Below are positions 1 through 32,062 of a stretch of DNA of 32,062 nt, one piece after another. The translations under genes were made by a program, and so were the position numbers. The stretch spans positions 1 through 32,062 of the IMG/VR virus record IMGVR_UViG_3300031749_000456; one strand, 5' to 3'. Positions within the stretch are counted from its first letter, which is position 1. Every line of letters starts with the position of its first letter. The notes beneath the pieces are model-generated. The model was not told the origin of the DNA and did not search any database. It saw only the letters and a list, made by a program, of their open reading frames with translations. This stretch comes from a virus.

Positions 1-99
1 ATGAATGCGTGCGCCGTCGACAAAAAGAGCGACGCGAGCGGCGATCGTGAAGCGCGCCTCGTCAATTTGCGGAGTGGTGCCGATGCGGCGCATCGCTGA
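1..99 (+). CDS. possible C-terminal end of an upstream gene (partial)
   Basis: The first frame is open from the window edge to a TGA at 97-99, giving 32 codons. The stop overlaps the start of the next gene at 83 by 17 bases. This fits the overlapping style of the cluster, where a small early regulator would be expected upstream of the transposase genes. The piece is too short to recognise and could equally be chance. An ATG happens to sit at position 1, but nothing upstream is visible to judge it. Confidence 0.22.
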   Translation: MNACAVDKKSDASGDREARLVNLRSGADAAHR

Positions 100-523
100 C
101 ACATTCACTCCAGATCTGTTCGAACAGATCCCCAAGGCTCATCCCATGACCCACGGCGCCTGGAGATTCAGATTCGAAATTTCCCACGTCATATCGGAGG
201 CAATTTCCATCTGCTCGAAAGATATTTACGGTGTTGCTGCGGATATGAGTCGCATGTTAGGGCGCGAAGTCAGTATCAACACCCTCCGAAAATACAGCTC
301 GTCGGCAGCTGAGGACCATGTTCCGAATCTCGAAACGGCAATGGCATTCGATGCTGCCACCGGACAGCTGGCACTTATCTCTCTCTATGCCCAGAAGCTT
401 GGATGTACTGTGCTTCCAGGGCAAGACAAACTGCTCGCGGAGCTCGGGCGCATCGAGCAGATGGAATCCGACCTAGCCAAACAGAAACGAGCAATCAAGC
501 AATTCCTGGAGAAATCTCGATGA
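83..523 (+). CDS. small regulator-like protein upstream of the transposase
   Basis: This 146-residue protein sits directly in front of the transposase gene and overlaps it by four bases (ATGA). I chose the ATG at 83 because GGAG lies at 71-74, eight bases upstream. The frame is open further left to position 5, but without a good ribosome site. The middle of the protein (about residues 50-80) resembles a helix-turn-helix. The C-terminal 35 residues are charged and helical, probably a short coiled coil. Proteins of this kind, opening with a TFTPDLF-like stretch, commonly precede the transposase in Mu-like phages of proteobacteria (recalled, not checked by a search). Their exact role is not known to me; a part in control of transposition or the early operon is an inference. 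Confidence 0.75.
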   Translation: MRRIADTFTPDLFEQIPKAHPMTHGAWRFRFEISHVISEAISICSKDIYGVAADMSRMLGREVSINTLRKYSSSAAEDHVPNLETAMAFDAATGQLALISLYAQKLGCTVLPGQDKLLAELGRIEQMESDLAKQKRAIKQFLEKSR

Positions 524-2658
524 AGCCTGGGTATGCATCGATAATTGACATAGCCGAGGCGCTGAATGTGACGAGGCAAGCTGCGCTGAAGCGAGCCTCA
601 AAAGAGTTGTGGGTTTGTGAAGAACAACCGTGCCCAGGTGGAAAAAAACGCTGGTACCCGATCTCGAAGCTGCCCTCGAATATCCGTGAAGCCGTCTATC
701 GCAAACTGAACCCACCCCCCTCCAATTTGGTGGAGCTTTCACCTGGCCGCACCCCTTCTGGGCAATCTTATTCCGTGGAGCGCAGAAAGGTTCCGGCCAT
801 TCCTGCAGCTCGCGCCAAATGTCGCGAAAATCTCGAACCCCAACAGATCAAGGCGCGCGATGCAGCCGCCATCCTGGCCAGGGGAATCATGGGGATCATG
901 GTGCAGATGGATTGTGCAGAAAGATGCGCCTGCCAGATCCTGGCAAAGCGGATCGAGAGTGGCGATGCTGCTCCGCACATCATCCAGGCCGACATCGATT
1001 CGAACATCAAGCCGAGAAAGAAGCAGGATGCCTTGACGAGAATCAGCGGAAGAGCCAGACGCCTGCAGCGCATCATCGGGTTCTGGAGGGCGGGTGAGCT
1101 GGAAGGCGACACCCTAAAATACCTGGTCCCAGGGAAGCGCGAGAAAGAAGGCTTCGATCCGGTGCATGTGGGCGCATTTCTTCGGTTCTTCTGCAAGCCC
1201 TCCAGCCCCAGCGTCAAAATGACCCATGAAAAGATGGTGTCGTTCCTGGAATCGCAGGGGCTCAGGGCACCGTCATACACTGTGGCCACGCGCATCGAGA
1301 AAAGCCTGCCGGTGACCATTAAATATCGGGGCCGCATGACGGGGGCAGCCTGGAGATCCATCAAGCCGTACGTCGACAGGGACGTGTCGATGTTCAAGTC
1401 GAACGATATCTGGGTTGGCGACGGCCACACCTTCAAGGCAAGAATCCAGAGCCCGTTACATGGGCAGGCTTTCCAGCCAGAAGTAACGCTGATCCTAGAC
1501 TGGGTCTCCAGAAAGATCGTCGGATGGAGCGTGGCGCTGTCGGAATCGACGATCGCGGTGTCTGCGGCCTTTCGGGACGCGCAGATCCGAACCCGGGCGC
1601 GGCCGCTCATCTATTACAGCGACAACGGCTCCGGACAGACCGGAAAATCGATCGATCACCCCATCTTCGGATCGCTTGCCAGGCAAGGAATCGGGCACGA
1701 AACGGGGATTCCAGGAAACCCGCAAGGCCGCGGCATTATCGAGCGCCTCTGGCCGACCGTCACCCTTCCCCTGGCCAAAACCTACCCTACGGTGCTCACA
1801 AAAGACGCCGACCGGGATACGGTTCGCAAAGTCACGCAACTGATCGCAAAGTCACAGCGCGCCAAGGAGATCAGCCCTGTCCTGCCAACTTTCTCGCAAT
1901 TCGTTTCAGACCTGGAAAACGCCATCGAAAAATACAATTTCGAGCACAAGCACAGCGGCCTGAAAGGCATGACGCCGAACCAGGCGTATGAGGCCTTCAT
2001 GGACCCGGATTCCATCGTGTTCGGCGTCTCGGATGACGAGGTCCGCGAGTTGTGGATGCCGGAAGAGGAAAGGACCCCAAGCCGCGGCGTAGTGAGGCTC
2101 TTTGGCAATGCCTATTTCTGCAAGGAACTCGTCGACGTCCTCGCGGAAGGCGAAAAAATCCGGGTCAGATACGACATCCACGACGGCTCCAAGGTATGGC
2201 TCTATCGGTCGAACGGCGAATTTCTCGGGGAGGCGCTCTGGGATGGGCACAAGCGTGCCGCCTTCCCGGTCCCGTTCGTGGAGCAAAAACGCCTGGAACG
2301 CGCCCAAGGCATCAAGCAGCGGGCCCAGCGCGACATCGACCGTGCGGATGCAGAACTTTCAAACACCTTCGAGGCGCTCCCCATCATCGAGCGGGAAATC
2401 GTTCCCATTCAGGCGCCCAAGACAGCGGAACGCATCACAAACGCAGTACATGAAACCCAGGCAAAGCCGAATCTCGATCTGATGGGCGATTACAGCCTGC
2501 TGACATGGCTCTCGGAACATCCCGAGGACTGGACGGATGCCTTCAGGAACTATTTCCGGGATCAGGTGCAACAGGGGTCGCGCACGATAAGGGGCGCCCT
2601 GGACGAATTTGATTTGTGGGATGAGGTGAGCAAACAGGATTTTAAGGTGGCCGTTTAG
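520..2658 (+). CDS. A: Mu-type DDE transposase (MuA-like)
   Basis: This 712-residue protein catalyses DNA strand transfer in integration and replicative transposition of the phage genome. The N-terminus (about residues 5-60) is a Mu-type winged helix, the domain that in MuA contacts the internal enhancer. The catalytic core shows the DDE triad: D301 in a GDG motif, D368 in YYSDNGSG and E408 in GIIERLW, with a D-E spacing of 40 positions inside NPQGRG-IIERLW context. A beta-barrel domain follows, then a charged C-terminal tail that would contact MuB and ClpX. The length is close to MuA (663 residues) but somewhat longer. The start at 520 overlaps the upstream stop (ATGA). The MuB-type gene follows after a 76-base gap that contains dyads. 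Family identity is very secure. Confidence 0.97.
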   Translation: MKPGYASIIDIAEALNVTRQAALKRASKELWVCEEQPCPGGKKRWYPISKLPSNIREAVYRKLNPPPSNLVELSPGRTPSGQSYSVERRKVPAIPAARAKCRENLEPQQIKARDAAAILARGIMGIMVQMDCAERCACQILAKRIESGDAAPHIIQADIDSNIKPRKKQDALTRISGRARRLQRIIGFWRAGELEGDTLKYLVPGKREKEGFDPVHVGAFLRFFCKPSSPSVKMTHEKMVSFLESQGLRAPSYTVATRIEKSLPVTIKYRGRMTGAAWRSIKPYVDRDVSMFKSNDIWVGDGHTFKARIQSPLHGQAFQPEVTLILDWVSRKIVGWSVALSESTIAVSAAFRDAQIRTRARPLIYYSDNGSGQTGKSIDHPIFGSLARQGIGHETGIPGNPQGRGIIERLWPTVTLPLAKTYPTVLTKDADRDTVRKVTQLIAKSQRAKEISPVLPTFSQFVSDLENAIEKYNFEHKHSGLKGMTPNQAYEAFMDPDSIVFGVSDDEVRELWMPEEERTPSRGVVRLFGNAYFCKELVDVLAEGEKIRVRYDIHDGSKVWLYRSNGEFLGEALWDGHKRAAFPVPFVEQKRLERAQGIKQRAQRDIDRADAELSNTFEALPIIEREIVPIQAPKTAERITNAVHETQAKPNLDLMGDYSLLTWLSEHPEDWTDAFRNYFRDQVQQGSRTIRGALDEFDLWDEVSKQDFKVAV

Positions 2659-2701
2659 ATTTGGCGATCAAAACGGCCTTGGTTGGGCGCGGCAAACGCC
2701 C
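2649..2701 (+). other. two dyads in the A-B intergenic gap
   Basis: GGCCGTTT at 2649-2656 is exactly complementary to AAACGGCC at 2671-2678, with a 14-base loop. The first arm spans the transposase stop codon. A second, weaker pair, GGGCG at 2685-2689 and CGCCC at 2697-2701, follows. Neither is followed by a T-run, so a Rho-independent terminator is unlikely. A role in setting the ratio of A to B protein or protecting mRNA is possible but not shown. Confidence 0.4.
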
Positions 2702-2734
2702 TTGAGTGCAACAAAAGCAATAGGAGTTTATCAG

Positions 2735-3475
2735 ATGAAGAAACATTTTGTGAAGACATCGAACTATCGTGCCTTCGTGGACGGCATCCAGGCCGTAGAA
2801 GCGCGCGGAGCGGCGGAAGCCAGCATGATGCTGGTGCATGGCCATGCAGGATTTGGGAAGAGCGAAACGCTCGACCACTGGGCAACGCAGAACGACGCAA
2901 TCTACCTGAGGGCGAACGTCGACTGGACCCCGAAATATTTCCTGATCGAACTTGCCAAGTTCTTGCGGACTGATCCGAGCGGGACTGCCGAGAAGCTTTT
3001 CGCCAGGCTGCTGGCCAAGATTGCCGCCGAGCAGATCCCCATCGTGATCGACGAGGCGGACCACTGCCTGAAGAACAATGCAGAGGTCCTGGAAAAGGTC
3101 CGGGATTTCGCCGACCGAACCGAGACGCTCGTGATCCTGGCTGGGATGGAAAAAATCCAGGGCAAGATCGCCAGGCATGACCAGATCAGCAGCCGAATCG
3201 CCCGGGCCGTCGAATTCAAGCCGGCGTCGGTCGAAGACACCCAGAAACTCTGCGACGAGCTCAGCCTGGTCAAGGTTGCGCCTGAGCTGGCTGCGGAAAT
3301 ACAGCATTTCAGCGGGGGAAGGGTCAGGGAAATCATCAATGCCATTGCCGTAGTCGAGAGCGCTGGAAAAAGGAAAGGGGTTGAAATAGTTGCCCTGCAA
3401 GACGTCGACGGAATGGCGCTGACCCATGACTGGCAAGCTCGCAAGCCCCGTGTCGTTCGTGCCGGAGGTCGGTGA
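2735..3475 (+). CDS. B: MuB-type AAA+ ATPase, target DNA activator
   Basis: This 246-residue AAA+ ATPase is the partner of the transposase. MuB-type proteins form ATP-dependent filaments on target DNA, deliver target to the transpososome and give target immunity. Walker A is GHAGFGKS at residues 36-43, and Walker B is IPIVIDEAD at 101-109, with D106 and E107 as the metal and catalytic residues. The C-terminal third is helical, as in the MuB DNA-binding domain. The protein is shorter than Mu MuB (312 residues) because it lacks most of the N-terminal helix-turn-helix extension; this is typical of MuB proteins in B3-like relatives. I chose ATG 2735 because TAGGAG lies at 2721-2726. A TTG at 2702 is in frame but has no ribosome site. 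Confidence 0.95.
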   Translation: MKKHFVKTSNYRAFVDGIQAVEARGAAEASMMLVHGHAGFGKSETLDHWATQNDAIYLRANVDWTPKYFLIELAKFLRTDPSGTAEKLFARLLAKIAAEQIPIVIDEADHCLKNNAEVLEKVRDFADRTETLVILAGMEKIQGKIARHDQISSRIARAVEFKPASVEDTQKLCDELSLVKVAPELAAEIQHFSGGRVREIINAIAVVESAGKRKGVEIVALQDVDGMALTHDWQARKPRVVRAGGR

Positions 3476-4056
3476 TGAGGCTCATGCAAAGACTGCTCCG
3501 GCTGCTCGCACAGGGAGAGCGTCTCAAGCCTTCCGAGGCCGCCAAGCTGATCTCGAAGCCTAGAAAGACTATCCAGGAAGCGTTCACAAGGCTTTGCAGG
3601 CGCGGGTATGCGATATCGCTCGCCGGCGTTTACGTCAGCACGCCTGACGGCCTGATATTTGCCGCAAGCGGAGATGAGATCAAGAGCGGCCCCGCTGGAT
3701 TCGAACGCCAGAAGCCTCGCGTGATCGACGGCACCATCCGGACGAAGGCATGGCGAGCCATGCGCATCAAAGGGAAATTCAGCCTCGAGGATCTCGGAAG
3801 GTCGGTGCTCGATGGATCCGAAGAGGGCAAGGAGCCCCTCCACAACATCAGGAAATATGTTGTCGGGCTTCAAAAGGCTGGATATCTCCTCGAGATGAAG
3901 CGGCGAGCACGGGGAAGCGCGCCGACTTCCAATGGATCGAAGCGCTGGATGCTGGTCAGGAACACGGGACCCCTCGCACCAGTGATCAGAAAAGGCAGCC
4001 AGGTGTGGGATCAGAACGAGGAGCGCAACTATCTCTTCGCGGAGCAGGAGTCATGA
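3475..4056 (+). CDS. winged-helix DNA-binding protein of the early operon
   Basis: This 193-residue basic protein starts at an ATG overlapping the MuB stop (TGATG), behind GGAGGT at 3464-3469. Residues 1-60 look like a winged helix (LKPSEAAKLISKPRKTIQEA as helix-turn-helix, then a strand pair ending in the YVSTPDG wing). Residues 80-150 form what could be a second winged helix followed by a lysine- and arginine-rich stretch. Proteins like this often follow MuB in Mu-like phages of proteobacteria. The function is unknown to me; DNA binding in transposition, replication or early control is an inference from the fold and the place in the operon. Confidence 0.8.
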   Translation: MRLMQRLLRLLAQGERLKPSEAAKLISKPRKTIQEAFTRLCRRGYAISLAGVYVSTPDGLIFAASGDEIKSGPAGFERQKPRVIDGTIRTKAWRAMRIKGKFSLEDLGRSVLDGSEEGKEPLHNIRKYVVGLQKAGYLLEMKRRARGSAPTSNGSKRWMLVRNTGPLAPVIRKGSQVWDQNEERNYLFAEQES

Positions 4057-4367
4057 GCGACTGGATGAATCTTCTCAGGGATGAGATCGGGAAATCGAGC
4101 ATCACCGTCGTGGCTGCCAGGCTCGACGTTTCTCGCACCGCGATCTCTCTGGTCGTCAACGAGAAATACCCTTCCAGCACCGAAAGGATAGCTTCTCGGG
4201 TGCTCGACGTCTTCGGAAAGGTCGATTGTCCATACCTCAACACCCATATCAGGCAATCCGAATGCCGTGGTTACAGCGTCTCAGCAATACCCACAAGCAG
4301 CCCCCGCGCCCTGAGGCACTGGAGGGCATGTCAGAAGTGCGAATTCAGAGGAGAGAAATCATGCTGA
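4053..4367 (+). CDS. helix-turn-helix protein with four conserved-type cysteines
   Basis: This 104-residue protein overlaps the upstream stop by four bases. Residues 15-55 form an XRE/LacI-type helix-turn-helix (ITVVAARLDVSRTAISLVVN is the recognisable core). The C-terminal half carries C59, C71, C93, C96 and C104. The C-x11-C-x21-C-x2-C layout could bind zinc or an iron-sulphur cluster. I recall the same arrangement, with a proline-rich stretch and an HWRACQ-like end, in other Mu-like phages, but have not verified this. It is probably a DNA-binding regulator or accessory protein. It is unlikely to be the main repressor, which should lie upstream of the window. Confidence 0.78.
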   Translation: MSDWMNLLRDEIGKSSITVVAARLDVSRTAISLVVNEKYPSSTERIASRVLDVFGKVDCPYLNTHIRQSECRGYSVSAIPTSSPRALRHWRACQKCEFRGEKSC

Positions 4368-4666
4368 CAGCAATTGAAAAGTCACAGGAATGCAGGGTCG
4401 TAAACAACGAGTTGCTTGCCGCGAACATCGAGCGCCTGAAGGCTGGCCTTGAATGGTGTGAGGCTCGCGACCTGCACGTCATGTTTCCGGACATCACCGG
4501 AGCAAAACCCAAGATCCTGATCGAGACAAGCGCCAGCTGCGCCAGGCTGATCAAGGAAGGGCTGGCTGCCGAGATCGGCACCTCGTGCATGCATGGCATT
4601 CACACCCGAATCATGTGCGTGGTTGTGCAGGACTGCCAGATCATGTGGATCGAAAGGGGGAATTGA
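4361..4666 (+). CDS. hypothetical early protein, 101 aa
   Basis: This protein begins at ATG 4361, seven bases inside the previous gene, with GAGGAGAG at 4348-4355 as ribosome site. It is a small soluble alpha/beta-looking protein with five cysteines and no signal peptide or membrane segment. I do not recognise a family. The overlap with both neighbours and the good ribosome site make it a real member of the early operon. No function can be assigned. Confidence 0.72.
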   Translation: MLTAIEKSQECRVVNNELLAANIERLKAGLEWCEARDLHVMFPDITGAKPKILIETSASCARLIKEGLAAEIGTSCMHGIHTRIMCVVVQDCQIMWIERGN

Positions 4667-4667
4667 G

Positions 4668-5576
4668 ATGATTGGCGCCGAAGAGTTGATGCAATGCGCT
4701 GAGGTTCCCCTGGACCATCAGATACTGAAGATCGTGGCCGAGCATGAGCCGATCAAGAGATATCAGATCGCCGATCATTGCCAGACATCCCGAGATCGGA
4801 TTGCGATCCTCGGCCGAGTCGGTGAAATGAGGAAGGCGGCTCTCCTTGACATCGGCGACGCCGAAGAAGGCTACATCGTAATGCTCACGCCGGAGGGCCG
4901 GGAAAAACTTTCTGAGTTCGAGGGATCGAACGATCTCCCGCAGCCAGTTGAGCCTGCACCAGAAAACGCGGGCGCCCCCCCTGAATCTGGAGGCGGCAAG
5001 AAAAGCCTTCTGAAGCGAGTGGTGGATTTTCTGGTTCTTCATCCCGGATCTACCCGGGACACGCTGAAGAAGCAATTTCCAGATGAACTGAGGGCGCTCA
5101 GCGTGGCGCTGTGCGAAGGAAGGCGCAACGACCGAATCTCGATGAGGGAGGACGGCGAGATTGAGACCTTTCATCCAGGGCCGAACGCCTGGGCAAAACT
5201 TGCACCAAATCGCAAACCGTCAGAAAAGAAGTCGCGCACTTCCCCGGCAGTTCTGTCCACGGACGGCAAGCGTATCGATAGGTCGGCAGAGCTGACGCCG
5301 GGCCCACTGGAAGGGGGGGCAGCCGCCCTGATCGATCCCTTGAAAGAAGTGGAATCTATCCGGGAAGCGCGCGAAAACGGTGAAACTTATCGCCTGCCAA
5401 CGGGGGGGGGCGCTACATCCGACGTAGCAACAGCTACTTTTGACGTAGCGGTCGCGTCGCGCTTCCGCGTGGCCAGGACTTCGGACGCCACCATCATCAT
5501 TTGGGGCGTCACGCCAGATCCCATCGAGCTAGACATAGAGCAATCCAGGACGCTCGTCGACTTCATTGGGGGTTGA
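4668..5576 (+). CDS. two-domain winged-helix protein with low-complexity linker
   Basis: The ATG at 4668 follows a GGGGG run at about 4656-4660 and gives a 302-residue protein. Residues 14-85 look like one winged helix (DHQILKIVAEHEPIKRYQIA start). Residues 110-175 look like a second, with a helix-turn-helix beginning at KSLLKRVVDFL. The two are joined by a proline- and glutamate-rich linker. A second low-complexity linker (about 180-260) leads to a short C-terminal beta-rich piece. The gene holds a 7-G tract (5313-5319) and a 9-G tract (5402-5410). A one-base change in the longer tract in either direction gives a stop within about 11 codons, removing roughly the last 50 residues. Right after the tract lie two palindromes 21 bp apart. 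DNA binding is likely; its role is unknown. Confidence 0.75.
   Translation: MIGAEELMQCAEVPLDHQILKIVAEHEPIKRYQIADHCQTSRDRIAILGRVGEMRKAALLDIGDAEEGYIVMLTPEGREKLSEFEGSNDLPQPVEPAPENAGAPPESGGGKKSLLKRVVDFLVLHPGSTRDTLKKQFPDELRALSVALCEGRRNDRISMREDGEIETFHPGPNAWAKLAPNRKPSEKKSRTSPAVLSTDGKRIDRSAELTPGPLEGGAAALIDPLKEVESIREARENGETYRLPTGGGATSDVATATFDVAVASRFRVARTSDATIIIWGVTPDPIELDIEQSRTLVDFIGG
5412..5449. repeat. tandem 17-bp palindromes, 21 bp apart
   Basis: GCTACATC-C-GACGTAGC (5412-5428) and GCTACTTT-T-GACGTAGC (5433-5449) are two copies of one element. The centres are 21 bp apart, about two helical turns. In the first copy 7 of 8 arm positions are complementary, in the second 6 of 8. GACGTAGC is identical in both. 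The layout is what a dimeric repressor operator pair would show. Because 21 bp is also seven codons, an in-frame duplication coding for DVA-type repeats is the simpler alternative. Confidence 0.45.
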
Positions 5577-5577
5577 G

Positions 5578-5793
5578 ATGAAGCTTGATCTCAACAATTC
5601 CGGAAGCTGGAAGCGGATCATGGATTTCAGTGTATCGATGGAATCCTTTGTAAAGGAAGCCGCGCCAAGGCTTGTCATGGCCTCTTCCCATAAGCCGACG
5701 CTGCGCATTCTGGATGACTTCGGGAATGTGGCTTCCTTCTGGACACACTGCGATGGCTGGCACGATGCCAGGGAAGCGCGGAGAGTGCCGTGA
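5578..5793 (+). CDS. hypothetical early protein, 71 aa
   Basis: This small protein starts at ATG 5578, one base after the previous stop, behind GGGGG at 5568-5572, and ends overlapping the next gene (GTGA). It opens with MKLDLNNSGSWK, a start I recall from small hypothetical proteins in other Mu-like prophages. The sequence looks like a compact soluble domain with no cysteine cluster or membrane segment. The position suggests a minor early function. No specific role can be supported. Confidence 0.7.
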   Translation: MKLDLNNSGSWKRIMDFSVSMESFVKEAAPRLVMASSHKPTLRILDDFGNVASFWTHCDGWHDAREARRVP

Positions 5794-6329
5794 GGCTTTC
5801 CTGTCCTTCCTGTGGCGCGGTGGCCAGCCTCGATGTGCTTCTCGGGCACGAAGGCGCGCGGGATGCCGTCATGGTTGCGCTCAAGCTCCCCGCCCCGCTC
5901 GGCAAACTGCTCATCCAGTATATCGCCCTGTTCAGGCCCGCATCGCGGCAGCTCTCGATGGATCGCCTGGCATCCCTCCTGGGGGAATTGCTGCCGATGG
6001 TGGAAGGGGCAAGGATCGAGCGCAGCGGACGCATCTGGGCCGCTCCGATCGACAGCTGGAAGGTCGCCATCGAGGAGATTCTGGTCAAGCGCGACAAGCT
6101 CACCCTGCCGCTCAAGAGCCACGGCTATCTGCTGGAGATCCTCATGGGGATTGCCAACAAGGCCGAGGCCAAGGTCGAGACGAAGGTCGAGGAAACCAGG
6201 GCGTACGGGCACGACCAGGATAGGCGTCCGGGAATGCAGCAAATATCCGGAAAGCTGGAAAGGCGCGGCATCCCCGAAGAGGCGATGGCTGAACTCAGGA
6301 AATTCAACTCCAAGGAGCGTGGAAGATGA
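5790..6329 (+). CDS. hypothetical protein with N-terminal CPSCG motif
   Basis: This 179-residue protein starts at a GTG overlapping the upstream stop (GTGA). The N-terminus has a single CxxC knuckle (C5 and C8) without a visible second pair, so zinc binding would need a partner. The middle (about residues 20-115) is helical and contains LPAPLGKLL and LTLPLKSHGYLLE stretches, which I recall in proteins between MuB and Gam in other Mu-like phages. The C-terminal 60 residues are charged and probably coiled coil. No catalytic motif is seen. The place in the operon hints at a nucleic-acid-linked accessory role, which is inference only. Confidence 0.78.
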   Translation: MRLSCPSCGAVASLDVLLGHEGARDAVMVALKLPAPLGKLLIQYIALFRPASRQLSMDRLASLLGELLPMVEGARIERSGRIWAAPIDSWKVAIEEILVKRDKLTLPLKSHGYLLEILMGIANKAEAKVETKVEETRAYGHDQDRRPGMQQISGKLERRGIPEEAMAELRKFNSKERGR

Positions 6330-6640
6330 GCAAAGAAAAGGTTTTGGCGCTGCTGCAAAAGCATGTCGGCAAGGAAAGGGGCATTCGGGTTGACTCTATC
6401 GCCACGCTGCTCGGCATGCCGGAGCGCCTTGTGCGCATCAGGATCACCGAGCTGAGGGAGGAAGGAATTGCCATCTGCGCGACCCCCGTCACTGGTTATT
6501 TCATCGCCGCCTCCCCCGATGAGATCGAGGAAGTATGTCAGTTCCTGCATTCGCGCGCCATGCACAGCCTGCACCTGGTGTCGCGCCTCAGAAAAATCCC
6601 GCTTCCCGACCTGCTCGGGCAGCTCCATCTCAAAACTTAA
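6326..6640 (+). CDS. small winged-helix protein
   Basis: This 104-residue protein overlaps the upstream stop (ATGA) and has AAGGAG at 6312-6317. Residues 15-65 form a likely winged helix, with a helix-turn-helix around VDSIATLLGMPERLVRIRI and a short wing ending in TGYFIA. The C-terminal helix is leucine-rich. It resembles small phage regulators of the early operon. The target is unknown. It is the fourth protein with a helix-turn-helix-like domain between B and gam. Confidence 0.75.
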   Translation: MSKEKVLALLQKHVGKERGIRVDSIATLLGMPERLVRIRITELREEGIAICATPVTGYFIAASPDEIEEVCQFLHSRAMHSLHLVSRLRKIPLPDLLGQLHLKT

Positions 6641-6657
6641 CTCAAGGAGAGCAAGCA

Positions 6658-7179
6658 ATGGCAAAAACAGCAACACGAATCAAGGCAAAAGCGCAGATCG
6701 ACGTGCCGCAGAATCGCGGCGAGGTGGCGGCTGACATCAGAAGGCTCGGCGATCTGCAGCGTGAACTGCAGCGAGAAACTGCGCTGATGAACGATGCGAT
6801 CGCGGAGATCACTCACCGCGCGCAGCCCTCCCTGGATGGCCTGAAGGCAAAGATCGAAAAATGCCAGGAGGGCATCCAGGCTTACTGTGAGGCAAACCGT
6901 GAGGAGCTGACCAGTGGCAACAAGGTGAAAAGCGCGAACCTGGTCACGGGCGAAGTGCAATGGCGCCAGCGGCCGCCGTCTGTCTCCGTCCGCGGCGCAG
7001 AATCGGTCATCGAAACCCTCAAGCGCCTGGGGCTTGCCCGATTCGTGCGCACCAAGGAAGAGGTCAACAAGGAGGCGATTCTCAACGATCCAGAAGATGT
7101 GCGCGGCGTGTCGGGGATCAACATCGTCACCGGCGTGGAGGACTTCGTGATCATGCCGTTTGAGCAGGAAGCGGCATAG
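6658..7179 (+). CDS. gam: Gam-like host-nuclease inhibitor
   Basis: This 173-residue protein matches the Mu Gam family, a Ku-like DNA-end-binding protein that shields linear phage DNA from host exonucleases such as RecBCD. The family features seen are an N-terminal basic segment, a long alpha-helical coiled-coil region (about residues 25-85) and the conserved middle with GEVQWRQRPPSVSVRG. The C-terminal half has the TKEEVNKEAIL motif and ends in a short strand region. The length is typical. The start at 6658 follows CAAGGAGAG at 6643-6651. It forms part of the early operon. Confidence 0.93.
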   Translation: MAKTATRIKAKAQIDVPQNRGEVAADIRRLGDLQRELQRETALMNDAIAEITHRAQPSLDGLKAKIEKCQEGIQAYCEANREELTSGNKVKSANLVTGEVQWRQRPPSVSVRGAESVIETLKRLGLARFVRTKEEVNKEAILNDPEDVRGVSGINIVTGVEDFVIMPFEQEAA

Positions 7180-7181
7180 GC

Positions 7182-7482
7182 ATGAGCGCGCCGATCATCT
7201 TCCTGGCCACGTTCGTCGTCGTACTTGCGCTCGGATTCCAGAGCCTGACAGTCAATGCCGGGCATTACAGGGCAGCGTTCCTGAACAGTTTTTTTGATCT
7301 CCAGCGCGAACCTGGTGATCCTGCATTTCGTGCCGAAGGCTCACGGGATGCTTGAATACGCCGCCTATATGACGGGAGGGCCGCTTGGAATCGTTGCGAG
7401 CATGTGGATTTTCCGGCGAACGCTGGGGAAGCGGAAATCGGGCGGGTGGTGTTTTGTGACCGATTCCGAAGTGACGGACTGA
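7182..7482 (+). CDS. small multi-pass membrane protein, split by a frameshift in a T-tract
   Basis: From ATG 7182 the frame encodes a hydrophobic N-terminus (IIFLATFVVVLALGF) and then FQSLTVNAGHYRAAF. It runs out of frame after a run of seven Ts at 7289-7295 and stops at 7353-7355 (57 residues). The continuation lies in the next frame from 7294 to 7482 and carries two more hydrophobic segments (LVILHFV and GGPLGIVASMWIF). Dropping one T joins the halves into about 99 residues with the layout of a known type of small three-segment membrane protein of Mu-like phages (recalled, not searched). The cause could be a real mutation, a homopolymer read error or slippage during expression. Function unknown. 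Confidence 0.6.
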
Positions 7483-7537
7483 CATGGTGTCGGTCTGGAG
7501 GGGTTTTTACTGTGTAGTTCAACTCGAGGAGAAGCAA

Positions 7538-7819
7538 ATGAAGCAAAGCGAATTGATCGATGCGATTGCCTCGCATCACGGCAATACCGGAACCAGCAAG
7601 ACAAGCATCAGGTGGGCACTGGAAGCACTTGCCGAAGTCGCTCACAAGGAGCTCAAGAATGGTGGCGAACTCGCCCTCCCCGGGATCGGCAAGCTTTCCG
7701 TGGCGCATCGCCCAGCCCGTACCGGCCGCAACCCGGCAACGGGAGAAGCAATCCAGATCGAGGCCAGGCGGGTGCCGAAATTCGCGGCAGCCAAGGCCCT
7801 GAAGGACGCAGTAGCGTAA
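7538..7819 (+). CDS. HU-family DNA-binding protein
   Basis: This 93-residue protein has the full HU/IHF layout: two N-terminal helices, the GIGKLSV strand, a beta arm with the RTGRNPATGEAIQI signature containing the intercalating proline of the NP motif, and a C-terminal KFAAAKALKDAV helix. HU-type proteins bend DNA. Transposition by Mu needs host HU and IHF to build the transpososome, so a phage-borne copy may serve the same end; this is inference. The start at 7538 follows CGAGGAGAAG. Its strong ribosome site and the 55-base gap before it suggest high expression. Confidence 0.93.
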   Translation: MKQSELIDAIASHHGNTGTSKTSIRWALEALAEVAHKELKNGGELALPGIGKLSVAHRPARTGRNPATGEAIQIEARRVPKFAAAKALKDAVA

Positions 7820-7826
7820 AGGCAAC

Positions 7827-7850
7827 TGCCGGGGCCTGAATCCGGCATTT
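7827..7850 (+). terminator. possible weak terminator after the HU gene
   Basis: TGCCGG at 7827-7832 pairs with CCGGCA at 7842-7847 across a nine-base loop and is followed by only three Ts. The stem is short and the T-run poor, so termination would be weak at best. It could instead cap or protect the HU message. Confidence 0.3.
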
Positions 7851-7867
7851 CATACCAGGAGAAACAG

Positions 7868-8176
7868 ATGGACGAAGTGACACAAGACCAGCAGGGCCAA
7901 CAGGATCAGGCCACCTCGACTGCTCAAGACGCAGCGGCGGTATCCGATCAAGGGAGTTCCCAGGCACTCTCCGGAGCGGAGCAAGCTGCCGCATCGACCG
8001 ATGCCGCGCAAACCCAGCAGGAATCTGCTTCTGGCGACGCGGTGGCGGCCTCCGGAGCACATCCGGGCCTCGGCCTGATGAGCCGCCTGAGGGAGAAAAT
8101 CAAGGAGTGGGACGAGGATCTCCATGCGGAGCTCGACGAGGAGCTCGCGGAGGTGGAGAGCTTGTTCCAGAAATAA
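7868..8176 (+). CDS. acidic low-complexity protein
   Basis: This 102-residue protein starts at ATG 7868 behind CAGGAGAAAC. Residues 1-65 are almost only Q, A, S, D, T, E and G, without aromatic residues, and are probably disordered. Residues 70-102 form a strongly charged amphipathic helix (the MSRLREKIKEWDEDL start is clear). The net charge is clearly negative. I do not recognise a family. Acidic DNA-mimic behaviour or a scaffold-like role is possible but speculative. The good ribosome site and gene spacing support it as real. Confidence 0.68.
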   Translation: MDEVTQDQQGQQDQATSTAQDAAAVSDQGSSQALSGAEQAAASTDAAQTQQESASGDAVAASGAHPGLGLMSRLREKIKEWDEDLHAELDEELAEVESLFQK

Positions 8177-8190
8177 ACCCTCGCCTGCAG

Positions 8191-8218
8191 CCCGTTACTT
8201 TTTCCGGAAAGTAGCGGG
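8191..8218 (+). other. 11-bp stem-loop between early genes
   Basis: CCCGTTACTTT (8191-8201) pairs with AAAGTAGCGGG (8208-8218) around a TTCCGG loop, with one G-T wobble. The core TTTCCGGAAA is itself a perfect palindrome. No T-run follows, so it is not a classic intrinsic terminator. It could be an RNA stabiliser, an attenuator or a protein-binding site. Confidence 0.45.
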
Positions 8219-8250
8219 TTGTGGAGGACGGTTTAACGGAGCGCAGAATC

Positions 8251-8496
8251 ATGGAGATACAAAGCAAATGGAGATGCCCGGATTGCGGAGAGGTTCATGA
8301 CGACTACGGCGATGCCGCCGAGTGTTGCGCGCCCTCTCCACGGGAAGTGTTTATCTGCCCGGTCTGCAAAAGCGATTTCATATCTGAAGAGATAGCGATC
8401 GGTTGCTGCAATGCCGATCTGCTGCCCGAAGACTTCGTGCCCGAGCCCACGACCGCCGAGCTCGAGGCCGAGGGCCAGATGTGGCTTGAATTGTGA
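8251..8496 (+). CDS. zinc-ribbon-type small protein
   Basis: This 81-residue protein starts at ATG 8251 after GGAG at 8238-8241. A GTG at 8221 in the same frame is the alternative. The protein has CPDCG near the N-terminus, an adjacent CC pair, then CPVC and a second CC pair, enough cysteines for two zinc knuckles. The C-terminal third is acidic. It overlaps the GemA gene by four bases (GTGA). Small zinc-ribbon proteins are frequent in phage early operons. A nucleic-acid or protein-binding adaptor is likely, but no target can be named. Confidence 0.75.
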   Translation: MEIQSKWRCPDCGEVHDDYGDAAECCAPSPREVFICPVCKSDFISEEIAIGCCNADLLPEDFVPEPTTAELEAEGQMWLEL

Positions 8497-8906
8497 AATC
8501 CACTGCCACCGACATCCGCAAGAGCGAACTCGCCCAGATCCATGTGGCAAAGAAAGATCTCGGTCTCGATGACGAAACATACAGGGCCATGCTCTGGGCC
8601 GTCGCCCGGGTGAAGTCGGCCGCGGATCTCGACTGGGAAGGGAGAAAGCGCGTAATAGATCACCTGAAGGCCAAGGGATGGAGGAATGCTTCGAGGCGTC
8701 GAGCAACTCCTCCGGGGAACAAAAGCGCCCTCGTCGGAAAGATCCGGGCACTCCTCATCAACCATCCAGAAGGTCGCAAAGAAGACGCCTACGCTGATGG
8801 CATTGCAAAGCGCATGTTCAATGTCGACAAGTACACCTGGTGCGACGAGGAGCAGCTCTACAGGATCGCTCAGGCCCTTTCCGTAAGCGCCAGGAGAACA
8901 AGGTGA
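8493..8906 (+). CDS. gemA: GemA-like regulatory protein (DUF1018)
   Basis: This 137-residue protein starts at a GTG overlapping the upstream stop. It shows the GemA/DUF1018 hallmarks: an N-terminal IHVAKKDLGLDDETYRAML segment, a short helix with a conserved tryptophan (DLDWEGRKRVIDHLKAKGW), a basic linker, and a second helical domain with AYADGIAKRMF and a WCDEEQLYRI end. In Mu, GemA alters expression of host genes and DNA supercoiling. Its position immediately before the Mor-type gene is the usual one. The end overlaps the next start (TGATG). Confidence 0.92.
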   Translation: MKSTATDIRKSELAQIHVAKKDLGLDDETYRAMLWAVARVKSAADLDWEGRKRVIDHLKAKGWRNASRRRATPPGNKSALVGKIRALLINHPEGRKEDAYADGIAKRMFNVDKYTWCDEEQLYRIAQALSVSARRTR

Positions 8907-9292
8907 TGGTAGAGATCGACGTCGACGATCTACCTGGCATCCTGCGGGACCTGGTCGACCTGATCGGCCTGGCCGGGACGATGAAGCTGGTCGAGCATTA
9001 CGGCGGCGTCAGGCTTTATGTGCCTGTGAAGTACGACCCTGGGCACCCGATCGCGAAGCTCCTGGGGGGTGAATCCTTCCTGAAGCTGATAGATGCCTAC
9101 GGCGGCGAAGAGCATTTCGATATTCCGAAGGCTGATCGCGCCATGATTGCGCTGCGGAATCGGAGGATTCGGGAGGATTACAGTGTAATGAGCCAGCGTC
9201 AACTGGCGCTGAAGTACGGCCTCACCGAGCGCCAGATCCGGAACATCGTAGCCGGAATCGAGGTCGAGGACGGGCAGGAGAGTCTGTTTTGA
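8906..9292 (+). CDS. mor: Mor-family transcription activator
   Basis: This 128-residue protein is of the Mor/C family, which activates the middle or late promoters of Mu-like phages by binding an imperfect dyad next to a weak -10 box. The N-terminal half (IDVDDLPGILRDLVDLIGLAG) fits the dimerisation domain, followed by the LYVP strand. The C-terminal half has the helix-turn-helix YSVMSQRQLALKYGLTERQ. The start could be ATG 8906 or the adjacent GTG 8903; CAGGAG at 8891-8896 suits either. No separate C gene is seen, so this one probably drives the late genes directly. That is an inference. Confidence 0.92.
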   Translation: MVEIDVDDLPGILRDLVDLIGLAGTMKLVEHYGGVRLYVPVKYDPGHPIAKLLGGESFLKLIDAYGGEEHFDIPKADRAMIALRNRRIREDYSVMSQRQLALKYGLTERQIRNIVAGIEVEDGQESLF

Positions 9293-9297
9293 ACGGC

Positions 9298-10212
9298 TTA
9301 TTCGGGTTTTTCCGGGGCGAACGGAAGGGGGACCTGCCTGGCGGCCTGCCGATGCTCAAGTACCCTGGTTACGGTGTATTCAGTGCGAGCTCCGTCGGCG
9401 GTCTGCCACTGCATCACGCGAACTTCGCAAATCAGGATGTCTCCCTTTGCGAAAAATTCGAGGCTCTGGTCGACCCTGGAAAGGAATTCAGCATCGACGA
9501 TGGCTGCGTGAATCGTGGCGGCCCCGTCGTAAAGGCGCCATTTGTTGTCCTCCTTGAAGGCAAGCGACACGATGGAAAAGGCTTGCTGGCGCACATTGTC
9601 GAACAGCAGCACCTCCTGGGGCGCGGGCACCGCAAACCAGAGCGCCTCCTCGCGCAGCACGGTGTTTCCGATGGAATCGTCGGTGCCGAATGCGACGGTG
9701 TCTATTCCGTCCCGCTCGATCGGGGCAATGACCTTTTCGAGGTTTTCGCGCACAGACATATCTCGGAGCAACTCCAGGACGGCTCGCTCGATTTCGATTT
9801 GCTCCCCATCATCGAGAGTGACTATGGCCCGGTCCTGCGTCGGCTCGATGCGACTGATGGGCCTTCCCTTCAGCTTTTTCAGGAAACCGATGAGGCCTTT
9901 GCCGGAAAAGCCGATGGCGCTGACAATAGCTGCGGCATTGGCAAAGGCAGAGGCTTCCCTGCCCGAAAGAAAATCGAGGACCTGGTTGGCGAACCCGTGA
10001 GCGAGTTCCAGATCGATCCCGAAAGAGCCGGTCTTGAAGGACGCCTTCACGGATACGGAAGCGCGAGTATTTCGGCCATAGATGGCGATGCCGGCCGCCT
10101 CGCAGAGATCGCCCATCGCCAGGAGGGCCGGCGCGAGTTCGCGGACATCCATGCGGTGCTCGCGCAGAGCCTCCCCGTCGTAGGTGATGCGAAAATGCTG
10201 GACCTTGCTCAT
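9298..10212 (-). CDS. hypothetical moron protein, 304 aa, opposite strand
   Basis: This gene reads against all others and ends five bases from the mor stop. The start is the ATG whose complement is at 10210-10212, giving 304 residues. A longer frame to 10248 would run through the promoter. The sequence opens with HFRITYDG and MDVRELAPALLAMGDL, which I recall from a widespread uncharacterised family, and has a central hydrophobic, glycine-rich stretch (about 88-112). No catalytic motif is visible. TATAAT stands only seven bases before the ATG with TTGCCC 17 bp further up, and no ribosome site is present, so a leaderless message is likely. Separate orientation and promoter point to lysogenic cargo expression. 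Function unknown. Confidence 0.85.
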   Translation of the reverse strand: MSKVQHFRITYDGEALREHRMDVRELAPALLAMGDLCEAAGIAIYGRNTRASVSVKASFKTGSFGIDLELAHGFANQVLDFLSGREASAFANAAAIVSAIGFSGKGLIGFLKKLKGRPISRIEPTQDRAIVTLDDGEQIEIERAVLELLRDMSVRENLEKVIAPIERDGIDTVAFGTDDSIGNTVLREEALWFAVPAPQEVLLFDNVRQQAFSIVSLAFKEDNKWRLYDGAATIHAAIVDAEFLSRVDQSLEFFAKGDILICEVRVMQWQTADGARTEYTVTRVLEHRQAARQVPLPFAPEKPE

Positions 10213-10219
10213 GGGTTGA

Positions 10220-10248
10220 ATTATAAGCGTCGCATAGGCGGCGGGCAA
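10220..10248 (-). promoter_or_regulatory. sigma70-like promoter for the reverse-strand moron gene
   Basis: On the minus strand a perfect TATAAT (complement at 10220-10225) lies 17 bp from TTGCCC (complement at 10243-10248), four of six matches to the -35 consensus. Transcription would start at about 10212, the A of the ATG itself, predicting a leaderless mRNA. This spacing and the perfect -10 make it the best promoter I can see in the window. Confidence 0.7.
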
Positions 10249-10303
10249 ATGGATTAGCCTGGATGTTGCGGTGAGTGGATTTTTTCAACGAAGGGAGGGT
10301 GTT

Positions 10304-10645
10304 ATGAAAAAGCTGATAGTTGGGTTGATGATTGCGGGATTATTTGCCGGGTGCGGCGAAAAACAGCAGCGCGCCCCTATCCCAAAAGAGGCGTCAGCCT
10401 GGTGTGAATACAACGACATCCGAAACAAAACCTATGACGAGTATACAAAAAAGGATATGGCTTCTTTCAAAGGTAAGCTTGTCCCCTCCGCTCATACGGA
10501 AAAATTGATCAAGCAAATCGAGCAAGCCCTGCGTCCGGATCGGGACAGGATTTTCGGGAAGATCTCCGATGAAGATGCATCGGTCATCGATGCGCGTGCC
10601 TTTTCCGGGGATTGGTATCAGAAATATTGCATTAACCCCAAATAA
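10304..10645 (+). CDS. small prophage lipoprotein
   Basis: This 113-residue protein has a lipoprotein signal: positive start (MKK), hydrophobic core LIVGLMIAGLFA and lipobox FAGC, so C17 would be lipidated and the protein anchored to a membrane. The mature part is about 97 residues, charged, with two further cysteines (C34, C109) able to form a disulphide. Glycine at 18 and glutamate at 19 after the cysteine do not give the Asp signal for inner-membrane retention. The start follows AAGGGAGGG at 10291-10299. The base composition is visibly richer in A and T than its neighbours, suggesting a separate origin. Phage lipoproteins often alter the lysogen surface or block superinfection; that is analogy only. 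Confidence 0.85.
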   Translation: MKKLIVGLMIAGLFAGCGEKQQRAPIPKEASAWCEYNDIRNKTYDEYTKKDMASFKGKLVPSAHTEKLIKQIEQALRPDRDRIFGKISDEDASVIDARAFSGDWYQKYCINPK

Positions 10646-10688
10646 AGCGCCGTTGACGAACCCTGCGTCCTCAAGGTAGTCTATTCTG

Positions 10689-10710
10689 GCCCGGCTCCGT
10701 CCGGGCTTTT
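10689..10710 (+). terminator. Rho-independent terminator after the lipoprotein gene
   Basis: GCCCGG at 10689-10694 pairs with CCGGGC at 10701-10706 around the loop CTCCGT, followed directly by TTTT. It lies 44 bases after the lipoprotein stop and closes the moron island before the lysis genes. Confidence 0.75.
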
Positions 10711-10796
10711 CATTTCCCCGGAAGCCTTTCCGCCTTAGTTCCGCTCCCTCTTTTCAGTAACCTGATCGTGTCAGCAATCTGTTTGCACAAAAGCCA

Positions 10797-10811
10797 CTCA
10801 GCCATGCTGAG
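10797..10811. other. CTCAGC/GCTGAG dyad before the late operon
   Basis: CTCAGC (10797-10802) and GCTGAG (10806-10811) form a perfect 6-bp dyad with a CAT spacer, 20 bases before the endolysin start. The stretch 10711-10831 between terminator and endolysin is where a late promoter activated by Mor would be expected. I see no convincing -10/-35 pair there, which fits an activator-dependent promoter but does not prove it. The dyad could also simply be an mRNA hairpin. Confidence 0.3.
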
Positions 10812-10831
10812 GGACGTTGAAAAGGAGAGGT

Positions 10832-11311
10832 ATGGGCTTCGATCAGGCATTCCAGGATCTCATGGGCAATGAAGGCGGCTATGTGGACAACCCGAGCGAC
10901 CCCGGGGGTGCGACTCGCTACGGCATCACCGAGCGGGTTGCGCGCAAGCGCGGCTACACTGGCGACATGCGGGACTTCCCGATCGATCTCGCCCGGCAAA
11001 TCGCGAAGGCGGAATACTGGGACCCGTGCCATTGCGACGCTCTGCCGGAAGAGGTCGCCTTTCAGGTATTCGATGCCTACTACAATGGCGGCCACGCGGC
11101 GATGTGGTTGCAGGAAGCGGCCGGCGTCCCGGCGGACGGCTTGATCGGCCCCGCCACAATCGCGGCCGTGAATGCCGCGAACCCCGACAAGATCGTTATG
11201 CGCTTCGATGCGCTGCGCCTTAAATACCTCGGCTCTCTTTCGACGTGGCCCGCATTCGGGCATGGCTGGGCGAATCGGATTGCGGACAACTTGGCCAGGG
11301 CTGCTCGGTGA
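10832..11311 (+). CDS. endolysin, GH108 N-acetylmuramidase
   Basis: This 159-residue enzyme cuts the glycan strands of peptidoglycan at the end of the lytic cycle. The GH108 signature is at the N-terminus: NEGGYVDNPSDPGG with catalytic glutamate E14, followed by TRYGIT. The C-terminal half matches the usual peptidoglycan-binding domain, with FDAYYNGG and a DGLIGPATIAAVN repeat. There is no signal peptide, so it would depend on the holin. The start at 10832 has AAAGGAGAGG in front. It is the first gene of the late operon and overlaps the next one (TGATG). Confidence 0.95.
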   Translation: MGFDQAFQDLMGNEGGYVDNPSDPGGATRYGITERVARKRGYTGDMRDFPIDLARQIAKAEYWDPCHCDALPEEVAFQVFDAYYNGGHAAMWLQEAAGVPADGLIGPATIAAVNAANPDKIVMRFDALRLKYLGSLSTWPAFGHGWANRIADNLARAAR

Positions 11312-11436
11312 TGGGTGATCTGACGGCGCTCGTTCTGTACGGGCTGATAGTCGTCTGCTCAATAACCTGGGGAGCGTTGGTTACCTATCTAGCCATGAGC
11401 GCCCTGGCGAACAGGAAGGGCAGGAAATTCCCATGA
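11311..11436 (+). CDS. small single-span membrane protein in the lysis cassette
   Basis: This 41-residue protein starts at an ATG overlapping the endolysin stop. It has one long hydrophobic segment (about residues 6-33) and a basic tail (RKGRK). Its place between endolysin and holin suggests a lysis role such as an accessory holin or antiholin, but no family can be recognised. Translational coupling to the endolysin supports it as real. Confidence 0.6.
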   Translation: MGDLTALVLYGLIVVCSITWGALVTYLAMSALANRKGRKFP

Positions 11437-11458
11437 TCAATGATGAGCAGGAGAAATG

Positions 11459-12001
11459 ATGGACTGGAGCAAGGTCAGGAGCGCAATCGGGGCGTTTGCC
11501 CCCTGGATCGCCGGGACGCTGGGCACGCCTGTTGCTGGGGCTGCTGTGCAGGCGCTGTGCAATGTGTTTGGGCTGTCGGGAGATCAGCAGACCCCGGAGA
11601 AGGCGCTGCAGGCCGTAAGCAATGCCTCTCCGGAGCAGTTGCTCGCGCTGAAAGAGGCGGACGTGAAGCACAGGGAGTTCATGGCGCAGATGGGAATCAA
11701 GGAAGTCACCGACCTCGAGCAGATCGCGGCCGGCGACCGGGATAGCGCCAGAAAGCGCGAGGAGGAGGTCAAGGACAAGACGCCTAGGAATCTCGCCTAC
11801 CTGCTGACTCTAGGGTTTTTCGGGCTGCTCGCCGCCCTGTTCTTCGGCTCCCCTCCCGTCGACGCGCTGCCCACGCTGCAAATCATGACGGGTTCGTTGG
11901 GGACCGCCTGGGTGACCATGATCGCCTATTACTACGGCACGTCCGCCGCGCACGACAAGGCGACAGCGCTCATGGCGGCCAATCAGACCTCCAGGGGGTA
12001 G
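11459..12001 (+). CDS. 3TM-type phage holin
   Basis: This 180-residue protein resembles the three-segment holin family first named from gene transfer agents. The N-terminus has a weakly hydrophobic, glycine-rich segment (IGAFAPWIAGTLG). The middle is a charged helical region with GDRDSARKREEE, and the C-terminus has two strong membrane segments (LAYLLTLGFFGLLAALFFG and TAWVTMIAYYYGTSAAHDK). The end SAAHDKATA is typical of the family. Two ATGs lie side by side (11456 and 11459). I prefer the second because GGAG at 11450-11453 is then five bases away. It would open the inner membrane for the endolysin. Confidence 0.88.
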   Translation: MDWSKVRSAIGAFAPWIAGTLGTPVAGAAVQALCNVFGLSGDQQTPEKALQAVSNASPEQLLALKEADVKHREFMAQMGIKEVTDLEQIAAGDRDSARKREEEVKDKTPRNLAYLLTLGFFGLLAALFFGSPPVDALPTLQIMTGSLGTAWVTMIAYYYGTSAAHDKATALMAANQTSRG

Positions 12002-12002
12002 C

Positions 12003-12353
12003 GTGCAGCTGCAGATCGATTTTTGGCTTCTGATCGAGGGGCTGTTCGCGCTCCTGGTCGCTTTTGTCACGGTGGCCTGGGTGTTCGGCGCGGTGCTCCT
12101 GAAGCAGTTTCGGGGGCATCTGAAAGAGCGTTTCGCCGAGGTGTCCGCCGAAATGCGCGAGCGCTCGGCCGCAGAGGAGAAGGTCGGGGCGGAAATACGC
12201 AAGCTGGAAAACGACTTCCTGAAATGGCGCGGGGACATGCCCATCGAATATGTGCGGCGGGAAGATTATGTGCGCGGCCAGAGCGTCATCGAGCTCAAGC
12301 TGGATGCGCTGTTCAACGAGCTGAAGAACGCACAGATACAGGGGAAATTATGA
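12003..12353 (+). CDS. membrane-anchored coiled-coil protein (DUF2730/gp25-like)
   Basis: This 116-residue protein starts at GTG 12003, one base after the holin stop, behind GGGGG. One membrane segment (about residues 9-33) is followed by a charged coiled coil (40-80) and a short second helix. In Mu-like phages a protein of this shape lies between the lysis genes and gp26/gp27; DUF2730 is the closest family I can name, from topology and position rather than clear motifs. An inner-membrane spanin is an alternative, but no overlapping outer-membrane lipoprotein partner is seen. Confidence 0.72.
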   Translation: MQLQIDFWLLIEGLFALLVAFVTVAWVFGAVLLKQFRGHLKERFAEVSAEMRERSAAEEKVGAEIRKLENDFLKWRGDMPIEYVRREDYVRGQSVIELKLDALFNELKNAQIQGKL

Positions 12354-12655
12354 TCGATCACGCTAAAGTTCGCCGCGAAAACCTGCGCTGGCTGATCCTG
12401 CTTACACTCAACAATGCGCGCCCGGTCGGGGCATCCGAAGAGGTGGTGCTTGCGACCGCCCAGGCGGTCTATCGTGACGCCACGCAGGTAGAGGTGAGGA
12501 GGGAGCTCGACTATCTGCACGGACGAGAGCTTGTGGTCGTGGCTCGCGATCCGGGTGGAAGATGGTCTGCAGGGATATCCCGGAATGGCGTCGATGTCGT
12601 CGAATACACGGTGGAGTGCGATCCCGGCATCGCCCGTCCGGAAAAGTACTGGTAA
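12350..12655 (+). CDS. gp26-like winged-helix protein
   Basis: This 101-residue protein overlaps both neighbours (ATGA at its start, TAATG at its end). It has an ArsR/MarR-like winged-helix layout: helix RENLRWLILLTLNNARP, helix ATAQAVYRDATQVEVRRELDYLHGR and a wing around VVARDPGGRWS. A protein of this kind lies at Mu position gp26, just ahead of the gp27-like small terminase. A role in packaging or late control is unproven. Confidence 0.8.
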   Translation: MIDHAKVRRENLRWLILLTLNNARPVGASEEVVLATAQAVYRDATQVEVRRELDYLHGRELVVVARDPGGRWSAGISRNGVDVVEYTVECDPGIARPEKYW

Positions 12656-13167
12656 TGGCGCCGCGCTCTAAAATCGCCCGTCTTCCGAAGGCCGTAAAGG
12701 ACTGGCTGGATCGAGCGCTCGCCGAAAACGGCTTTGCCGATTACGAGCTGCTGTCCGCGGAACTCAAGCGGCGAGGTCATGACATCAGCAAGTCGGCCAT
12801 ACATCGCTACGGCCAGGAGTTCGAGGACAAGCTCGCTGCGCTCCGGATCGCCACCGAACAGGCGCGAGCCATCACCGAATCGATTCCTGACGACGCCGGC
12901 GCCATGAACGATGCGCTGATACGCCTGGTGCAGCAGAAGGCTTTCCAGGTGCTGGTCGAAATGGAAGAAGGGGCGTCCATCAAGGAGATCGGCCTGATGG
13001 TTGCGAGGCTTTCGAATGCCACCGTGAAACAAAAGCAGTGGCAGGCGGAGGTGATGGCGAAAGCCCGGGAAACGGCCGATTCCGTGGCGTCCATTGCGCG
13101 CAAGGGCGGCCTCTCCCAGAGTGCCGCCGACAAGATCCGCGAGAAGATCCTCGGCATCGCGTCATGA
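12655..13167 (+). CDS. small terminase-type subunit, DUF3486 (Mu gp27-like)
   Basis: This 170-residue protein fits DUF3486: N-terminal RSKIARLPKAVKDWLDRAL, a helix-turn-helix-like FADYELLSAELKRRGHDISKSAIHRYG segment, and long helices in the C-terminal half. In Mu, gp27 lies before the large terminase gp28 and is thought to act as the DNA-recognition subunit of the packaging motor. It overlaps the upstream stop (TAATG) and the large subunit start (ATGA), so the two are probably co-translated. Confidence 0.92.
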   Translation: MAPRSKIARLPKAVKDWLDRALAENGFADYELLSAELKRRGHDISKSAIHRYGQEFEDKLAALRIATEQARAITESIPDDAGAMNDALIRLVQQKAFQVLVEMEEGASIKEIGLMVARLSNATVKQKQWQAEVMAKARETADSVASIARKGGLSQSAADKIREKILGIAS

Positions 13168-14675
13168 GTGCTCCCGCGGTACTGCTTCCCTACCAGCAGA
13201 GATGGCTTGCGGATAAATCCCCGGTCAAGATCTGCGAGAAGAGCCGCCGCGTCGGGCTTTCGTGGGCTGAAGCCGCCGATGACGCCCTGATCGCATCTTC
13301 ATCCAGGGAGGCGGCCGGGGATGATGTCTGGTATATCGGCTACAACCAGGACATGGCCAAGGAATTCATTCGCGACGTAGCCTTCTGGGCTCGCCACTAC
13401 GAGCTGGCGGCCGGCGAAATGGAGGAAGCGGTCCTGAAGGACGAGGACAAGGACATCCTGACCTTCGCGATCAGATTCGCGTCCGGTTTCAGGGTTACGG
13501 CTTTGTCGTCGCGCCCGTCCAATCTGCGCGGCAAGCAGGGCGTCGTCGTCATCGACGAGGCCGCCTTCCACGATGATCTCGACGGACTGATCAAGGCGGC
13601 GATAGCGCTGCTGATGTGGGGGGGCAGGGTCAGGATTATCTCGACGCACAACGGTGACTCGAATCCTTTCAACGAGCTGATCCAGGACTGCAGGGCAGGT
13701 AAGAAGCCTTATTCGGTGCATCGGATAGAGTTCGAGAACGCAATCAAGGAGGGGCTGTTCAGGCGCATTTGCGTGGCCACGGGCAAGAATTGGTCGCGCG
13801 CCGAAGAAGTCAAGTGGATTGCAGAGATGCGCGCATTCTACGGCGATCACGCCTCCGAGGAACTGGACGTCATCCCGAGCTCAGGCTCCGGAACGTTCCT
13901 GTCGCGACAGATCATCGAGGCGGTCATGAAAGCGGATATCCCGGTCATCAGACTATCCCGGCCGCCCTCCTTTACGACCGAGCCCGAGCATATCCGTAGG
14001 GCGGACATTCAGGACTGGTGCGAGGAGGTATTGAAACCGCTGCTCGAATCGCTGGACCCGGATCTCGATCATTTCTTCGGAGAGGATTTCGGGAGGCTCG
14101 GCGACCTGTCCGTGATCTGGCCGCTTGCCCTGACCAGGCTGCTCGACCTGGAGACGCCTTTCGTGTGTGAACTCCGAAACATCCCGTTCGAACAGCAGCG
14201 TCAGATCCTGTTCTACCTGGTAGACCGGCTGCCGAGATTCGCGGGCGGTGCTATGGATGCGCGGGGAAACGGCCAATATCTTGCGGAGGTTGCGATGCAG
14301 CGTTACGGCGAGAGCAGGATCGCCCAGGTGATGCTCTCGACAGAGTGGTACCGGAGCAATATGCCCAGAATGAAAGCGCACTTCGAGGATCGAACCCTGT
14401 CAGCTCCCAGGGACGCCGACATTCTGGCGGATCTGCGCGCTGTCAAGATGGACAAGGGGGTCGCCAAGGTGCCCGATTCCGCGAGAGCGCGAGGGACTGA
14501 CGGCAATGGACGGCACGGCGACGCAGCCATAGCACTGGCAATGGCGGTGCATGCCGTCTCGTCGATGGAGCCCGTCACCATCGAATTTCATAGCGCGGGC
14601 AATTCGCGCGTATCGAACATCCCTGCGCAGCAATTCCTGCAAAACGAAGTGGCTGCGATGACTGGAGGTTACTGA
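13164..14675 (+). CDS. large terminase subunit (Mu gp28-like)
   Basis: This 503-residue packaging ATPase/nuclease pumps DNA into the prohead and cuts it, in Mu by headful packaging reading out into host DNA. The Walker A is the degenerate form of this family, CEKSRRVGLSW at residues 24-34. Walker B is VVVIDEA at 127-133, with D131 and E132. Motif III follows at RIISTHNG. The C-terminal half is the RNase H-like nuclease with acidic residues in EDFGR, MDARGNG and HGDAAIALAMA. The length matches the family. The end overlaps the portal start (TGATG). Confidence 0.95.
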   Translation: MSAPAVLLPYQQRWLADKSPVKICEKSRRVGLSWAEAADDALIASSSREAAGDDVWYIGYNQDMAKEFIRDVAFWARHYELAAGEMEEAVLKDEDKDILTFAIRFASGFRVTALSSRPSNLRGKQGVVVIDEAAFHDDLDGLIKAAIALLMWGGRVRIISTHNGDSNPFNELIQDCRAGKKPYSVHRIEFENAIKEGLFRRICVATGKNWSRAEEVKWIAEMRAFYGDHASEELDVIPSSGSGTFLSRQIIEAVMKADIPVIRLSRPPSFTTEPEHIRRADIQDWCEEVLKPLLESLDPDLDHFFGEDFGRLGDLSVIWPLALTRLLDLETPFVCELRNIPFEQQRQILFYLVDRLPRFAGGAMDARGNGQYLAEVAMQRYGESRIAQVMLSTEWYRSNMPRMKAHFEDRTLSAPRDADILADLRAVKMDKGVAKVPDSARARGTDGNGRHGDAAIALAMAVHAVSSMEPVTIEFHSAGNSRVSNIPAQQFLQNEVAAMTGGY

Positions 14676-16138
14676 TGGAGAGCGATAAACAGGTTCGCCC
14701 AGATCTGGGCGAGATTGCAACGACCCTCGACGGCAGGGACATCACCCGCGGCTACCTCGGCCCGCTGCTGATTCCTCAGGATCGGGTGCTGCTGTCCGTG
14801 GGCGGCAACCTGATGTTCTACGAGGAGGTGCTGACCGACGACCAGGTGATGTCCACCTTTCAACAGCGGCAGTTGGCGCTGATATCTGTGCCCTGGGAAG
14901 TGACCCCGGGCGGACCATCTCGCCAGGACAAGAAAGCGGCCGACTTCCTGTCGGCCCAGCTGGAGAGCATTGGGTTCGACAACCTCACCAAGAAAATGCT
15001 CTACGGCATGTTTTACGGGTATAGCGTGGGCGAGTGTTTGTATGCCAGGGACGGATCTCAGGTGGTGCTCGATGGCCTCAAGGTCAGGAAAAGCCGGCGT
15101 TTCCGCTTCGCCCCGGACGAGTCTCTCAGATTGCTGACCATGCAGAATATGTGGGACGGCGAAGTGCTGCCCCCCAGGAAATTCTGGACTTACCAGTGCG
15201 GCGCCGACAACGACGACGAGCCCTATGGCCTCGGCCTCGCCCACTGGCTGTACTGGCCGGTATTTTTCAAGAAAAACGGAGTCACGCTCTGGCTCAAGTA
15301 CCTCGACAAGTTCGCCCAGCCGACGACTGTGGGCAAATATCCGCGAGGCACATCCCAGCCCGAGATCAACACCCTGCTGCAGGCGCTGCAGGCGATCAAC
15401 ACCGACACGGGCATCGCTGTCCCGACCGGCGTTACTTTGGAGCTCCTGGAGGCAGCCAGATCCGGCACCGGCGACTATGCGACGATCTACGACCGAATGA
15501 ATCAGGCGATCGCCAAGATCGTGCTCGGCCAGATGATGACCTCGGAAGCGGTCGGAGGGCACAACAAAGCGGACGTGCAGATGCAGGTACGGCAGGATCT
15601 GGTCAGGGCTGACGGCGACATGATCTGCAGCAGCTTCATGCGAGGTCCAGGAAAATGGCTCACCGAATGGAATTTCCCAGGGGCCAAAACTCCCAGGCTG
15701 CGGCGCATCGTCGAAGACCCAGAGGATCTGAAAGCGCGCGCGGAGCGAGACGCAAGTCTTTACAGCATGGGCTACAGGCCAAAGCTCAGGTACGTCCAGG
15801 ACACCTACGGCGGGGAGTGGGAGGATGTGGGGGCGCCCAAGCCGAACGCCCCGCAGGCGCCGACACCCGACAATCCAGCCTTCGCGGAAGGCGATGTCGA
15901 TGACGAAATAGACGCGCTGGAGAAGGAGATGCTGTCGGACTGGGAGAAAGTCACCTCCCCCGTCATGCAGCCCATCGTCGATTTGGCTGCCGAATGCGAA
16001 AGCTTCGAGGCGTTCCAGGAGGCACTTCCGTCGCTTCTGGGCAAAATGGATGTGGCAAAGCTCGTCGAGCAGCTCGCCCAGGGATCGTTCGCCGCGAATT
16101 TATGGGGCAGGCTGAACCCGGGATACGGAGGTGAGTGA
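14675..16138 (+). CDS. portal protein, DUF935 (Mu gp29-like)
   Basis: This 487-residue protein is of the DUF935 portal family: the dodecameric ring at the head vertex that docks the terminase and later the tail. Supporting motifs are ITRGYLGPLL near the N-terminus, VPWEVTPGG, the FYGYSVGECLY stretch and the LARYF-free core ending with GGHNKADVQ. The C-terminal 100 residues are acidic and proline-rich with a helical end. Order and overlap with the terminase and with the F-type gene (eight bases) are exactly as in Mu-like phages. Confidence 0.94.
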   Translation: MESDKQVRPDLGEIATTLDGRDITRGYLGPLLIPQDRVLLSVGGNLMFYEEVLTDDQVMSTFQQRQLALISVPWEVTPGGPSRQDKKAADFLSAQLESIGFDNLTKKMLYGMFYGYSVGECLYARDGSQVVLDGLKVRKSRRFRFAPDESLRLLTMQNMWDGEVLPPRKFWTYQCGADNDDEPYGLGLAHWLYWPVFFKKNGVTLWLKYLDKFAQPTTVGKYPRGTSQPEINTLLQALQAINTDTGIAVPTGVTLELLEAARSGTGDYATIYDRMNQAIAKIVLGQMMTSEAVGGHNKADVQMQVRQDLVRADGDMICSSFMRGPGKWLTEWNFPGAKTPRLRRIVEDPEDLKARAERDASLYSMGYRPKLRYVQDTYGGEWEDVGAPKPNAPQAPTPDNPAFAEGDVDDEIDALEKEMLSDWEKVTSPVMQPIVDLAAECESFEAFQEALPSLLGKMDVAKLVEQLAQGSFAANLWGRLNPGYGGE

Positions 16139-17306
16139 CATCGTTCTGCAGCCGCTTCCCCCTAAAGAGGCAATCGCTTTCTTCAGGCAAAAGGGCTTCA
16201 AAATCGGGTTCAATCACCAGGATGTTTGGCAAGAGGAGCACCAGGCGGCTTTTACGGTGGCCAAGGCAATGAGCGTGGACGTTCTCAAGGCCATTCGCTC
16301 CGCCGTCGACGACGCGCTCGCCAATGGCACGACGTTCCGCGACTTCCGCAAGAACCTGAAGCCGGTGCTGCAGCAGAAGGGATGGTGGGGGCAGTCCGAG
16401 ATGATCGATCCGCTCGATGGTCAGAAAAAACAGGTGCAGCTTGGCAGCACCAGGCGGCTGGAGCTGATCTACGACACCAATCTGCGCACCTCCTACAGCG
16501 AGGGCAAGTGGCAGAGAATCCAGGCGAACAAGGGCGCTTTTCCTTATCTCATGTATTCCGGGGGGCATTCGGCGCATCCGAGGCCGCTCCACCTTGCCTG
16601 GAATGGGCTGGTTCTGCCTGCGGACGATCCGTTCTGGCAGGCGCATTACCCCGTGAAGGCGTGGCGGTGCAAATGCTACGTCATCCAGATGAACAGCCGC
16701 ATGCTGGCGCGACAGGGGCTCTCGGTCGGATCGGCGCCAAAGGTCGAGTCCTACACCTACATCAACAAGCGAACCGGTGAGGTCCAGAAGATCCCGGCAG
16801 GGGTCGACCCGGCATTTCATTACGCACCTGGCGGACGTCAGGGTGCGCTCAACTCCTACCTGGCGTCGACGCTGGATAGCGCAGATCGTCCGCTGGCCGC
16901 AGCTGCCGTATCCGACCTCGTCAAAAGCGCTGCATTCAAAAGCTTCTACGAGAAGCCGGAAGGGGCGTTCCCCGTCGCGGTGCTTGCGGCAGCGGATGCC
17001 AAGGCGCTCGGCGCGGGCACCAATACGGTCCGGCTGTCTGATGCGACCATGCAGAAGCAGATCGAGGTCCATCCCGAAATCACCTGGGATGAATATGGCG
17101 GCGTGCAGGAAGCCATCGATAAGGGCGAGCTCATCCAGGATTCCGATAACACTGCGATCTATCTATGGGAGGACGGGGGGTACGTGACCGTGGTGAAGGC
17201 CACCAAAAGCGGGAAGGCGCTTTACATGACGAGCTTCCGCAGGCTCTCTCGAGACGAAGTGAAACGGGATGAGGAGGTGAAGCGTCTCCTGAAGAAAAAG
17301 CAGTAA
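16131..17306 (+). CDS. F: F-type minor head protein fused to a PBECR-like nuclease domain
   Basis: This 391-residue protein has two parts. Residues 1-190 are the SPP1 gp7/Mu F head morphogenesis domain, with YDTNLRTSYSEGKW at 114-127, the GHSAHPRPLHLAWNG segment at 145-159 and CKCYV at 180-184. Residues about 275-380 look like the phage Barnase-EndoU-ColicinE5/D-RelE-like (PBECR) nuclease fold: L-S-D with S303, HPE with H314, VVKATKSG with K356, and TSFRR with S368 and R370. Such domains may be injected with the DNA and act on RNA in the host; this is inference. The GTG start at 16131 sits directly on GGAG with no proper spacer, so translation may depend on coupling to the portal gene. Confidence 0.9.
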   Translation: MSDIVLQPLPPKEAIAFFRQKGFKIGFNHQDVWQEEHQAAFTVAKAMSVDVLKAIRSAVDDALANGTTFRDFRKNLKPVLQQKGWWGQSEMIDPLDGQKKQVQLGSTRRLELIYDTNLRTSYSEGKWQRIQANKGAFPYLMYSGGHSAHPRPLHLAWNGLVLPADDPFWQAHYPVKAWRCKCYVIQMNSRMLARQGLSVGSAPKVESYTYINKRTGEVQKIPAGVDPAFHYAPGGRQGALNSYLASTLDSADRPLAAAAVSDLVKSAAFKSFYEKPEGAFPVAVLAAADAKALGAGTNTVRLSDATMQKQIEVHPEITWDEYGGVQEAIDKGELIQDSDNTAIYLWEDGGYVTVVKATKSGKALYMTSFRRLSRDEVKRDEEVKRLLKKKQ

Positions 17307-17716
17307 CGGGCGGTGGGGCCCCCCAGTCCGCTTTCGCGGCAACCCCACATGGCGCTCCAGTCTTTCGACTGTGCTACGGCCGGGGGAATATCACCGTGTC
17401 ACGCCCGTGTTTGAAGTATGCGCCCTGGTGCGAATTTATGCAAACGCCGTATAATGCGCCAGAGCGATTATTTTGCCCGCGCCGCTACCTTCACCTGTCG
17501 CGGGAAATTCTCCCCCGTTAACCCCCCGTTAAATTCAGCCAGAAAGACATTCGCACCTTGGTGCGCTCCCCCTGGATTTCATCCCGGGGTTTCTTTGCGC
17601 GAAAAGTTGGGGTAGAGTAAAAAACATCTGCCGGGAAGTTCTTCCCGGAAGCGCTTCCTCCTTAACCCGTCCCGCACCAGGCTTCACAATGCGTCTCATC
17701 ACATCGAGGAGATGCA
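17307..17716. other. 410-base gene-free gap with many inverted repeats
   Basis: No credible gene lies here. Structures seen: GTGGGG (17313-17318) with CCCCAC (17343-17348) enclosing CCGC-TTTC-GCGG (17328-17339); CAGTC-TTTC-GACTG (17358-17371); CCCGCG (17476-17481) with CGCGGG (17499-17504); CGCACC-TT-GGTGCG (17552-17565); and CCGGGAAG-TT-CTTCCCGG (17631-17648), overlapping the palindrome at 17647-17658. GGTGCGAAT (17427-17435) is also complementary to ATTCGCACC (17549-17557), an alternative long-range pairing. CCCCCGTTAA occurs twice, 11 bp apart (17512 and 17523). TATAAT stands at 17450-17455 without a good -35. In Mu the G gene occupies this place. A late promoter, a structured RNA or a DNA site for head assembly are all possible. 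Confidence 0.6.
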
Positions 17717-18802
17717 GTGAAATCTATCCAGATTTTCAAGCCAGGCAAGCACACGGCCATGAGTGGCTCGACGCTCGCATTCAGCGAGAGCGATCTTCAG
17801 GCCACTGCTGCCGCCTACGATCCCGCGAAGCATGAAGCGCCGATCGTGATCGGCCACCCCCAGGCCGATGCGCCCGCTTACGGGTGGGTCAAGGACCTGA
17901 AATTCGCGGATGGTCTGTGCGCCTCCCCGGATCAAGTCGACCCGCAGTTCGCCGAGATGGTCCGGGCGGGAAAGTTCAAGAAGGTCTCGGCCAGCTTCTA
18001 CACCCCGGATTCCCCGTCCAATCCCGTGCCCGGCGTCTACTACCTCAGGCATGTAGGATTTCTCGGCGCGCAGCCCCCCGCGGTCAAGGGTCTGAGGTCG
18101 CCTGAGTTCGCCGATGCGGAGAAAGGCATCGTCGAATTCGGCGACTGGACCGATGTGCAGAACGCATCCCTGTGGCGCAGATTGCGGGAATGGATGATCG
18201 GCGAGAAGGGGCTTGATGTCGCGGACAACATCCTCCCCGATTACGCAGTTCAGTCGCTCGAGCAGAATGCCTTGCAGAGCGATCCAGACGACGAGGCGGA
18301 TTCACCCGCGCCTCAATTTTCAGAAACCAAAGGAGCTGGCATGACCGATGAAGAAAAGGTGCGCCTTGCGGCGCTTGAAGCTGAAAACGCAAAGCTGAAG
18401 AAACAGGCAGGCGAGCAGCAAAAAGCTGAGATTCACGCCGCGAATGCCGCGTTCGCAGAAAAACTCGTCCAGGAAGGCAAGCTGCTGCCCGTGCAGAAGA
18501 GCGTCTGCGTGGCCACGCTGGACTTTGCCGAAAGCTGCGAAACCGTTGTCGAGTTCGGAGAGGGCGACGAGAAAAAACCCCTCAAGGATGCGATTCGCGG
18601 GTTCCTGGAGTCGCTCCCCAACCAGGTGGAGTATGGCGAGCTGTCGAGAGACAAGGGCGCCGAGCGCACCGTCGAGTTTGCCGGCGCGCCTGGCTACACC
18701 ATCGATCCGGCAAAGCTCGACATACACGCCAAGGCGCTCGCCTACCAGGAGCACCACAAGGTGGATTACGTCACGGCAGTCAAAGCCGTCGGCGGCAACT
18801 AA
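17717..18802 (+). CDS. I: prohead protease with C-terminal scaffold (Mu I/Z-like)
   Basis: This 361-residue protein joins a maturation protease (about residues 1-130) to a scaffold. The protease part shows IVIGHP with H47, KVSASFY with S91, and RHVGFLGAQPPAVKGL at 111-126, the conserved motifs of Mu I-type proteases. The scaffold part from residue 209 is charged and helical (EEKVRLAALEAENAKLKKQ). In Mu, the protease cleaves the scaffold and itself during capsid maturation. The start is GTG 17717 with GAGGAGATG in front; the nearby ATG at 17712 is out of frame. A separate internal start for the scaffold is listed below. Confidence 0.92.
   Translation: MKSIQIFKPGKHTAMSGSTLAFSESDLQATAAAYDPAKHEAPIVIGHPQADAPAYGWVKDLKFADGLCASPDQVDPQFAEMVRAGKFKKVSASFYTPDSPSNPVPGVYYLRHVGFLGAQPPAVKGLRSPEFADAEKGIVEFGDWTDVQNASLWRRLREWMIGEKGLDVADNILPDYAVQSLEQNALQSDPDDEADSPAPQFSETKGAGMTDEEKVRLAALEAENAKLKKQAGEQQKAEIHAANAAFAEKLVQEGKLLPVQKSVCVATLDFAESCETVVEFGEGDEKKPLKDAIRGFLESLPNQVEYGELSRDKGAERTVEFAGAPGYTIDPAKLDIHAKALAYQEHHKVDYVTAVKAVGGN
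18328..18802 (+). CDS. Z: internal start producing the free scaffold (Mu Z-like)
   Basis: Within the protease gene, AAAGGAG at 18328-18334 lies six bases before an in-frame ATG at 18341. Translation from there would give a 153-residue protein, MTDEEKVRLAALE to the shared C-terminus. It is made only of the helical scaffold part without the protease. Mu makes its scaffold Z in the same way from inside gene I, so this reading has a direct precedent. The coding part is 18341-18802; the ribosome site is included in the coordinates. Confidence 0.8.
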
Positions 18803-18814
18803 GGAGATCATCTG

Positions 18815-19231
18815 ATGAGCAAGCAATCGAGGCCGCTATTCACCCTTTCATTCACCGCTCAGGCCGCGGTGATCCCTTATCGCGGAGTCGACTTCACCGG
18901 CGCGCAGATAGCCGCCCAAGGCGCAGCTCCCGCAGCTATCGCCAGGCGCCCGGCTGCAGCAGGGGAGCCGTTCGAAGGCACCGTCATCGGCACGGAGATC
19001 TGCGAAGCCGGTGCGGCAGTCGCCGCGGGGCAGCTCGTGCAGATGGATGCCCTGGGCCGCGTCATCCCGGCCGATCCTGCGACGATCGCCGCCGGTGCGA
19101 CAGCCGTCACTTCGACGGGGGCGAACGGAGGGATACTTTCTGGAGCGTATTTGCCGGAAGCCATTGTCGGGCGCGCGCTGCAAGCTGCCGCGGCCGCCGG
19201 CGACTTCATCGAAGTGCTGTTGAAGCTGTAA
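18815..19231 (+). CDS. capsid cement/decoration-type protein
   Basis: This 138-residue protein lies between the protease/scaffold and the capsid gene, the usual place for a head decoration protein. AAGGAG lies ten bases before ATG 18815. The sequence is rich in A, G, V and T, with a beta-strand pattern and a motif like that of DUF2190 cement proteins (GAAVAAGQLVQMDALGRVIP and a GRALQAAAAAGDFIEV end). It would bind the mature capsid surface and stabilise it. The family match is by resemblance, not a full domain signature. Confidence 0.78.
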   Translation: MSKQSRPLFTLSFTAQAAVIPYRGVDFTGAQIAAQGAAPAAIARRPAAAGEPFEGTVIGTEICEAGAAVAAGQLVQMDALGRVIPADPATIAAGATAVTSTGANGGILSGAYLPEAIVGRALQAAAAAGDFIEVLLKL

Positions 19232-19255
19232 TCCACCATTTACCAAGGAATCGAC

Positions 19256-20314
19256 ATGAAAACCTACCGCATCAATATAGTCTGGGCAGTCTGCTTCGCC
19301 CTGCTCGCCGCCGTGGCCGCGCACTTCGGCATCCTGCATCACGATAGCGCGATGACCTTTGCCTTTGCGGGCATTACGATGAGCGGCATGGACACCCGGA
19401 TCATCGATCCGATCCTGACCAACGTGGCCCAGGGCTATCAGAACTCCGAATTCGTCGGCAGCGTGCTCTTTCCGCCCGTTCCGGTCCAGACCTCCGGCGG
19501 CCAGATCATCGAATTCGGGCGTGAAGCCTTCAAGCTCTACAATGCCAGACGCGCTCCAGGCGGCACGACCAGGCGCATCCAGTTCGGCTACCTCGGCAAG
19601 CCCTTCACCTTGCTGCAGGACTCGCTCGAAGGGCAGGTGCCGCGCGAATATCTGAGGGATGCCAAAATCGTTCCCGGCATCGACCTGGGTGCTCGTGCGA
19701 TCAACACGACCATGAAAGCACTGAGGCTGACCCTGGAATACGACCAGGCAAATCTGGCCACGACCGCCGCCAACTACGACGCCCAGCATCAGGTCGCGCT
19801 CTCGGGTGGCTCGAAATGGTCCGCATCGACCGGCAACCCGCTCACAGATGTCGACACGGGCCGCGAAGCGATCAGAGAGGCGGTGGGCATATACCCCAAC
19901 ACCTTGCTCATGTCCGCCCAGGCATTCGTCGCTGCGAAGAACAATCCGAACGTCATTGCCAGATTCCAGTACAACTCTTCGGTGCCGATCGACGGCACGA
20001 GCATCACCACCCAGATGATGGCCGGGCTTTTCAACGTCGATCGCGTAGTGGTCGGCAAGGCGATCTACATGAACGACGCGGACGTCTCCTCGGACATCTG
20101 GGGCAACAACGCCATACTGGCGTATGCCCCCGAAAAGCCGAGCAGCATCGAAGAGCCGTCCTACGGGTACACCTACACGATGGAGGGGAACCCGATGGTT
20201 GAGCCGACGTACTACGACGCCAACACCAAGAGCTGGATATACCCGGTCAACTTCGAGCGTGTGCCGGTGCTCTCCGGCATCACCTCTGGCTACCTGATTC
20301 AGTCCCCCGCATAA
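19256..20314 (+). CDS. major capsid protein with hydrophobic N-terminal extension
   Basis: This 352-residue protein is the likely major capsid subunit. Its core starts around residue 45 with DTRIIDPILTNVAQGYQN, then VGSVLFPPVPV, IIEFGREAFK and a C-terminal region rich in strands. This matches capsid proteins of B3-like Mu relatives. The first 41 residues are odd: KTYRINIV followed by a membrane-like stretch (WAVCFALLAAVAA) and a second hydrophobic piece. AAGGA at 19245-19249 supports translation from 19256. Internal ATGs at 19379 and 19388 (M42, M45) lack a good ribosome site. The extension may be a prosequence removed by the protease. Confidence 0.88.
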   Translation: MKTYRINIVWAVCFALLAAVAAHFGILHHDSAMTFAFAGITMSGMDTRIIDPILTNVAQGYQNSEFVGSVLFPPVPVQTSGGQIIEFGREAFKLYNARRAPGGTTRRIQFGYLGKPFTLLQDSLEGQVPREYLRDAKIVPGIDLGARAINTTMKALRLTLEYDQANLATTAANYDAQHQVALSGGSKWSASTGNPLTDVDTGREAIREAVGIYPNTLLMSAQAFVAAKNNPNVIARFQYNSSVPIDGTSITTQMMAGLFNVDRVVVGKAIYMNDADVSSDIWGNNAILAYAPEKPSSIEEPSYGYTYTMEGNPMVEPTYYDANTKSWIYPVNFERVPVLSGITSGYLIQSPA

Positions 20315-20337
20315 CCCCACCCGACGGCAGCGCGCTA

Positions 20338-20359
20338 CAGGGCGCCATAGGGCGCCCTG
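20338..20359 (+). other. 9-bp perfect hairpin after the capsid gene
   Basis: CAGGGCGCC (20338-20346) pairs exactly with GGCGCCCTG (20351-20359) around ATAG, 23 bases after the capsid stop. No T-run follows, so it is not an intrinsic terminator. It could protect the capsid mRNA 3' end or reduce read-through into the tail genes; both are guesses. Confidence 0.55.
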
Positions 20360-20385
20360 CGCAACCGAAATTACAGGAGAAGAAA

Positions 20386-20568
20386 ATGGCAAAGTTCAAA
20401 GTCAAGACGCCTGTCCGACACGACGGCGACAACTACGAGGTCGGCAAGGTCATCGAGCTGAAAAAGAAAGCCCATGCCGCTCCTCTGCTCGCCCTCGGCG
20501 CAATCGAGCCAGTCAATGCATCCAAGCTCGTCTACGAAGAAGACGGTGCTGCGAGCGCCGACGAGTAA
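20386..20568 (+). CDS. small hypothetical protein after the capsid gene
   Basis: This 60-residue basic-to-acidic protein starts at ATG 20386 behind CAGGAGAAG. It reads as a small beta-rich domain (FKVKTPVRHDGDNYEVGKVIEL) followed by an acidic tail. Similar short proteins are common between capsid and head-tail genes in Mu-like and other tailed phages. A head-tail joining or minor structural role is possible. No family is certain. Confidence 0.72.
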   Translation: MAKFKVKTPVRHDGDNYEVGKVIELKKKAHAAPLLALGAIEPVNASKLVYEEDGAASADE

Positions 20569-20583
20569 GCCAGGATACCCGGG

Positions 20584-21138
20584 ATGACCTACGCTACCGC
20601 ATCCGATCTGCTGAGCCGCTTCGATCCTGACGAGATCGCGCAGCGCACGGACATGTCTGTACCCAGGGTCGTGACCGGCGCGCTGCTGGTACAGGCTGCC
20701 TCCGGCGCCGTGCTGAGTCCGACGGACCAGCAGTCGGTCGCGGCACCGATGGCCAAGATCGTCCAGGCGCTGCAGGATGCCGAAGACACCATACACGGCT
20801 TCATCATGGGGCGTTACTCGGTGCCGCTGAGTAACGCGCCTCAGGCAATCGTGCTGGCAGAGTGCAATCTGGCCAGATATTTTCTGTACGACGAGAATCC
20901 TCCGGACACCGTCACCAAGCGGTATGAGGCGGCGATAGACCTGCTCAAGTCACTCCGCGACGGCAAATCGGATCTCGGGCCCGCCGGCCCAAATCCTGCC
21001 CAGGACCCCGTGGGCACGGTCATGATTGCCCAGGGCAACAAGACCTTCCGAGACTGCGAGCTCGATGCGTACAAGAACACCCTGACCGGGAACGCTTTCG
21101 GCTATACCGGGGGTAATCCCTTCGGAGGCCCGGTATGA
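20584..21138 (+). CDS. DUF1320 head-tail connector (Mu gp36-like)
   Basis: This 184-residue protein fits DUF1320. It has N-terminal YATASDLLSRFDPDEIAQRTD, a helical core with ALQDAEDTIHGFIMGRYSVPL, an LAECNLARYFLYDEN helix and KRYEAAIDLLKSLRDGK. These are the conserved parts of the family. The fold is similar to head-tail adaptor proteins that sit under the portal. A unique region of about 85 residues near the start, with a VVTGALLVQAASGAVLSPTD stretch, looks like an inserted piece. The end overlaps the next gene (ATGA). Confidence 0.9.
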   Translation: MTYATASDLLSRFDPDEIAQRTDMSVPRVVTGALLVQAASGAVLSPTDQQSVAAPMAKIVQALQDAEDTIHGFIMGRYSVPLSNAPQAIVLAECNLARYFLYDENPPDTVTKRYEAAIDLLKSLRDGKSDLGPAGPNPAQDPVGTVMIAQGNKTFRDCELDAYKNTLTGNAFGYTGGNPFGGPV

Positions 21139-21635
21139 GCGGAGCGTCTTTCCAGGTAAGGGTCGACGACGCGCGAGTAAGATCCGCGCTCATGCAAGTG
21201 ATCGCGCTCGGCCACGACCCCGCTCCGATCATGCAGGAAATCGCAGCTTACGGGGAAAATTCCACGCTCGAACGCTTCGACTCCGAAACGGGTCCCGACG
21301 GAAAAAAATGGAAGCAAAGCCTGAGAGCCAGGCTCACCGGCGGCAAGACGTTGACCGACAAAGGGCACCTCAGGGATTCGATAACCAGCGAGTCCGGGCG
21401 CGACTGGGCTCAGTGGGGGAGCAACAAGATCTACGCGCGCATCCAGCAGCTCGGGGGCGTCATCAAACCCAAGTCTTCGAAGAAGCTGAGATTCAGGCTG
21501 GCGAATGGAGGGTGGCGAACGGTCTCCCAGGTAACGCTGCCGGCGCGTCCTTACCTGGGCATAAGCCATGAAGATGAGGCGGAGATCCTGGCGCTGATCC
21601 GGGACAGGCTCGCGGGGACAGCGCATGCTGGCTGA
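21135..21635 (+). CDS. G: virion morphogenesis/tail completion protein (Mu G-like)
   Basis: This 166-residue protein belongs to the phage virion morphogenesis family that includes Mu G and P2 S. Visible family parts are the ERFDSETGPDGKKWKQSL motif (FDSETGPDG core), KTLTDKGHLRDSIT, WGSNKIYARIQQLGG and RPYLGIS. These are well conserved across the family. In Mu, the G gene lies between F and I. Here it lies between the DUF1320 and DUF1834 genes, as in some other Mu relatives. It overlaps both neighbours. Confidence 0.93.
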   Translation: MSGASFQVRVDDARVRSALMQVIALGHDPAPIMQEIAAYGENSTLERFDSETGPDGKKWKQSLRARLTGGKTLTDKGHLRDSITSESGRDWAQWGSNKIYARIQQLGGVIKPKSSKKLRFRLANGGWRTVSQVTLPARPYLGISHEDEAEILALIRDRLAGTAHAG

Positions 21636-22212
21636 TCTGGAAAACGAGCTGATCGGCATGATTCAGGCTTCCCCGCTGGGGCCGAAGCTCAGGGAGGTGA
21701 ATTCCCTTCCGGAGCTCGATGGCGAAAATCTCATCAAACGATTTTCTACGGTGGCACCTGCAGCCTACGTCGCGCCGGCAAACTTCAGCATCGAGCGCAG
21801 CGGCCTGGCGCTCCCTCGGTACGGCATTTCGCTGGTGGCCAGGAACTCCCGCGGCCAGAAAGAAGCGCTGCAAGGAGATGGCATTTCCATCGGGCTTTAC
21901 CAGATGGTCGACGCCATACTCGGGATGCTGAACAACGGAAGCACCGCATCGAGCGCCTGGATCGCAGTGTCGCTCGACTTCATGCATGAAGAGCTGCTGT
22001 TCCGGAACGGTATATACGTGGCCGTCGTCAAGGTCGAGGGAAGCCAGGTCCAGTTGCCGGATCCGATCGACGAAACCACCCTGGCGGACTTCCTGAGCTT
22101 CCACGCCGATTACGATATCACGCCATTCCAGACGCCGGCAGTGCAGGCCGAATGGTCGCAGCAAAATTATGTGAACGGGCAGCCTGATGCCCAGGACGAT
22201 GTAACTCTATAG
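21625..22212 (+). CDS. DUF1834 protein (Mu gp37-like)
   Basis: This 195-residue protein matches DUF1834, found in Mu-like phages between the connector and the tail sheath. It begins with a helical MLADLENELIGMIQ segment, followed by strands, YGISLVARNSRGQKEAL, and helix YQMVDAILGML. The C-terminus has a strand-rich part with a DITPFQTP end. It probably acts at the head-tail joint or tail terminator. The start overlaps the previous gene by 11 bases, without its own clear ribosome site, so coupling is likely. Confidence 0.88.
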   Translation: MLADLENELIGMIQASPLGPKLREVNSLPELDGENLIKRFSTVAPAAYVAPANFSIERSGLALPRYGISLVARNSRGQKEALQGDGISIGLYQMVDAILGMLNNGSTASSAWIAVSLDFMHEELLFRNGIYVAVVKVEGSQVQLPDPIDETTLADFLSFHADYDITPFQTPAVQAEWSQQNYVNGQPDAQDDVTL

Positions 22213-22222
22213 GAGATGTGAG

Positions 22223-22420
22223 ATGGCTGAAAAAGTATTCCTCAAACCCAGAGAGGGCGTAAAGGTGCGCATGCCGCTCCCGGGGGTCGGGCATTTGCCG
22301 GAAGAAGGTGCCCCGGTGGAAAAGACCATCTACTGGCGCAGGCGCATCAATGACGGCGACGTTCTTGTCGCGAGCGCCCCAAAAAAACCCGCTGAACCGC
22401 CAGCGCCAAAAGCTGAATAA
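22223..22420 (+). CDS. DUF2635 small protein (Mu gp38-like)
   Basis: This 65-residue protein matches DUF2635: FLKPREGVKVRMP near the start, LPEEGAPVEKTIYWRRRINDGDV in the middle, and a proline- and lysine-rich tail. It always sits immediately before the tail sheath gene in Mu-like phages. Its role is unknown to me, with a structural or assembly part likely. GGAGATGTGAG precedes the ATG at 22223. Confidence 0.9.
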   Translation: MAEKVFLKPREGVKVRMPLPGVGHLPEEGAPVEKTIYWRRRINDGDVLVASAPKKPAEPPAPKAE

Positions 22421-22435
22421 CACAGAGGAGCCACC

Positions 22436-23905
22436 ATGCCGGACAATGTAAGCTTCAATTCCATACCGATCGACATCCGCACTCCCGGACAGTTCATCGA
22501 GATCGACAACTCCAATGCGACGGGAGGAATTCCTCAGCAGGCACAGACGATTCTGGTGCTCGGGCAAAGGCTTGCGGCAGCTCCTGTGGCCGCCGCGATT
22601 CCTACCCAGATATTTTCCGGTACCCAGGGCGCCGGCTTCTTCGGGCGCGGATCGATGCTGGCGCGCATGATCGCGGCAGCCAGGGCAGCGAATCCCTCCA
22701 CGGAAATGTGGGCAATCGCCCTGGACGACCTGGCAGCAGGAGTCGCGGCAAGCGGTACTTTGACCGTCACCGGGGCTCCGGCGGCGGGCACGCTGGCGCT
22801 CATGATCGCCGGCACCGAAGTGAAAGTCGGCGTGGCTGCGGCTGAACAGAACTCAGTGACGGCAACCAACATCGCAGCGGCCATCAATGCGAATCTCGAT
22901 CTGCCTGTCACCGCAGCGGCTGCCCTTGGCGTGGTCACCGTTACAGCCCGTCACAAGGGAGAGTGCGGCAACGATATCGACATGCGTCTCAACTATTACA
23001 GCGGTGAAATGACCCCCCAAGGTCTTGCCGTCGCCATAGTCGCTATGGCGAATGGCACCGGAAACCCGGACGTGGCCGGGGCGATCGCGGCGATCGGCGG
23101 CGATCAGTATTACACCATCATCATGCCCTGGACCGATGCGGCCAATATGTCCGAGATCGAGACGTTCCTGACCACGAACTGGGGGCCGATGGTCCAGAAG
23201 ACCGGACACTCCTTTTCTGCAGTAAACGGCACACTCGCGACGCTTGGTACCTACGGAACGGCGCGCAACTCGCCGCATACGACAGTCATGGGCGTCTACG
23301 ACATGCCCGTCGAGCCATGCATCACCGCGGCAGTTCTGGGCTCGGTCTGCCAGTACTACGGATCGATCGATCCGGCGCGTCCGTTCCAGACGCTCCCGCT
23401 CCCGGGCATTCTGCCCCCGCCGGTCCAATCGCTGTTCACACGCGACGAGCGCGATCTGCTGTTGCATGACGGCATTTCGACTTTCACGGTCGACCCCGGC
23501 GGGAATGTGCTGATCGAGCGAGTGATCACCACCTACCAAACGAACTCGCTCGGCATCGCGGACGTTTCGTACCTGGACCTGAACACGGTCTGGACGGTCG
23601 ATGCTATCCGCTATGCGATACGCGCCAGGATCGCGCTGCGCTTCCCCCGCTTCAAGCTGGCGGACGACGGGACCAATTTCGCGCCCGGACAGGCAATCGT
23701 CACTCCAAGCATCATCGCGGCCGAGCTGGTGCAGCTGGCGTCGGATCTTGAGCAGGCCGGTCTCATCGAGAATCTGGCTCAGTTCAAGCAGGATCTGCTG
23801 GTGGTTCGCTCGACAGCCAACGTCGATCAGGTGAATGCCGTGATCCCGCCGAATATCGTCAACCAGTTCAGGGTGTTCGCCGCATCCGTTCAATTCATTC
23901 TGTAA
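22436..23905 (+). CDS. L: tail sheath protein (Mu L-like)
   Basis: This 489-residue protein forms the contractile sheath, so the virus is a myovirus. The N-terminus has the family start SFNSIPIDIRTPGQFIEIDN and the VLGQRLAA strand. The middle (about residues 100-200) contains the variable A/G/V-rich domain, and the C-terminus has NVLIERVITTY, DLNTVWTVDAIRY and the RSTANVDQVNAVIPPNIVNQFRVFA end that takes part in sheath interlocking. The start follows GAGGAGCC. Identity is very secure. Confidence 0.96.
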   Translation: MPDNVSFNSIPIDIRTPGQFIEIDNSNATGGIPQQAQTILVLGQRLAAAPVAAAIPTQIFSGTQGAGFFGRGSMLARMIAAARAANPSTEMWAIALDDLAAGVAASGTLTVTGAPAAGTLALMIAGTEVKVGVAAAEQNSVTATNIAAAINANLDLPVTAAAALGVVTVTARHKGECGNDIDMRLNYYSGEMTPQGLAVAIVAMANGTGNPDVAGAIAAIGGDQYYTIIMPWTDAANMSEIETFLTTNWGPMVQKTGHSFSAVNGTLATLGTYGTARNSPHTTVMGVYDMPVEPCITAAVLGSVCQYYGSIDPARPFQTLPLPGILPPPVQSLFTRDERDLLLHDGISTFTVDPGGNVLIERVITTYQTNSLGIADVSYLDLNTVWTVDAIRYAIRARIALRFPRFKLADDGTNFAPGQAIVTPSIIAAELVQLASDLEQAGLIENLAQFKQDLLVVRSTANVDQVNAVIPPNIVNQFRVFAASVQFIL

Positions 23906-23914
23906 GGAGCTTAC

Positions 23915-24277
23915 ATGGCAAATCCGAATCAGGTTACGGGGCGCGTATTCGTCACCGTCAATGGCCAGAGGCTTGCCTCCAAGGAGGGAGCGAAGCTGGA
24001 TATCGGCGGCGTTACGCGCACCGGCGTCAAGGGAGATAGCGGGGTGCACGGATACATGGAAGCTACCGAGATCCCCTTCATCGAGTGCACCATCTCGCAC
24101 ATGGCCGCAACCGATCTCGAGGCAATTGCTGCCTACTCGATAGAGTCGGTGGTCTTCCAGACCGACACCGGTCAAACCTACTCGCTGTCCCAGTCCTGGC
24201 TCGCGAAGCCGCCCGAGCTCAGCAAGGGAGAGGTTCACCTCAGATTCGAGGGAATGGCCTGCGTGCGTTCGAGCTGA
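23915..24277 (+). CDS. M: tail tube protein (Mu M-like)
   Basis: This 120-residue protein is the inner tube subunit and follows the sheath gene directly. It matches the tail tube family by NQVTGRVFVTVNGQRL at the N-terminus, a GAKLDIGGVTRTGVKGDSGVHGY core and IPFIECTISHM. Its short length and strand pattern are typical. AAGGAG lies before ATG 23915. Confidence 0.94.
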   Translation: MANPNQVTGRVFVTVNGQRLASKEGAKLDIGGVTRTGVKGDSGVHGYMEATEIPFIECTISHMAATDLEAIAAYSIESVVFQTDTGQTYSLSQSWLAKPPELSKGEVHLRFEGMACVRSS

Positions 24278-24301
24278 TATTTACGAATTTAGGAGAAAAT
24301 C

Positions 24302-24580
24302 ATGGCCCAAGCCATCGCCAAATCCATCGCCCTCGCCCACCCGATCACCCTGGGGGACGTTACCTACTCATCGATCGATCTGCGCCGCCCTGTCGGCCGG
24401 GATCTGAGGAACATTGGCCAGGCAGCCAACAATTACGATCTCATTTTCAAGCTCGCTGCAGAACTCAGCGGCATCCCCGACCCGGTATTCGACATGCTGG
24501 ATATCGACGACATCCAGCCGCTTGTGGAGGTTGTCGGCGGTTTTTTGGCGAGTTCCCAGACGACTGGGAAATCCTCTTAG
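24302..24580 (+). CDS. tail assembly chaperone, short form (Mu gp41-like)
   Basis: This 92-residue product is the unshifted chaperone. It matches the gp41 family (HPITLGDVTYSSIDLRRPVGRDL and a helical middle). Its last codons, after a T-run at 24541-24546, are the zero-frame end. The longer form made by -1 frameshift continues in the next frame and is listed separately. Tail chaperones coat the tape measure protein during tail assembly, and the long and short forms are needed in a fixed ratio. AGGAGAAAATC precedes the ATG at 24302. Confidence 0.9.
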   Translation: MAQAIAKSIALAHPITLGDVTYSSIDLRRPVGRDLRNIGQAANNYDLIFKLAAELSGIPDPVFDMLDIDDIQPLVEVVGGFLASSQTTGKSS

Positions 24581-24699
24581 GGGATCTCGCTTTCGTTTTT
24601 CACTTCCAGCCGTCGGAGTTGTGGCGGATGGACGCGAGGGAACTTATATTCTGGAAAGCGCAGGCGCTTCGAATTCAGAAACAGGCTGAGAATTCATGA
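24302..24699 (+). CDS. tail assembly chaperone, -1 frameshift long form
   Basis: At TTTTTTG (24541-24547) the ribosome reads TTT-TTG in frame 0 and can slip one base back, continuing at 24547 into a frame that stays open to TGA 24697-24699. The joined product is about 132 residues, with an added tail GEFPDDWEILLGDL and a helical end (ELWRMDARELIFWKAQ). The extension has no start codon or ribosome site of its own and has the tryptophan-rich look of other tail chaperone extensions. It overlaps the tape measure start (ATGA). Confidence 0.85.
24541..24570 (+). promoter_or_regulatory. programmed -1 frameshift signal: slippery site and hairpin
   Basis: The slippery heptamer T-TTT-TTG lies at 24541-24547 in the correct frame. 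Five bases later a perfect 7-bp hairpin starts: TTCCCAG (24553-24559), loop ACGA, CTGGGAA (24564-24570). This spacer and stem are what a stimulator of -1 frameshifting needs. Mu and most tailed phages shift frame at this pair of genes, so the reading is well supported. Confidence 0.88.
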
Positions 24700-26516
24700 A
24701 CATGCTCGAAATCGGCGTATTGCTCAAACTGACGGACCAGATGTCAGGCGGTATGCGCAGCGCCGTCGGCTCGCTCGATGCGTTTGGAACGAAGCTCGAC
24801 CGAATCGCCGAAAAAGCGAATCGCCTCGGACGAGCGTCGCTCGCAAACGGCATGATTGCGACAGGTATCATGGAAAAGCCCATCAAGGCATTTGCCGATC
24901 TGGACGAAGCCAGCACCAATCTTCGCATCGCCATGATGAATAATCTGGGACAGATTCCACCCCAGTTCGCAGAGATCAACAAGCAGGCGATCCAGCTCGG
25001 AAATTTACTGCCAGGGACCACGGCCGACTTCACGAATGCCGCCACGGCACTCCTCGAGCAGGGCGCCGCCATCGACTCTGTGGTGAACGGGGGGCTAAAA
25101 GCAGCCTCCTACCTTTCGGTTATCCTGAAGATGGTTCCCGAGGATGCCGCCGAAATGGTGGCCAAGTTCCGCGAAGCTTACGGGCTTTCCTCTACTGAGC
25201 TGACAAAAATGGCGGATCTCACACAGAAGGCAAAATTCGCCTTCGGCTTGAATCCTGACGATATCAAATACGCGGCTGCTTACAGCGGGTCGACACTGAA
25301 TCAACTTGGGCTCACTGGTGTCGAAAACGCTAAAAAGATGCTCGTGCTGCAGGGTTACGCTCGTCAACAGGGTATGGATGGCTCGGTATTCGGCACCAAC
25401 TTCGCCCAGATGCTCAATCAGATCGGTCAAATGCAGACCAAGCTGCAGCGTCATAGCCTCCCCATGCGTCAAACGAATGCCGAGCTTGCCAAGTTCGGTA
25501 TTCACCTGAACTTTTTCGATAAAAAGGGGAAGTTCGAGGGCATCGAAAATCTTGTCGCGCAGATGCAAAAGCTGCGCGTGTTGAGTCAACAAGAGCAGCT
25601 CTTTGTGACCAACAGGCTTTTCGGTATGGAAGGGGGGCGTGTAGCTGCCCAGATGGTGAAAATGGGCAGTGACGGACTCCAGTCCAAGATCGATCTGATG
25701 GAAAAGCAGGCGGACATCATGCAGCGGATCGACGTCGCCACCAAGTCAGCCAAAAACACCTGGGAGGCTCTCACGGGCACCGTAACCAACCTCCTGGCCG
25801 CTTTCGGCGGCCCCCTGGTAGACTTTCTCAAGCCCTATATCACCAAGCTCAACGAGATCACCGGGGGGCCGCTGCAGAAGTTTGTCGACGACCATAAGAC
25901 CTTGGCCAGGGTTGTGGGATTGGGTGCCCTGGCTTTTGGTGGGCTTGCTATTGCCATCGGAGGCGCGGCGCTTGCGCTTGCAGCATTTTCCAGGGCCGGT
26001 TCTGTGATCGGAGGCGTTCTTGGTCTTGGGAAAGGGAAAAAGGGAGCGATGGGCGCGGGTATTGGCGCGGGCATGCCGATCCCACTCCCGGTATTTGTGG
26101 TCAACCAGCACATGAGTCTTACTCCCGAACAGATGGGGGGAATGCCCTCCGGGGGCGTTTCCGGGGAACCGCCCGCGAAGGGCGTCGGATCAAAAATTGC
26201 CAAAGGTGTCGGGGGGTTGCTTGGCCTGACAGCGGCATGGGAGATCGGCCAGGGCATAGGAGGGGGTTTTAACTGGCTGATTGACAAGGGGACTTCGGTT
26301 GCCACCGGCGGCAAGGAGGATTCGTTTGGCGGCTGGCTGTATGACAAGACCCACGCCAAAGAGATCGATCGGATATCCCACAGGAGGACCGAGCTCTCCG
26401 GGACGCTGCATATCAAGATCGATTCTGATGGACGCCCCTCGGTAGTGTCCGTTAAATCCTCCCAGCCCGGCGTTAACTTCAACGCCTATGCCGGCAACAC
26501 GATGGTGACGCAATGA
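24696..26516 (+). CDS. tail tape measure protein (TP901 family, Mu gp42-like)
   Basis: This 606-residue protein sets tail length. The N-terminal 350 residues are the TP901 core: helical, with AFADLDEASTNLRIAM, AATALLEQGAA and NRLFGMEGGRVAAQM stretches. Residues about 400-440 are strongly hydrophobic (VVGLGALAFGGLAIAIGGAA), probably for membrane entry. A glycine-rich stretch follows. It is shorter than many tape measures, implying a short tail. The ATG overlaps the long-form chaperone stop. Confidence 0.94.
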   Translation: MNMLEIGVLLKLTDQMSGGMRSAVGSLDAFGTKLDRIAEKANRLGRASLANGMIATGIMEKPIKAFADLDEASTNLRIAMMNNLGQIPPQFAEINKQAIQLGNLLPGTTADFTNAATALLEQGAAIDSVVNGGLKAASYLSVILKMVPEDAAEMVAKFREAYGLSSTELTKMADLTQKAKFAFGLNPDDIKYAAAYSGSTLNQLGLTGVENAKKMLVLQGYARQQGMDGSVFGTNFAQMLNQIGQMQTKLQRHSLPMRQTNAELAKFGIHLNFFDKKGKFEGIENLVAQMQKLRVLSQQEQLFVTNRLFGMEGGRVAAQMVKMGSDGLQSKIDLMEKQADIMQRIDVATKSAKNTWEALTGTVTNLLAAFGGPLVDFLKPYITKLNEITGGPLQKFVDDHKTLARVVGLGALAFGGLAIAIGGAALALAAFSRAGSVIGGVLGLGKGKKGAMGAGIGAGMPIPLPVFVVNQHMSLTPEQMGGMPSGGVSGEPPAKGVGSKIAKGVGGLLGLTAAWEIGQGIGGGFNWLIDKGTSVATGGKEDSFGGWLYDKTHAKEIDRISHRRTELSGTLHIKIDSDGRPSVVSVKSSQPGVNFNAYAGNTMVTQ

Positions 26517-27772
26517 GCGTTTCCGCATGGAGAACGCAGCTCAGACAGGCTTCCTTTCGGGGTGTGCCTTTCTACACCTTCCGCACAGAAAGTCAGCAGG
26601 GGCGTCGAGCCGTTTTGCACGAATACCCGCAGCGAGACATTCCTTATGTCGAGGATCTGGGGCGCAAGGCAAGAGGCTTCGTGATGGAAGCCTATGTGAT
26701 CGGCCCAAATTACATGGCCGCCAGGGACAGCCTGATTGCCGCCCTGGAGCAATCCGGCCCTGGCACCTTGGTCCATCCTTACCGCGGCACGCTGAATGTC
26801 GCTCTCCTGACCCCGGCCACCATCATCGAATCGGCGCAGGAAGGCGGAATAGCGCGCTTCATGATGAACTTCATCGAGGCGGGGAACAATGCGCAGCCCT
26901 CAGCCAAGCCTGATACGAGCGCGCTGGTCGGCAATGCAGCCGATTCGGCAAATGCGGCCGCGCAGAACAGTTTCGCCAACAAGTTCAATATCGTCGGGGC
27001 CGTGGATTTTGTGACAACAGCCTCTCAGGCTGCGGTCAATTCTGCGATGGGCGCCATCAATTCGGTGGCTCAGTTCGGCCAAGGCGGCAACCTGCTTTCC
27101 GAGCTGCTTAATTCCTCAGGAAACCTCTCCTCGTCGCTCACCACGCTCATGGCCACTCCTCAAACTCTGGGCGGGTCCATTCAGAGCCAGATTTTCGGGG
27201 TAGAGTCGCTGTTCTCGAACCCATCCTACGCCTTCAATAATCTCAAATCATTTTTCGGGGCCGGAAAGGAAGTGGCCGGGACCCCTCCTGTGATAGCGGT
27301 GCAGCCGACATCCCTCGCCACGCCGTCGAGAATCCAGCAGTCGATCAATCAGGCTGCGGTTGTCGACCTGGTGCGCAGGACTGCGATCATCGAGGGGGTG
27401 CGGGCCAGCAGCCAAATCACTTTTACGAGCTACAACGACGCGCTCAGCATGGAACAGAGCCTGTCCACCTACCTCGATACCGAAATGGAATCCACATCCG
27501 TCAATTCCTTCGGCCAGCCAATCCCGATCGACGATGATCTGTACGTCGCCCTGGCCAGCCTGAAGGTCGCGATGGTGAGGGACATTACGGCGCGAGGCGC
27601 GAACCTCGCGCCCCTGACCCAGGTGACGCTCCCCATCACGATGCCATCTCTGGTAGCGGCTTACCGCGTCTACGGAGACTCCACCCAGGAGCTCGACTTC
27701 GTGGCCAGGAATAATATTCGTCGCCCGGCCTTCGTGCCCGGTGGCGTGCCACTGGAGGCGCTCTATGTCTGA
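26513..27772 (+). CDS. DNA circularization N-terminal family protein (Mu gp43-like)
   Basis: This 419-residue baseplate-associated protein matches the gp43 family. The N-terminal 130 residues show SFRGVPFYTFRTESQQGRR and the IGPNYMAARDSLIAALEQSG block that follows YVIG. Then comes a long A/S/N-rich helical region and a C-terminal domain ending with YRVYGDSTQELDFVARN. The family name refers to a Mu N-protein role in DNA circularization, but in the particle it belongs to the baseplate hub region. The start overlaps the tape measure stop (ATGA). Confidence 0.92.
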   Translation: MSVSAWRTQLRQASFRGVPFYTFRTESQQGRRAVLHEYPQRDIPYVEDLGRKARGFVMEAYVIGPNYMAARDSLIAALEQSGPGTLVHPYRGTLNVALLTPATIIESAQEGGIARFMMNFIEAGNNAQPSAKPDTSALVGNAADSANAAAQNSFANKFNIVGAVDFVTTASQAAVNSAMGAINSVAQFGQGGNLLSELLNSSGNLSSSLTTLMATPQTLGGSIQSQIFGVESLFSNPSYAFNNLKSFFGAGKEVAGTPPVIAVQPTSLATPSRIQQSINQAAVVDLVRRTAIIEGVRASSQITFTSYNDALSMEQSLSTYLDTEMESTSVNSFGQPIPIDDDLYVALASLKVAMVRDITARGANLAPLTQVTLPITMPSLVAAYRVYGDSTQELDFVARNNIRRPAFVPGGVPLEALYV

Positions 27773-28937
27773 TGGGGTGGTAGAGCTCAAGGTAAACGGC
27801 GCCATATTCGGCGGGTGGCAAAAAGCCGAGATCCGCACCAGCATCGAGCAGATCTCCGGCACGTTCTCCGTCACCATCACCGACAGGTGGCCAGGTGTTG
27901 ATCTGCCTGCGCCTGCGCTGCAGGGCTATCCGGTCGAGATCCTCCTCGATGGTCAAACCGTCATGTCCGGGTATATAGACGATCTCGAGCCAGAGTACGA
28001 CGAGAACTCGCACACGATTCACATCGAGGGGCGCGACAAGACCGAAGATCTTGTGGATTGCTCTGCAATTCACGCTTCCGGTCAGTGGAATGGCAGGACA
28101 TTGACCCAGATCGCCGCCGATGTCTGTACACCGTTCGGCATCAAGGTGATTGCCCAGGTCGATGTGGGAGCCCCCTTCCCGACGCTCAACATACAGGAAG
28201 GCGAGCGAGCTTTTGAAACGCTCGATCGCGCAGCGCGCATGCGTGCCGTTCTGCTGACTTCTGATGGACTGGGAAATCTCATCATTACCCGAGCTGGCCA
28301 GACCCGTGCCGGCGCAGACCTTGTCGAGGGGGTCAATATCAAGCACGCCAAGGGTAAATTTTCCTGGAAAGAGCGGTTCTCTCATTACATCGTCAAAGGC
28401 CAGTATAGGAACTACGACGGCGGCGATCCTACCCAGGCTGCCGGTGCGGCCGGGACCGCAGACGACACGTATATCGACCGCTATCGCCCGATAGTGATCC
28501 TGGCTGAGGATCAGGGGCACGTGGCCACGCTCGGACAGCGCGCCGCATGGGAAAAGAACGTCAGAATTGGACGCTCCGGACGGGCCACCGTCACCGTGCA
28601 GGGATGGAAAAACGATGTCGGCCTTTGGACGAAGAATACGATAGTCAGGCTGCGCTCGCCGAAGCTATACGCAGATCTCGATTTGCTCATAGTTTCGGTC
28701 ACCTATCACCTGGGCGAGAACGGAACGACTGCCGAGCTTGAGGTGTGCCGCCCGGAAGCCTTCGACCTGCTCGCCGGCGTGCAGGCAACGCGCCTAGGGA
28801 AGCAGATCTCGATCAAATCGCGGCAGGGCGCAGCGATGCGAGTGCGGGGCGACAATCAGCGCTGGCTGCAGGCGAACGCCGGGTCCGACTACCAGTCGAA
28901 TATTTCTACCGTGCCGCAAGGAGAGGTCTGGAATTGA
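27765..28937 (+). CDS. P: baseplate hub protein (Mu gp44/P-like)
   Basis: This 390-residue protein is the gp27-like baseplate hub. It has an N-terminal VVELKVNGAIFGGWQKAEI strand block, VEILLDGQTVMSGYIDDLEP, the IHIEGRDKTEDLVDCS motif and a helical TLTQIAADVCTPFGI segment. The C-terminus has the FYHL-like strand region TYHLGENGTTAELEVCRP. These are conserved parts of the family. ACTGGAGG at 27751-27758 supports the ATG at 27765. Confidence 0.94.
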   Translation: MSDGVVELKVNGAIFGGWQKAEIRTSIEQISGTFSVTITDRWPGVDLPAPALQGYPVEILLDGQTVMSGYIDDLEPEYDENSHTIHIEGRDKTEDLVDCSAIHASGQWNGRTLTQIAADVCTPFGIKVIAQVDVGAPFPTLNIQEGERAFETLDRAARMRAVLLTSDGLGNLIITRAGQTRAGADLVEGVNIKHAKGKFSWKERFSHYIVKGQYRNYDGGDPTQAAGAAGTADDTYIDRYRPIVILAEDQGHVATLGQRAAWEKNVRIGRSGRATVTVQGWKNDVGLWTKNTIVRLRSPKLYADLDLLIVSVTYHLGENGTTAELEVCRPEAFDLLAGVQATRLGKQISIKSRQGAAMRVRGDNQRWLQANAGSDYQSNISTVPQGEVWN

Positions 28938-29530
28938 TTTCCACGATACAGAAACTGATCGCACCGACGCACCGCAGAGTCATGCTGATGGTCAGCCGAT
29001 GTGTCGTCGACATTGTCAGCGATGCGTTCAAGATGCAGCGGCTTCAGATTACCGTACTGGATGGCGAGACCCGCGACAATGTAGAACGCTTCCAGGAATA
29101 CGGCTTTACTTCAGTGCCGTTCCAGGGGGCGGAGGGGGTGATGGTATCAGTCGGAGGCAATCACGATCATGGCATCGTCATTGCCGTGGACGACCGCCGC
29201 TACAGGCTGAAGGGTCTGGCGAATGGAGAGGCGGCCCTCTACGACGATCAGGGTCAGAAGGTGCACCTTACCCGGAGTGGAATCGTCGTGGATGGCGCCG
29301 GAAAGCCTATCTTGATCACGAACACCCCTGAGGCGACGCTGGACACGCCCCTCACGCATCTCACCGGCGCGCTCCAGGTCGACGGCTCCGTTACTTCGGA
29401 TAGCGAAATAACCGGACTCGCCACTTCAGCGGCTCCCATCTCGATGAGCGGGATAAGGAGCTGGGCAGACGGTCACGATCATAACGACCCCCAGGGCGGC
29501 GTTACAAGCACCTCCAATCAGACGCTATGA
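28934..29530 (+). CDS. baseplate assembly protein V/spike (Mu gp45-like)
   Basis: This 198-residue spike protein pierces the outer membrane. I place the start at TTG 28934, overlapping the hub stop, because AAGGAGAGG (28918-28926) is eight bases away and the product begins with ISTIQKL as in relatives. ATG 28982 would cut off the first helix. It has the YGFTSVPFQGAEGVMVSVGGN OB-fold part, HGIVIAVDDRRYRLKGL, and a C-terminal beta helix. The HDHN motif near the end could bind a metal at the spike tip, as in gpV proteins. Confidence 0.92.
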   Translation: MISTIQKLIAPTHRRVMLMVSRCVVDIVSDAFKMQRLQITVLDGETRDNVERFQEYGFTSVPFQGAEGVMVSVGGNHDHGIVIAVDDRRYRLKGLANGEAALYDDQGQKVHLTRSGIVVDGAGKPILITNTPEATLDTPLTHLTGALQVDGSVTSDSEITGLATSAAPISMSGIRSWADGHDHNDPQGGVTSTSNQTL

Positions 29531-29979
29531 GCGATATTCAGACGGTATTCATCGATTTTACCCACGGCGCAGACTATGCCACGGACAGTCTCGGGCTCCT
29601 CGTCGACGATGGTCTGCAGACTTCGGTCATCCTGTCGCTTTTCACCGATCGGCGCGCGAACCCAGATGATGTTCTGCCTTCGGCATCGAGCGATCTCCGC
29701 GGCTGGTGGGGTGACGACTACCCGGTGGTGCCGGGTGACAAAATCGGCTCCAGGCGCTGGCTTTTGAGTCGAGAAAAGCAGCTTCAGAGCGTGCTCAATC
29801 GCCTCAAGGAATACGATCAAGAGGCGCTCCAGTGGCTCATAGACGATGGGGTAGCTGCCAGTGTCAGCGTCGACGCTGTGATCGTGCGCCCCGGAGTGCT
29901 TGGCGAATTCATTTCGATTTTTCCGCCGGCGGCCAGCCCGCAGCAATTCAAATTCGAGTCTTTATGGAGTAACAGCTGA
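29527..29979 (+). CDS. baseplate wedge protein GP46 family (Mu gp46-like)
   Basis: This 150-residue protein matches the gp46 family: SLFTDRRANPDD near residue 40, the GWWGDDYP motif and KIGSRRWLLSREKQLQSVLN. It is the gp25-like wedge part that links the hub to the sheath. The start overlaps the spike stop (ATGA), and the end touches gp47 (TGATG). Confidence 0.94.
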   Translation: MSDIQTVFIDFTHGADYATDSLGLLVDDGLQTSVILSLFTDRRANPDDVLPSASSDLRGWWGDDYPVVPGDKIGSRRWLLSREKQLQSVLNRLKEYDQEALQWLIDDGVAASVSVDAVIVRPGVLGEFISIFPPAASPQQFKFESLWSNS

Positions 29980-31043
29980 TGCCCTGGGTAAGACCACTAC
30001 TTCAGGATCTGGTGGATCGGGATGTTGCCGATATCGCCACCAGGATGCCAGGAGCCGATGCCACGTTGCGGCGCAGCAATCTCAATGTCCTGGCCAGGGT
30101 GCACGCAGGGGGCATGCACGAACTTTATGGCGGCCTTTCCTGGGTGGCGAATCAGATTCTTCCGGATACGTGCGACCCTGACATCCTCATGCGGCAGGCG
30201 AATATTTATCTGGATGTCCCGCAAAAGCCTGCGACATTCGCCCAGGGGCCGGTGACGTTGCCCGGGACAAATGACTATACGCTCCCGGCCGGGACGCTTA
30301 TGCAGAGATCGGACGGGGCAGAGTTCACCGTCGACGCGGATGCGGTTGTGATCGGCGGTTTCGTCTCAGCCAACGTGACGGCAGTCGTCGCCGGATCTGC
30401 CGGAAATTCTCTGGCCGGGACGCAGCTAGCGCTTGTATCTCCGGTGAGCGGCATTTCAGGCACGGCAACCGTCGGAGCTGCCGGCCTCGCGAACGGATTC
30501 GATGTGGAAACGATCGACTCTGTTCGTGCTCGCCTAATCACCAGGCTCAAGCAGCCGGCGCAGGGAGGCGCGACTTACGATTACGAAAATTGGGCGACAG
30601 ATATTTCCGGCGTTACGCGCGCCTGGTGTATGCCCAGCTACCTGGGCGTCGGAACAGTCGCGGTTTTTGTGGTGACAGATAATGCGCCCGGAGGTCCAAT
30701 CCCGAGCGCTCAAACAGTAGCAGCGGTTCAGTCGTACATTGCCGGTCGCTGTTCAGTTATCGCGGCCGGGCAGCTCTCGGTTTTTGCTCCAGTCGCAACG
30801 CCGCTTGATTTTGCCATTCAGCTGACCCCGAATACCGCTGCAGTGCAGGCTGCTGTCGAGGCTGAGCTGGCGGACCTGCTGACGCGGGAATCCATTCCGG
30901 GCGGAACGCTGCTCCTGTCGCATATCCGCCAGGCAATCTCACTTGCCGCAGGAGAAACGGACAACGTGCTCGTGGCTCCGGCCGCAAATGTGGTGGCGGC
31001 CGCCGGTCAAATGACTACGATGGGGGTCGTCACATGGCTATGA
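29979..31043 (+). CDS. baseplate J-like wedge protein (Mu gp47-like)
   Basis: This 354-residue protein is of the gp47/baseplate J family: N-terminal helix with DLVDRDVADIATR, YGGLSWVANQILPDT, a beta-rich centre with VTLPGTNDYTLPAGT, and the C-terminal helix SHIRQAISLAAGETDNV. It forms the wedge of the baseplate. Its end overlaps the next gene by ten bases. Confidence 0.95.
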   Translation: MPWVRPLLQDLVDRDVADIATRMPGADATLRRSNLNVLARVHAGGMHELYGGLSWVANQILPDTCDPDILMRQANIYLDVPQKPATFAQGPVTLPGTNDYTLPAGTLMQRSDGAEFTVDADAVVIGGFVSANVTAVVAGSAGNSLAGTQLALVSPVSGISGTATVGAAGLANGFDVETIDSVRARLITRLKQPAQGGATYDYENWATDISGVTRAWCMPSYLGVGTVAVFVVTDNAPGGPIPSAQTVAAVQSYIAGRCSVIAAGQLSVFAPVATPLDFAIQLTPNTAAVQAAVEAELADLLTRESIPGGTLLLSHIRQAISLAAGETDNVLVAPAANVVAAAGQMTTMGVVTWL

Positions 31044-31618
31044 CGGCAGATCAGTATCAGGAGATGCTCATGGCGCTGCTTCCTGCCGGGCCTGCGTGGC
31101 CAAGGAACCCTGATTCTGTCATTGGTCAGCTCATGGCTGCATTTGCCCAGGAATTTTCTCGCTTCGACCAACGATGCGACGATTTGCTGGCAGAGCTTTT
31201 TCCGGATTCGCTTGTAGAGCTCCTTCCTGACTGGGAGCGTGTGCTCGGTCTTCCGGACAATTGCACGCCAGCCGAATCGCTCACTTTTCTGGAAAGACGA
31301 TTCGAGGTAGTAAGGATATTGACGAGCATGGGAGGGCAAAGCACGCCCTATTTTATAAAGCTGGCAGCTGCAATGGGTTTCCAGATTTCCATATCCACGT
31401 TCACCCCATACGATTGTGAAATGGCGTGCGAATCCGGTGTGCTCGATGAGGTGTGGCGCTTTGCGTGGCAGGTCAATTCAGCGCTCAATTCCATCAACGA
31501 GGAAACCTGCGAACTGGATTGCGAAATGCCCTTGCAGGTGTGGGGAAATGCCCGGCTGGAGTGCGCTATTACAGCATTGAAGCCTGCCGAATCCGTTGTT
31601 TTGTTCTCATATTCATAA
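31034..31618 (+). CDS. DUF2313 tail protein (Mu gp48-like)
   Basis: This 194-residue protein matches the gp48/YmfQ DUF2313 family. It begins with MTADQYQEMLMALLPAGPAWP and has LLAELFPDSLVELLPDWERVLGLPDNC, followed by the RFEVVRILTSMGGQS motif. The C-terminal part has four to five cysteines. It is the tail protein that links the baseplate to the fibres. Two cysteine pairs near the end are unusual for the family, as far as I can recall. Confidence 0.93.
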   Translation: MAMTADQYQEMLMALLPAGPAWPRNPDSVIGQLMAAFAQEFSRFDQRCDDLLAELFPDSLVELLPDWERVLGLPDNCTPAESLTFLERRFEVVRILTSMGGQSTPYFIKLAAAMGFQISISTFTPYDCEMACESGVLDEVWRFAWQVNSALNSINEETCELDCEMPLQVWGNARLECAITALKPAESVVLFSYS

Positions 31619-31627
31619 GGTGAAAAT

Positions 31628-32062
31628 ATGCAAAGAGTAAGCAGGTCTACGGCTGTGTCGGCTCTTCCGGCACCTCCTTCCGGAGGAACCCCAGGGTACT
31701 TTACCGGCGGCGACCCGGTTGCTGCAACTCCGGCGACCATCCCGGGTTACGAGTGGTTCAACAACGTACAAGAGGAGATCCTCTCGGTCATCGAGGGCGT
31801 GGGCCTCGTCGCATCGGGTGCTGACCGGACCCAGCTGAGGCAGGCAATCGAAAGCCTCATCGAGGTCAGGTCGGGAAATTATGCGCTCGATACAGGTGTT
31901 GCAAATGCCTATGTAATCGCGCTCAGCCCGGCGATCTCGGCATACACAAACGGCCTGTCGATTCGGCTCAAATTTGCACATTCCAACACCGGCGCGTCTA
32001 CCATCGATGCTGGAGCTGGCGTGGTCCCCCTGCTCAACGACGAGGGAGCAGCCCTCGTCGCC
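31628..32062 (+). CDS. tail fibre protein, N-terminal part (runs off the window)
   Basis: From ATG 31628, just after the gp48 stop and behind AAGGTG at 31617-31622, the frame stays open for 145 codons to the window end. The protein starts with SALPAPPSGGTPGYFTGGDP, the usual opening of Mu-like tail fibres, then a helical NNVQEEILSVIEGVGL stretch. A beta-rich repeat region follows (about residue 85 onward). The receptor-binding end is outside the window. Confidence 0.9.
   Translation, partial: MQRVSRSTAVSALPAPPSGGTPGYFTGGDPVAATPATIPGYEWFNNVQEEILSVIEGVGLVASGADRTQLRQAIESLIEVRSGNYALDTGVANAYVIALSPAISAYTNGLSIRLKFAHSNTGASTIDAGAGVVPLLNDEGAALVA

Follow-up and report, generated by a model that had tools for sequence, protein, structure and literature searches.

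Introduction

In the transposable phage Mu, the G-I interval (17860-18055), situated directly upstream of gene I, carries an annotated gyrase cut site at 17879-17880, and the late promoter P_I is also located within this interval (PMC4461284). The Mor site in Mu Pm is centred at -43.5 (PMC4390567). In the T4 genes e, soc, 49 and I-TevI, longer transcripts fold a hairpin that conceals the translation start, and the late promoter is placed within the 5' strand of this hairpin (PMC3014915, PMC2988022). Here, we describe a locus whose individual parts have known counterparts in these two phages. It was found in a 32,062-base IMG/VR record, referred to below as the window, and corresponds to an intergenic gap of 410 bases (17307..17716, plus strand). 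From its sequence we think it reasonably probable that this gap serves a transposable (Mu-like) phage as its central intergenic control region, with a late promoter corresponding to P_I, a start-codon hairpin and a candidate gyrase site. A preliminary description of the window had proposed a late promoter, a structured RNA or a DNA site for the gap; as discussed further below, all three appear to be present, although as separate elements and mostly at other places than those originally assigned.

Position and synteny of the central gap

The gap exists as first described: it extends from the stop of an F-type minor head gene (16131-17306; phrog_220), which ends at 17306, to the GTG at 17717 of a Mu gene I-type head maturation protease (17717..18802, plus strand; phrog_976, E 4.5e-129). 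The window starts with a regulator and a transposase and ends in baseplate genes, so that both ends of the record are probably missing. It also encodes an HU-like DNA-binding protein (7484-7819; PF00216), as does RcWaterboi.

By gene order, the gap is the positional counterpart of the Mu G-I gap. Every transposable phage fetched, from the hosts Chromohalobacter, Pasteurella, Rhodobacter, Rhizobium, Stenotrophomonas, Burkholderia and Pseudomonas, has a gap of ~150-290 bases before the protease gene, and the gap is therefore syntenic, with the 410 bases of the window at the long end of the range. A direct search for DNA similarity between the gap and phage records returned no match. Rfam searches at gathering and relaxed thresholds likewise identified nothing in the window, and nothing at E<=1 in the gap, while the same search of 18 relatives gave one match, outside the start region studied. 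An Rfam match to sRNA-Xcc1 (63.7 bits) was observed at 1652-1738 on the minus strand of a transposable-phage contig, L164. For the comparisons that follow, 114 non-redundant upstream regions were compiled from the protease loci of IMG/VR, genomes and named phages; the window is locus L114 among them, and 88 distinct leaders were used for the hairpin and -10 counts.

Folded as RNA, the gap has structure beyond chance (z = -2.4, with 1 of 100 shuffles as stable), and several inverted repeats are present, in keeping with the original account of a structured gap. This excess is moderate and uneven: the first 114 nt fold like shuffles (z -0.02), and the values for the middle, the 3' leader and the start-codon hairpin are z -1.9, -2.9 and -3.1, respectively. 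A single RNA spanning the whole gap was rejected because of the behaviour of those first 114 nt. We consider it very improbable that the gap forms one long structured RNA, either a leader or a small RNA, started at a TATAAT near 17461. The hexamer is indeed present (17450-17455) and the folding of the whole gap would suit such an RNA, yet no sigma-70 partner hexamer was found at -35 and the motif was not seen in relatives, which also led us to discard it as the promoter of the gap. Moreover, no Rfam match was obtained, most of the excess stability resides in the 3' leader, and the repeat in the middle of the gap can be found inverted among relatives. A competing long-range pairing of GGTGCGAAT with ATTCGCACC had also been proposed; both sequences exist, but the pairing is at about chance level (by our estimate, ~0.3 pairs forming a perfect 9-bp long-range inverted repeat are expected by chance in 410 nt) and no conserved counterpart was seen.

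A predicted late promoter upstream of the protease gene

In place of the transcript start suggested near 17461, a conserved promoter array was found at 17647-17698 on the plus strand, to which we refer as P_I. It is composed of a dyad, GGAAGCGCTTCC (GGAA-N4-TTCC; 17647..17658), predicted to be a Mor/C-type activator site and centred at about -44.5, followed by a -35-like TTAACC (17662..17667), a spacer of 17 bp and a -10 CACAAT (17685..17690), with the transcription start predicted at 17697/17698. A second late-promoter array on the same strand precedes the lysis genes (10720..10763; GGAAGCCTTTCC-gcc-TTAGTT-17-TAACCT), and the endolysin starts downstream of it, at 10832. Two copies of the dyad occur in the window and two to four in the relatives G002, G007, G008 and G010, while a reversed-pattern control detected none in the window. 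Among relatives, the combination of the GGAA-N4-TTCC dyad with a following CTTAAC is found again before gene I, and copies of the array precede endolysin, protease, tail or baseplate genes, as judged by eye from the first residues of the genes.

The geometry of these copies is strict. In all 12 copies, drawn from four records, exactly 17 bp separate the TTAAC-type hexamer from a -10-like hexamer (A2/T6), and an ATG follows the latter after 6-7 nt in 11 of the 12 extracted copies. A count made without using the dyad gave a corresponding result for the protease leaders: an A2/T6 hexamer ends 6-8 nt before the start codon in 47 of 88, compared with 5.7 (max 13) in shuffles, and the distances concentrate at 6 nt (25 leaders) and 7 nt (20 leaders), every other distance being represented by 0-5. 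A -10 at this distance predicts leaderless late mRNAs in those relatives. The window itself is not of this type, having instead a short leader with a Shine-Dalgarno GAGGAG (17706..17711, plus strand), part of which falls within the 3' arm of the hairpin considered below, and then GTG. Neither a close -10 nor a hairpin was found in 22 of the 88 leaders, which counts against the explanation that we regard as best.

As for the dyad, we also considered and rejected its action as an RNA hairpin; an activator site accounts better for a dyad that recurs at several late operons and keeps a fixed distance to the -35 and -10. The likely activator, as already suggested in the preliminary description, is the product of a Mor-family gene (8840..9292, plus strand; PF08765, E 6.6e-13), since this is the only Mor/C-family match in the window and the sole Mor-family match in the record; its binding is a prediction, and it would presumably act at the two late promoters alike. 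The window also contains a 14-bp stem, AGCCCGTTACTTTT-TCCG-GAAAGTAGCGGGTT (8189-8220), which directly precedes an ORF start at 8221 and is upstream of the GemA and Mor genes. A different motif, CTTTAAACCCGATTAAAAG, was observed at the late operons of another group of transposable phages, with four copies in each genome (5110, 11302, 17428 and 37668 in L024/PQ287647; also in G019 and G022), and is probably the late-regulon activator site of that group.

A hairpin at the protease start codon

The conserved RNA structure of the gap, which the preliminary description had not singled out, is a hairpin that touches the start codon (17690..17716, plus strand). It has the form TGCGTCTC-ATCACATCGAG-GAGATGCA, in which TGCGTCTC and GAGATGCA form the stem. 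A stem with a score of at least 14 that ends 0-2 nt before the start codon is found in 48 of the 88 leaders; shuffles gave 4.5, and the exchange of 5' arms between phages gave 14.6 (max 23). The signal peaks sharply and exactly at the start codon. It is also specific: such hairpins occur at only 5 of 229 other annotated starts and 2 of 24 F genes, and at none of five homologous proteases of other phages, cyanophages included.

Covariation was gauged by the exchange of arms and by counts of G-U and A-C pairs. All four Watson-Crick pairs as well as G-U are represented at 6 of 7 stem positions, and stems with one wobble contain 16 G-U against 3 A-C, a bias expected of RNA transcribed from the plus strand. 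This last observation bears on an alternative that we consider unlikely, in which the start-codon inverted repeat would function at the DNA level, either as a cruciform or as an operator around the -10, with P_I as described above. In its favour, the -10 of the leaderless class stands between the two arms, neither of which would be carried by RNA made from P_I. A DNA palindrome, however, is not expected to favour G-U over A-C, and in the short-leader class the repeat follows the -10 and covers the ribosome-binding site.

The hairpin, then, probably functions as RNA, and its placement relative to the promoter indicates in which RNA it would form. In 17 of 27 leaders of the short-leader class, to which the window belongs, the -10 reaches into the 5' arm or borders directly on it, so that RNA started at P_I would lack most of this arm; in the window, transcription is predicted to start where the 5' arm ends. 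The leaderless class has both arms upstream of its predicted start of transcription. The predicted opening of the window's Shine-Dalgarno sequence is 0.31 in read-through RNA and 0.71 in P_I RNA, and that of the last 15 leader bases in Mu increases similarly, from 0.25 to 0.57. Across relatives, predicted accessibility of the start is lower for proteases than for other starts (0.36 vs 0.42, p = 0.001), a modest difference that counts against the proposed mechanism. The folding estimates nonetheless agree in direction, and the hairpin most likely hides the protease start in read-through RNA.

A further promoter-like element, TTTCTT-17-TAGAGT-AAAAAA, lies at 17590..17625 (plus strand). The corresponding pattern, TTGC-17-TAGNNT-AAAAAA, is found ~90 nt upstream of the protease in 17 of 114 loci (for example L077, L117, L122, L184 and L186), compared with 3.2 (max 9) in shuffles, and its -35 TTGC emerges at exactly 17 bp; RNA from this element would include the blocking hairpin. 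A further putative hairpin, CCGGGAA-GTTC-TTCCCGG (17631..17648, plus strand), is read as such from the window alone.

It is also conceivable, but more improbable still than action as DNA, that a phage protein binds the start-codon hairpin and thereby regulates protease translation, much as Com is described to bind Mu mom mRNA in translational control (PMC6483171). Its position at the start codon would suit such a function, whereas the absence of conservation in both loop and stem sequence, together with the occurrence of similar hairpins at unrelated late genes of the same phages, argues against recognition by a dedicated protein. In three loci (L063, L064 and L045), the hairpin loops read ATCACCTCC or similar and resemble the 3' end of 16S rRNA, which may be a coincidence.

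A phased repeat in the central gap

The tandem CCCCCGTTAA to which the preliminary description drew attention is present in two copies (17512 and 17523), far beyond chance, and forms the sole TTAA pair with a spacing of 10-12 bp in the 32 kb. We describe it as a phased 11-bp TTAAC direct repeat, TTTAACGGGGGGTTAACGGGGG, on the minus strand (17512..17536), where the window repeat reads TTAACGGGGGGTTAACGG, ~110 bp upstream of the GGAA-N4-TTCC dyad. Pairs of TTAA 10 or 11 bp apart number 50 in the 114 regions, where Markov shuffles give ~1.7; lesser peaks are found at 20-21 and 31 bp. Two kinds of pairs contribute: the 11-bp TTAAC repeat, which is far upstream of the gene, and the 10-bp CTTTAAACCCGATTAAAAG, which is near the gene in other phages. 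We therefore abandoned the notion that all phased TTAA pairs are one element, given that the near-gene pairs are separate and present in up to four copies per genome. The 11-bp TTAAC repeat is found between -300 and -110 in 27 of 114 gaps, as compared with 1.0 (max 4) in shuffles and 0-4 for other spacings. No record in which it was found has more than one copy.

The repeat occurs on the plus strand in L110 and others and in the window's orientation in RcWaterboi, L089 and L093, and its distance to P_I and to the gene varies; two orientations and an inconstant distance to the gene favour a DNA site over an RNA. The leading reading is that of a gyrase site, to which we assign, on the basis of sequence features, an about even chance, and which is weaker than the rest of the interpretation. 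In the window, the repeat is the maximum of 10.2-11.2-bp AT periodicity over 50 bp, and by the same measure the Mu gyrase-site arm, which served as the positive control and contains TTTTTAAACCGGTATTTAACGG, is in the top 0.04% of Mu. The repeat reaches only the top 3-5% in YPCBV-1 and RcWaterboi, which weakens the gyrase reading, and periodicity over 130 bp was set aside as evidence, being not decisive even for Mu. In complete relatives, the repeat is positioned at ~0.50-0.56 of genome length; the window itself is a fragment.

The phage Ab30 poses a difficulty for a gyrase site. Here, the repeat is near gene I, ~0.9 kb from an insertion-free 37 bp segment that others have proposed as the gyrase site (PMC5977238). 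The repeat is absent from that segment, which accordingly was not used as independent support. The Ab30 repeat stays beside gene I even though other genes, ~1 kb in all, separate it from G, which speaks for an alternative, an operator or curved-DNA element for transcription of the I operon; so does the YPCBV-1 group, in which the repeat is just upstream of a promoter-like TTGCCC-17-TTACAT (read by eye). We regard this alternative as possible, if somewhat doubtful: the repeat is found in both orientations, in single copy and at variable distances to P_I, and was not found at other late promoters.

Related arrangements were noted in other phages. In B3-like and enterobacterial phages (L006, L019, L027 and L029), a single TTTATAAA is located in the central gap, ~120-160 nt upstream of the protease, where the central gap of other phages has the phased repeat. 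The AT-rich Pasteurella phage AFS-2018a (L195) has helically phased TTAAA arrays at many places and not just in the central gap (e.g. 5070, 11453, 18936, 22241 and 25308). At the right end of YPCBV-1 (L192), an annotated diversity-generating retroelement, with Avd and a reverse transcriptase, was observed at 34205-35938.

Proposed mechanism and its implications

In the mechanism that we propose, a Mor/C-type dimer would bind GGAA-N4-TTCC at 17647-17658, RNA polymerase would use TTAACC-17-CACAAT, and transcription would begin at ~17697/8, at the end of the hairpin's 5' arm, the 3' arm of which overlaps the ribosome-binding site and touches the GTG. Read-through RNA from the upstream operon would fold the hairpin and conceal the protease start, whereas P_I-started RNA, without the 5' arm, would be translated from an exposed GAGGAG. 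The promoter would in this way turn on the head-protease gene late in infection. For many relatives, the array is shifted such that transcription is predicted to start on the ATG itself, yielding a leaderless late mRNA. The phased TTAAC repeat upstream of the dyad would serve as the central gyrase-wrapping site, as Mu has in the matching gap.

If this mechanism is correct, only messengers born at the late promoter would be translated, by an insulation device convergent with that of T4 gene e and present in Mu. Such a device would explain how read-through RNA could leave the head-protease gene silent, along with the lysis and tail genes of some relatives, without an added protein. Leaderless translation would then be a regular feature of late expression in part of the transposable-phage family. 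The phased repeat, by predicting the site from sequence in many genomes, would also make the generality of the Mu central gyrase site in transposable phages testable. Taken as a whole, the further proposal that transposable phages share a late regulon with promoters inside start-codon hairpins, often leaderless, together with a sequence-recognisable central gyrase site, is tentative, and we place it somewhat below an even chance. In the open-access literature, we did not find the start-codon hairpin or leaderless late promoters of transposable phages, nor a family-wide sequence signature for the central gyrase site, although earlier mention of any of these is possible.

Comparison with known systems

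With the T4 late leaders, the window shares a start-hiding hairpin in read-through RNA, with a late promoter in its 5' strand, as judged by sequence and prediction. The phage families are unrelated, and the window has a putative sigma-70 promoter with a predicted Mor/C-type activator instead of a T4 late promoter; its relatives, unlike the T4 leaders, are often predicted to be leaderless.

Mu provides the closer comparisons. The activator sites of Mu Pm and the window are both centred at ~-44, upstream of a -10, but the arms of the window dyad are separated by a 4 bp spacer as opposed to the 6 bp of the Mu Mor site, which counts against the correspondence; unlike Mu Pm, moreover, the window dyad is placed at late operons and is accompanied by a -35-like TTAAC. 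The Mu strong gyrase site (SGS) resembles the window repeat in its location in the matching gap, near mid-genome, and in AT tracts phased at approximately one helical turn. The SGS has T/A tracts, while the window has an 11-bp GC-rich TTAACGGGGG repeat of variable orientation, and the window site is a candidate.

The most extensive likeness is to Mu P_I itself. In both phages the promoter, predicted in the case of the window, is situated between the head genes and gene I, reads toward I and has an activator site upstream of a non-consensus -35, and the presence of array copies at several late operons resembles the layout of the Mu late promoters. The window differs in the sequence of its activator site, GGAA-N4-TTCC, in its recognisable TTAAC at -35, and in the single Mor-family gene found, where Mu has the pair Mor and C; leaderless forms, as predicted for the window's relatives, also set these phages apart from Mu P_I. 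Mu P_I nevertheless has a hairpin of its own, CTGCTCA..TGAGCAG, the 5' arm of which ends at the mapped transcription start: a published oligonucleotide with 20 nt beyond the S1-nuclease-mapped start places that start at the junction of the CTGCTCA arm and the loop. Because its P_I start is already mapped, Mu is the immediate test case for the arrangement predicted in the window.
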